Shown piece by piece: positions 1 to 64,000 of a stretch of 64,000 nt of DNA. Every line of letters starts with the position of its first letter. The stretch's first letter is position 1. The DNA comes from Thelephora terrestris (taxonomy: Eukaryota > Basidiomycota > Agaricomycetes > Thelephorales > Thelephoraceae). The stretch spans positions 868,001 through 932,000 of the forward strand of contig WIUZ02000006.1 of NCBI GenBank assembly GCA_015956445.1. The letters are read 5' to 3'. The notes below the pieces were generated by a model. The model worked only from the letters and a program-made list of their open reading frames with translations, was not told the origin of the DNA and ran no database searches. The translations under genes were made by a program, and so were the position numbers.

Positions 1-1190
1 GCTTACCTAATATCCGAGTCTCTACCCGCCCAAGCACGGAAGGTCTCGAGCTGGCTCTTTGGTTGGCTCATCCATGCGTTGAAGAAGTTGAACTCTCCCA
101 GAGACTGTGCACGGGCCTTGGCATCGCTGTATACTGGGTCAAATCTATCGGCGGAATTTCCGAAGACGGACGAGAGAAGGTTCGTTAGAGTGATACGAAC
201 ATCGGGGACAGACTTACGAACCTCTTGTGATGTTCGACGAAGCAAACGACGTTGTGTTTTCTAGCGGCTGCGATCAAAGCGTTGTGATGATCGAGGGTTT
301 GTACTGCCGGCTTAGTTACAAGAACGTGAATGCCCCGCTCAATTGCATAGGACGCAATGTCGTAATGAGTGTCTAGGCCGGGTCAAGGGTATACCGGGAT
401 TATGTTTCAAGATCTCACTCACTGTCGGGAGTGAATATGATTGCAGCATCTCCAGGCTTGAGATGATTGATGGCGGTCTTATCTGAGCGAGTAGTGGGAG
501 ATCGCGTGTGATTAGGCGCGAGGGTTAAGATAAATAGAGGGAAACGAACAAGCCTCCGGGTCGGTTTTTCCCTCCTCTGGGAAGGCCGCGAATCTGGCGT
601 TGGACGTGGCGATGTATGTACGGGATTTCTCATTTGAGCGACCAGACTCACGAAGTATCCATGCCCTTGTAAACTTGGCCAATCTTCAAATCCAGGTGTT
701 CGCGAATAGCCGGGAACTTGGATCCATTCACGCCGACCATACTAAGCCTGTCAACCTGTAGGCCCACGTGTGAATCCTCCGAGCACGGGGACCTAGGAGA
801 ACGTCCGAACCTTGCCCAGACGGCGAAGGTCGAACAAGGTGAGACCGACGACCTGGGATGATAGTGTGCGATGTCATGAAGTGATCGGCAGCGGTATTCC
901 ATTATATCAGTTCACGCACGCCGATCTGAAAAATGTGAGAACCCCATGACTTGTGGAGCGGGGAGAAATTTTATACCTTTTTATCTGACTTGGATGCCCC
1001 GGAACTTGTCCACCCTGTCGTGTACTCTCCCTTGAACGCATCGCAATGGCTTCAGAGATGTGGATAAGCGGAGGGTTCGCCGAGATCACGACTCACTGTG
1101 CCGCCTGGAGGGGTTCAATTAGCGCAGTATCTCATGAGAGCATGGGATCTGCTCACACATCAGGACGTCCAACTTGTTTTCTGTTGACAT
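1..1190 (-). CDS. Gfo/Idh/MocA family NAD(P)-dependent oxidoreductase, 3' end outside window
   Basis: This is a predicted NAD(P)-dependent sugar or sugar-acid dehydrogenase. Nine exons can be read on the minus strand: 1190-1157, 1104-1097, 1030-977, 852-811, 755 to about 646, 593-550, 482-423, 372-222 and 144-7. A donor GTAAGC at 6-1 sends the gene off the left edge. The spliced product starts [20 protein letters not shown], which carries the Rossmann glycine motif. It continues through [25 protein letters not shown] and [13 protein letters not shown] to [15 protein letters not shown], which holds the family's K-P catalytic region, and [11 protein letters not shown]. Every junction keeps frame and uses GT-AG. 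From memory the closest group is the fungal D-galacturonate-reductase-like or galactose dehydrogenase-like branch, but the substrate is inferred. An 8-nt exon supplies part of the glycine motif. The gene is divergent from ERG5. Confidence 0.88.
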
Positions 1191-1623
1191 CGTTGTTCGT
1201 CGCTTGCTGGGAATCTTGCGTGCGATACTGGCCTACCCTTGGACGATGTCACCCCTTCCAAGCTAGAGGTCGACGGTGAACGGGAACTAGAGCCATCGGG
1301 GGTTGGCGGTAGTAGGATCGGAGGCCCGGCCCGGTGCTGGGACGAGTAGGGTGGAATATTTTGGAATGCGGCTGACGACACTCGGTCTTTGTCAACGGAC
1401 CCACGCTCTTGAATTCTCGGCATGTTTTGCTTAGGAAGTGTGTGTTGCCAGGTGATGTCGGTCTTGATCCTACCAATGGGATTCTTCTGCGAGTGTGGCA
1501 CGATTTTTTGCGTTTGCGCTTGAATTTTATCAGCCGAGGTTGAACGTCGGCCCCTTCCCTCCGTCTTCGACCTACCACCACCTCTCTCACCGCCACCGAC
1601 GACGGCGACAAAGACCGAACGTA
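1191..1623. promoter_or_regulatory. Divergent intergenic region between the oxidoreductase and ERG5
   Basis: These 433 bp separate two start codons that face away from each other, so they should hold both promoters. A CCAAT pentamer lies near 1470 on the plus strand, and a pyrimidine-rich stretch (about 1555-1600) precedes the ERG5 start. I see no clear TATA box. A long antisense open frame across this region has no recognisable protein content and is not called as a gene. Confidence 0.4.
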
Positions 1624-3415
1624 ATGGACCGCTACGCCTCCGCCTCCATTCCCACATCAACTTCCGCCCCTCCGTACAGCATTCCGTTGCCGTCTGGCTC
1701 GGGTTCATGGCTATTCACAACTTTCGCCGTCTTGTTCACCTTGCTGGCCCTCGAACAGTCCGTCTACAGGTACAAGAAACGTCATTTGCCTGGAGCAGCC
1801 TGGACCATTCCGGTCATCGGAAAATTCGCTGATTCGCTCAAACCGACTATGGAGGGTTATATGCGTCAGTGGAACGCAGGTGACCTGAGCGCTGTTAGCG
1901 TATTTAACATGTTTGTCCCTCAATTTGATTCCCGACGCGAACGTGTCCGCTGAGGCTAATCCCTATGTAGTTTCATCGTCATGGCCTCTTCAAACGAGTT
2001 TTCGCGGAAAATCCTAAACTCCCCTACCTACGCTGAGCCTTGTCTTGTCCACGCCGCCAAGCAGATTATCTTTCCCGATAACTGGTAAAAATCACGGCCC
2101 TTCGCTAAAATTTGCCTTTGTGCTGATGAACCCCTCGTGTTTCAGGGTGTTCCTCACCGGTAAGGAGCACGTGTCGTACCGCAAAGCGCTCAATGCCCTC
2201 TTCACTCGCAAAGCACTCGGGTCTGTTCTATATCACAATTCCTGTCACACAGCGTAGGCTCATACCATCCCACAGTCTTTACTTTGACATCCAGGACAAG
2301 ATCACCCGCAAACATTTCCGCGACTGGGTCAGTCCTGATGACAAAGCTCATCCCATCATGATGATCGCTCGTCACCTCAACATGGACACCTCCTTGCGCG
2401 TCTTCTGCGGAGATCATATTCCCGAAATAGCCACCACGGAAATCAGCGACAAGTATTGGGATATCACCCGCGCCCTTGAGCTCGTCAACTTCCCGCTTGC
2501 CCTCCCTGGAACCAAAATCTGGAGGGCCATCAAGGCTCGCAAGGTTGCCTTCAAGTGGCTTGTTGAAGCTGCTGCCAAGAGCAAGGTCCACATGGCAAAC
2601 GGCGGTGAACTCACTTGCATGCTTGATGGTTGGCTCCAGACTATCCAGGATCCAGAATGGAAGGGCCGTAAGGAATTCAGTGACCGCGAAATGGCAATGG
2701 TCGTCTTCTCTTTCTTGTTCGCCAGCCAGGATGCTATGAGCAGCGGCTTGATCTACGCCTTCCAGCACTTGGCTGACCATCCCGAAATCTTCGCCAAGGT
2801 TCGCGAGGAACAGGACCGCGTCCGTGGAGATTCCAACAATCCCATGACCCTTGAACTGTTGGACAACATGCCGTACCTCAGCGCCGTTGTCAAGGAATCC
2901 CTCAGGGTCAAGCCACCCGTCCTCATGGTGATTGTAATTTCTCCTGCGAGGTACAAGGTGGCTCACAGATCTATCACAGGTTCCCTACAAGACCATCCGT
3001 GCCTTCCCCATCTCCGAGGATTATACCGTTCCCGCCAACAGCATGGTCATACCGTCCTTCTACAACTCTCTTCAAGATCCTCAAGTCTACACCAATCCCG
3101 AAGAATTCAACCCTGCCCGTTGGTTAGATCCAAACGGCACCGCTCAATCCAATCCTCGAAACTACCTTGTCTTTGGAAGCGGACCTCACAGGTGTATCGG
3201 TATTGAATACGCCATGATGAACATTGCCCTCGTCATCGCTCACGCTGTTTCCATGTGGGACTGGGAGCACGTGAAAACCCCTCAGAGTGAGGAGATTGAG
3301 TGAGTCTGTCTGGATCTGATACCCGGTTATAGCTTCTGATAGCCTTTCCAGAATCATCGCCACCATCTTCCCCAAGGACGGTTGTCACATGAAATTCACC
3401 CCTAGAGCTTCATGA
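1624..3415 (+). CDS. ERG5: Sterol C-22 desaturase, cytochrome P450 CYP61
   Basis: The enzyme introduces the C22-C23 double bond late in ergosterol synthesis, in the endoplasmic reticulum. The N-terminus has one membrane segment (WLFTTFAVLFTLLAL) followed by the proline hinge HLPGAAWTIPVIGKF. The I-helix reads FLFASQDAMSS, the helix-K ExxR is KESLR, and the haem-ligand loop is FGSGPHRCIG. CYP61 hallmarks such as SPTYAEPCLV and NWVFLTGKEHV are present. Introns fall at 1911-1970, 2085-2145, about 2221-2274, near 2930-2982, and near 3300-3352, all GT-AG and frame-preserving. The start at 1624 is the first ATG in frame with the membrane anchor. The product is about 520-530 residues, a normal length. 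No key residue is missing. Confidence in the family is very high. Confidence 0.96.
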
Positions 3416-3895
3416 GGCATTATCATGTCCGTCGTCGGATCCTACTTTTTATAGCTATTTCAATGTCCCATACACCCTCGGCGTTTAATCCTTCAACGCC
3501 AACACCCTCTTTGACCCCACGTAATCCGCGTCTCACGCTGCATTGTGCCTTGTTTCATGTTCTCCGCAACCTTCCATACATCCATCTCATGCATTCCACT
3601 CTTACCAAGTATTGAGCCCGCCTTGTGTTGGGGTGATCCTGTTTATCCCGTCGTGACTACCTGCGTGTGTCGGTAGTCTTTGTACCTGCACTGGTGGCCT
3701 GCGCTGATAGGTTGCGTACACCATTCTCGTACGGAATCTACATATAACCAAGACAAAAATGGATACCAACTACCAATACAGCGGAGTCCCCCGTAACTGA
3801 AACACACTAATATTCGTACGGCACATGAGCATAGAATCAACACCCCCTCCCTCCCATATCGCAAAAAAGAAGACTGTCAGTAAAGAGAGACAGAA
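3416..3895. other. Convergent intergenic region, 480 bp
   Basis: This is the space between the 3' ends of ERG5 and the prenylcysteine oxidase gene. It should hold both 3' untranslated regions. Short open frames are present on both strands but none resembles a known protein. I see no RNA gene or repeat here. Confidence 0.5.
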
Positions 3896-5760
3896 TTAAC
3901 AGTCCCAACCGTACACAAACTCAGAGGCGGCTGTCTGAGGCGACGGCGGGACATCGAACACTTCCTGGTCTGCGTGCGGTTCCGAGGTGGGTTTAACGCA
4001 GACTCCAGAGGAAAAGTCTTCTCGAAGGAGGAGATCCGCAACATTACGGCCGGACACTATGGAAGATTCGATGGTGGAGATCACGGAGTCGAAGGCGTTG
4101 ACATAGTAGAAACCCTTATCGAGTCTGATGGGAGGGAAGGTTGTCGTTGGGGTAAGAACGGGAGTCTTCCACTGCGCAGAAATGATCATGAGTTCTCGTG
4201 GCTTGAAATAAGAATGGAGGTCACAAACCTCGTGTGTATACACCCATTTCACGGAATCTGGTCCGAAGAGTCGTTCGAGAGATTCTTCGGGCAACTGTTC
4301 CTTAGACAAAATCTTCACGACATACTCCTCTTGTTGACCACGTTGGATGGCACTGTAGTATTTGAGGGAGAGGAACTCCGGTTCTTCTCCGTCATTTGTG
4401 GCGGTGGTGAAGATCGTCCGCGGCGGGGTAGCGGTAGGCTTCAGTCCAAAATACGCAGGGTTAGGATGGGAAGCATTGGTGGTGAGTACCGTGGTAAAGA
4501 TAGACTCGTGCGGTCGCCCCGGGACTTGGATAGTCAATGACTCTGGCAGAGAGATGTGGGAAGTGTGAATCGGAGCAGCCAAAACGACGTTTCTATAGTC
4601 GATGGATCCGTTCGTGCTCTTCACAGTCCATGCGTCGGCGTTCGAGTTCCATTTTATGCTCTTGACCTTGAAGGCAGTCCATCAGAAATCGCCTTTTTAT
4701 CGCCCACCCAGACAGTGCTTACCTGAGACCCGAGGAAGAGAGTAGAATTTGCCTCCCTGGCGAAATTCTCGAATACCTGCCTGTGACCCCCTCGAGTTAT
4801 GATGAAAGTGTCTTGTACATTGGCCAGAGCTGCGCCCAACGCGTTTATCGAGCCCGCGTTTTGGCTGTACGTAGCGCGGATAGCCGCGTTTAGGAGCTCT
4901 GAAACCTGCCTCTCGGATACACCAGAGGAACGGAAAAAATCTGCACCCGATTGGGAAGTGAGGTTTGACCACTCCATGTAATCAATTAGTGAGGAAACTT
5001 CGTCCCAAGGTTGCGTGTCTGGGGCATAGAGCTTCCGTGCTTTGTGCAAGACTTCGTCTAAGCTGAGTTTTGCGGAGTCAGGGGTAAGTTTTGGGGTCAG
5101 ATAAGCACGGCGTACATCGTGTCGCTAGCGCTCAACGACCAGAACCCGTATGTCCAGTACGTCTTTAGTCTATCCCAGATAGGGAACGGGCTGCCTCCCA
5201 ACTATGGGCCCTGAGCAAAACTCACGGGTAAACCGGCGGGAAAGCTTACCGTGAACAGAATTTCACTACCATTCCAAAATCCCACCCCGTCGTTTCGCCG
5301 TTTCCGTGCTATCCGGGTGAGGTTGAACTCCTTCGCTGCCCGTGCCAGGTTTTGGTCGATTTCATAGTGTTTAGACGCGCCCAACTCGACAGGCCTGTAT
5401 CGCTCGTCATCGTATGGGTGGACAAGATCGTTGTCTTTCACAAAATTGAGATCTCGCGCATACGCGAGGGAGAAAAGGGGGCTCACCTCCGCCAATGAAC
5501 TCATTCTTGTCATACATGTGGATGTCGATGTCTACCCCATAACGCTGCTTGGCCTTGGCGATGAAGAAGGCCGTAGAAGTTCCTCCAGCTCCTGCACCGA
5601 TGATCGCCACGGTCTTTGAGGCATTGTACCACGGTTTCCCGGAGTCAATTGTCAACGCGTTGCTCCTACCCCCAAACCATAACCAGGATGGCAGTCGGAA
5701 CGGTAGGCTCAAGGCCTGCGCCGTGCCTGCGGCCACTAGTACATAGGCTGTCCAAAGCAT
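3896..5760 (-). CDS. Prenylcysteine oxidase (prenylcysteine lyase) family
   Basis: This FAD-dependent thioether oxidase should cleave farnesyl- or geranylgeranyl-cysteine left from degraded prenylated proteins, probably in a vacuolar or secretory compartment. The start MLWTAYVLVAAGTAQALS is a hydrophobic leader. It is followed by the FAD Rossmann motif TVAIIGAGAGGTSTAFFI and by PYDDERYRPVELGAS. The second half holds the lyase domain: LIDYMEWSNLTSQSGADFF, GGHRQVFENF, YYSAIQRGQQEEYVVKIL and the C-terminal KGFYYVNAFDSVISTIE. At least four short introns are needed, for example one with donor GTGAGCCCCC after EFIGG. Compared with family members I remember, the segment right after VELGAS looks a few residues shorter, where IFV-type residues usually follow. 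The gene is divergent from the first F-box gene. The function of this family in fungi is inferred from the animal and plant enzymes. Confidence 0.87.
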
Positions 5761-5881
5761 GTCACAGTTCGTCTGAAGATGGTGTTCGCCAGACCCCCTA
5801 AGACCGAGGGTGGTGGGTGTGAGGTGAGTGGGTGTGATCGACAGACGGAACGGACTCAAGGCAGTTTCGTCCGCGACGAAG
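5761..5881. promoter_or_regulatory. Short divergent promoter between prenylcysteine oxidase and F-box gene 1
   Basis: Only 121 bp separate the two start codons, and only 67 bp if the F-box gene starts at the in-frame upstream ATG at 5828. No TATA-like sequence is visible. Any regulation of the pair must work from a shared, very compact element. Confidence 0.35.
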
Positions 5882-7478
5882 ATGATCGGCATCCTGCCCA
5901 CAGAACTCGTGGAGTACACCCTCACCTTCTGTCAGCCCAAGGACGTCGCAGCCTTTTCCCAGACATGTCAACAGTCACGAGCACTCATCTACGAGAGCGA
6001 TGACCAGTTCCTCTGGCGGGAGCTTTTCCTCGCCGCCCCTTTCGATGATCCCATTGATTCCCCCAATCAAGACCCGGAATTGCCTCGCGGATGGAAAGGT
6101 GAACTGCAAGCAAGAATACAAGCAGAGGCCCTAGTCACCCTATCGTATGAGGACATGCGCGCCAGGGACCATGATTCAATATCAAATGCGTTCGACACAT
6201 TGGTCAGGGTTCTGCACGCTACTTCCCCGGGAAAAGTGAAGAACCTGGACTGGCTTGCGTCCACTGCTGCCAAGTCGTTCGTATTCAACGATTATGATCG
6301 CTTCCCTCGCTTTCTGTCCAACACACAGCCGGTCCACCAGCTCCTGCTGTTATCGTGGGACCTATCGGGTTTCCGTACATCGAAGGGCGGTCTGAGAGGA
6401 CGCATCCTCGACGATGCTAGGTACTTCGTGTACAACTTATCGAAATACTCGGTCAAATCGAACTGGGGGGCTTTCTGTTTGTCTGGTTCGGAAGGTGGTG
6501 CACTGATGTTCACGGCCAACTGGGAGCACATCAGGCACTGTGTTCATATCCTTCAGTTGCGCGGAGGGGACGTCGAGTTTCCCCCATACGATCTCTGTAA
6601 CGCAATTGCGTACTCTGCTCCAGGTTCTCATTCGAGAGCAAGCGATGATTGGGCAGGTGTAGAAGGGGTCTGGATGCGGGATGTTCGCTTCCTGGATTAC
6701 GGTACACTCATTGGTAAGTCCGCTACCTGTGAACGTTTTTCTTCTGACGTATTCTCCCCTAGACCTCAATGTGCGTGCGTGGAGTGCCATCTGCCGTGTG
6801 TCAGATATGAACACTATTTTAGGCTACCGCCGACGAATATGGGAATCTCTCTCCCTATGAGGGTGAATTCCTTGAGGGTTTTACGCGCTTCCAGGTAGCG
6901 ATGAAGATTGTGCGCGACCTCAAGCCTGAGGAACATTTCGTAATCAGCCGCAGGCCGCTTAACGCAGACAAACGTCACCCCCGTCTGGACTTTATCGGGT
7001 TTGGAATGAGCGAGCTGTCTCTCGGGCCGGAGGGGCAGACCGCCCTCAGGGGTCATGTAGATCGGCTCGTTGACGGTTCCATTCTGTGGACGAGCGTAAA
7101 TTCATACAACTCCTGTCTATCTGAGTCGTCCTCTTACGAGTCGTTGACTAGCTTTCTGCTCCGAACTTGGGAAATTGGTCGTACGTCCTTAGATCCTCCA
7201 ACCACGATTCACTAAGCAGAAATGCCCTTAGGTTTGCGGGGTTCCAACTGGGAGGCCCTTGTAGTGCGTCTGGTGTTGTGGGCACGTGGACCACGTCCGG
7301 ACACAACTTTGGTGCGTTGTAAGGTTTCGATTCACGGTCCGGGGCACGACTGACGGGCACCGCGCAGATGATCCATGCGGTATGGAAGCCCTCTGGATAA
7401 CGTCAACGTGCTGCATATTAACATATTGTTCGTGAAGGACCATCGTGGATGTGGAAGGTTTCCGGCGAGGCGAGGTAG
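5882..7478 (+). CDS. F-box protein, tandem copy 1
   Basis: The protein opens with an F-box (MIGILPTELVEYTLTFCQPK, then VAAFSQTCQQSRALIY), which would bind Skp1 and make it a substrate adaptor of an SCF ubiquitin ligase. A conserved body of about 350 residues follows, with FVYNLSKYSVKSNWG, ANWEHIRHCVH and DWAGVEGVWMRDVRFLDY. The 3' part is split into small exons that match copy 2 one for one. These read GNLSPYEGEFLEG, then VDGSILWTS, LSAPNLGNW, FAGFQLGGPCSASGVVGTW and the tail GPSWMWKVSGEAR. I see no leucine-rich or WD repeats, so the substrate is unknown. An in-frame ATG at 5828 could add 18 residues. The start at 5882 is chosen because it aligns with copy 2. The last intron before GPSWMWK is the least certain join. 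Confidence 0.75.
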
Positions 7479-7875
7479 CGTCACACTTCGTGGTTTGCTG
7501 CGTGTCTAGGTCAGCTGGCTCGACACGTCCGCGTGCGGTCATACCAGGTGGTGATGCAGTACGTACGGCTCGGATTAGGGTGTACGGGAAGGATACAAGG
7601 ATGCCTTCGACTCGATATCGACTGAAGCAGGTCTTCCATGAGTTGGTCGGCGGTTTGATCCCGGCGTAGATGTAACACCGAGGAAAAGGCGATTTTGGTC
7701 CGTAGCTTATGCATACATTATCATGGACTTGTGACCTACCGGCCCGGCGCCGCTGCCCCTTCAGTGATAGAGTATCCGCTACCCGACACGGGCCACGGTG
7801 GGAACAGAGAAAGATAGCAGGACGTCGATTGGGCCGTTACTATATATCTTGGAGTCGACGTTTTTGCATTTTAAC
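7479..7875. promoter_or_regulatory. Region between the two F-box genes, with a TATA-like box at 7841-7847
   Basis: These 397 bp lie between the stop of F-box copy 1 and the start of copy 2. The sequence TATATAT at 7841-7847 sits 29 bp before the ATG at 7876. That would leave almost no 5' leader if used with usual spacing, so the in-frame ATG at 7888 or a non-TATA start may matter. Nothing else recognisable is present. Confidence 0.35.
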
Positions 7876-9570
7876 ATGGCACGCACTATGCTCCTCTCTC
7901 TTCCAACTGAGCTTATCCAGAACATCCTGCGCTTCTGTACTCCTCAGACCGTAGCCGCCTTTTCCCAGATCTGCCGACTCGCCTTCGCGCTCGTTTACGG
8001 CACCGAGGACCAGCACCTATGGCGAGAGGTCTTCCTTTCGGTGCCGTTCGATGACCTCAGGGTCTCGCCAGACCACGACCCAAACGTTCCTATCAATTGG
8101 AAAACGGAACTCCAACGTCGGGTACGAGCCTCTTCAGTGGTTGCATTCACTCCGAAGGACATACCGCTCCCATCGGAGGTGCACGAGGCGGTTTCCGACG
8201 CATTCGAGACATTGGTAGAGGTCGCGCACTCTGCAATACCTCCTTTCCGTACAGACCCGGATTCCTCTCCGGTGCCATCCCACAATATGCGGTGGCTGAC
8301 CGACGCTCTGGCACGCTGCGCGCTGTTTTACCACCCGGAGAGCTCGACCAACTTCAATGTCCGATCCGACCATCTGCAACGACTATTGGCCTACTGGGGT
8401 GTCCCTCTTCGGGGAGTACCCACCGGGAATCTACGCACCGAGAGCAGGTGCTTCGTGTACGATCTGAGGAACTACACCCTCGAGACCAATTGGGGGGTTT
8501 ACCGGGAGACCGGGACTGAACAGCTGGACGAAACACGAGCCCGGTATATCTACGAGGCAAACTGGGAACACATCAAACACTGCGTCAATACCGTGCTGTT
8601 CGGCGTCGTCGCGAAATTGCTCTGCCCGCCGATGGGATTCGATTTCATCAGAGCCTATTCCGCGCCAGGCTCGTTCGATCGCAAACCCGGCGACTGGGCG
8701 GGCGTGGAGGGCGTGTGGGTTCGCTACGTGTGCTTCATGGACTACTCAGATCTGGCTGGTGAGTTGATTTACTCCTTGCTAGTTGCCTGTGCCCGTGAAA
8801 ATCCAAATCTGAGATGTTTGAATGTTTTGATATTAGAGTTCAACGTAAGCGCCTCACACAATACTCCGTCCATCGGCTGACTATGTGCACGTCGTCGCAC
8901 AATTCAGTGGTCCAGGACAGACGGACCTTGCAACCCGGAGTTTTTCTCGAGACCAGGATTTATCGAAGTCCTTCGTTCTATTCGGGTGGAGATACAGCTT
9001 TTGGGGCCTGGGGACACCCCGACCGCTGTAGTCCCTCCTCCGGTCCACGCAGATCCAAAATATCCCCGACTCCACTTCAAGGGAACGGGAGCTCGAACTT
9101 TGCAATCGGGGATTCAAGACGATACTTCCGTCAATGGCCATGTAGACAGGTACCTCGACGGGACGATCCAATGGACATTTGTGAGTCTCACGCTCGACGT
9201 ACAGGTCACCACACAGGCTGACCCTATGATACAGGTTTCACAATATGGGAACGTACTCTGGATGTCAGTGCCCCCAGTCTGCGTCGTTTCCTTATTGATG
9301 TCACAATAAATCTAGGTTCGATGGCGTACAGCTGGGTGCGGTGTGTAGTGCTGCCGGAGTAGTCGGTACTTGGACATCGACACGGCATCGACCTGGTAAG
9401 ATCATTCCAGCAAGTTGGGCCAATGACGATTGCTCACAAACCTCCCAGGTGACCCTAGCGGTGCGCTTCACCTATCTATTTGTGAACAACTCTATCTTCT
9501 GACACAAGGTTTCACAGGTCCATCGTGGATGTGGAAAATCGATCCCCAAGGACCAGATCCAGAGGAATGA
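7876..9570 (+). CDS. F-box protein, tandem copy 2
   Basis: This is a paralogue of the gene just upstream, in the same orientation. The F-box reads LLSLPTELIQNILRFCTPQ followed by VAAFSQICRLAFALVYG. The shared body includes FVYDLRNYTLETNWGVY, ANWEHIKHCVN and DWAGVEGVWVRYVCFMDY. After the long first exon the gene is split into small exons (AEFN, then SGPGQTDLATRSFSRPGF, VSQYGNVLWM, FDGVQLGAVCSAAGVVGTW and the tail GPSWMWKIDPQGPDPEE). Intron positions and phases agree with copy 1. Copy 2 has an extra stretch of roughly 10 residues (around PFRTDPDSSPVPS) missing from copy 1. No break is seen, so both copies look functional. The role as an SCF adaptor is inferred from the F-box alone. An alternative reading keeps extra sequence between HRPG and GPSWM. 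Confidence 0.77.
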
Positions 9571-9630
9571 AATCCGAAGGTGAAAGAGTATTGTACATTG
9601 TCGGCTATGCATCATTTTTTGATATTCGTA

Positions 9631-10786
9631 CTACACTAAAGCGAGCGCATTCGTGAAGAAGGCAGCAGCCCTAGAGTAGAGGTCCTCGTATTCTCTCTTG
9701 TTCTCGGGGTCAGATAAATTTCCACGAGCGGCAGCCCAGCCGTGGAACCTGACGGAAGTTGATAAGTCTTGGGTACAAAGGTAGAAATTCAATCACGCAC
9801 ATGTTCGAGTAGTACTTGCTGTCAACCTTGGCAGAAAACGACTTCTTTGAAAGGACGTCCACGATTTTATCAAACTAGGAGGAGCGGAAGAAGATGAGCC
9901 ATAGTGTCATAACACGAACTTAGACGACTCGCCTCCTCTCTGGATTCATCTTTAGAGAAGTAGATGCCCGAGGGAACCGACAAACCTTCGGCGTCTTTGG
10001 ATGAAATCATGCTAGAAATTTGGATGAATTGGCGTCAAAGAACATTTCTAAACCGAGACTTACGCAGGATGAACGATCGAAATGGCGTCGAGGGGGTTTC
10101 CCTCCGTCAAAGCACCCATGATCACAACCTTTCCTCCTGAAAGTGCACGGGAACAACTCAGTGACTCCAACATATCTCACGGTAATTCAAGCGTTACCCC
10201 AGCAATAACCAAGGGCGCCGATCTTTTTGAAACCCTCGCGTTTTAAGCCATGAGCAAAGTCGACCAACCTGGTGGCAGCGGGAGGAGGACTCCCAACACC
10301 TCCGAAAAAATCCTGAATGTCCTTTTTATCCTGGTCGGTCTTGGGCGGGAACTTTTTGATGTCGAACGTGTTTCCCTCCCCAAAGAAATCTGGCATGAAG
10401 ACTTGAACGCCTAAGGTCTTCGCCAAGATATCAGCCCCTTGCAGGGTCTGAGGAAAGTAACTAAATTATTGGGTTGGTAATGCCCCTTGACAAGACCTGG
10501 CTCCCACTCACCCAAAGATATCATAAACGATGATCAAGGCGGTCTCACTGTTATCGCCAGTCACGTAGGCGCGATCGAACGCACCGTGGGATTTGTACGT
10601 TCCCTTTGCGGTGTATTCCGCTTGAACAGGCGGGATTGAACAACAAGCCTTGTTGGGGTTGTGTACGGTCGTCATTGCAGCAAGAGGATTGAGATGGCGA
10701 GAGACAACTGAGAGTCGTCGCAAGAACATCTGTGCTAATCTGGGGTTCGGTAGTTGCCGGTCTGCCGGGGTGGAGTCGGTCGTCAT
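9631..10786 (-). CDS. Dienelactone hydrolase family protein
   Basis: This is an alpha/beta-hydrolase of the dienelactone hydrolase family. The nucleophile elbow is GYCWGGK, with catalytic cysteine, and an intron falls inside it. Upstream are IIVYDIFG, QGADILAKTLGVQVFMPDFF and HGLKREGFKKIGALG. Downstream, SIVHPAMI, SKDESRE and the histidine segment MFHGWAAARG complete the fold. The C-terminus reads RAAAFFTNALALV. Several introns of about 50-60 nt are needed. There are three candidate in-frame starts. The one at 10786 gives the longest product. The one at 10729 (MFLRRLSVVSRHLNPLAA) looks like a mitochondrial presequence. The third, MTTVHNPNKACC, aligns best with cytosolic homologues. Fungal members often act on aromatic breakdown products or lack a known substrate, so the substrate here is not assigned. 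Confidence 0.88.
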
Positions 10787-11413
10787 CAGGGCCCGTTGAT
10801 GTTTATTTTTCTGATCTGACCACGACCACGTCGAGTACTTTTTTGTGCGCCGGACTGGTAACTCTTTGGTAAAGCTTCACCATATCCTAGGGTATAGGTG
10901 GTTTAGGCAGACGAACACCTTCGAAACCAATTAAGCCGGAGCGTTTTCCTGCTGGCCTCCGGTTTGGCCGGGCCAGGGTGGCAATTGCTTGACTATGCGT
11001 TTCGCACATCTCAAATAGATAAACCCACATGATTCCCTACCTCGTCTCTGGAAAGTTTGTGCGATGCGGTCTAACTGAAGATGTTCTTTGCTCCCAGCAC
11101 GAGCATTTTGGAATATGACAGCCACTACGGAACACTGTCCAGCGGTGTCATATTAGCGGTCGAGATCAGAAACGACCTCGCTAAGAGTGAGCCTTGGCCC
11201 TCTTAATGTGCCCAAGAGCCAAGTAAGAGGCCAGAACGAACTTGTTACCCGCAGTTTCTTTGGTTTTATGATGGGCTGGTGGGGTATTATAAACCGGACA
11301 TATCATAGGATTTGGGACTGCGTCTTCGGAGTTTGCCGAGCGGATCAAAGCGATCGATTCACTCGATCTGGCGTCGATTCTAAACTTTTGCACTGCATCC
11401 TCGAGCCAACGGG
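10787..11413. other. Divergent intergenic region between dienelactone hydrolase and LAS1
   Basis: These 627 bp separate two divergent genes and should hold both promoters. A 64-codon open frame on the minus strand (10931-11125) has no recognisable content. The stretch is GC-poor in places and shows no tRNA-like arm pair or repeat. No clear TATA box is visible near either start. Confidence 0.4.
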
Positions 11414-13303
11414 ATGCGACTCCCACGACGTGTCCCGTGGGCATCGCCATCCGAATTAGAGCAGCTGTGTTCTTGGATTTACTCGGATGAAACTGATCTT
11501 CACTCCAAACAGTTGGCCGTAAACAAGGTATCACGCCTCCTCTTTCACCCAAGCTCTCGAATCCCCTATCAAACCAAACGTCTGACGTACGCTCCTGAGT
11601 ATAGTTGTCTGCGTGGAAGTCAATCACTCAGTTATCACATGCCTTGGAATCGACATTGGGGCTCTTGACCGTGACTCTACAAGATGGCTTAGCGTCACAG
11701 CCCTCTTCATCGGCGGTGTTATCTGGGTACAACCTCCGGCAGTGCTACTCGACAGCGATTATACGGCTAGTCAACGGTCTAGTCGATCCTCTGCAGTCCG
11801 GCGTCTACGCCAGGTCAATCGCTTCCATAGCAGCGCAGTTGGGGCTCCCCGGCTGGTTGGTAGAAGTCCGACATGCAGCGACCCACGAAGAACTCCCATC
11901 GCTCGAAGTTCTGAGAGAAGCCGCCCATGAGGTTCTTTCCATCTTTTCACCGCCATTGCGAGAGTTTTTTTAATTGACGTCACGGAATTCTCCTAGTCCC
12001 TGAGATGGTTACTTCACAACTATTTCATGCCGGAATTACATCCCTCGTCTGCGGAACCCGATAACCGACAACCTCTGCGGTCCGCTGCGCCCCTCTTGAA
12101 GAGGTATAGCGTCCTTATGAAAGTCGTAACGCGAGATACGTCCTTGAAGCAGAAGTACCAGCACGAGATTGAAAGCGTTCTGAGGGACGTCGAGCGTTGG
12201 ATTGCGGAGGCAAAGACCGCGGTGGACATATCCAGTGGGAACCTTGGCTGGGAAGGCGTCGAGTGGGATGGCTCGACGGTAGACTCCGCACCAGTCGTCA
12301 AGGAAAAACTCGCTCTGGAGGCCTTGTGCGAAAACCTCATGGAGAAGGGCGCCCTTGTGCCCTTGGCCAAAAAGTACGTGCCCTGAACGGAGACCTTTTT
12401 GAGCTGATGCTATTATTATGACCCAGGAAGCGAACATTGGACGCGAGATCGTATCACCCTCCGAGGGCGGTAGTCTCGATATGGATGCCATTGATTCACC
12501 ACGTAGAGTCACTACACGCAGGATTCATGGTTGTCCTCGTCACACAACTCACCTCGCAGCTGCTCAACGAGCCCGTTGCACCGGTACCGGGAACACCTTC
12601 GGCGCGAGACAGTTCTTACGATTCGTTTATCTCCGCGTGGGCTGTCTACCTGCTCGACACGCAAACTCTATCGGCGGTGGAAATGAATCAGGGGCTGATG
12701 AACATCATCCCGATAGTCATGGGCGGCCTGGGACCACTCGGACTCGGCACCTTGCCCGAGCGGAAAACGTAAGTTTTTCCTTCCACGAGGCATACATGAC
12801 CCAACCCGCGCCGTTTTTCTTGCTGCCTGCCCCCCGGTTCTATTTCTGATATCCGAATTCCAGGGTTAAAGTGTTCCTGAAAGAATTATGTAAGAGGGAC
12901 GCAAGGCTGGCGGAGATATGCTCAGCCCTGGACGGGACGCCGCAGCACGTTCGGGTGAGCGCCCTAGTTTAGCTAAAGGTCACTTCGGGAGGTGACCTTT
13001 GTTCTTCTTCTCCTTCCCTCCCCCTCGATCGACCCCTTTTTACTCCACTTGGGGATCGACAAACATTTGCAGGAATGGAAGGAGAACGATCTCGAGGTCA
13101 TGAACGAGAGGCTCGATGCGCTACTCGCACACGGGCGCCCGTCCGCACCTACGCCTGCACTGCGCTTCACACTCGAAACGAGCAGCGCAGCTCCGGATTC
13201 GTCACCTATTGATCCCGTATTACCACCAGGATGGTCGGTGCCTGGGCCAAATTCCGGGTGGAGACCTTCCCCCATTGGGGTTTATGTCCCTTGCAAAACG
13301 TGA
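11414..13303 (+). CDS. LAS1: Las1 family pre-rRNA ITS2 endoribonuclease
   Basis: Las1 is the HEPN-family nuclease that, with the polynucleotide kinase Grc3, cuts ITS2 during 60S ribosome assembly in the nucleus. The N-terminus MRLPRRVPWASPSELEQL followed by AVNKLSAWKSITQLSHALES is diagnostic. The HEPN catalytic motif is visible as VEVRHAATHEELPSL, with Arg and His spaced R-x4-H. The next exon reads WLLHNYFMPEL. The C-terminal half is less conserved and ends GWSVPGPNSGWRPSPIGVY, as in other fungal Las1 proteins. Introns lie near 11528-11606, 11934-11996, 12374-12425, 12770-12864 and 12955-13070, each GT-AG. The start at 11414 is the canonical Las1 start. The product is about 460 residues. No partner gene (GRC3) is in the window. 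Confidence 0.93.
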
Positions 13304-13672
13304 TGCTCTTCTTCGGCGGATCCAGCTAAGGGGTAGAGAGAAATAAGATGGATATCATTGTGCAGGTCATGATAATGAATGAATCCCATTATGTAGGCCA
13401 CGAACTACAGTTTCAAACGTATGGTGCGGATATCAAAGCCTTCGCAAGATTCTTGGGTAAATTTACAAAGCAGTGGATTGAGAAGGAGGGTGTAGGAGAG
13501 GCTCATAACAGTGTCAGTCGAAGGAAGGAAAACAAGAAGAAAAAACGGTCCAATACAACCCCGAAAGTCACAATGAGAAGCACCAAAGATATGGAAATGA
13601 GATTCATAGCTAAATAAACCTGTTGTGGGACCGGACCTCTTGAGTCAAGCTTTACAGGATATCGATCGATCA
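13304..13672. other. Convergent intergenic region with a possible LAS1 polyadenylation signal
   Basis: These 369 bp lie between the LAS1 stop and the stop of the next minus-strand gene. An AATAAA hexamer at 13613-13618 on the plus strand could serve LAS1. An 89-codon open frame (13348-13617) is lysine-rich at its end and has no recognisable domain. It is most simply 3' untranslated sequence. Confidence 0.35.
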
Positions 13673-15395
13673 CTAGAATCCGACTTGAGATTTACGGGGG
13701 GTGGGACCAGGTCGTGGTCTCCGATCAGTAGGGTCGCTGGAACCGCTGGCGCTCTGTTGAGTAGTAGGTCGGTCTTCAGATCGACCGGTGTATTGCGGGG
13801 GGAGTTCTGTAACACCAGCGCCAGCAGTAAAGACCGTGACAGGTGCGCCTCCGCCATCGTGGTGTACAACGTAGACATGGGGAGTTTGTTGCGTACCACT
13901 GGCACTACCGTCGGATTGGTTGTTCGAATAAGCAGATGTGGGCGCAGGGGGCATAGTTGGACTGGTGGGATGAGGACCTTCGGGCAAGAAGGGTTCAACG
14001 AGGTATTGGTTGGTACTGATGTCAGGACCAGTCGCGGCAGCTGGAACATGGGGAACATTATCGGTCCTCTTGAATCGCTCTTGGTTGGCAATAAATGCGG
14101 CATGATCAATGGAATCACTGCTCGAGTTACGCCTGACTTTGTTGTACCGTTGACGTGCAAAGCAGCTGGCAATGATTATACCGATGATTGCGCCAAGCAC
14201 GAGACCACCGACGCTTGATCCGACGACGACACCGGTAGAGATACCGGACTTCCTGGATGAAAGTATCAGACCGCTGGTTCGGTCAAGCCCGAGGGCGAGA
14301 TTACTTACTTGTTGGGTTGAGAACCAGCGGAAAGACAAGCAGTTGTTGTCCCAGGTCCACCACTATGCTGGGGTCCGTTAGACCAGGAGATACCGTTGGC
14401 ATCGGTTAGAGTGATGAAAAAGGGAGATGCCCAAGAAAGAGAGACGGTCCAGTTGATAGGACTCATGTCATATGACATGATTTTGTACGGAGGGTGAAGG
14501 GCAGGGGCGATAAGCATGGTGAAGGGCGGAGTCCCGTTTTGGGGGATCAGGGAGATGTCCGTACACTGGGATGCAGGTCAGAGGGGAGCAATAAAGTAAA
14601 CGAGGGTCCAGATGGATTACCTGATCAATCCAACCGTACGCAGAAATTGGACCGTTCTCGACGAGACCCTGTACAGAGAGACTTTGGGTGGGCAATGTGA
14701 GGTTTCCGCAACCGGTGGTTTGTGACGGGTACACGGTATAAATATCTTGGCATCCTCCGGTAGCCCCATTTACGTCAAACTGCAATGGAGTATGAACATC
14801 GTGGGACATCCTTCCAAAGGAAAAAAACTCGGGCAACGAACCATACAGATCTCGTACTGCGTTCCGGGCGCGTATGGAACGGTCCAGTTCTGGTGGAGAC
14901 GTGTAAACAAACGGACTAAAACTGGAGCTTGGCCGGGCTCACGTATTCGAGGTTATTTCCTGCATCGATAACAAGTGGCACGGTCTGGGCACTGGAAATA
15001 AATGAGCGGGTGATAGCGAATGTGAGAGGTGGCGATAACATACGAACTGTGAACCAGGAGTTTGTAGGGAGGGACCGGGTTTGGGCTGTTGAGGAGAAAA
15101 TATATGTACGTGGGACACGGACCAAAGATCGCGGGGCAGCGTACCCTGTAGCGGATGATCTACTCCACTGGATGTTTAAGGTGCTGCACTGGGCGGTCGT
15201 TGGGTTTGGCAATGGAATGGTTGGGTCATTCCATTGGAAGAAGAATGACTGGTAGGCGTATCAGTACCGCCCATTGAAATGAGGGAGGTGAAGTTAGTGT
15301 ACCTGAGGGATATAGGGAACGACGTTATTGCCGAACGAGGCACTAACGGCCGCGGTAAACAGGGCAAGGAGGGAGAGGAGGGAAAGCGCCCACAT
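13673..15395 (-). CDS. Single-pass surface protein with secreted ectodomain, function unknown
   Basis: The start MWALSLLSLLALFTAAVSAS is a clear signal peptide. The ectodomain contains paired segments of the type common in basidiomycete surface proteins: QCSTLNIQW, then GGCQDIYTVYPSQTTGCGNL, LVENGPISAYGWIDQ and GTPPFTMLIAPALHPPY, then INWTVSLSWASPFFITL and DANGISWSNGPQHSGG. A transmembrane helix follows (VVVGSSVGGLVLGAIIGIII), with basic residues on the inner side. The cytosolic tail of about 180 residues is rich in Pro, Ser and Thr and ends PTPRKSQVGF. Several short introns are needed and the joins in the region 14900-15200 are the least certain. This architecture is widespread in Agaricomycetes, but I know of no assigned role. 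A wall sensor or mating or surface-recognition role is conceivable and not shown. Confidence 0.72.
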
Positions 15396-16086
15396 TGCAA
15401 CACCAGGGGGAGGAGGAGGATAAGGAACGCACCCGTGAGGGGAAAGGGTGGATGGCCTTTTTATAAAAAATCATGTCAAGGATTCGGTACCCGGCTGTGA
15501 CCCAAGGACCGATCGGGTGAAACACGGGATGGACCGAGACCAAACCGAAAGCGTCAGTCGACTCATGGTTACACCGCCCATCGGTTGCATTGATTGTTCT
15601 ACTTTCAGGCCTTGAAATTCATCTTACAAGACCAAATCTTTTTTTTGCTCTCGGGTGACCAGACCAGCCAAGCTCGCGCGGCAGTCAGGCACGTGTCACT
15701 CCGAAAACACATCCGCTGTCTCGAACTCCGAACTGGAGATTGGGGGGAATCGAGGCACTTGGCGATTGGTCGATAGCTACCATCACAGCCAAGTTCAGCC
15801 TAGTGTGGGAACCGTCTCTCTGAAAAACCAATCCTGCTGTCACTAAAGCGCCTTGAGGCAGTGCCGAGGATCGAGTGCTCATCATCGTAAACTTGTGGGT
15901 GCGATCGTCAATCCTCTCTTGCTACCGCTAAACACAAAGTGGCCACGGCCAGTTTTAAAAAACTAGACACAGCAAGTAACCCGACCTCGCGCAGAATCCC
16001 ATTAATCATCACTCTCCACGTTCACCAGCGCCGAATCGTTTGCTATCTACGGCCCTGACCTGGGATCAACTCATCACTGTACTGTG
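15396..16086. other. Intergenic region upstream of the surface-protein gene
   Basis: These 691 bp lie between the surface-protein start and the 3' end of the exonuclease gene, both on the minus strand. The proximal part contains a TATA-like box (listed separately). The rest has only short open frames without recognisable content. I found no tRNA, repeat or inverted structure that stands out. Confidence 0.4.
15458..15470 (-). promoter_or_regulatory. TATA-like box of the surface-protein gene
   Basis: Read on the minus strand the sequence is TTTTTTATAAAAA. It lies about 65 bp upstream of the start codon at 15395, a normal distance for a TATA-driven fungal promoter with a short leader. Confidence 0.5.
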
Positions 16087-17432
16087 TTATAAGGGTCTCA
16101 ATGTCCGGAGCAGTCCGCGAACGCACTTGTTGACTGTTCCCATCCTTCCTCCTCCTCCCCCATGAGGCTGTCGGGCGAGTCTTGTGATCATGAGTCCCCG
16201 TCCTCCGTTCGTCACCGCTCTATCCCCAGCAACTCGCTGAAGTCCATTCATATGTCCAGAACTTGATCCAGAAACGGCCCCAACCAACCGGTCTGGTCCG
16301 CGATTTGACCTTTCCCTCTGTTGTTGATAGTGGCGGCGCCCACGTGCTGGGGGTTGCCTAGAAACCCCTGAAACATTTGGCTTCCCGTTATCCCCTTCCT
16401 TCTTCTCCTTAGGTGGCTTTGGTGGAGGTGGTGGCCCAGGGTCATAGTTTGGGTTGTTCGGATGCCATGTACGCCCCTGCGAATCGCATAGGGCTCCCCT
16501 ATGCACCTCGAACGAATAACAACTCTCCGCGGGTGGAACAACCATTTCATCAGCCATCTTGATTAACCGAGAATATATGGTATATCCGGAGTGTCCATCG
16601 TTGGCTGCATCTGTTCGCGGAGCACATTCGTCACTCTCGACGGCCGTTCATTCAGCCACCGTACTTACATTCCTGCTGATTATATGAAAGCTGCGCCTCC
16701 CAATTGCTACGCGTTATCTTGCCTTTTCCAAGCGCAAGAAATTCATAGGTGCCGACCAGGTTTGCCAGTCCAATCGGGTTGGTATACTTCCCCTTCCATG
16801 TCGAGTCTACCGAACGAGCCAAGAGAGAAAGATCTATACACTGTTTCATGGAGACGCCACAGTCCCTGTAGACCTTCTTTGCGTCCCCTTGGAACAACAA
16901 GTACACGTCCGTTAGTTCACCTTGGTAGATAAAAGATAAGAAACACTTGCACTTACCCTGTATCCCAACACCAGCCTTCGTATATGTCTCGCTCTCAAGG
17001 ATAGCCCGGAGGCTCTCCGGAAACCCTGAACCACCAAGGGTCAGTCCATGCAAACGGGCATATAGATAACGATGAAAGATTACTCTGCATCGCGCTAACT
17101 TGGAGCAAATATATAACCTCGTTATTGGCCAGCTGGATGAGAGCGACTTTGTTCTCAGGCTGTCCCTTTAGAAACACTGGCTTCCATTCGACATCGAAAC
17201 CGAATACGCAAGGCTGTAGGCCTTCTAAAAGCTCGTCTGCCCTGTCGCAGTCAGTCACATATTCGAAAACCGGTTGTGGCTCGAAAGTCCGCCACGAATA
17301 GGGTATTGTCGGCTCCGGCCGCTTTGGTTGTTGCACTGGTGCAGGTTGTCCGTCTTGTGGAGTAGGCGCGTCCAAAACTGCCGTCACTTCTCCTGTTTCG
17401 GAGGCGGATGTCGAGGTGGACGGCTCTGTCAT
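16087..17432 (-). CDS. WRN-type 3'-5' exonuclease domain protein
   Basis: The protein carries a DEDD-family 3'-5' exonuclease domain like that of Werner helicase or RNase D, without a helicase. Exo I is CVFGFDVEWKP (D and E ligands). Exo II lies in AGVGIQGDAKKVYRDCGV (D). Exo III is QEYAANDGHSGYTIY, with Tyr and Asp as in the DEDDy type. IGLANLVGTYEFL matches the family segment between Exo II and III. The N-terminal 60 residues are low complexity. The C-terminal 150 residues are rich in Pro, Gly and Arg (PPARGRRHYQQQRERSNRG) and may bind nucleic acid. Introns are short and GT-AG. The start at 17432 gives MTEPSTSTSASETGEV. An upstream in-frame ATG cannot be excluded. The gene is divergent from a PIF1 helicase. 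Activity on DNA versus RNA is not decided by sequence. Confidence 0.86.
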
Positions 17433-17614
17433 CTTTGTGGACGTCTGAAAGATGTGGCTGCCGGTATTTGGATTCCATGATTCATTTTCAGTATTCCCAA
17501 TTCACCGGTACCGTGACCTGTTCTTTGAGTTTCCCATCACGTGAGTGGCTGCCACGCCTCATGGTGTCCGCCACCTCCGCTTACGAGACGAAATCTGGCG
17601 CGACATTTCTCGCC
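17433..17614. promoter_or_regulatory. Divergent promoter between the exonuclease and PIF1 copy A
   Basis: 182 bp lie between the two start codons. An E-box-like CACGTG occurs at about 17538-17543 within ATCACGTGAG. This palindrome is the binding site of Cbf1/USF-type bHLH factors. No TATA box is evident. Joint regulation of the two genome-maintenance genes is an inference from this arrangement. Confidence 0.4.
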
Positions 17615-20091
17615 ATGCCTAAATCTCAACAAAAGTATTATGCAGTCAAAGTTGGCAGGGGGGGCCCACAGATCTACAATACGTGGGAAGAGGTACGCTG
17701 GCAGTTCACTGGTCGTGTTTCCGTGCAGGCAGTGACCAGTTCCGTAATATTAGTGTGTTCAGCAGGTGATTATCCTGTTGGGGTTATTCGAAAAATGCCT
17801 GTATGGTGATTCTTCCCGACAGGTAACCAGGTATCCGGGAAATAAGTTCAAGTCCTTTCGCAGTCGAGCGGAAGCACAAGAATGGATAACGCCCAATCCA
17901 AGTAAGCCGATCCTTCCCATCTAGTGCAAACGCTTGACAGTCCTCCCAGTGCCGATTCTACCATCTAATTCTGGCGGCCCCTCTACTTCCAGCGCGTCAG
18001 AATCCTCCGCGCCCAGCGAGCCACCGTCCAGCCAGCCCGAAATGCCACCGGTCACAGGGGAGCCCGGGGTCACGCTATCTCCGGAACAAACCCACGTTCT
18101 GAATATGGTCAAGTCCGGGAGGAACGTGTTCTTCACGGGTTCTGCTGGTAAGTTCCACGAACATGCCGGAAGCATTCGATAATCGATGTCGCAGGAACGG
18201 GCAAGTCCGTACTTTTGAGGCAGATCATCAGTTGGGCCAAAGCCGGTCAATGTGATGAAGATGAGCCAACAGTGGGGGTCACTGCTTCCACCGGTATGGC
18301 TGCCGTGAACATCGGCGGCGTCACGCTCCATTCCTGGGCTGGTATCGGGCTCGGTAATGAGCCCGCAGACCACTACGTGAAAGCAATCAAATACGGACCC
18401 AAGAAGCTCCACAAGCGGTGGCGTCGAGCGAAAACGCTCATCATCGACGAAGGTAGTGTGTGGTTTTTGTGCTCACATGCAGTTGTTGACAAAATGAGCA
18501 GTATCTATGATTGACGCAGGCCTCTTCGATAAACTCGTGCGCGTTCGTCTCATCACCGGTTCGGTCTGCACGCTGACCGCTCATACCAGGAATTCATAGC
18601 TCGTGAGATCAGAGAAAATGAGCGCCCATTTGGTGGGATTCAGGTGAGTCGTCCCATTCCGTGACTGAGCGTGAGTGGCTCACGGACAGGAAGCTCGTAC
18701 TCTCTGGGGACTTTTTCCAACTCCCGCCGGTTGATCTTGGCTCAAAACACGTGCAGTTTGCTTTCCAAGCGCCATCGTGGGACCAATGCATTGATTCCGT
18801 CACATCTTTAACCCGCGTGTTTCGCCAGAAGGAACAATGTGAGCGTTTTACTCCCTCCTCTGGTGGTCAGCAAACGCTTACCTGCCAATCCAGCGTTCGT
18901 GGAGCTTCTCAATGAGATGCGGTTTGGAAAGCTGAGCAAGCAAAATAAGTCTCGTTTGATAGCGCTGTCAAGGGAAGTCAGGTACACAGACTCGGTGGAA
19001 CCGACGCAATTGTACGTCCCGGGAACGTCATATGAGGGCACATTCCTATTTATTGCTTTCGCAGGTTTCCTACGAAGAGGGAAGTTCAATCCTCGAATGA
19101 GAGTCGGCTGGCCAAGCTGACTGGCCCGACGCACACCTTTAATGCCATTGATCGTCCCGGTATTGACGACAAGGGTCGAGATGTCTCTTTCCAGCAAGCT
19201 AAGGTGCAGCTGGACAGATGCGTACTAGCACCCGAAAGTATGACGTTGAAGGTAAGAAACACATCTGCACTTGACATGCCCCCGAAAGGTCTCATATCGC
19301 CAACCTTAGGTTGGTGCACAGGTGATGTTGATCAAGGTACGGAAGGAGACCCCATATGCAGCACACGTTCTTACACTCGAACAGAATGCCGAACAGGGAG
19401 TATTGGTCAATGGCTCGGTGGGAATAGTCACTGATTTTCTCACTTGCCAAGAGGCGAAGGAGATACATCACATCACGGTGGCTATATCCCCGAAGGACAG
19501 AGAAGAAAATCAAAGGACTGGAGAGGTGCGGATAGTGGACCGCCTATGGAAGAACCAGACCAAGTGGCCAGTTGTTGAATTTCCGGGAGGCCGTAAGAGG
19601 CTCATACCTCCGCACGAGTTCACAATCGAAAATGCCAGCGGCTCGACGCAAGCCACCCGATACCAAGTGCCGTTACTATTGGCTTGGGCAATCAGCATCC
19701 ACAAGTCTCAGGGGCAGACCTTGCAGAGGGTTCGTGTCGACCTCGGAAAGATCTTTGAGAAGGGGCAGGGTCAGTCATCTTTGGGCACTTTGGAGGCCGT
19801 TCACGTTAACCAATGGTCTTACAGCATACGTTGCGCTTTCTCGCGCCACGTCATTGCAAACGCTGCAGGTTCTGAACTTCGATCCATCTAGGTAAGCTCG
19901 CTCGAGTGATTGGTTGGTTTCGATTCATGACTCACGTCGCACCTAGGGTCATGGTCCATGAGACAGTTCTAAATTGGCACGAGCAGATTCTTGAGCGGGA
20001 AAGGAAAGCGAGGATTTTGGCGGAATGTGAACAGGCAATTAACTCCTACGTAGATGAAGACTCAGACTGGGAGAACGACCATCCTTTTTAG
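17615..20091 (+). CDS. PIF1-family DNA helicase with N-terminal RNase H1-type hybrid-binding domain, copy A
   Basis: The N-terminus is an RNase H1 hybrid-binding (viroplasmin-like) domain: KYYAVKVGRGGPQIYNTWEE, spliced to VTRYPGNKFKSFRSRAEA. A Ser/Pro-rich linker leads to a complete superfamily 1B helicase: LSPEQTHVLNMVKSGRNV, Walker A GSAGTGKSVL, motif Ia [13 protein letters not shown], Walker [31 protein letters not shown], and motif [15 protein letters not shown] with AYVALSRATSLQTLQVLNF. An intron cuts the Walker A glycine codon (GCT G / GA ACG GGC AAG). The C-terminus ends DWENDHPF. PIF1 helicases unwind G-quadruplexes and RNA-DNA hybrids in nucleus and mitochondria. Starts at 17561 and 17615 are both in frame. 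17615 begins right before the domain, while 17561 would add a short leader. All joins are open, with no sign of decay. Confidence 0.88.
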
Positions 20092-20138
20092 AAGTAACCG
20101 GTTGTTTTTTCGACGAGGCGCTTCACTTGTAAATTTGT

Positions 20139-20144
20139 AATAAA
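20139..20144 (+). terminator. AATAAA polyadenylation-type hexamer after PIF1 copy A
   Basis: The hexamer lies 48 bp after the stop codon of copy A and about 50 bp before the start codon of copy B. If used, the two genes have separate transcripts in spite of the 103-bp gap. Confidence 0.4.
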
Positions 20145-20194
20145 CGAGCGCGTTTGTACACGTGATGCGAATTTCAGGATTCTCAACACAACCT

Positions 20195-22686
20195 ATGCAC
20201 ACGTCCCAACAACTCCTTCCCATCTACTATGCGGTCAAAGACGGCCGCGATGGAAACAAGATTTGCACGTCGTGGAACGATGTACGCGTCACACTGACCA
20301 CCGAGTTTCTCCGCAACTGACATGCAATTGGGATCCAACCACAGTTCCAGGATCAGGTGAGGCACGGGCGTAGATTGCGCACAACTCCTGATCCGAGTCA
20401 GGTTACTGTAACAGGCACGAGATCGCCCCCATGCAACCTTTAAATCCTTCCGTTCCTTAAGCCAGGCTTGTCAATGGCTCGGGTTGTTTGAGCCTGGTAA
20501 GCTCTGCGAACCTGAACACTTCCCCTCAACGATCCCTCCTGATCGCCTCGGGCAGGCTCAAGTACACAACTACCCCTCTCGCAGCCTAACCTCACCTACC
20601 TTCCGTCGCCGACCCCTACTCAGTCATCCAGTGTAATCACCTCGTCACAGATGAGTGCCGTAGAGGAACCATCAGAGCCGCCCCCATTGCAACTCTCTCC
20701 CGAACAGCAACTGGTATTGGATAAAGTCGCCCGCGGAGAGAACGTTTTCTTCACCGGGCCAGCAGGTGAGCTGACTGTGACGAATATTTAGTTTTGGTCT
20801 CACTGAAGAGGGGTATATGTAAGGTACTGGAAAGTCTGTTCTGATCAGGGAAGTCATTCGTTGGGCCGTGCGCGCCCGTCGTATCATCTCCGTGACGGCA
20901 TCGACTGGAATGGCCGCAATAAACATTGGTGGCTCAACGCTACATTCATGGGCTGCGTGCGGTCTCTGTAAGAAGCCTGCGCCCGTTTATGCGAGGGAGA
21001 TATGCAAGGGAGGAGCCGGAGCTGATAACTGGAAAAGGACCCAGATCCTCCTCATTGACGAGAGTCGGTGCCGAACCCTACAACACCTCTTGTGCTTGCT
21101 GACTTCTTACAAGTCTCTATGATCAATGCCATATTCTTCGACAAACTTGCGAGTGTTTGTTTCAATGTGTTGTTCCAGCATATACTCACTCTGTCATTAC
21201 AGGAATTCATTGCCCGAAAGGTTCGAAACAACGAGGGACCCTTCGGAGGGATACAGGTAGCCCTATTGTCGCTGGGATTTTGCTGTCGCTAAAGAGTATC
21301 CACAAAGCTTGTTGTATGCGGCGATTTCTTCCAGTTGCCTCCCGTCCAGGAAAAGAACTCGCCAGTTCTCTTCGCCTTCCAGGCAGCGTCATGGCCCCGG
21401 TGTTTCGGGTTTCCTGTCACGCTTCATCGAGTCTTTCGCCAGGAAAACCAGGGTGAAGGGTCAACATTCGACCCCTTGACACGTTACTTACCTCTTTACA
21501 GAGTTTGTAGCGATGCTTAACACGATGAGAAGGGGGATTGTAACTCCAGAGATAAGCGAAAGAATGAATCAACTATCGAGAGATATTTCCTATGATGATG
21601 GCATCGAACCTACAGAGCTGTAGGTCTACACATCTTTTCGGTGATGGATTGGGCTAAAGGGAGCTGAGGTTTCCGACAAAAGCAGAGGTCGCTACGGCGA
21701 ACCAGCGGCGGATGGATGGACTCCCTGGACCCGCACGGACGTACAAGTCCCATGACACCACTGGCATAAACGACCGAGGAGAGCCGGTGGACATCAAGGT
21801 TGCGATAAAACTACTCAACAAGGAGATAGTCCCGGAGGTTATCAAATTGAAGGTGAGAAATGAAATGACCTCAGCTGTGGGCGGCCATCTACCAATCTCT
21901 CCTACTCTAGGTCGGCTGTCAGGTAATGCTCATAAAGGTAGAGTCCTTCCCCCAGGACCGGCTGGCAAAGTCTAATGAGAGAGGGGTTTAGAATCTCTTG
22001 CCCGGAGAGTTGGTCAACGGATCCATCGGCCAAGTTGTCGACTTTTTGACTGCGGGTGAAGCGGTCAACGGGAATACCGACATAGGTTTTGTAGACCCTA
22101 CCAACGAGATGCGGGACGACGCAGCCGGAGGACCCAATCGAGACATTCCTCTTCATATCTTGCAGAGCCCGCATATATGGCCGGTCGTTCACTGGGCCGT
22201 CGGTCGGAAAATGATGATGGTCCCCGTAGCATTCACCATCGAGAACGTCCACGGGGATGTAGAAGCTGCAAGAGGACAGGTGAGCCATTCCATGACTCTC
22301 CCGATAGAGGATCTGGGTTTGATGTGCTCCCGAGGTACCACTCATCCTGGCATGGGCCATAAGTATCCACAAATCCCAAGGTCAAACGCTTCAACGAGTA
22401 CGAATCAACCTCGCACGGACATTCGAGAAGGGCCAGGCCTACGTTGGGCTCTCTCGGGCGACATCCCTGGACACACTCCAGGTTCTCAATTTCGATCCAG
22501 CGAAGTACACCAATAGCCCAATCGCCCTTCTCGTAGCCTGCCTGACTTCTACACAGAGTTACCGCGCATCCCGAGGTCATAAAATGGCACGAGAGGAACC
22601 TCCAGCAAGAAAAACAACACCGGCAGTTCGAAGACGAGATGGACGCTGAGGAAGCTGTCCGCTCCTACTTCCAGGGTCATAGCTGA
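20195..22686 (+). CDS. PIF1-family DNA helicase with N-terminal hybrid-binding domain, copy B
   Basis: This tandem paralogue of copy A starts 103 bp after its stop. The hybrid-binding domain is more diverged: [19 protein letters not shown], then an exon reading [18 protein letters not shown] and CQWLGLFEP. The helicase motifs are intact: [18 protein letters not shown], Walker [30 protein letters not shown], Walker [69 protein letters not shown] and [19 protein letters not shown]. The Walker A codon is split by an intron exactly as in copy A (GCA G / GT ACT GGA AAG). The intron before LVVCGDFF also matches. Every join I checked stays open to the stop at 22684-22686, so this is not called a pseudogene. 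The C-terminus ends [10 protein letters not shown]. Confidence 0.84.
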
Positions 22687-22957
22687 CGGGTCTCATCCAA
22701 GAACATAACTTTCAGCCATATATCCGACATCTCCACTGCGCATCTTATATTGTAGTTAAATCGTTCGGAAGGGTCCCGGTGTTCAAATGTATCGCTAAAC
22801 AACACACTCAAAGTGTCACAAAAGATCAAGACTGCGGTGGAAATGGACGAAAGAAGCCAAGATGGGAAATACATACACGCGTGAGACGAAGAGAAAAGTT
22901 CCGGTACAAACAGTAGTAAGGAAATCGAACGTACGCGCACGAACAAGGGAGAGGAGT

Positions 22958-25900
22958 CTATTGCAACTGCGATGATAGAGTGTCACCTTGCGCCTCGTGT
23001 CCGGCTTGTGTAGCCTCCTCTGGCTGACGGAGGGTGTTAGAAGGGGGCGGTTGGCTTTGTTCCTGAGACCGTACAGCCTGACTAGGCACCTGAGACACTT
23101 GTTGCGTGAGAGGCTGGGGGGAAACCAGTTGTAGAGTCGATCCTACCAGTTCATCATGTGCGATAGGTCGCGCTTGGCTCGTCGACTGACCATCGGCCCC
23201 TGGTGAGCTCGAGGGCGTTTCAAAGGGGGTGTTGGGCGATTCAGACTTCCCAACTGTTGTTCTTTCAACAGCTGGCAAGGGAGGTGGAGACTGTGCCTTT
23301 CCCTGGGGTTTATCCTGAGTCAAAATGTGGACCAATGCTGGTTGCTGCTGTTGTTGTACGAACGTAGACAGAGAAAGAGCAGAAGGAGTGGGAAGAGGGG
23401 ATGGCGGATCGCTCAACGGCGGGGATGCGGGAGCGGGCCCGGTCCAGTCCCCTTCAGAGATCTCTGGCTGAGAAAAGTCAAGCCCCTTCGTCCCTCTTAA
23501 GCTCTGTACGGTCACACTTTGCCTACCGGGGCGAAGGGGTAACGGCGGCGGGGCGATATATGAGGTTGGGCTCGAAACATTTGTCTCCGCATTTGTCTCT
23601 GCCTCGGATGAAATGGGGGACGTGTTAGGGTGCCCGCTCGAACTACCGGCATTCCCTCGTGATGACGGATGGATACTGGCAGGTGGCTGAGGTGGGACCT
23701 GTGGCGTGAAATCGTCGCCTGTTGTCTGTGGGGTTGGGGTCTGCGGAAGGGGTGCGTTGAACTGTTGAGGGGCGCGTTCCGAGAACTTGGTATGGGTCGA
23801 GCCATACGCATATGGAGGCGCGGTCTCTCCGAGAGGAGCTGGGGGAAGTGGGGGGGATGACGCGTAAGATGCGGTATGGATTTGTTCATCAAATATTGTA
23901 TGGCAATGAATGATTAGGGCTTCCATAAATGTATCCTATACCGGCAAGCTCAAGATGAAGCGTCCGGTGAAACTTGGACGGGATCGACGTACGTTGTGGC
24001 CCTGGAGGCTCAAGAGATCACCACCCTTGGGATCGTCATCGATCCCGAAGATGCCGAATACGATTGCGAGATTTCTAGTATCCATCTTGTTCCTCTCGCG
24101 ATTTGATGCAACGCGATTGAGGTGTGACAGAACAGCCTTCAGGGTGTACCTATGGATAGGTGGGAGACGCCGAATCTTCGCGCGAACAAGTTGAAAATCT
24201 GAAGCGAAGTGTTTTTCTGCACGGAAATTTAGTCAGAAATAGGCCCTGGTGGACGCAGAAAACTCCAACCGAAGTCGATGGTGTGCTGTATTCTGTCTTC
24301 CAAGGGGAATTTGAGCAGTGGTTCAGGAAGCTCCCGTAGATACATCTAACTCCACGTAAACAAATTGATATTGAACGCACGCATTTCCAACGAACCTTGA
24401 GTAATGCAGCGACGACGTAAATATCATCGGTAGGGTAGAAACTGAACGCCTTCTCATTCTTCTCAATCCTGTGTCTGAGCTGCAAAGGTTCAGTCCAACA
24501 TCCTTGTTGTTTAACTTCGCCGAACTCACTTCGTTGACGGAGGAAACTCTGCCGGATACCTAATGTCCTGGTAAAAGCGGGCACGGAGGAGAGAACTCTG
24601 TTGGAACTTACCCGATAGATACCTTCAGCATCAAGACCCCTTTTGTCAACCTCCTCGATGCAAATCCTCACGATCTTTGGTATCTCTCCCTCTGGAAGGT
24701 CTCTCGCCGTGGCGTAATCTTGGAGACTGAAACCAAAGATCAAGTCCCTGCACTCCCCCACATAGAAGTTGTGGTAGGGGATGGGTGAAGGGATCGAAGA
24801 CGCAAGAGATTGCGCGATGTATGCATTTACCCCTTTCATGTCGCGTAATGTGGATACCTTCTCAACCTGCTGAGCTCCGTGATTAGCGAGTTGCAGGCTT
24901 GTCGAGAACATGGCACTGTTAAGCATTTAGTCAGACGTGGAAGCCACAGGCCCTACTAGTGGTTTCTTGAACTCACGCCAAATTATCCGCGTATTTGCCC
25001 AACGCCTGCTTGATTGTCTCCGAGGATTCTCCAATAAAGGTTTCTAAGCTCTTGCCGGACGTTAGATCAACTGCACGCGGGCGATTCATCGGTGGGCACC
25101 TACATGATACCCTGCTTGGATTGTCTTCTCTCGGTTCAACCTGAGAGTTTCACACCAATGGACCGCATTTCGATACTGAACATCTGGAAAGAAAATGAGA
25201 CGGGCGCATTAGAGGAGAAAGGCTGTTCTCACCCGCTTCATCTGCCTCTCGCTTCGCCCTCACAGATCGAAGTGGATCCCTGTCTGAGCCGCCCCTAAGG
25301 GCCTCTTTCGCGCTTCCTTTGTCCAAAAACGTAATGAGTTGGTTCAATTGCTTCTTGCCTAAAGAGTTTGTTAGGAATCAACAGGGAATGAATAAGGGAA
25401 GCCCGACCTTGGGAGGCGATATCCGAGAATGCCGTAGGTGGGGATCTCGGGCGGGTTGAGGTGGTACTTGTAGAGGCACGACGCTCAAGAGGTCTCAGGG
25501 GTTGTGGTGAAGTAACGATCGGTCGTGTCGTGGGGTCGCGGACCTGGGAATCGGCGTAGCGGAGGTCAGATTTTGCATGAGACGCCGCCGAGAGAGCGAC
25601 TGATTTGTGATCCTGCAAGGCGGATGGTCATCATTGCATGAGAGCTAATAAATGCGAGGTTCTTACCTCTACGTCTTGACATTTTTTGATGTAGGCACGT
25701 TTGAGCTTTGGCAGCACGTTTTCGGTGTAATCGTTGTGTGTTTGAATTGAGAGTTTCATCTGACCCCGGATCCTCTTACGAATCCGCTCTTGAGTTTCCT
25801 AGATAGCATCGCTCGGGAATTCCGGGTAGGGCCATACGTAAGGAATAAAAAGACCGACCTTGAAGGAAACGAGAGGATTGATGACCTCGTGAGTTATGGA

Positions 25901-26329
25901 ATCCATGAATGCCCGACGAGTTTGTGCTTCTCTCTCGAGGTTATCTCTAACTTCCGACCAAGCGGATCTCAATGATGTGGACTCAAGGCGAGAGTCAAAA
26001 AATTGATCCACGTTGAGGGTCTTACGGTGGAGTTCCATGAGTGATTCATAACTATTGGGGGTGATCAGCGGGGAGCAAAGAGGGAGGGCGGAGATCAGAT
26101 AAACGGACTAGTCTTCTTCAACCTTCCTCCTATAGGAAGATAAGAGAGGTCAGGAAAGAGTGAAATGGGAAGAGCAGCGGGCGAACCTCTCTTGTAAAAA
26201 AGTGAGATAAGAATCTGAGAGGATTCTGAGATAGAGATCGAACAGAGCGAGTGGGCCCTGGTCTGAGGGGGTGGACATGGAGGGCCGCGCACTCGGGGTG
26301 CTGTCGGCGTGACCTTGGTTAGAGGACAT
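22958..26329 (-). CDS. F-BAR and RhoGAP domain protein (Rgd1/Rgd2-like)
   Basis: The protein joins a membrane-bending F-BAR module to a Rho GTPase-activating domain and probably acts at the cell cortex and septum. The start [17 protein letters not shown] is followed by the FCH segment FLQERRKVEEDYYESLMEL, which needs two short introns, then [20 protein letters not shown] and a coiled-coil region. The RhoGAP domain begins [17 protein letters not shown], with the arginine-finger loop EGIYRVSGR, then [20 protein letters not shown]. Its end is [16 protein letters not shown] tail of over 300 residues is Pro/Ser/Gln-rich with a short Gln run (VQQQQQP) and many potential SH3-binding prolines. The exon reading [14 protein letters not shown] is bounded by an acceptor at GACATTAG. 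The assignment to Rgd1 or Rgd2 type is not certain. Confidence 0.87.
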
Positions 26330-26699
26330 TGCTGGTTGAAACCGTCGAGGGCGTCGTCGTTCCAGTTCTCCGCCAAGCCCGCCTGAGGTTGGGCTAGTCA
26401 CGTGCAACACGGGAATCCAACGCGACACGTGATGTTCAATACAATTTGTTCAACTCAATGCGCGGTGACTAACAGGATCTATGGCGGATCCCTTCTACTC
26501 CCCTACACGCATATCACCGCAAACAAACGTTGGGACTCTCACGCGACCATACGCTCTCGCCGAACTTTGCCCCATTAGAATATTGCTACGGAAATAAACA
26601 GGGATATCATTTACATAAGAACCGGATCGCAATAGCCCGGCAGTAACCTCGCGCCTTCCTTGCTTCTCCTTTAGCCACCAGCCAGCACGCCCCCTGAAC
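26330..26699. promoter_or_regulatory. Divergent intergenic region between F-BAR/RhoGAP and the ABCC gene
   Basis: 370 bp separate the two start codons. The palindrome CACGTGA occurs twice close together (near 26399 and 26427, as GTCACGTGCA and GACACGTGAT). This suggests a bHLH-type site shared by the two promoters. No TATA box stands out. Confidence 0.35.
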
Positions 26700-29600
26700 A
26701 TGCGCATACCTGGCCTGTCCTTCAATGATTTGCCGCCCCCCATATACCAGACTTCGCAAGTAATCGTGCAGGGTTACTCTTCCATCCTCGTCTTCAAGGG
26801 ACACTCGTAAGCCGCTTATCACCGTGCTCAACCAAGGGGGGCCACCTACTCATCTACGTGCACACAGCATATGGAGGGATTCCCTTATTCTGCTTCCGAT
26901 ACTCGCAGCAATATCTCTTTTTCTCATTGCCTTTCACTATGTCTCCACCAGCAAACTAGTCAAAAGGGTGTGGTCACACTTCACCAAGAACCCTATCGAG
27001 GAGGCACCACCGGAAGCGAATCCCGCGACGGAACCCAACGGGTTCGCTGCCGAGCTCCGCCACCACGCGAATGCACTCGGTGGTCTGGAAATCGTTATTT
27101 ACAGGGTCCTCCGCCTTCTATCTGTTTTCGCCCTCGTAGCTCTCAGCGCCGCAACTTTCGTTTTCGACGAGGTTGAGGTCCCATCTGCCAATATCACAGG
27201 CAAAGGATGGGGCAAAAAGCACAAGCACCACCGAGGCGGGAACACTCTAACGTACTGGGAATGGCTCGATCTCGCGGTTTCAATCACCTATGTGAGCCAC
27301 CAACGTATACCCAATCCTAGCGCCTGCTAAATTCGACAGGTCTATACTGCCGTCCTCTCTGTCATCGCTGTCTCTGCCAGGCCGAGGACCGCCAACCTGG
27401 CCAACACCCACCTCGTCTGGGTTCTCTTTGGTACTTGGCTCCTCTTCGCATACAGGGACTTGTATCCGTTGGCAACCTTCTCCCTTTCGCCCATCGATAT
27501 TGAAGAGGGATGGCTCCTTTGGACCAAACTTGGCGTCCTTACATTCGCCGCCACCATCATCCCGATTATCATCCCTACTCAATACATTCCTTTCGACCCA
27601 AAGGTAAGATTCGTCGAACAGTCGGTCTTCTTTACGTCAGAACTCTAATGCGATAATAGAACCCCGCGCCCATGCCTAATCCAGAGCAGACAGCTTCGTG
27701 GCTATCATTCTCGCTCTTCATGTTCTTGGATCCCCTCGTCATCAAAGCCTCCAAGGTATCTCATCTGCCACTGGAGGAATACCCTCCCCTCGCGGACTAC
27801 GACTGGGCACCTCATCTCATCCAAAAGAGTTTACCTGTTGGTCCACTCACTACTGATCCCACTTGAGGTCTATGTTGATCCCCCTGAGTTTTAGTACTTG
27901 GATCCGCTCTCTGGTACCGTAAAAAAGCATCTCTTTTGGGGCCTCATGAAAGTGTTCCGCAAAGAGTACATTATCCTTGCCTTCCTTTTGGTCTTCAGGG
28001 TGGGCTTCGTTATGCACTCTCAAACGACATTTCTTGAACTACCCTGCCTAGACGCTCGTTGGATTCATGAGCCCAGTTGCCATCAACAACCTTCTCATGT
28101 AGGTAATGAGCCTGTAAGCAAGACGATTCTCAATAACAGGTTCGATTTTCTAGCCACCTAGGAACTGAGGGCAAGGATGCCCTCTTTCGTCCGTGGGTGT
28201 GGATCGCACTTCTCTTTATTGGACCATTCCTGAGCTCCATAATACTCCAATGGCGAGTGCCCGTCGCTTCCCACCCACTTGAATTGCTAAAACAACGTTG
28301 CGCTTTAGGTACATTTTCATCACGGTAAGCAACTTCGCCGACCCAAAAAACATCGAAATTCTAATTCTTAGCAGACGAGACTCCTCACGCAAGCCCAAGG
28401 AATGATCACCCAACTCGTGTTCGAACACGCCTTGCGCATCCGTATGAAATCGGAACCCTCCGAATCCTCACCTCCCTCAAGTCAGCTTTCAACCAGCGCC
28501 CCGACGCCGGATACCGCTTCAGTTGCCGAGTTTACTTCACCCGATGGAACAGAGGTAGCCGAGGACACATCGACAACTCTCATCTCGGAGGCCACCTCAT
28601 CGGAGGCTGACAAGGCAAGTGTTAAGGGGGACAAGAAGGTCGAGAAGGCCGGAAACCTGGTCGGAAAAATCAATAACCTTGTCTCCACGGACTTGAACAA
28701 CATTGTCGACGGAAGGGATTTTCTCATGATCGCAGTTGCGTGCCCTCTCCAGATCATCCTTTGTATTGCATTCTTGTACACTATTCTGGGCTGGAGGTAC
28801 GTCGAGAAGTTCACCGCGCTTCCAGATTTGCACCTTTGACGCCATATACTTCTCCCTCAGCGCTGTTGTGGGAATGGCCACCATGATCACCCTTATCCCT
28901 GTCCCAGGATACTTCGCCGCAAAGCTGCAGACCATCCAGAACGAAAAAATGAAGATGACAGATTCACGAGTGCAAGTCGTCACTGAGATCATGAACGTCA
29001 TCCGTATGGTCAAGCTCTTCGGTTGGGAGAAGAAGATGGACGAGAAGATTGCACAAAAGCGCGAGGAAGAGTTGTACTATCAGAAGAAACGCCTCTTCCT
29101 CGAAATCCTGAACGGTATGGTCAAGTGAGTTCTGAATAAGGGTTCTCAGTGTTTTCGATTACTGAATCCCTCCAACAGCTTCACTATTCCAGTCATCACT
29201 ATGATCGTCACTTTCGCTTGCTACGTAAGCTTCACTTTCACATCGCACCCCAGAAAAGGCTAATTCACCCTGCACAGACCGTCATTATGAAGGAACAGCT
29301 TACTGCTGCCAGAGTCTTCTCCGCGATGTCCGGTACGATGTGCCATCTGTCGTAATTAGGGGCTAGGCTTACTTGTCCATCCAGTGTTCGACATGTTGCG
29401 CGATCAGATGTGGATGATCTTTGGCGGCATTCCCATGATGATACAAGCCAAGGTTTCACTCGACCGTCTACACGACTTCCTTCGCAAGACCGAACTCCTC
29501 GACGAGTTTGATCCAAACTCCAGGGACACCACCATCGCCGACAACGTCAAGGAAAACACCGAACTCATCGGCGTGCGTAATGCTTCCTTCACTTGGGCTA

Positions 29601-32600
29601 GCGAATCCAACGGAACCATCACTCCCGGATCTTCTCGCCGGAATTTTACTCTCCGGGTTAACGAAGAAGTGGTTTTCAGGAAGGATAAAATCAACTTGAT
29701 CGTTGGTCCAACTGGCTGCGGAAAAACTTCCCTGCTGATGGCGCTGCTCGGGGAGCTTCATTACGTCCCGGCGGGACCGGATTCGTGGTACAACCTACCA
29801 AGAAACGGAGGTGTTGCCTATGCCACCCAGGAGTCTTGGGTCCAGAATGAGACAATCAGGGACAATATCCTCTTTGGTTCCCCATATGACGAGCAAAGGT
29901 ACAAGAAGGTCATCTACCAGTGTGGTTTGAGTAGGGATCTGTCCCTTTTTGATGCCGGCGACAAGACCGAGGTTGGCGAGAAGGGTCTAACCTTGAGTGG
30001 GGGACAGAAGGCGCGCATTACCCTCGCGAGGGCGATTTACTCTCAGGCCCAAATCCTGATCTTGGACGATGTGTTGGCTGCATTGGACGTTCACACCGCA
30101 CGTTGGGTCGTCGATAAGTGCTTACAGGGGGACCTTGTGCGTGGGCGTACGGTATTGTTGGTTGTGAGTGCTCTGGCCAAATAATATGAAACGGAAGTTC
30201 ACGGATTATTGCAGACTCATAACGTGGCTATGACCAGCCCCATTGCCGACTTCGTTGTCTCCCTTGGATCCGACGGCCGCATTCTCAGCCAAGGAACCAT
30301 GTCGACGGCTCTCGCTACTAGCAAGGCTCTCACCAAGGAACTCAAGGCTGGGGAATCAGAACTGCACAGAGCAGAAGAGGCGGTGGACGGAGATGTTCCT
30401 GAAGTCCCCGAGGGAAAATCAGGGAAGCTGATGGTTGCAGAAGAAGTCGCAGAAGGGCATGTCAGCTGGTCGGCTTGTGAGTCCCCTCACCACTCACGCA
30501 AACATCGCTGATGAATTCCAGTAAAATTGTTCTTCATTGGAATGGGGGGTTCCCACCCGTTGCTCTTCTGGTTCACGGTCGTGGCCAGTTTGGCGCTTAC
30601 AGAGGCCTCGCTCGTCTTGCAAACCCGGTACTTGGGTAAGCCCTTGTCATTCTTCTGTCCGTCCAGATACTTACGGAGGCCCAGGCTTCTGGTCTGCTCA
30701 ATACGACGATCACGAGGCCCCTGAAGTCTCTTCAGTTAAATACCTCCTGGTGTATAGCATTCTGCTCACCAGTGCTTCGGTATTGTACGCTATGGCGACC
30801 TCAGTCTTCACGTTCGGATCCTTGCGGGCCTCTAGAGAGATCCACCGCAGGTTGATTTCATCAGTGCTTGGCACGACATTTAGGTGGCTCGATTCTACCC
30901 CTACGGCTCGTGTCATTGCCCGATGCACTCAAGACATGCAATCAGGTCCGTTCTATCGGTCTAGCCTGCACGAGATATGTACTAACCCCGCTCTTAGTGG
31001 ATGGACCCATCGCGAGAAATCTATCTGCCTTACTCGAGATAAGTTTGTCGATGCTGGTCAAGTTTGGGGCCGTCATCATCCTCTCTCCGATCTTTACACT
31101 CCCCGGTATCGCCGCCTTCTTCGTCGGGGGGTTGGCTGGTCAGATATACATTAAAGCCCAACTGTCGGTCAAGCGTGAGATGAGCAACGCCCGTTCCCCT
31201 GTATTGTCTCACTTTGGCGCTGCGATCGCTGGCATCGGTACGTTTTCCCGCAGGGGGCTATGGGTCTTCGTGTGCTGATGGCTTTGACAGTTTCTATCCG
31301 CGCATATTCTGCCCAGAATATGTTCAAAAAGGAGTCACTGGATCGCATTGATAAATTCTCGCGACCTGCGAGGACCTTTTACAACTTGAACAGGTGGATT
31401 TCTGTCCGCATCGACGCCATTGGTGCCCTATTCTCGTCAGGCTTGGCCGTTTATCTCGTCTACGGAACCGGAGTCCTTCACCACCATCGTCCCGGTTCCG
31501 CGGCTGCGATCGGTTTCTCATTGAACATGGCCGTTGGCTTCAGCAGTATGATCCTGTGGTGGGTCCGAGTCTTAAACGAGTTCGAGGTCAGCGGGAACAG
31601 GTGGGTATTCTGTAACGAACTAGTAAGCACGTAATTAACCGTCTTCCTAGTCTGGAACGTATTCAAGGTTACGTTGATATCGAGCAAGAGCCAAAGGCCA
31701 CATCTGACGGTGTCCCTCCTGCTTATTGGCCAGCTAGTGGGGAGGTGGTCGTGGAGAACCTATCTGCCAAGTACAGTTCCGATGGCCCGGAAGTCCTTCA
31801 TAATCTCAATTTCAAAATTGCCTCTGGAGAACGCGTTGGTGTCGTTGGTCGCACCGGTAGCGGAAAGAGCTCCTTGACGCTAGCACTACTCAGGTGCATC
31901 CTCACGGAGGGAGCAGTATATTTCGACGGTCTGGACACAAACAAGATCAATCTCGAGGCGCTCAGGACGAATGTCACTATCATTCCTCAAGTCCCTGAGT
32001 TACTGTCCGATACTCTACGAGGAAATCTGGATCCGTTCGAACAATACGACGACGCCACACTCAATGACGCTCTCCGTGCTGCTGGTCTGTTCTCGGTCCA
32101 GAGCGAAGATGACGAGGGAAGGATCACTCTAGAGACTGCCATTTCAAGCGGTGGTGGAAATCTGTCAATCGGACAGCGTCAGATCCTGGCACTTGCTCGA
32201 GCGATTGTTCGCGGCAGCAAGCTCTTGGTTCTGGATGAAGGTCAGCGATCACGAGCCGTACATATTTTGCATTTCCTAAAAGCTTTCATGCAGCTACCTC
32301 CGCTATTGACTATGAGACCGATACTGTCATTCAATCGTCTCTCCGCCACGGTCTGGCATCCGATGTAACGTTGTTCACAATTGCCCACAGACTCCAAACC
32401 ATAGTACAGATGGTTCTAATTCATGGATTGGGCACCCCAAGCTAACGCGTAACATTTTAGATGGATGCCGACAAGATTATGGTTCTTGATGCTGGAAAGA
32501 TCGTCGAGTTCGGCAAGCCCAGTGAACTCCTCGAGGTCGAAGGAGGGAAGCTGAAATCACTTGTTGACGAGAGCGGTGATAAAGACGCGTTGTATGCTAT

Positions 32601-32610
32601 GGCCAAATGA
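26700..32610 (+). CDS. Full-length ABC transporter, ABCC (MRP-like) subfamily
   Basis: This is a multidrug-resistance-protein-like exporter, likely in the plasma or vacuolar membrane, with order TMD0-TMD1-NBD1-TMD2-NBD2. I place the start at 26700. Its exon ([17 protein letters not shown]) splices by donor GTAAGC at 26807 to [18 protein letters not shown]. The ATG at 26824 lies inside that intron. NBD1 has Walker [10 protein letters not shown], signature [14 protein letters not shown] and Walker [16 protein letters not shown]2 has Walker [10 protein letters not shown], signature [14 protein letters not shown], and Walker B LVLDE spliced to [10 protein letters not shown]. The catalytic Glu is thus Asp in NBD1 and Glu in NBD2, the usual ABCC asymmetry. 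TMD1 holds a long Ser/Thr/Glu-rich insert ([16 protein letters not shown] and onward) in a cytosolic loop. At least 12 short introns are present. Substrate is unknown. Confidence 0.92.
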
Positions 32611-33110
32611 GTTGATGTGGCTGTTTTCGGGTCTTTTGCAGTGCTGTGTTGGTGGTACGTGCTATGATCTATGAGTCTTGATTGCTTTCCCTGTCACACA
32701 GTATATCTCAAGCGCTAGTCTAGACACTAATTTTCTCGCATTTCAACATGTAATTTTGTAAATATTACTACAAAAATGACACGCGCGTGCACCGTGACCC
32801 ATTGTTATGTAGAGGTACGCCAACCTCGCGGAAACCACACCACTGACACGCGGAGGGGGTCCAACATCTGTGCTGAATCCACGTGTAATCCACGCCGAGG
32901 CTCGACGTCTAACGCCAACTTCAATATGACACGAGGGTACCTTTCTATAATTGCGTAACACATCGTTGTAAACACACAAGATAAACCTGTCAAGTACAAA
33001 AAATCACATCTATGTGCTACAAAGGGAGTTGGGAAGAGGGGGTCGTAAAGCGGAGCCACACATATGCACACTTGAGGAGCCTCGTTAGGTAAGCGGTATC
33101 GTAAGTAAGT
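32611..33110. other. Convergent intergenic region, 500 bp
   Basis: This lies between the stop codons of the ABCC and sterol glucosyltransferase genes. It should hold two 3' untranslated regions. The stretch includes an AT-rich part (about 32735-32775). No open frame with recognisable content and no RNA gene is seen. Confidence 0.45.
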
Positions 33111-36100
33111 CTATTTGGATGAAGATGCGGATAAATGGGTAAGGGTTAGGGAATCAAAAACGGTGGTGGTGAAACTCTTTCGCCTTGCTTGCGGTTTCTT
33201 GTCAGACGAAGATCGCTTGACCGTGTCCTCCGGATCGGAAATAACACTCCAATCCTCGCTGGCCGCACCGGCAGCCGAATCGTCGGATGACCTTGTGGAG
33301 GGTCGGTCCGCACCCTTTGGCAGCGAAAGCGAAGCCCGTCGGATGTTGGGTTGTGACTTCTCCATCTCAGTGTCATCGTCGCCGGACTTGTGATTGAGAG
33401 TGAGACCAGCACGTCGCTTGACGGTCAATGAGCGGGCGTATTCCATGTCACGGTAGATGGATTCTACGGCGTTCCTTACACCATTTTCCTGTAGAAGTTA
33501 AAAGATTAACATTGCCTCCGTGAAAGTCCACCCGCCAACGCACCGATCGCACTTGCTCACCAACTCTGGCCGCACGCTGGATTTGCTTCTGGTCGGTGGT
33601 GGCGGCCACCAGGGCATCGGAAAGGTTCTGAACTGTCAACTTCCGAACGGCCGATCCTATTCCTAATGCTTCCACCCGATCTGCCCAGAAGTGCTGATCA
33701 CCGAAGAAGGGCTTGATGATGGTGGGTACGCCGGCTGCATGGAATTTTGAGATGGTACTTCTCAACTTGAAAGCGATGATTTACCTCGCACGCTAGCTCC
33801 GGTGGTACCTGCGCCGCCGTGGTGACACGCCGCGTCGATCCTCGTGAATAGCCAGTCATGAGGAATAGATGAAACAGGGAAAATCTCCTTGGGAAGTGGG
33901 ACCTCGGGCTCTGCGACCTCCCCTGGATTCTTGACTTGTAGTCTGTCTGACCAACCCTTTGACAAGATTGCATATACGTCACTCTTAAGTATGGCATCAA
34001 TTACGCATTTTGTCATGGACTTCGGGTCGGAGACCACGATAGACCCAAAACCGATATACACGATCTTCTTTTTTGCTGCCCGTGCGGTCTCGATGAACTT
34101 TAGCAGTTCAGGAGGCGGTGTCCATTTCTTAGCGCTGACGTCTGCATCGTCCAAGAACCAGTAGCCTAACGTGTGAAAAATGGTCAGTACGTGTTCTGTA
34201 CCATGAAACGGTGACAAACCTGTAACTCGGACCCACTCCGGCCAATCCAGAGGAGTGGGAACCAGTATGGAGCTAAAATTGTACAGGAACGGGACCTTGT
34301 TGGGATCCATCTTGTCTAGGCTCGTGCTCGGGAGCCCCAAAACAGAACGCCGCCATCTATTGACCTGGCCGGCGATACCTCTCCAAAAGATCTGGTCGAA
34401 GAGTACGTACGACTGCAACAGAATGAGCATCGTCCGACGAACTCACGTAAGAAGGTCCAAAACTCTTACGAGATAGTTGTAATTTCCTCCCATCTGACAC
34501 GAGATAATCTCAATACAATTTGCTGACTGCGGGACTTGGATAGACGCACCTTGCGATCCGGGACGGCAAAGGCGTGGGGGTATGCCCTAGTTCTCGTCCA
34601 AGTCATCGTGAACCCGCGGAAATACGGAATCTCTAAAGCTTCCGCGATGTGGATGCCTCCCATGGCACTCGGACTCTCGATCAACAAGTCTGTGCCTTGA
34701 CATGCATCCCAGGAAGTCTTGAGGAGGTCGTCGATCCAGCCGCGGAACTGCGGGGGCAAGAAACTTCAGTAACTGCAAGGAAAAGGCACAGAGAATGAGA
34801 TAGTTTACCTTCATGATACCTTCCTTCAAAAACGAAACGGTGAACATGCCGTTCTCCACGCAGATTCTCATCAACTCCGCAGGGTCTCCGCCAACGTAAC
34901 CGAATTCAATGCCATGCTGACTCGGTCCCTTTAGTCCATGAAGCGAGTGTGTAGTGAGGTTAACCATACCGACTCGATCCATTCCTTGAACTCTCCGTGC
35001 GTTGCGATCCTGACCTTATGGCCATCCGCAATGAGACCCTTCGCCAAAGCGATGTAGGGCTGCACATCTCCTCTCGACCCGATAGTAAGGCAGGTGATAT
35101 GCATTGGCTTGGAGGGTTTGAAGGTCAAGAAGGTCGAGCTGGTGGATTGGAACATGTGGGAGGCAGTGCCATGCTCGCCCCCAGGTCCCATATCTTCCTC
35201 ACTGGAATCGTCCGCTAGGCATGTTTGCGAATCAACGTCTTCGAGGAAGAGAACATCGGGTTTAGTTTGGCTCTGCTGGGTACATTCGGAAGTGGGACGT
35301 TTGCGAACACGCTCGGCTTGGGTTTCGAGGAGTTTGACGAAACTGCTCCGCCTCTCATCCGTCGGAAAGTCAAAGAACAACTCTTCATAACCACGGATGA
35401 TGACGACCAGTCCGTAGCCGTTGAAGTAGAACGCCTTTGACTTCTCTGTTGACAAAACGTCTCGAATTGGAAGAATCATCTTGAAGCTACATTACGGCAA
35501 CCGTTCAAATCTGAAAACTGAAACAGACGCACCTTCGTTCGCAAGGCCAAGGGACCGCTCGACTTGAAGCAGAAGTAATTCTCCGAAACATAAAGTCTCC
35601 CAGAGATAGGGAAAAGTCTTAGTAGATGACCAGGAAAATCTACGCAGGTCCATTATAGTCCTGACCAACGGGAGTGGATCGACCATAACTCACACCCTAG
35701 AACTTTCTCGTGCTCATCGAACGCGAAGGCTTGCCTGAACTTGTCTTGTACCTCCTGTTCCACTTGCCCCTCTGGGGAGTCTAACATACTGAAGCCTAAA
35801 TCCGGCATCAGTTTGCTCCCTGCACTGGATAGCGCGGAGGTAAGCGCATCCGCAATCCCACCGGAGTTCAATAATGTTGCAGGGTTTGGAGGGGGGTGTT
35901 CCGCGACCGCTGTCGAATTTCCAGTGTGGACCGAAAACGGTCTACGAGTCGGGATGCGGAGCCAGGACGGCCGACCCCACGACGAGAGGCTGGACCCAGA
36001 TGAACTCGGGTCGATAGAGCTGGAAGGGGGATAAGTATGATCGGAGCTTGTCGTGGCAATTGGGGTGGGTTGTGAAGAATCTTCGCTAGTGAGGGAGTCA

Positions 36101-38332
36101 CTAGACTCTTTGGTGGCTGGCAAAGCAGGGCTCACACGGTCCGGGGAGGTCGTGAATGGGATAAAGCTCGATCTGCGCTTCGAAACGTGCGTGAAATCAT
36201 CGGTTGTATCTACCTCTAAAGTGAGGGCGGCGGGTCTATTCGGGGTTGTGGGATCGGACCAGGGCTTCCAAAGTGAAGAAAATCTGAATGCAGTGAACCC
36301 AGGACGTGAAGTTCCGTCCTGAGATTGAGATGTAGGTGGAAAAGCTGCGATTGATTTTGCCCCAGTCGTGTCGATCACGGTGGCTTCTGGAAGACCCTCA
36401 GAAGGTGGACGATATGTCCTAACCGTATCCCTGATCTGCTCCAAGGCCGCCTGCAGGTCTTGAAAATACGCAAAGAAATAGGAGTCCACGGTCGAGAAGT
36501 TCTCGTTCTTATCCACCACCTTGATCTCAATAGTTTCGCTGAAATCTAGGGCAGAGGATTTCTCGACGTCCATCACGGCCGAGAAGGGAATCGCGATCTG
36601 CTCGACTTAGTCACGAACAGAACGCCATCTCGGGGAGTACGGACCTTGACCGAATCGCCTTGATTCTGAGCCTTGAATACAACCCTACGAATCGCCTTGA
36701 TCCACTCGTCTCGGTTCGTGGTCGAATCAGTACTGAGTCTGACTGTCTTCTGGCTGGTACGTAACCTGAAACTCTTGGAGTCGACGATTTCACACGAAAT
36801 TGTATACCGAAGGTCAACTACCCCGTGGGGAAAGTACGGATCCTGTACGCGAGGCGCAGAAATTGTCAGCAATGATTATTAGAGTGGGGCAGGAGATCAC
36901 GGACAGAAGACGAAGGGTACCAGGAAAGTACGTCATTCTTGAGGACGAACCAGTGCCTGACCCACCGCCTCGTCCTGGCTGCCTTTTTGCTCATCCATCC
37001 AGATTTCAAAATTTGATCCTAGAACGAGTTGGGTTAGATTTTGATTGCGAAGAAGACCCACATACCTCTCTAGATGGCATGTGGGCAAAGAAACACAGGT
37101 AAGTGTCTGTCAAATACAGGTACCCCTGGAGCACTTTGATGGTTTAGTCATGTTTGGATGCGCAGGCGAAACCACGCACACACTGATCGCAGCAGCCAGC
37201 ACGGGATTTCTGAATGAAACATAATGAGCACAACGCGGGGATGAAGGAGAGGGGACGGTGCTGACCAGCAACGACTTGTTGGATGCCATTCAGCTCAAAG
37301 ATATCGCGGAGCTTGTCCGCAAGCTGTGACCTACGTTTGACTCGAATCGTTGCTATGCTGCCGGTCGTATTAAATCGTTGGAGTAGCCTCCGAGATGCTG
37401 GGGTAGGAGGGGTGGGGTTGAGTGGTGTAGGGGAATTAGTAGGGATCGTCGGAGGGTCGAAATCGTCCTCTTCCTCGGATAGAATGGTGGGGTAATGTCT
37501 ATCCTCCTCTTCTGTATCAGACATGAATATCTCTTGCGCCATCTTGCCCTTGCTGGCGCGTTCCCTTCGCTGAGAACGAGCGACGGGTCGATGGATAGCG
37601 TGGATGGAGGACGCCATGCGGTGATCTACGTGCGTGTGTGGCATTTTCAGATTTAAGCAAACCGGAGAAATGGACTCCGGTGGGACGTACCGAATTTGTC
37701 ATCGTCTTCGTCTTCGGAAAGTCGGGCGTCATTGTCATGACCTGCAGATTCCTCCTCGTTTTCAGGATCGTCTGTCCACGGAATGGCGGTCAATGCTTGG
37801 ATTAAGGTTTGTGTGCCAAGGCGCATCTAAGCCGGTGATTAGCCCCGCATGTGACTATGACGATAGAATGCACTCACAGATCCGTTGAGTGGGAATGAGT
37901 TCAACGACGGACGGATAGGTTTGACAAAGGGAGAGTCATCGGGTGCATCGCGGCTCCGAGGGGAGGTCGACGTCCCTGCGCCCTCTACAACTGTCTAGGC
38001 GTTTGAACCGGTCGGAGCGTGCGTAAGCGTGATAGGATCTCACCCGAAGGACTAGATTCCTTTCCTCTGCTGCGACCAAGACTGAAGATTCGCTTGGATG
38101 GGGACTTGCTGTTGAGAGAGCGAGACTTTCCAAGCTTGTCTACCGTCTTTTCCACGACGCGACGAAGACTAGAAGTAGATGTTTCGAGAGACTTGTCAGC
38201 TTCATCTTCGAGACCGAGAGACTGGGACGAGGTATCCGGGATTGGTGCAACTGCCTGGACAGGATTGACGGGGAGCGAGTGGTCCATTGGATTTCCCGCC
38301 ACCTGAGTAGATGACTGGTGGGGGTCGGACAT
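33111..38332 (-). CDS. ATG26: UDP-glucose:sterol 3-beta-glucosyltransferase with GRAM and PH domains
   Basis: The enzyme glucosylates ergosterol. Relatives (UGT51/Atg26) act at membranes and, in some fungi, in pexophagy. Reading from the start at 38332, a Ser-rich N-terminus ([18 protein letters not shown]) is followed by GRAM 1 ([47 protein letters not shown]). A PH domain follows ([31 protein letters not shown]), then GRAM 2 ([35 protein letters not shown]). The GT28 glycosyltransferase has [55 protein letters not shown] and the UDP-binding [17 protein letters not shown]. The C-terminal tail is Ser-rich and ends THLSASSSK. The exon reading [13 protein letters not shown] needs an AAAG acceptor. 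The product is roughly 1,400 residues, typical for the family. All joins I checked stay open. Confidence 0.93.
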
Positions 38333-38403
38333 TGTTTCGGCTGCGGGTGGCTGAGGGATGGAGGAGGACCGGATTAGGAAATAAGCCTCGCCTTTCTATC
38401 GTG

Positions 38404-38411
38404 TTTTTATA
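38404..38411 (-). promoter_or_regulatory. TATA-like box of ATG26
   Basis: On the minus strand the sequence reads TATAAAAA, about 72 bp upstream of the ATG at 38332. It is one of two oppositely directed TATA elements in the ATG26/SUR7-family intergenic region. Confidence 0.5.
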
Positions 38412-38428
38412 ACAGTATCAATTACTCT

Positions 38429-38435
38429 TATAAAG
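38429..38435 (+). promoter_or_regulatory. TATA-like box of the SUR7-family gene
   Basis: The sequence TATAAAG lies on the plus strand, 17 bp from the ATG26 TATA element and facing away from it. Usual spacing would put the start of transcription near 38460-38500. This argues that the SUR7-family coding start lies after that point. Confidence 0.5.
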
Positions 38436-38528
38436 TCCCCCCCGGCCTTGCACGCGGGTCATCCCCGTCTTCTCTTCTCACACGTTGTAACTCTACAGAA
38501 TACCCGACTACACATATCCCAGCAAATC

Positions 38529-39640
38529 ATGCAAGGCGAACACTGCATGGGCACCGCGTCCTTTCTAACGTGCGAACGAACCTGTTCAACTTCCGCATCC
38601 TCGATCACTCACATTGGCTATGGCACAGGCTCGTTGCAGTTATTCTGCTCATTTTCGTCCATGTTCGTCCCATTGCTCTCTATAGCTCGTAACCGGGACG
38701 CTGGATATCGTGATTATAGATCGGACAAATCAACACGGCTTCGACGCCCCGCTCAATCGCTATGGTAAGCATCGCTTTCACCGGAATCCTACAATCACTC
38801 ACTTACGCATATACGCAGGCTAAAGTGAACGTCTCGGGCTATGGGTAAGTCGGAGTTATGAACGCTATCTGCTTTTACCTCATTTCCTCCCAAGAGACGC
38901 ACTGTATGCTGCCTTTTCTGACCCAATCCTCGGGCTCTACACGAATAATGCTTCTGCTCCACTCAACGTTCGCGCTGGTCTGCGGCAACTTTACAAGTTC
39001 GGGCTCTACTCACACTGCGCCTATGTCAATGAAACATCTGGGATATGCACCAGTACAACCGCTGCCTACGAATTCCAACCGTACACGGTGATCACCAACG
39101 ACATGCTTACTAATTACAGCGGTTATACCAATGCCATTATCAATAATGCTACCTTTGCCAACTCCTCCTCGCTGGGGAACAGTACCCGTTCAGCGTATTT
39201 TCTCTTATTGCTAGGCGCTATTGTGGCCATCGTATCCCTTTTTACGTCTGTACCATCCTGTCACAGATCTTTAGTCTTGGCTGACTTGCTTCGTTCCGCA
39301 CAGGGGAGTGTTCAAGCATACCTGGGCCTTCTTCATTTCCACTTCTGCTGCCGTCGTAGCCAGCATATTTGTCCTTGCTGGTTCGGCCCTTTGGACAGTT
39401 ACCATCAAGAAGGCGGAGGACATCAATACCTGGACGGTTAACGTGAGAACCCTCCAAGTTCCTCTTGGCATCGAAGTTTCTGCTGGGATTGGACTGTATC
39501 TCGCCTGGGCAGCGTTCGCTTGCCTGGTGACGAGCATTATTCCTTATATGATCAGGTCCGTACCCTTCACCATCTGATCCCTGCGGTTCCTAAGCCCTGA
39601 TCCGCTTGCATTACTCAGTTGCTGCACGTTCCGAGGTTGA
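38529..39640 (+). CDS. SUR7/PalI family four-span membrane protein; 5' end uncertain
   Basis: Members of this claudin-like family sit in the plasma membrane at eisosomes or sense ambient pH. From about 38700 the reading is clear: VTGTLDIVIIDRTNQHGFD, then NVSGYGDALYAAFSDPILG. The signature YKFGLYSHCAYVNETSGICT follows, with its paired cysteines, and then three membrane spans (YFLLLLGAIVAIVSLFT, TSAAVVASIFVLAGSALW, GLYLAWAAFACLVTSIIPYM). The C-terminal end SCCTFRG is typical. Introns lie near 38765-38828, 38847-38890, 39246-39303 and 39556-39618, all GT-AG. The first exon, which should carry the first span, is not settled. A hydrophobic stretch near 38620-38680 has no start codon in its own frame. 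The start at 38529 is a placeholder. The true 5' end may involve another small exon. Confidence 0.72.
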
Positions 39641-39981
39641 AACCTGCCCGCCGGTTGGGTTAATTCATGCAAGACATGAATGAATAAAAACCAAACGATT
39701 TTATGCGACGAAACATGTACCTACGAATTCACGAACACTTTTTTATAATCGCCTTTGAGCGTACCGTAGACAGAGTATTTACCCACCGCTTGGAAACCCA
39801 TCACCTGCCATAGCCGAACAGCCGCCTTAGAGCCGAACGACTCCAAGAATAAAAAAGTTTGATCATCACTCCCGCCCCAGTTCGCGCAGTTCCCTTGGTC
39901 TCCTCACCCTCTCGTCCATCAGCACGCTCCTTCATCTTCCTCCTCCTTTCAAGCCCGGATACCACTTTTCTTTTCCCCAGC
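39641..39981. other. Intergenic region between SUR7-family and GH72 genes, with AATAAA at 39683-39688
   Basis: These 341 bp hold an AATAAA hexamer 42 bp after the SUR7-family stop, a likely polyadenylation signal. Nearer the GH72 gene there is a pyrimidine-rich stretch (about 39870-39980) ending CCCCAGC just before the ATG, as in strongly expressed fungal genes. Nothing else is recognised. Confidence 0.4.
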
Positions 39982-42032
39982 ATGATACACTTCAAACCGC
40001 TGCTCGTCGCAGCAGCCGCGCTTGCGACAGTCGTCGGGGCCCTTCCTCAGGTTACCCGTAAAGGCCGTTACCTCTATACGTGAGACTTCCCCTTTCGCGA
40101 TGGCCAGCGAACCCCTTTTGACAAAGACTCCTAACAGTCCTGACGGTACACGGTTCTACATAAAGGGTGTCGCGTATCAACCACAGGGTACGTCTATCGT
40201 CGACCTTCTCAAACACAAACCTCACCATTCATTTTCGCTTCTAGGCCAGGCCTCCAACGACACTAATGACCCCTTCCTCGAGCCCTCAACTTACATTGAC
40301 CCCCTGGCCGACTCCACTGGATGTGCCCGCGATGTCCCTTATCTGACACAACTCGGCGTCAATACCATCCGTGTTTACAGCGTGGACAACACCCAAAACC
40401 ACGACTCGTGCATGAGTGCTCTCCAACAGGCCGGAATATACACCATGTATGTCTCGTTGCATTGACACTGCAAGCTAAGAACATGCTAACCATTTATGGC
40501 TTCCCGTGCGCAGGATTGATCTCTCGTTGCCTGTCAACGGATCTATTGGTGGGTGTTCCAATAGTAGACGTAAATTTCCATGAGCTCAACCCGGACCCAT
40601 AGATCGAAGCGCTCCCTCTTGGACGACCAACCTCTTGGACCAATACATCTCAACTATCAACGCCTTTTCCAAGTACCAGAATGTGCTGGGATACCATGTC
40701 GGGAATGAGGTCGTAATCACATCTGATGGCACTGGCGCTGCTGCATTCGTCAAGGCTGCTGCCCGAGATGTCAAGGCTTATCTGTATGTGAGAGATCGCC
40801 TTCCACCCGAGCGGGCATTCATCAGTCACCCTTTGTAGCAACTCCAATAGTTTACCCGGCTTAGTCGGATACGCTGCAGTCGATGCGGACAGTAGCTGGC
40901 TTGACCCATTCGCAAACTACTTGACTTGTGACCCCAATGGAAACGGCGCTGGTGACACCTCGATCGACATCTTTGGATTGAACAACTAGTGCGTGTCTGT
41001 GGCGCATTTATACGGGATTTCCCGCTAACTCCTTGACAGCGAGTGGTGCGGCGACGCTACAGCTAGTGTCTATGCTCAAAAGAATAGTGATTTTGCGGGT
41101 TACGAAGTCGCTGCATACTTTAGCGAGTACGGATGTATCACTTCGCCTCCCCGTGTCTGGACCGAGGTCGCTGCCCTGTTGTCAACCCCCATGACCCAGA
41201 TCTGGAGTGGAGGTATTGCATTCTCCTACTTCCCAGCGGAAAGCGGGCAAGGAGAGTTCGGTATGGTCACCATCAGCGGAAATACCGTCACCACGTCTTC
41301 GGATTTCACCCTCTTGGCCGCTCAGTACAAAAACGCCACGCCCCCTAACACTCCCAGTCAATCCTCTACCAGCGACTCCGTTTACCCCTCGTGTCCCAGC
41401 CAAAACTCGACTTTCCTTGCTTCAAGCACCCTTCCTCCCACTCCCAACGATGCCGCCTGCACCTGTTTGGAATCAGGGTTGGCTTGCGACTTCAGCCCTC
41501 CCGCTGGCACAAACGCCACCGCTATCAACGTTATCAACGGACAGCTTTTGGGGACTGCTTGCGGGCTTCTTTCGAACAGCGGAGGGAACTGTAACGACAT
41601 CACCAGCAATGGCACAACCGGAACTTACGGTCGTGTCTCCTTCTGTAATCCCAGTAAGCACCCGTTTCTAAGTCAAAACCTAGCAATGTTAAACTCACCA
41701 TTCGGTGCTTAATAGGCGAGAAGCTGTCGTACGTGATGAGCTTGTACTACGAAAGCCAGAGCCGCAAGGCTTCCGCGTGCGATTTCGGCGGAAATGCCAA
41801 GTTGAACAACGCCGCTCTGACCCAGAGTGCATCATCCGTTGCTCAGTCGTGCATCGCCAATCCAAACGCCACATTTGTCCCTGGATCCCCTTCATCGACT
41901 GCAGGTGGAAACCCAACGAGCACTAGCAAAGGGAACGGCGGAGGTTCCCTCACGCTTGTGGATTCGATTCAGAGCCTGGGACTTGTGATGGGTATCAGCG
42001 TGCTCGGAGCGTTGTGGACCTTACTTGCTTGA
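39982..42032 (+). CDS. GPI-anchored 1,3-beta-glucanosyltransferase, GH72 with CBM43
   Basis: This Gas/Gel-type enzyme cuts and re-links beta-1,3-glucan and so lengthens wall polymers at the cell surface. The signal peptide is MIHFKPLLVAAAALATVVGA. The GH72 domain starts after the intron in YT/PDGTRFYIKGVAYQP and includes TQLGVNTIRVYSVDN. The acid/base is in YHVGNEVVI and the nucleophile in AYFSEYGCITSPP. A Cys-rich X8/CBM43 module follows (NDAACTCLESGLACDF, GTACGLLSN, GRVSFCNPS, KASACDFGG, AQSCIANP). The end has a Ser/Thr/Gly linker (STSKGNGGGSLT) and a hydrophobic tail (LGLVMGISVLGALWTLLA), which marks a GPI attachment signal. At least six short introns are present. This is a normal length of about 530 residues. 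It belongs to the GAS1-like group with CBM43, and which paralogue it is cannot be said. Confidence 0.94.
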
Positions 42033-42905
42033 GTCTGATGGATGTGCCCTGCCCGAACTTTTGGACATACTTTCTTTGACATTTACTATAACCCCTCTAT
42101 TCTTCTTGTACGGACACATTTTTGACGCACCTCGTACATCGTTACTTGATCACAGACCTTGTTCTCATGGATACCTTAACATGGACCAGGAACTTATAAT
42201 CACCTCCCACACTTGCATAGCTAGCAGATGATGCTAGCGTCCAGGCCAACGATGTGGCTTACATTTCGGTGGACGTGGGTGAATAGATTTGAACTCGCAA
42301 GTTACATCCAGGATGATGAGATAACTAATTTTCACCACCATGTCAATGGATGCCAAGCTCGTCGGCATCCTCTCTTCGACAGGGAAGGGGGCCTCGGGTT
42401 CTGAACCACCGGTGATCGTCAGCGGCATAGGTGGTCTTGAGGAGACTACGGATTTCGCAGTACTGGAGACCAATCCACCTAGTAGTTCGTTCGATTTTTG
42501 GTATTCAGCAAGTATTCAGGGTGGCCAACGGTGCGTTGTGGTTTTCCTGGGTGGAGTCTGAAAAGGGGTGAGCTACGCTAGGGAACCTGACCTGGTACGA
42601 AACACCATCCTTCTTCTGGGTGTCTTTACGCACATCTTTGTAGTGCTTCTCTTGCGTCGTTATTTAGAATCATACCCGAATCATACCGCTAGCTAATGCA
42701 TATCGATGTACATCGATGTACATATTTCAGGCTTGGCGTGAGATCTTGTCTGAGTGTAAATATTGTGGCCCCGACCGGCTAGGACCGGCTTGCTCTGATC
42801 TCATGCACGCGTCAGTGTGAAAACTTCTCACGACCCCTCTCTCTGTCACCAGCGCGAGCCTTCTGTGATTCGCTCACCATCCCTCTACTGTGGTGAACAA
42901 TTACG
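42033..42905. other. Intergenic region with two short direct repeats
   Basis: This 873-bp stretch follows the GH72 gene. The 10-mer ATCGATGTAC is repeated in tandem at 42702-42721, and GACCGGCT is repeated at 42773-42780 and 42783-42790. Both lie upstream of the small Gly-rich frame and could be paired protein-binding sites. Open frames of 70-80 codons on both strands near 42234-42561 have no recognisable content. Confidence 0.4.
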
Positions 42906-43211
42906 ATGGGTTCTAGTTCCGCGGATCCAGTAACTCCTTCCAACCAAGACAAGTGGGACGGCGGCGGTCAGAACGCTGGAGGCCCAGGCTCTGACCCAAT
43001 TGGAGGGTCTGGAGAACATCTCAATGGATCATCTGCTGACGACCATCTTGGGGGACTGGGAGAGCCCGGGTCAACAGATTACTCGCAACATCCAACTGGG
43101 AACGGTGTCGGACATGACCAGGATGGCCTGAGTGTGGGAGAAGGAAGAGGGGCGGGCTACCGAGGCGAGAAACAAATCAAGGTGCTTGCTCGACCTCGAC
43201 TTGCTTATTGA
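42906..43211 (+). CDS. Small Gly/Asp/Ser-rich hypothetical protein
   Basis: This is a 101-codon frame beginning MGSSSADPVTPSNQDKW, with a good start context (TTACGATGG). It is rich in Gly, Asp and Ser with no hydrophobic core, signal or known domain, so a product would be disordered. It could equally be leader sequence of the RRM gene 250 bp downstream. I do not recognise it. The sharp skew toward Gly and acidic residues and the absence of introns are the only support. Confidence 0.3.
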   Translation: MGSSSADPVTPSNQDKWDGGGQNAGGPGSDPIGGSGEHLNGSSADDHLGGLGEPGSTDYSQHPTGNGVGHDQDGLSVGEGRGAGYRGEKQIKVLARPRLAY

Positions 43212-43466
43212 TCGTTGGACACCGTCACTATCTCCCTTTATCTTTTATTCTCCTCTGCTACCTACTGTGTGGCCTTGGCCAACGAGTCAGACGCGTTGTA
43301 CGCCCACACACGCGTTCATCTCACATATCTGCCTCGCGTTCTTCGTGTTCCTGAACCTCGCGCCTGGCTAGAACGCGGTTTCTATCCTACTCAGGGGCTG
43401 TCTTTCGATCTCCCCGGCTTTGCTCGCTTCCATCTACTATCTATCTGCTGTCCTAACCTGGTGCTT

Positions 43467-44792
43467 ATGTCTATCGTCTCGTCTCTTCAGCCGAACAAGG
43501 TCTATATCGGTGGTCTTCCTGAACACACTCGAAAAGAAGATCTAGAGAGTTGCTTCGGTAAAATCGGTACAATACTCAACGTTGAACTCAAGTACGTCTG
43601 CCCACCCCAGTTGAAAATTTTGTCACTCATTTGTTCATCATCAGGCTTGGTTATGGTTTCGTAGAGTTCGAGAGCAAGGAAGCTGCTGAGGAGAGCGTCG
43701 CCAAGTATCACGAAGGGTTCTTCATGGGCAACAAGATTCGAGTCGAACTCTCTCACGGCGGTGGGAGGACCGCCAAGTATAGCGGCGAACCTGGCGCCTG
43801 TTTCAAATGTGGTCAGCAGGGTCACTGGGCTAGGTTTGTTAGTACTCATTGCTCAAGATTCTCGTGATTGACTCTAGGCAGGGAATGTCCTAACCATGGA
43901 GGAAACATACGTCGTGGAGGTCATCACAACGACGCCCCTTTGATCGACAGGATCCAGCCCTCCAGGGATTACCCACCTCCACGGGATTACCCCTCCTACA
44001 GGGGGGATGACCTTCCTCGGACCTATCCGCCTCAACGGGACAGGTACTACGATTATCCGCCACCGCCCTCCAGAGAGTATCGCAGGCCTCTGACCCCTCC
44101 ACGGGACTACCCTCCCGGACCTCCTCCGCGGCGTGATTTCGATGACTATCGGATGCGTGGGCCTCCACCGACTCGATACGACACGCGATCATACTATCCA
44201 GACTCTGATGCTCCAGCCCCATATCCGCCAAATAGGAACTATTCTCAGCCGCGTGACACTTACGATCGTAGGGGCCCTCCCCCTGAAAAGTACCCACCTT
44301 ACCCTCCCCCCAGTGGGGGTCGCCGTAGCCCTCCCGCACCTCGTGGCCGAGATGACTTCGATCGCCCACCTCCCAGGTAAGATACTCCTTCACTGTATGA
44401 CCTCATTAACTAAACCCTCTCCAGGGACTACCCTCCCCGTTCCATGTCTCCTAGATCTTATGATTACCCTCCCAGACCGAATCCCGATGGACCTCCGAAC
44501 TCTCGCTATAGGTAGGCTGATCATTTGGTAGCTAAGTTCATGGCTGACACGTTGTCGTAGGCGCCGCTCTCAGAGTCCCCCTCCTCGTTCTAATTCTAGT
44601 GCTTACGATCCTGGCTACCAAGGCGGTACTGGTGGGCCTCCGTACTCTGGTGGTGGTCCCCCCTCTGGATATACAGGCGGCAATGGCTATCCGGGCAGTA
44701 ACCCTCCAAGGAACGCTGGCGGTGCTAGAGACTATCCCCCTCGTGCCTCTCGTGACAACGCAGAACCGCCCCCAGGCTACCGGAGGCTGTAA
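43467..44792 (+). CDS. RRM and CCHC zinc-knuckle RNA-binding protein, SR-like
   Basis: The protein begins MSIVSSLQPNKVYIGGLPEH. RNP2 is KVYIGGL. RNP1 is LGYGFVEFE, reached through an intron at about 43592-43644. A single CCHC knuckle follows (ACFKCGQQGHWARECPNH), again split by an intron. The remaining 280 residues are rich in Arg, Asp, Tyr and Pro with repeated RDYPP units, and end in RYRRRSQSPPPRSNSS and a Gly-rich tail to GYRRL. The order RRM, knuckle, RS-like tail resembles the splicing factor SRSF7/9G8, so a nuclear role in splicing or RNA export is inferred. The same frame stays open upstream to an ATG at 43215, which would add 84 residues. The downstream start is chosen because it abuts the RRM. 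Confidence 0.85.
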
Positions 44793-45590
44793 AAACCGCG
44801 CCGACGTCCATGACGCACAACAGTTGTAACTCGCGCCTGCTTGTCTTATCCTAAAATCGCTTACTCGCGCTTGTGCAACACCCAACATCTCTCCGTCAAC
44901 AAACAGCCGATCTTCCGCCACATGTGGCTTTCTCGTACCTTGGTTACGTCCACCGCTGCTATCACACACTCTCACTCCAATTACACCATATTTGACATAT
45001 CTCTCTTGACTTTTGATCCTGTTTACACCATTTCTCTCTGTTCCACTCAACGTCGAAAGTATCCTACTCTCCTTCCTATGTTCCTCTGTTGCTTTCCCCT
45101 CCCACACTCAATATATAGTAGCCATCTCAGCCCTGGTTGCCCACAGCTGGTACCTTTTGGACTTGTGCTCTTACTAGACTGGCTCCGTGTCCACGGAATG
45201 GATGACGCGCTGTCTCGCCTGCGATCCCGAGCTGGATGAAGAGTGTCAGAATGAACCCGGATATTTTCAAGAAAATAAACACGATGGCCTACTCTCGTGA
45301 AGCTTTTAAAGCAAGCCTTGAGGCTTGTTTGTTTCGCGACTCACTCCACCAAGGTGCCTTTGACTAACACCTTGTATTACGTATGTATTTACAGATGGCC
45401 TGTATAAAATGAGTCTGCAAAAATACATTCATGGGCGGAATCAGTGGCTCTACGTGTGTGTAAGGGCGCAATGCATATATGCCAGTGAGAGCAACGTGTT
45501 CAGCAGGCATAGCACACAGACGGGAGTTACGGAAGACGACGCGGCGCTGCAAGCAAGGAAGTCAAGTGAGCGGCGGAGCGACGTAGCCGT
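44793..45590. other. Convergent intergenic region with a small hairpin and AATAAA
   Basis: These 798 bp separate the RRM gene and the DNAJC7-like gene. An AATAAA lies at 45274-45279 on the plus strand. A perfect 6-bp stem with 4-nt loop (CAAGCC TTGA GGCTTG) lies at 45312-45327. A 132-codon open frame (44841-45239) is rich in Ser and Leu without any known domain and is most likely 3' untranslated sequence. Confidence 0.4.
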
Positions 45591-47557
45591 CTAGAAAGAG
45601 TATCCTCCCCTGCCGCTCCCGTGAGAGTGGAAGTTGAATCCACCTCCGCCAAAACCTTGCGGCACTCCGCCTCCGAACTGTGCAAACAATTCGGCAAAAT
45701 CTTGGGAATTCATACCCCCCATACCGCCGCTTGCGCCTCCGTACTCCGAATCCTCCTCGCCCATATCGTATCTCTGTCTTCGTTGAGGGTCCGAGAGAAC
45801 AGAAAAGGCCTCATTAGCAAGTTTGAACTTTTCCTCGTCTCCGCCCTTGTCCGGGTGATGGATCAAACTCTCTTTACGGTAAGCCTTCTTGAGCTCCACC
45901 TCCGTGCAGTCCCTGGACACGCCCAAAATCTTGTAATAATCCTTTGTTTTACTCCTCTTCAGAGCTGCCTCGGCTTTCTTGAGTTCAGTCTGAAGAGACC
46001 GCACTTCTGCCACGCTATCTTCGAACTTGGCCTGTTCCAGTGCTGCTTTAAAGTCTGCGACAGAAGACTCGAAATTCTCGAGATGCAGATGGATTCGAGC
46101 CCTTGTCCGTAGTGTTTTGAAGTTCCCGGGGTAGAGTGCGATGGATTCCTCAGTGTCTTTCAATGCCTCCTCGTGCTTGTCCAGCTATGGGGAGGCAGAG
46201 TTGAGTTCCCGCAAATCCGGGGGGTCACAAGACGGTCTACGCACTTTCACTAATGTGGTCGCTCTGTTTGACAAAAGCGTCGCGCGTATTTGACCACCCT
46301 TTGCTTCTTCCTCCTTGGTCCCGATTCGCTAGGAACCCGTTAGGTAACGCTGTAGCCTCGTGTTCAGTGCTATTGTGACCCACCTCAATTGCAGCGGTGT
46401 ACTTTTCAACGGCACCATGGAGAGCACCAGATTTGAACGAAGCATTTCCTTCCTCTTTGAGCCTCTCGACCTCCTTGACCCTTCTCCGCAGTTGCATAGC
46501 CGCCTCATGTCCAGGATCCAGTCTCAAAGCAGATTGGACGTGTTGGAGGGCCTGTGGGAGTTTCCCGGAGAGGAACAATACCAGGCCACGCGTCGTTAGA
46601 ACATCAGGAGAGTTAGGTGCCAACCGTAACGCATCACTGGGAACACCAGTCTCAGCACAGGAATGGCGTAATTCGTTTGTTGGGGGGCTCACTTTGCACT
46701 TGAGTTTGCCCCGTCCCAATTGCCCCTCGCGAGGTCCAGTTCGATCCTCCATATCCGCCACTCGATAGGGATCTCACCCCCCTCACCTTCGATCCCCTGC
46801 AAACACGCATCCAAGGCCAACCGAGCCAATGTCCACTCCTTGTTCTTCATGGCGGCAAGATAATTGGCCTGATGACCTTCGAGCTGAGAGATCTTGGTCC
46901 GTAGCTGCAGCGCCACAGAATTTGTAGGCTCCAAATCCAGCACAGCACGGACGGTGGATGACGCGGCGGCCGTGGATCCGAGTGCCATTTGGCATCGCGC
47001 GAGACGAATGAGTGTTTTCGCGGATGGGGATTCCGTTTGCATTGAGGCGGCCTGTTGACAGTCGGCGAGGGCTGCTTTGAATCGCTTGAGAGACATGTAT
47101 GCGGCCGCTCGGTTCGTAAGATACGACGGTTCATTTCCCAAAGATAAATCTGGCCCAAGGAATATTTAGTATGAGAGGCGAATAAACGGATTTAAATGGT
47201 CGAGTGCCACTCACCAATCGCCTGGCTGTAAAGGTCAACGGCCTTGGTATAATTTTTCGACTTGAACGCCTCATTCCCCTGCTCCTTCACCTCATCAGCA
47301 GTCAATGGCACAGGTATTTCGAGCGGCGATTTGGGAGAAGGAGAATGTTGATCATTTGCTTCGCCATTGGGTAGATCTGGAGGTTCTGGCGTGTCCCCAG
47401 TGCTGATAAGGACGGTCAGAGGCGGTGAGAGTCAGCGAGGACAGTGGCACGCGTACAGGTCAATAGGAGAATCTTGGTTCGTCGCGGTAGCCGAGGTCGA
47501 GGTGGAGACAGGATGGGCCATGTTCTTCCTCGCCTTCTTGCCACGCTTTTTAGTCAT
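45591..47557 (-). CDS. TPR and J-domain co-chaperone (DNAJC7-like)
   Basis: The protein is a cytosolic Hsp70/Hsp90 co-chaperone of the DNAJC7 (TPR2) type. It begins [16 protein letters not shown]. An acidic linker leads to tetratricopeptide repeats: [78 protein letters not shown] and [19 protein letters not shown]. The C-terminal J domain reads [20 protein letters not shown], with the HPD tripeptide in [18 protein letters not shown] Gly/Phe-rich end follows. Introns are short, for example donor GTACGCG within CTC of the N-terminal linker. The exon between IEVGH and [10 protein letters not shown] is partly unresolved. The start at 47557 is only 85 bp from the stop of the RIC1 gene upstream on the same strand. 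Confidence 0.9.
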
Positions 47558-47642
47558 CTTGAATGATGATCTTGAGCAAGATGAATTAGGCGCCCATTCT
47601 CACCAGCTATGTACACAAGGAACAAAGCAAAACTACAAACAT

Positions 47643-50600
47643 CTACTGCGAAACCCCATTAACCCCATTCACTTCATCCAACGCCGGCATCAGATTCGTC
47701 TGCGATAGAACGCGCTTGAGCGCCGCCCCGGTTTCGTCGATGGAGTGTATGAAGCGCATCAACTCTCGGCAAAGTTGCCAGTCGCGTGTCGCGACCGCGC
47801 TGGACAGCAGCCGGGCAGCGTGACTGTGGCTTTCATCCAGCTGCTCTAAATTGTGCAAAACGAGTAGGTATGAACCAGCGGTTTTCAAGCGACCCGATTG
47901 CAGACATGTCTACGAATGATTCGGGTCAACGTTCCGCCGAGGTTCATCGGAATAGGGGCCACGAACCTCGAACAGCGCCTTGGGGTTACCGACAATATCG
48001 AAAAGCCGACGCCACCGCGTCATCTCCGTTTTGCGTGCGCAACCTACCACCACGTCCAGCGAGGCATCGAAATGGTCCAGAAACTCGACCACGGCGGGGA
48101 GAACCCCACTCGTCGGGTTTGCCTGGACGCTTTCCTGGTCTGCTTCTGCTTCCACGATGGTATGTAAAAGGATTTCGAGCGCGTGGGCAAAGAAGGTCAG
48201 CTCCTGATAGTAAGATGCGAATGTGACGGCCTCCTTGGTGCGGTCGGCTTCGAGGTAATGTAGGAGGATGTGGTGGAGGAAAAGGTGGGACTGCAGCCTG
48301 GTCAGCGTGAAGAGACAAAGTGTCAACAAAGATACGAACACTTGTGGACTGGCGGAACATCACGAAAGGAAGATTCATCCTCACAGCTGCTTCGTGCTCT
48401 GCCCCGATAATAATCCCCTTGTCCATCAAAACGGCTAGAAAACGCGTGAGACTCCGGATCCCAAGCCACAGGGTGGAACTCACACAATGGGTAAAAATCG
48501 AGCGGGATGTTCAAACTCTCCTTAACATACTCTGACAGTCGGTTCGGATTGGATTCTTCTGACGGTGCTTCAATGGAGAGAGCGTTCAGCCACACTCTTA
48601 GTCCTTGACCATCATACCCCCACAGAGAGTTCTCGAGGGAACCAATGCCTTGGAGATGTATCCAACAGAACTCGATCCGGTCCGCGAGAATCTGGAGGTC
48701 GTATCTAACCTCTTGATCTCGAGACTGTTGAACCTCATGAGCATTGGATCATCAACCCTCGGGAGCGCCAGCGCACCTTCCTCGGGCGGAGAAGCACCAG
48801 CTTCCCTCCTACCATCATCAAGACAGTTGCGACTGCAAGGTCATCCACTGGGTCACCCAGCTCTAAAGGGGTGTGAGAAACGAAAGAGGAACTTCACGCA
48901 TGAGCATACGTTTCTGAGCACTAGGCAACATCCAACTGAGGGTTCGAACCGAGCTCGGGCTCGCGATGATTCCATTAAAATTGATCGTCCCACAGAAGTG
49001 GGCCTCGATAGTGTCAGGGGTAGGGACAACCAAGTAATGGTGCAAATTGTTGTCAGCCGTGTACACCAGGAGTGAATTGTCCACCAGGGACAAAACGATG
49101 ATGGGAGACGTGAGGATCTCACGATGTAGAACATTTTTGTTAGCAAGCTCTGCGTCTCGGGAGTATAGCCTGATCTGAACGTGTGGTCAAGTCAGTGAGT
49201 AATCGACAACAGCCTCGAGGGGAGGCTACCTGATAAGACTTGGAGACTTCGACTGCTGCGATGAGAACGTGATGGAACCAGACCATCCCACCCTTCACCA
49301 CGAACGCTTGCTCTTGTCTCTCGTCCGAAAACAGTTTCCACCTTCCAGAGGTTGAACTGTAATGCACCAACCCCCTCCTTCCAGCGACCGCGATGAGTCT
49401 TCCATCGGCGCTCAATGCTGAGTACCGTAACGGCCAATTCTTTCCCATGTATGTTTCAGGAATCTTGGGAGAGTGGATAAATCTTCAACGGTGGCAGAGG
49501 GAGCTAGGTCACTCACCTTGATATGTTGCCATACGTCCGACTCGGGGTTGATCACACTCATGTCGGGTTGTTCTGCCCCACGGTACACGAGCACCCGGTC
49601 GTCCTGGTGCAGAAACGCGTGCCTCGTGTTATCCTAAGAGCGCGCATCAGAGAAAACCGTTAGGCTATTCTGATGCCAGCTCACCGGCGTTTGTTGGCCC
49701 GTTGCCGCACTTTTCGCAAAAGGGATGGTAAAAAGTTGACCGTCGGGTCCTGGCTCCCCTTCAGTTATCACGGACATACAAAGTAAGAAGAAACGCACTG
49801 TTTGTGGCCTTCTCCGCCAGAACAAAAAGCTCGAAATTTCCTGGTGCCCAGAACTAAAATTATGGGTTCCTCTATATCGGATAGACAGTATCTCGATCGA
49901 AATGACCCACGAGTTCTCGTATTCCGTACATGAACGCATCTTGAAATCTTCGGGACATGAGAAACTTGTTCTCCCTTCAAACAAATACCAACCCTACTCA
50001 CCTGTCTTCATCTACAGCATACTCTGTACCGAACCCCCAAGCAAGACACCGGCCGGCAACACTCCACACTGCCCAGCCGTGCTCCCAACCGACCGCAAGA
50101 ACGTAACCGTCTGAGCTCCAGTCGATCGTACGCACAGTACCTGTAGGAGCATGCGTATACATATTTGGCACGCTAAGAACATGAGATTGAGAGGTATACC
50201 CCTCTGCAGGGAAGCTGGAGATTTCGACTGAGCCTCTACCGTGGCCAAGTCAGTTCAGTCGAACGGTGTGTAGATCTGGTGAGGTACCCCTCCGTGCCCA
50301 CGGAAATCAAGGAGAACTTGACGTTGATAGCAACCTCCGCGGCCTTCCGAGGTTCTTTGTAGTTAAATACATCAAAAGTGTCGTCCATATCGAGCTGTTT
50401 TCTTTTTTGAATCGAGCGGGGGATTGGCGAGGTATGAACGCACGTCCCTATCCAAGCCGGCGTAGCATTTGCTTTGGGACCGACCCGTCGTTTCTGATGG
50501 AATCGAAAGTTGGTCTCCTCTAGATCGTCGCCCTGAGGTATAAGAACTTAACCTCTTGCGAGTAAGTAAGAGTCACAAAATCCTACCATAAGATCATCAC

Positions 50601-51568
50601 CATCACCAGAGAAACTCGGTGCAAGAGTGCGGTGATTGTCATCTTGGAGTTGGACGAAGTAGGCGTTCCCTTCGGACGTTATCCAGGTTTCGATGTTTGC
50701 CTTGGGTTGCATTATCTTTGTCACCGCAACTAAACAAGTTCCGTCGTCAGGGTGACTGATGTAATGATGAGCCAACGCGCACACCGTCGGTGCAATCCAG
50801 CCAAGGAAAGTTATACTCATCCACGCTCCAAGAGTCATAGTTGCCTTGGAAACCTGGGATATCTCCTCCATCTGCATCAGGCCATGGAATCCTTTGGACC
50901 GCCCGGGGATTGCGAGTGGAGAAGAGTATATAATCCCGCCTCGGAGATACACTTCGAGAAGATGGTCTTCAGTCTCGTGTAGAATACGGAAAGCACGTCC
51001 ACGAACCTCAAGAGATGCCCCTCGACAAAAATTACGCCCTCGAAGTTTAAGCTGACGGACTGGACGGGATGTGCTTCACCTGGGCCTGGTTGGAAGCTCC
51101 GTTGGGAAGCAGCGGACAAAGCTGGTTGTTGATACACTGGCAAATAAGTCTTGTTTTCCACAGTAACCAGCACCAAGTATGAACCCTCGGTCTACATATC
51201 AGAGCTGGTAAGACATTACATCTGGAGAATGCGTGGAACATGAACCTGAATCACGATCTTGGATCCGTCAGGTGCCCACTCCGCCCGTACGTTCTCTCCA
51301 TGTTCCACCAACGACTTCTGTGTGCGCGCCAAGTGGGCCAACACCACCGGGGGCTTCAGTAGTCGACGGTGGGGTGTCAGCGGCGTTATAAAGGGGTGAT
51401 CTTGGATCAACGCACTCGCACTCGCCAAACAGAAAGGCTAGTCCTCGTTAAGGAACAAAACAATAGTTTTCTGGGACCAGAGGAGATAGATAAGACCTCT
51501 TCCTGCGTGATATCTGGCAAAGTTGGAACACTCGATAGCTGCTTGGCTGCAAATACGGGAAAATACAT
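47643..51568 (-). CDS. RIC1: RIC1 homologue, subunit of the Rab6/Ypt6 guanine-nucleotide exchange factor
   Basis: Ric1 with Rgp1 activates Ypt6/Rab6 for retrograde transport at the Golgi. The N-terminus MYFPVFAAKQLSSVP begins a predicted beta-propeller region (SGPRKLLFCSLTRTSLSVW, WAPDGSKIVIQVHVPRIL, RYSALSADGRLIAVAGRRGL, IIVLSLVDNSLLVYTADNN). The C-terminal RIC1 domain is clear: LRVWLNALSIEAPSEE, NIPLDFYPLC, VLMDKGIIIGAEHEA, SHLFLHHILLHYLE, YYQELTFFAHALEILLHTIV and FLDHFDASLDVVVGCARKTE. The end is LKTAGSYLLVLHNLEQ and a tail to VNGVSQ. The gene has well over ten short introns. The assignment rests on the C-terminal domain. Exon borders in the middle (49.6-51.0 kb) are not all resolved. Confidence 0.9.
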
Positions 51569-51829
51569 CTGACCCCTTCAAGTTGCACTGAAGCGCGGAG
51601 GAGACGGAACGATCGAAATCCGGCAACGGTGTTTGCCGATCAAGAAGGTGGCATACATACGGCCCACGGGTCTGGGGAACAGGGGTTGATGTGAATTTTA
51701 AATGCATCACTAACGCATCATCGAAAGGCTAAGGATTACTAATTGTACAACGACTAACATAGTAACAAACTGCAGAACAGATAGCAAACGAGATGAATAC
51801 CTAACGGAAAATGTTCAGGGTGAAAGGGC

Positions 51830-52730
51830 TCAGCGCGATCGGCCGCGGAACCAGGAGGACATTCTGCGGAACATCCCTGGTCGGTTTTCGGATTGTTCGA
51901 GGTCGATTCCAAATTGTTCTTCGTTTCCATCAGAGACGATTTGAATATCGGGCACAGAGATTGAGGGCGACGTTGAGGAAGAAGCCTCATGAACCGTAGT
52001 GTTCACGGTCATGGGTGGGTACAACGAACTGCCGGCGATCATAGGTTGCAGCTGGGTCTGTCGGAGCGCGCTCAGGATGTGAGAAAGCCCCTCGCGCGAC
52101 TGCGAAAGGGGTTAGGGAGTTTCGTAAAGGTTGTAATAGGAGTGGAGCTGACCCTCTGGAGGTTTGCCTTGAACTTGGCGAGGCCGTGGTTTTCAATGGT
52201 CTTAGCCAAGCCCCAACCAAAACGAGAGACTATACGCGCTTCGTTTGTCTGCAGAGTCTTCCTATAGACAGGAAGTAACACGTTAGGGGTCAATGGAAAT
52301 TGCATGACAAACCCCCGAAGAAAACCCACCCGTCTTCCGCCTGGCGGAGCGTCGTCACCTCCTCGACCCTCATTACTTTGACATGGTCAAGGTTCCTCGT
52401 CTTGCAGCGCACGACCCTACCCAAAGGATCCACCTCACTCTCCTCGAGGATCCAACTCTCGGCACGGCTGATGATCCCTTTTGGCGCCCATTTTGGGAGT
52501 GACCCTTTCTTTAGGATCAGCCGAGTCGTGAGGAGCGTGCCCTGGGGGGTGTGCGTGCGAGAAATTACGTCGCAGGAAAGGACGTGCGCGGCGTATGGGT
52601 TGGGATAACGGAGGAAGAAAGCTAGGGAAACGATGGACCAAGGATCGCTGGGACGCTCGTGAGACCCTGTCAACAATGTTCTCCGAAGCAGCACTTACTC
52701 GTACAAGTGAGTGTTTGAGAAGAACCTCAT
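51830..52730 (-). CDS. PRELI/MSF1 domain protein (Ups-type mitochondrial lipid transfer)
   Basis: Proteins of this family shuttle phosphatidic acid or phosphatidylserine across the mitochondrial intermembrane space with Mdm35. The start MRFFSNTHLYD is joined by a 70-nt intron to DPWSIVSLAFFLRYPNPYAA. The rest of the domain follows: VISRTHTPQGTLLTTRLILK, KWAPKGIISRAESWILEESE, LDHVKVMRVEEVTTLRQ, TNEARIVSRFGWGLAKTIE and HGLAKFKANLQR. The C-terminal 70 residues are Ser-rich and end SSWFRGRSR. The first exon (10 codons plus 2 nt) and its donor GTAAGT at 52696 are firm, since the join recreates the family N-terminus. Whether it is the Ups1 (phosphatidic acid) or Ups2 (phosphatidylserine) type is not decided. 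Confidence 0.9.
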
Positions 52731-53067
52731 TGCCAACGATCCCGGTGGTTGTCAAAAAGAAAGAATGGGGTGTTATGTCTCAGACTGAAAGATTACGGTC
52801 CAGTGGGTTTCGTTGAGATGGTGGAGTTGGGGGGACGGGTGTGACCGCAGAGGAATGTGACAGCCGTGATCAACCCGACCGCCGAGTCTCGTCATCTTTT
52901 AGCACGAACCTCATTTGACTCTGGGGAGATGTGATACAACGTATGAATAAATTAAACATACAAGTCTGAAAATATACCATTAATACTCTACTTACTCTAG
53001 ATCATACGATAGACGTCGACAGGTCACCGGTCATCGATCATCGCGTACGAGTTAGCAAATCGCAAGA
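52731..53067. other. Intergenic region between the metallo-beta-lactamase gene and PRELI gene
   Basis: 337 bp lie between two minus-strand genes. This must contain the PRELI promoter and the 3' untranslated region of the upstream metallo-beta-lactamase gene. AT-rich sequence at about 52935-53000 is the only feature. I see no RNA gene. Confidence 0.4.
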
Positions 53068-54572
53068 TCAGCAGTACCCGTTGTCCTTCACGATCCCACC
53101 CTCTGCAGCCATCACCTGTAGTCCGTCATAGGCGGGTCGTATCCAGATCGGATCCCCCTCCTCGATCATCCCAAAATATTCCTTCTCTGTGATGGATAAC
53201 CCGTCCCAACGGTCCTGTCTGTCAACACCCTCAAATATCTTCTCGTACGAGGCATGCGACACCTCATGCCCAAATCCGACACAATAAGTCCGGACCGCCC
53301 CAATCTTCCTCGCGGTAGAAACCGCTTCCTTCAGACCAAAGTGAGAAGTATGCTTCAGAGGTCGCAAGCAGTCAACGACAGCGACCGATGGTTGTCCATT
53401 GCGTTTCCATGAGTCCTCCAGGAGAGCCCACGTCTCCTTCGGTACCAATGAGGCATCTGACATGTAGATCAAGGAACCCTGGATCAGGAATCCGTTGGCG
53501 ATATATGGCGTCACCTTATCGGCGGGCACAGGCGAGCACGATCTTGTCGGTGGTGGCGTCTGCAATGTCGTAACCAGCATCTGAGTTGGGACTTTTGGAA
53601 CGTCCGGCGGTGTCGAAAAGATGCGACCATGATGCACTGACAAGCAACATTTAGTCGCACTATTATCGGAAAGATGGTATTACATACCAGAAAACGGCAG
53701 AACCTGAATCCCGGTTCCCTCGAGTTCGAACGGGACGCTGGAGTCGATGATGTGCCATTTGAACGCAGGAACCTGGCGTTTATGTCAATCACACGGAATA
53801 TCGAATCGAATTAACGCGCTTACATCGCCTCCCCCAGAAGCAAATTCACGGGAGACTGATGATGGATCAGCACACGACGTACGATTGTCAACACCAACCA
53901 CCAACCAAGATACGGGAATGCTCTCTCGACTTCATTGAACGTCGCCTGAGAGGCGTAGAGGTCTACGTACGGCTGAATCACCGAATCTAATGTCCACGCT
54001 GGAAAAACAGATGTTCAGTTACCCCTGACGCCGAAAATTTACCCACATGACATACCCCGCAAGTCGTCTAAACCGTTAATGGCTGAAAGGGGTGAGAACC
54101 GATGCATAACATGAATGTATGCGCTCACCATCTGCATGACCGTGGGTAAGCAACACGGCGTCGATGCGACGTAGGCCATATTTCGGAAACCATTCGAGCG
54201 CCGCAGCCTGGAAATTCTTTCCGGTATCGATAAGGATTGTCCTGCGAGATGAAGATGAACGATAATCAGCCTCCAAATGGAGGTGAAATACGAGCCAAAG
54301 CGAGCAACGTACACCTTCTTTCCACCGATACCATCAACACGAACCACGGCTGATGTATTTCGTCTTTTATTTTTCTTGCCTTCCGGGTTCAGCGTCGAGA
54401 GACACGTCTGGCATTGCTTCTCCTCAGGTGGAGCAGTCAGACACGAGACATTTGGCATACTGCCAGAGGTGCCTGTTCCCAAGAAAGTCAATTCAAACGT
54501 ATGGGTTTGCTTCTGCTGGCACTTGGTAGGCATGAGCAGGGGAGAAGATGAGAGGATTGAGGGATATGACAA
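53068..54572 (-). CDS. Metallo-beta-lactamase-fold hydrolase (PhnP/RNase Z-like)
   Basis: This is a metal-dependent hydrolase. The first strand carries [20 protein letters not shown], then [12 protein letters not shown] and [18 protein letters not shown]. The metal-binding motif is [18 protein letters not shown], the H-x-H-x-D form, with the usual second Asp. A later metal ligand is in [26 protein letters not shown] carries the Asp bridging the two metals. SFG-type [16 protein letters not shown] and [19 protein letters not shown] provide the last histidines. Four or five introns of about 50-80 nt are needed. The start at 54572 ([15 protein letters not shown]) or the internal Met before TKCQQKQ is possible. 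Fungal members resemble bacterial PhnP-type phosphodiesterases, and the native substrate is unknown. Its start lies 71 bp from the stop of the DRG1 gene. Confidence 0.85.
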
Positions 54573-54643
54573 AATCTAGTGCACATCGAAGAGATTTATA
54601 AGGTTGGTCTTTCCGTTTTCCCACATAACTGATCCGATCGTTT

Positions 54644-56748
54644 CTAGATTACTGCAATAAAATGAAGCGAATAAGGTAAAGCCTGTGGCTGCTTTTATCG
54701 TAGGAGTGCCAGTGCAACAACACAATAGCAATTGTCCAAGCGCAGTGCATACGTTGATCACTTGGTAAAGACTATGCAGCCTCAGCGCTCCGCCACTAGT
54801 CAAACGCGAAGGTTCAAGCACTTACTCGATACAACGTCGTCGTCCTGCACTGGGTGGTTCAAACCTACCTTCTGCGCGTGTGGCGCAAACTTGGAAGACT
54901 TGCCCTACAAAAATGTCTCAGCGGCGAGGGTTTCTGCAATGGCTGAAATCCAATACCCTACAAAAAGAGCAAACAATTGGTCATAACTTGGGGTGTTTAG
55001 GCAACTGGAAACCTACCAGACAAGGGCGTATCGGAAGTTGGTAGTTAAGGAACGATGAATTCCGTTGCAGACGCCCTACGGCGGGCCTTCAGTACACTGC
55101 ATAAGGAACTTGGTTGTGTTGCAATAACCTCTATGGTAGCCCCGGTTCGCAAACATATTGGATCAGCGAGATCAGGGTGAGCGCCCCGTTTTTTGGTATA
55201 TACTTTAACCAATCCAAGATCAGCCCAAATGCGCTCAATCAAATAATCCAGGCTGTGGATTTTGAATTAGTGCACAGAAATAATGGGGATGTGGCGCCCA
55301 CTTGAGGTCCTGCTCGGCGCTGATCACCACCGTGTGGTCCTGGCGAGCCAGCCTATCCACTTGCTCAAGGCTGATCGCATCTATTTTGTTGTACACGTCT
55401 AGTGGGAAACAGGAAAAGAGCTTGAGTGACTATCTCTTCGGGCTGACGGCGAGAACCGACAGATGCACGGGATGTATTTCCGAGTCCCTATCAGGACATC
55501 AATGAATTCATCGGTGGTTATCTAGAAGCTGTCGTTGAGCACGCTGCAGTATCAAGATATTCGAGAATTACTGACGTCCTCCCGAATCATAACGTCGCAG
55601 TTATGCAACTTGTCTGATTGTAGGAATCTGCCTAAGATTGGATCCGAATTCATGTAGTGAAACACGGACAGCTCGCCAGGATTGTTCGGATGGTCCTTTC
55701 ATCAGTCCGCGTCAGTTTTACTGTAGTTGTCAACTGCGCACGATGCATGAGTCCTAGGGGTAATGAAGGCTTAAAAACATGCGACCCCACCGTGATCTGC
55801 CATATGATTCAATAGTTAGCAACAGGAAGCACAGTGTGCTGAGATTGGCCTTACTCCTCCAGTTGTCTTGCGCTTGAACACAACGTCCGGTTTTTTCTTA
55901 TTTAGCCGTATCCCCACTGCATCTAGTTCGATCTCCAGCAGGTGGCGCTGTTCATCTGACTTCGTGGCGTCAAGCATTATCAAAATAAGATCAGCTGTCT
56001 TAGCGGTTGACACGACCTGCCGGCCACGGCCACGGCCTCGAGGGTAATGAGTTTCAATGGACAAAACCAGAAATTGATTGGCGCACCTTGACTGGCGCCT
56101 TCGACGATTCCAGGAAGGTCGAGCAGCTGAATCCGGGCACCTTCGTATTCGAGAACGCCTGGTATAGCCTACCGCCTTATCAGCCTCATGAACCCAAAAT
56201 GGCCTTGTGGAATCGGACCGTAAGAGTCGTGAATTCGTACGCGGCGGCCTCTGACGTTGTGTGCGTGCACTTGCTTAGGAGGGTACTCTGATCGTCGAGA
56301 TTAAGGTGAGCGGGGGTGAAATCCAATTAATTGGTTTACACACCTTTCCGACAGACGGAAACCCAATGAGCGCAACCCTCGCATCGCCGGATTTCTGTAC
56401 TTCGAAACCTGTGCCGCCTCCACCTGATTTTCCAACGGGTTCCAACAGTTGGGCCCGATAGCGCGCTAATTTGGCCTTCAACAGGCCAAGATGGTACTCG
56501 GTCGCCTGTAGGGCCTGGATCCAATCGCTTCCATGGAACGACCCGAACGGAACGTACCTTGTTCTTTTGCGCTGCGGATGACGGGATAGATTCGTCAGTG
56601 ACCGCCTGGTACGGCAGTGAACAGAGACCGACTCCGGGCCATCTCCTCCTCGATTTCCTTGATCTTGTAGCCAGATGTCAGAACCATTCTTTGCAGGATT
56701 TAATTGTGGGGGATTGTGATTGGTGTATACCTTTTCGACGACACCCAT
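54644..56748 (-). CDS. RBG1: Developmentally regulated GTP-binding protein 1 (Rbg1/DRG1)
   Basis: This OBG-like GTPase binds ribosomes with a Tma46-type partner and helps translation elongation. It begins MGVVEK and reads [19 protein letters not shown], then G1 [10 protein letters not shown], spliced to STLLSKC. The switch region [20 protein letters not shown] leads to G3 [13 protein letters not shown] and [20 protein letters not shown]. The TGS domain begins [20 protein letters not shown] and ends [14 protein letters not shown]. The gene has many short introns. The final exon adds only the last codons (acceptor TTGCAG near 54655). The region 55300-55800 carries the middle exons ([13 protein letters not shown] type) in short pieces. 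This is a highly conserved housekeeping gene, divergent from the MAPKKK gene. Confidence 0.9.
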
Positions 56749-56920
56749 GGTGGTGGCGATGGAGGTTGTTCAGAGAAGTGATCAGTGGTAAATATTAAAT
56801 CGCGGAGCGGTGGGACATTCGGATGCCCAAAAGGATCATCGATTCATCTACTAGGACAATCTGCGCCAACGCTCAACGTAACGACGACATCGTCAACCAC
56901 TGCCACCGCGACCAACGACC
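56749..56920. promoter_or_regulatory. Divergent promoter between RBG1 and the MAPKKK gene
   Basis: 172 bp lie between the start codons. No TATA box is visible. If the MAPKKK has an extra upstream exon the shared region is shorter still, but none was found. Confidence 0.35.
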
Positions 56921-59900
56921 ATGCGAAGACACACACCCTCACTATACACGCACCACGAATCTCCCAATGCCGACGATTGGTCTGGCTCACAAGGCTCACA
57001 CACATACGCCTCGTCATCCTCCGGCACAGGCTCGCTAAAGCGGTCGACGAAGTCAAAGCAACGCCCATCGGCGTCATCCATACAGGGTCCTCAAAGTCGC
57101 AACTATTCCGATATTTACAACAAGTTCCTGCGGCGGTATCGCTCCGAACCTGAGGCCGACGACCAACGTCATGTTCACGACAATCACTATTCCCAGCGCG
57201 GTATGGGGGCTCCTGCAGACAGTATAGATAGCGAAGACGAAGATTTATCAATATTGGCCGCCTCGGGGGAGAGCGACCGCGCTTCCATTCTAATGCTCGA
57301 TTCCGAACCTATCCGCCCGGAGACGGTAGAGGATAGGGAACGTTTGGAGTGGCAAATCATGTTGGCCTCCGTCCTGTCCGGAGACGTACTTAGGACAGAG
57401 AAGTCCCGTATCGCCACCGCTCTGGAAACTTCTAACGATGAGCTCAGCCACATGTATGAGGACATTTGGATAGGTTTGCGCGCCAAGCTGAGAAGTCGGA
57501 CTGTGGAAGAAGAAAGGAAATCATTGGAGGAACACCGGCTGCGAGTTGTGGATCGTGTCCTCGATGAAGTCCTCCACTTTCGTGTTGACACATCCCAAGC
57601 GACGCAGGATCCCTATCATGCCGCACTGCTCCAGGTTAACCATGTCATCCATCACCTAGATGTCGCCATGTCTTTATACCCATGCCTGAGGGCTTTCTAC
57701 ACCGACAATCCCGCTGCTCAGTCCAAGGCTTTCCAATCTCGTGTCGACACGCTTAACTCCTGGTCAAATATCTTGTCCTCATTACGACACGAGACGGAAC
57801 TCCTTCGTCGTTGGACGGGGAACGACAATCTCGACGTTATACGTGAGACTATCGGCAGTGTCAGTGGAACCTTTGGGAACCCCATCTCCAACCAACCCGA
57901 AGCGTCCACCTTTATCGACAGACTTCTAAAGGAAGAAAACGTCCAACGTCGGTTTGAAAAGGGGTCAATGACAATCATTCACGCTCTCGTCGGCGCGGCC
58001 CGAGATACCCAGGTCAACCGGTGGCAGCTCTTCACCGAGATGAATCTCCCGACGTTCGAAACCATCCTTGTTCCGCTTGTTTCCTTCGCCACGAACCTCT
58101 CTCACCACATGCTGCGAGTCCGCCTGGAATACGCGAGGAAGCTCAAAGACCCTGAAGTCCTTATCATCGACCAGATGCTCGAGGACATCAAGGTCAAGAT
58201 CGGCTTCGCCTGCACGCTCAAACGGCAGTATGACGCGTTCTTGACTCCAGACCCTAGCGGTAATTGGAGTCTGCCCCCTTGTATCACCCTCGATTATGAC
58301 CGCATCATCCTGGAGGCACTTGTCTTTTTCTTCAAACTCATCCACTGGAAGCTTAAAAGTGGCGTCAAGAGCATCTACTTCAAAGAGACGGACATCATTG
58401 AGAGTCACTGGGCTACTTTTCAGGATGTCAGCCTAACCATTGCCGGAGGCAGCGCCGTGGTTGCTGAAGAGCTCTGGTAGGTTCTGCTCCACTCCTTGCA
58501 CAGATTTTACTTCACGTTTAATCAGCGCCCTCACAAATAAAATGATGGTTCGGGTAACAAACTATTTCGAAACACAAATCCGTATGCCCGCTGGTCCACG
58601 AAATCGCAGAAGCGCGGATGGAACTGGGCTACCTTCCGCTGCTCGGGCGCGAAGCGCTCTATCCGAAGAACAGATAGTTAGCTGGTATGCAACAATCCTG
58701 GATGGTGTCCGTATTCGGTACCGAAAGCTGCAGCGCTTTACCCGGTGAGCGACCAGTTAGTGCCCAGTCACCTTATCGTGACTGATTGAGTCGTGTCTCA
58801 GAGTACTTGCCCAGCGTCTCCAACTATCCGCGGAGTATTCCATAGAAAACGTGGATATGGAACACCTGGTGACTGCGCTCATCGATTCCGACCACTTCCT
58901 CGTTTACACACAAACGTACGAGGAAGACAGCACGTACATCATCGCCCCTCCTTCGCTGCGAGACAACCCCAGTACCATTAGCCGCCTGCTTACTCAAGCC
59001 TTCCACGTCAGCGAGGAAGAAGTCAGTATGTTCGAGGCCAAGGAGGAAGACCCAGATTCCATTGACTACGTGGATTATATTCTTGTGCTTTCTCCCACCA
59101 GTCGATTCATTTGGAGCGGTCTCGTTCTGCTACTGGAGTTGCCCCGCTTGGACCTTGACATGAAGGAGAACAGGATTCGTCTAATTGCTGATGGTACGCA
59201 GGCGCGGTTGAGCGCTGCCAAACGACAATTCTGCGATGTTTTCGTGCCCGTAGACGAGGAGGGTGAAACCCTCGAACCCGTTTGCGGACCTTTACTCTAC
59301 GTTGTCGAAAGCCAGTCACATCTCCCTAATGTCAACAACGAACTCAGGAAGATCACACGAGCGACAAATCGACTGGCGCAATCCATCGTGGACTCCGTTC
59401 ATCACGTGCGGACCTCTCTGAATCGTGCGAAGGGTCATCAAGAGCTTTTAGAGAACTGGTACCTCTTCGCTTCGGAACACGGGCAGCATGTCCTGAAGCA
59501 GATGAGTGGGCAGACTCTGATGAAATTCAACCAACTCCTCATTAAACTTGCGATTTCTTGGGTTTCGTTCATCTGTGACGACTGTGACCCAGACCAACGG
59601 GTGACGTTCAAATGGGCTGTCAATGCTCTCGAGTTCGCACTCCAGCGAACGAAGAGGAATAACATTCTACAGCTCCCCGATGACCAGTTCGAACTCCTCC
59701 GACAGAAGGTCGCTAGTTGTATGACGCTCCTCATCAGTCATTTCGATATCCTTGGGGCACGCCAAGAAGCGACGCAGGAGAAGGAGAGGCAGGAACTAGT
59801 TGAGAGGCAAGCCACTAACACTCTCAGTGAAACCGACAGTGACGGTGTGTTCGACACCCTACCCCTTCCACACTACGTCGACCCTGCGGTACGGATGTTC

Positions 59901-61204
59901 TGGGAGAGGATTTCGAACGCGGTTAGGGAGCTCGACGCACGACGCGCCGAGATGGCCTCGAAGGGTAGTGTCGGTCGAGTGTTAGATGAAGGGAAGATGG
60001 TCGACCGTTCCCTCGTCTCTCTCGCGGCTTCCAGCTCCAACATCTCCATTCGTTGGCAGCAGGGTCGTTTCATTGGCGCTGGTTCCTTCGGTTCAGTCTA
60101 CTTGGCCGTCAATCTTGACACTGGTGCTCTAATGGCAGTGAAGGAGATCAAATACCAGGAGGTTGCAGGGTTGCCAAATTTGTATTCCCAAATCAAGGAC
60201 GAGCTTGCCGTTATGGAGATGCTCCACCACCCGAATGTTGTGGAATACTACGGAATCGAGGTTCATCGAGACAAGATCTACATCTTCGAGGAGTATTGCC
60301 AGGGTGGAGACTTGGCGTCCCTCTTAGAGCACGGTCGAATCGAAGACGAGGGGCTGATACAGGTGTATACCATGCAGATGCTCGAAGGGCTGGCCTACCT
60401 CCACGCGCAAGGAATCGTCCACCGCGATGTGAAACCTGACAGTTCGTGTAGTGAACATTTATCCACCACGCAGCACTGATCGTTCTCGTAGATATCCTAC
60501 TGGACCACATGGGTGTCATCAAGTTTGTGGACTTTGGCGCGGCAAAGATTATAGCGAAGAACCAACGATCGATGCAGCGCTCTCGGCGATTCATGGACAG
60601 TATCGGGGCGCAAGGTGGCATGAACAACAGTCTGACCGGTACTCCGATGTACATGTCTCCGGAGGTCATCCGGAACAGTCAACGTGGCCGTCATGGGGCG
60701 ATGGACATTTGGGCGATGGGTTGTGTCGTATTGGAATGTGCGACTGGGAAGAAACCCTGGAGTAACCTTGACAACGAATGGTGCGGAAAGCCGTCCCCGT
60801 CATCTAAATCTGATCCAGCGCTCCTGACGACATTTTCCAGGGCGATAATGTTCCACATTGGCGTCGCCACTCAACATCCTCCGCTACCAGAACCGGGACA
60901 ACTCAGCGAAATTGGAATCAACTTCCTAAAGGAATGTCTCACCATCGATCCTTTCCTACGACCATCTGCCAAGGACCTCATGGACTACCCTTGGATGCTC
61001 GAGTTCCGAGAAGCGTTGATGAGTTACGAAGAGGTGGAAATGCAGACGAGCCCCCCAGTTCACGTTGATGACAGCTTCGACAACGCCTCGGTCGCCCGGC
61101 AAGCCGCGATCATTCACGAACAGGAAATCGAGGCCATTCGATGTTTATCGCCTACTTCGCCGGCGAACACCCCCTTCGAAACAATTCCACCGCTGCCCCT
61201 GTAG
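56921..61204 (+). CDS. SSK2: MAP kinase kinase kinase of the Ssk2/Ssk22/Wis4 type
   Basis: This kinase sits atop the osmotic-stress HOG/Sty1 cascade and phosphorylates a Pbs2-type MAPKK after signalling from an Ssk1-type response regulator. About 1,000 residues of regulatory sequence come first, with the conserved region LEWQIMLASVLSGDVLRTEK, DIWIGLRAKLRS and RVDTSQATQDPYHAALLQV. The kinase domain follows: GAGSFGSVYLA, AVKEIKY, hinge IFEEYCQGGDLASLL, catalytic IVHRDVKPD/NILLDHMG, VDFGAAKII and activation loop SLTGTPMYMSPEVI. The C-terminus is TIPPLPL-like (ETIPPLPL). Introns fall near 58478-58525, 58745-58799, 60441-60491 (inside KPDN) and 60775-60840. The start MRRHTPSLYTHHESP at 56921 is the first ATG in the long frame. 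All catalytic residues are present. Confidence 0.93.
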
Positions 61205-61413
61205 ATACACTGACCACTGACCGTCACCACAATTTTTTATGTAGCCATACTCACCGATGTAAAATGTACACGAGCTTTAAGGGCGAGGAATCCAACTAGC
61301 AATATCCAACAAAAGCTGTTCCCAGCAGCATTCTACGCAAATACAGAAGGTAATACGATAGATGGCACAGAAAGTCGAGCGGTGGCAAATGTGACGAAAA
61401 AAAGATACACAAG

Positions 61414-64000
61414 TTATGAGACCCAACGTTTCCTGGTGCCGGAATATACGGAGACATCCGAGTTAGATCGGGAGTGGATAGCAGCTCCACCATCATATTG
61501 ATACAAGTGCGGGGTTGTCGAAGTCGGGGGCTGTTGGCGGATGTAAGCGGGGGCCGGTTCAAGGACAGCACGTTGGTCGAACGGAACCGAGGACCCATAA
61601 AAGAAACGAGGACCCATTTGTGGGTTCGGGAACTGTGGCTTTTCCGGTGTATCATCCTCGGCGTTGGACCTGAAGGCGGCGGAGAAGGTGGGGACGGGGT
61701 ATCCCATGGGAGGAAATTCCACTTTCTCGATCGAGATCTCAGAGGCGTCATCCTGCCCACTGGGCGAAAAGAGCGTATCTTCATCATCCATGTAACGGGA
61801 TTCGCTCACTAAAAGGGGCCAATTAGCCGTAAAGTACGAAGTGAACGGGAGACGCATACAGTGTTCGGGGAGACCCTTGCCGAATCCTAATCGGCAGACG
61901 ACTCCAGCGATGAGGGCAGACAATGTCAACACGACGGAAGCTGAGGTCATGAGGCTGAAGAAACGCCACTCAAGGAATATCCAGCGGAAACTGGCACCGA
62001 CGAACATTATACCCCAGTTTGCCAAGTAGAGGACGGACATTCCGAGGAAGACAGCCATCAGTATCCGTTGCTCCTTGCGGACAGAGATCCATCCCTAGGA
62101 TCCACATATTAGCACTAGATGTCAGGTGTCGTGCAGGATCTTACCAGTGCGAGCCACGGAACCAAGAGCTTGAGTCACTGTTAGGTACAGTTTATCATTG
62201 ATTCGGATAAGAACTTACGACGAGGATCAAGACGGTGACCACTTCGCATCCCACCTTTTGCTTCGTTATATGCGAAATCACACCGTTGATCAACTGATCT
62301 AACCAGAGTCCAGCGGAAGCGGCGATGAAGAAAAAGGCAAGTTGGATGGTGATAGAGAGGATTAAGACCGCCCTGTATTGCGTGCGGATCGGCATGGAAG
62401 CACCCATACGCTTGAATGTTCTCCAGCCAAAGGCCTACACAACAGGTAAAAGAAGGAAGGGCAAGAGAATCAAGCGGATAAGTACCTTTGTCAGCCTCCA
62501 GGAGAGGACGATTGCAATCAGTAGAGCGAAGGCATTCAAGGCGAGGCTAGCAATCTCTGCCGCCCTTCTGGGACCCCAGTACCCAGGCAAGAGGTTGACT
62601 CCACACGCGCCGTCAGTGATTAAAAGGGAGAAACTGGTCTGGAATTGGTTGGTATGGACAATTTGGAAGGCACCCCAACCTGTTTGCCGTATCAGCAAGG
62701 TTGTGCAGCACTGTTCACCAGTGGCTAACTCACCAGTGGCGACCATGTGCGTGAGGAGGGACGCAATGATGTGTGGGATGGATTCGTTGAGAATCTTGAT
62801 ACAACTACGGTGAGTAGATTGCAAGACTTTGGTGAGAGAAACCTTACAGCGACGATGGACATCCCAAGTACCCAAAATTGGAAAGCAATGAAAACAATGT
62901 CTAGGAAGACGTTGAATACCGCAGTACCGGGTTGAACGAGCTCAACTTTTCTCACCTTCTCGTTTGGTGTCGTCCAATCTATCACGATGCGTCAGAAACA
63001 TTGTGGGTCGTTGTAAGCATAGAACTCACGCCGCTGCCGGCCAGTTGAGGGAGATCAGGCACTTGGGGTCGAGGACTACACTGGAGTTGGTATCACCCGA
63101 CTTTCTAATCTGCACAACGGTCGACCCTTGAGGAATACCTCCAGAGCCCTGAACTTGATCAGACACGGAATGGTGAATTGTACCCGCTGATGAACGTACC
63201 TTTGAGCGACGGTCCAAGATCACGACCGAGGTTTCGATAGGTTCATCACCGGTTCCGCTTCCAACCAGATTGACCACCCTGGTAGATACAGTCGGGAGAG
63301 GATCTCCGGGACTCGTGTGCGAAGGTGTGGTCAACAAAGAGGAACTTGAGCGAGAGAGGGTAACACTCTTGGGTGTGGCGGTAGGGGTCGAGAAGGTGGT
63401 GTCAGGTGGCAGGCTCGGATACGAAGGGAGGGAAGAAGTTGTTGAATATGCGGGAGTGGTCGAAGATGTCGATGGAAGCGGGACGGATTGAATCGGTTCA
63501 GTTGCGGTTCCGTTCCAGACCAATTGACAAGAACTGTGGGACAGAGCGTCCTCGACGGTATCGCATACTTGAAGGCTGTTCCCGAAAGTCAGCAGTATCC
63601 CTTCAACTTTGGCGTTCCCCTGCGCGACAGCATCCCATAAGAAGGTGGCGGCTTTAGCGTTTGTCTAAGCGGAGATCAGCGTGGGGACAAAGTGCGACGA
63701 GTAACACAAACGCACCGAGAACGCATGCCCTTGCAAAGCGACCTGGATTACACAATGCACAACGGAGAAGATGAAGTAGCAGATGGTTAACTTGGACAAT
63801 GCAACTCGTGCAACCTAACAGCAGGTCCGTCAGAGAGTCTTGTTAAGCACGCCACAGGTCATGGACTAACGAAGAGATTGTATTTTTCGGAAACAAAGCG
63901 TGGCGAGGTGATTGAACGCATATTAGGGAAAGAAAGTTGCTACCTGGGGAGTTGAGATATTGTACACCGCCGTTTGCGCCAGACGAGATGGAGAAACCTA
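61414..64000 (-). CDS. Polytopic membrane protein with Ser/Thr-rich external region, 5' end outside window
   Basis: The gene runs on the minus strand and enters from the right edge. The first visible exon reads SRLAQTAVYNISTPQ. A first span follows (LTICYFIFSVVHCVIQVA), then a large Ser/Thr/Pro-rich region (SLPSYPSLPPDTTFSTP, KSVTLSRSSSSLLTTPS) that may be extracellular and glycosylated. At least five more spans come after: FNVFLDIVFIAFQFWVLGMS, IASLALNAFALLIAIVLSW, AVLILSITIQLAFFFIAASA, MAVFLGMSVLYLANWGIMFV and SLMTSASVVLTLSALIAGVV. The cytosolic tail of about 190 residues ends SVYSGTRKRWVS. The layout of about seven spans with a C-terminal tail recalls receptor-like or transporter-like proteins found across Agaricomycetes, but I do not recognise a named family. 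Several introns break the span region. Confidence 0.7.

Follow-up and report, generated by a model that had tools for sequence, protein, structure and literature searches.

The tandem gene pair at positions 17615 to 22686 of the window (the whole 64,000-nucleotide stretch of Thelephora terrestris DNA that was analysed) raises the question of whether a PIF1 helicase may be directed to RNA-DNA hybrids by a hybrid-binding domain (HBD) of the RNase H1 type. The first of these positions begins the ATG of copy A and the last ends the stop codon of copy B. Copy A (17615-20091, 597 amino acids) and copy B (20195-22686, 595 amino acids), both on the forward strand, each comprise 14 exons in one intact reading frame, and all 26 introns of the two genes are of the GT-AG type and 47-63 nucleotides long. 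The proteins are 47% identical to each other (289 of 610 alignment columns, 46 columns being gaps). Alignment column and phase are identical for 11 of the 13 introns; intron 3 falls within a poorly alignable linker, in phase 1 in both genes, and intron 12 represents a true difference in position. Between the copies, third codon positions have diverged (0.70 in the HBD, 0.69 in the helicase) more than first and second positions (0.43 and 0.41 in the HBD, 0.38 and 0.30 in the helicase), which argues that both the HBD and the helicase stayed coding after the duplication. The HBD-PIF1 architecture has been retained in both copies since this old duplication. That the genes might be pseudogenes is ruled out by the open frames and kept motifs of both copies. 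Next to the pair, as context outside the fusion, lies a divergently oriented 3'-5' exonuclease gene of four exons (16087-17432, reverse strand; PF01612, 64.6 bits), 182 bp separating its start codon from that of copy A.

The N-termini of both helicases are HBDs of the RNase H1 type, as the first-pass annotation had proposed: the PF01693 search, on which that proposal had been staked beforehand, matched in copy A (63.3 bits, E = 2.5e-17, profile positions 1-44 of 44) and in copy B (35.1 bits, E = 1.6e-8, profile positions 2-44), in each case above the gathering cut-off of 21 bits. An independent HBD HMM, made from 68 distinct rows that included neither A, B nor any HBD-PIF1 protein, scored 67.4 bits in A and 34.4 bits in B, the top scores of shuffled controls (2000 per copy) being 11.9 and 7.9 bits, respectively. 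When compared by phmmer with 1qhk, 3bsu and 6vrd, copy A gave E values of 7.2e-7 to 4.2e-5, and copy B gave weak matches (E = 0.0019 to 0.5).

In both genes a micro-exon of 12 nucleotides, flanked by two introns, lies in the middle of the HBD. Copy A has the start codon and the first half of the domain (YYAVKVGR...TWEE) in exon 1 (17615-17692), the residues CVQQ in the micro-exon (17754-17765), and the second half (VTRYPGNKFKSF...) in exon 3 (17823-17901); the equivalent parts of copy B are exon 1 (20195-20281, start codon and YYAVKDGR...SWND), the micro-exon (20345-20356, FQDQ) and exon 3 (20415-20496). Exons 1 and 3 were assigned by splicing and Pfam, and the micro-exons by splicing scores, that of copy A also being in the same place as that of copy B. 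Of 1114 in-frame splicings of copy A, the top-scoring one contains the micro-exon (67.4 bits with it, 48.8 bits without), and the micro-exon splicing of copy B ranks second among 205 (34.4 bits; 26.4 bits without the micro-exon), the top one (34.9 bits) having splice sites moved by six bases. The domain had been described as clearer in copy A, with a diverged middle in copy B; copy B is truly more diverged, but the appearance of its middle is partly due to the splicing of the 12-nucleotide micro-exon.

Exons 4-14 (17950-20091 in copy A; 20556-22686 in copy B) encode a linker and a PIF1 helicase, extending in copy A from the Walker A motif GSAGTGKS to the stop, as identified by Pfam, PDB matches and motifs. 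Both copies contain PF05970 (147.1 bits in A, 132.9 bits in B; cut-off 25.9) and the Pif1 2B domain PF21530 (32.2 and 30.4 bits; cut-off 23.9), and all helicase motifs looked for are present, including Walker A, Walker B and YVxLSR. The HBD is in frame with a PIF1 helicase in two intact 14-exon genes. The claim that the nuclease is missing also holds: at E values of up to 1, the Pfam matches listed (25 of the 26 in A, 21 of 21 in B) include no RNase H family. Against yeast Pif1 (5o6b) the two copies give E values of 2.1e-109 and 5e-99; for the Helraiser transposase the values are only 3.6e-15 and 2.6e-17. In a helicase tree that included no Helitron row, A and B fall within a clade with ScPif1 and three Pif1 genes of the same fungus (C58, C6a and C6b; support 100/100), and copy A has intron positions in common with two of these (4 of 8 with C58, 3 of 9 with C6a). 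Similar to PIF1/Rrm3/Pfh1 proteins in general (ScPif1, Candida albicans Pif1 7otj, human PIF1 6hph and the three genes of this fungus), A and B possess the helicase core, its motifs and the 2B domain, but they have the HBD and linker where a fungal Pif1 usually has its own N-terminal region. No other HBD-PIF1 was found in nine other PIF1 regions of the genome, by an examination that can miss an intron-split HBD. Helicases of the PIF1 family move in the 5'-3' direction.

RNase H1 (human 3bsu and 6vrd; yeast 1qhk; the fungus's own C23, L001) has the same N-terminal HBD, with most of the contact residues in common, whereas A and B carry a PIF1 helicase instead of the RNase H nuclease, and the first loop of their HBD is longer by one residue. 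The HBD introns also differ, there being two around the micro-exon in A and B versus one, read by hand as about two codons further upstream, in the RNase H1 of this fungus. Comparison of the hybrid contacts with those of human RNase H1 gave a mixed outcome: Y29, W43, F58 and K59 (human numbering) are kept in both copies, Y29 and F58 being residues that we take to contact the hybrid, but the equivalent of K60 is Ser in both. Serine at this position is weak evidence against hybrid binding, because 51 of 65 bacterial and phage loci for HBD-RNase H proteins have it too. These proteins have the same HBD as A and B, a nuclease where A and B have a helicase, and in some cases a large C-terminal part. 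According to PMC10639055, hybrid binding is compromised by the substitution W43A and by the double substitution KK59/60AA.

From these sequence features, each gene most likely encodes a PIF1 helicase that its HBD holds on RNA-DNA hybrids. The HBD would grip the hybrid of an R-loop, an RNA primer or a telomere and, by way of the linker, keep the helicase there, and the helicase would travel 5'-3' along the DNA strand, stripping the RNA off rather than cutting it. According to PMC8998199, yeast Pif1 prefers RNA-DNA hybrids, a preference lost without its N-terminal domain, which is the part replaced by the HBD in A and B; the same paper gives 15-20 bp as all the hybrid that yeast Pif1 unwinds per binding event. 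A tether would presumably help. A rather unlikely variant, compatible with such tethering, is that only copy A is a hybrid-guided helicase, copy B having lost or changed its hybrid binding on the way to another role. The lower profile score of copy B (35 versus 63 bits), its branch of twice the length in the helicase tree (0.69 versus 0.35) and its PDB matches at E = 0.0019 to 0.5 are in keeping with such a change, but B has kept Y29, W43, F58 and K59, an open frame of 14 exons and the helicase motifs looked for.

Some gut-type bacteria also encode HBD-PIF1 proteins. Among 43 genomes of one Erysipelotrichaceae-type family, 7 have a full-length gene with the same domain order and without interruption of the frame (loci L158 and L188-L193, of which L192 is from the named cultured strain Thomasclavelia saccharogumia DSM 17460); in an eighth genome the gene is split. 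This bacterial fusion is new here, and a literature search for an HBD-PIF1 fusion found nothing. Unlike A and B, the bacterial genes are without introns and encode a helicase of the bacterial Pif1 branch, with 42-58 residues from the end of the HBD to Walker A versus 77-82 in the fungal proteins. The K60 equivalent is Lys in 3 of the 7 genes, L158 among them, and Ser in L190. As to the strand-strand-helix-strand-helix fold of the HBD, a model of a bacterial HBD-PIF1 protein places its HBD within an rmsd of 0.6 A of the human HBD 3bsu, solved with an RNA/DNA duplex, and the linker of the model has pLDDT below 50. A single origin with the fungal pair is rejected by the helicase tree (AU p = 1.76e-36), which rules out one ancestral fusion common to fungi and bacteria; the fusion therefore arose at least twice, and the gene phylogeny makes its origins in bacteria and in fungi independent. 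Fungal conservation of the combination rests on two paralogues in one genome.

A wider spread of HBD-PIF1 was not found in the viral, phage, plasmid or phylum samples searched. An HBD in frame with Pif1 was absent from all 80 viral Pif1 loci that were retained out of 101, and of 398 genomes sampled from the phylum of L170's genome, four matched Pif1 at E <= 1e-20, in each case with no accompanying HBD. Copy A matched 470 phage records, of which the 15 listed begin at query residue 97 or later; the L158 protein matched 233 plasmid records, of which the 15 listed begin at residue 66 or later, one record with 60-80% identity to the L158 protein being outside these 15. A PHROGs search with the L158 protein, a bacterial-type promoter scan and a phage record whose annotation includes a Pif1-like gene were uninformative, and in an NCBIfam search no match exceeded the cut-off set for its family.

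The related domain of caulimovirus viroplasmin is a general adaptor and is not known to select RNA-DNA hybrids, and PF01693 also covers viral translation factors. By analogy, the HBD-like domain of A and B might be a general adaptor for RNA or protein (dsRNA, or a nuclear or mitochondrial partner) rather than hybrid-selective, and the change of K60 to Ser in both copies and the divergence of the domain in copy B would agree with this. Such a role is improbable, considering that Y29, W43, F58 and K59 are kept, that Ser at K60 predominates among HBDs that remain linked to RNase H, and that two lineages separately joined the HBD to PIF1, a helicase that prefers hybrids in yeast, which fits hybrid binding better.

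Met codons downstream of the HBD (MPPV in A, MSAVEE in B) make a shorter start possible. That the fusion is an artefact of the gene models, with the N-terminal exons forming a small transcript of their own, is very unlikely, as the exon 3 to exon 4 junction fits in phase 1 in both copies, exon phases are common to the paralogues, and the bacterial homologues have HBD and PIF1 in one uninterrupted frame. The idea that A and B are remnants of a Helitron-type transposon with a captured HBD draws on the 45 PIF1 matches of the genome, 10 of which lie within open frames of more than 2000 amino acids, probably Helitrons, and on helpo1.3 of Pleurotus, a copy of a Helitron family with a PIF1-type helicase which, according to PMC4289320, carries PF01693 as a separate captured gene, capE, on the transposon, so that it is neither a fusion nor a cellular Pif1. 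It is largely excluded: A and B are intron-rich, copy A shares introns with the fungus's own Pif1 genes, the Helitron N domain (PF14214) is absent among the Pfam matches listed, both copies match yeast Pif1 far better than Helraiser and, in the tree without a Helitron row, group at 100/100 with yeast and their own cellular Pif1, and an ungapped search of positions 14000-26000 found no repeats of at least 22 bases.

That the fusion was invented twice separately argues for a benefit in holding a Pif1 helicase on hybrids. HBD-PIF1 proteins may conceivably, though this is tentative, constitute a convergent class of dedicated RNA-DNA hybrid helicases, of fungal and bacterial Pif1 origins, that unwind rather than cut, so that the RNA would survive and an RNA-sparing route for clearing R-loops or primers would exist beside RNase H1. 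PMC8998199 describes it as unsettled whether R-loops are themselves acted on by Pif1 helicases or whether these act only on structures of the displaced strand, and a Pif1 with a defined, mutable HBD makes the R-loop question addressable by single point mutations. Production of the bacterial fusion should be straightforward, since its gene has no introns and occurs in a named strain that is in culture. The combination of HBD and PIF1 in both this fungus and bacteria points to a helicase directed at RNA-DNA hybrids.

Two tandem genes in the window of the Thelephora terrestris genome (40.6 Mb, 60 contigs) encode helicases with an N-terminal RNase H1-type hybrid-binding domain (HBD): copy A (17615, ATG, to 20091, stop, + strand; 14 exons, 597 aa) and copy B (20195, ATG, to 22686, stop, + strand; 14 exons, 595 aa). 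Every intron is GT-AG and 47-63 nt long. The two proteins share 47% identity, with the same residue in 289 of 610 alignment columns, and 11 of the 13 introns agree in column and phase, one of the others lying in a poorly alignable linker and one differing. The first-pass annotation had proposed fusion of an HBD to a PIF1 helicase in both copies, with the domain clearer in copy A, and the PF01693 profile bears this out, matching each spliced product above the cut-off of 21 bits (copy A, residues 7-51, 63.3 bits; copy B, residues 11-54, 35.1 bits) over all or almost all of its 44 positions. An independent HMM of 68 other HBD rows, from which A, B and every HBD-PIF1 protein were left out, gave 67.4 bits for A and 34.4 bits for B (top of 2000 shuffles, 11.9 and 7.9, respectively). 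Differences between A and B show a third-position excess in HBD and helicase alike, and thus both parts have been maintained as coding sequence since the duplication. An intact 3'-5' exonuclease gene (16087-17432, - strand, 4 exons; PF01612, 64.6 bits) is divergent from copy A, with start codons 182 bp apart, and the exonuclease and helicase may be co-expressed from a shared promoter region. A frame at 24150-24926 (- strand) resembles a portion of a RhoGAP domain protein.

The HBD coding region of both copies contains two introns flanking a 12-nt exon. The micro-exon form scores highest among 1114 in-frame splicings of copy A (67.4 bits; runner-up 60.4; 48.8 without the micro-exon) and second among 205 of copy B (34.4 versus 34.9 bits; 26.4 without the micro-exon); with its second intron retained, copy A likewise has an open frame (58.2 bits). 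The fungus's own RNase H1 gene has an HBD (70.6 bits) with one intron, read by hand as approximately two codons upstream of the micro-exon place. Because this intron is placed differently, the helicase HBD does not resemble a recent copy, and recent derivation from the RNase H1 of the same genome is not apparent.

The helicase parts match the PIF1 profile (A, 147 bits; B, 133 bits) and yeast Pif1 (5o6b; E = 2.1e-109 and 5e-99), and the helicase motifs sought are present in both, the motif-IV pattern being loose and uninformative. Copy A shares intron positions with cellular Pif1 genes of the same genome, modelled with a simple aligner (4 of 8 with C58, 3 of 9 with C6a); the helicase part of copy A thus belongs among the fungal Pif1 paralogues. 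No HBD was seen in these paralogues and the other PIF1 regions examined (nine regions in all). The genome yields 45 PIF1 matches. Several of these are exons of a single gene, 10 lie in open frames longer than 2000 aa, which are probably Helitrons, and some form identical-scoring pairs across contigs (C1/C23, C38/C56). Two closely related extra Pif1 genes on contig C6 (L055, L056) have an N-terminal KKISSYF/KKITSYF stretch, which we take to resemble a PCNA-binding box.

When bacterial and archaeal genomes were scanned with the A/B alignment, 29 loci were recovered, and a single one covers both domains: a 525-aa frame (L158; PF01693, 78.2 bits; PF05970, 92.1 bits) of an Erysipelotrichaceae MAG. 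Among the 43 genomes of that family, eight have a match at E <= 1e-20, and seven of the eight, including Thomasclavelia saccharogumia DSM 17460, encode HBD and helicase in a single frame. In the eighth (G039; L194 / L231:1835-3429, - strand) they occupy separate frames, the gene being broken or the assembly in error. An even sample of the class yielded matches at E <= 1e-30 in 4 of 395 genomes, all known from the family search. In a phylum sample, PF01693 occurs in 62 of 392 genomes; its matches in frames longer than 400 aa include HBD-PIF1 in four genomes, and the other long frames read (L201, L215, L220, L222, with two further left out) are HBD-RNase H with a large C-terminal part. In several small bacterial genomes (L217-L219, L222, L223), HBD-RNase H frames are fully open only with TGA as Trp. 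The genes adjoining bacterial HBD-PIF1 vary between subgroups, which suggests a stand-alone gene.

The L158 protein was modelled from a 35-row alignment (pLDDT 88.7, pTM 0.78) as an HBD (residues 4-46, strand-strand-helix-strand-helix) followed by a linker (pLDDT <50 at residues 50-64) and the helicase; its 38 best PDB matches are all Pif1 structures. The HBD modelled alone (18 rows, pLDDT 87.8) superimposes on the human HBD with RNA/DNA (3bsu) at an rmsd of 0.6 A.

Descent of the fungal and bacterial fusions from one ancestor is rejected: a tree that holds A, B and the seven bacterial proteins together, a group fixed before the tree was known, is worse by 107 log units (AU p = 1.76e-36). In the helicase tree (28 rows, 475 of 818 columns, with 12 viral Pif1 rows chosen by hand from 80 loci and a Verrucomicrobiota Pif1 likewise hand-chosen), A and B form a clade (99/97) and group with yeast Pif1 and those of the same genome (100/100); the seven bacterial proteins form a group of their own (96/98) that falls with bacterial Pif1 (8bns, 5fhd; 100/99). 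Two viral rows are long-branched and five rows of the tree have odd composition, which makes the precise positions in their vicinity less certain. The joining of a new N-terminal module to a PIF1 helicase thus arose at least twice.

Besides W43, K59 and K60, we take Y29 and F58 of human RNase H1 to be hybrid-contact residues. Hybrid binding by the human domain is impaired by W43A and by KK59/60AA (PMC10639055), and the W43/K59/K60 triple mutant is a construct of another study (PMC8677849). Y29, W43, F58 and K59 are conserved in both copies (Tyr, Trp, Phe, Lys), and K60 is replaced by Ser. Of 81 loci surveyed, some possibly one genome reached twice, 80 gave an HBD row. In 65 of these the domain is linked to RNase H (recognised by motif) and in nine to PIF1 (seven distinct genes); six fall in neither class. 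RNase H-joined HBDs have Trp at W43 (65/65), Lys at K59 (64/65), Tyr (57/65) or Phe (8/65) at F58, and Ser (51/65), Lys (11/65) or Gly (3/65) at K60, the viral set having been fetched partly by a pattern permitting only K or S there and the phylum set by the Pfam profile. A viral contig (IMGVR_UViG_3300033143_006101, L115:4001-5865) has HBD, RNase H and Pif1 in adjacent, unfused genes, the Pif1 match ending at 5239 and the HBD-RNase H frame following directly (first Met, 5254). Two small viral proteins (109-aa frames; L144:2818-3144, L149:2818-3144) have an HBD at the C-terminus, and no enzyme domain was seen in either.

No description of an HBD-PIF1 fusion was found in a library of open-licence literature; papers under subscription or automatic domain databases may already list the architecture. 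In passages of a 2023 review of R-loop helicases (PMC10641170), PIF1 is named and no HBD-bearing helicase is. Yeast Pif1 preferentially unwinds RNA-DNA hybrids, a preference lost without its N-terminal domain, and each time it binds it opens only 15-20 bp of hybrid; at R-loops it is proposed that it may target displaced-strand G-quadruplexes, not the hybrid itself (PMC8998199). Both Pif1 and Rrm3 of yeast bind DNA:RNA more tightly than duplex DNA, and accumulate at tRNA genes in the absence of RNase H1 (PMC7073672). Telomeres are one possible site among several, none of the present results favouring them. A flexibly tethered HBD would increase the local concentration of the helicase and keep its motor on the hybrid.
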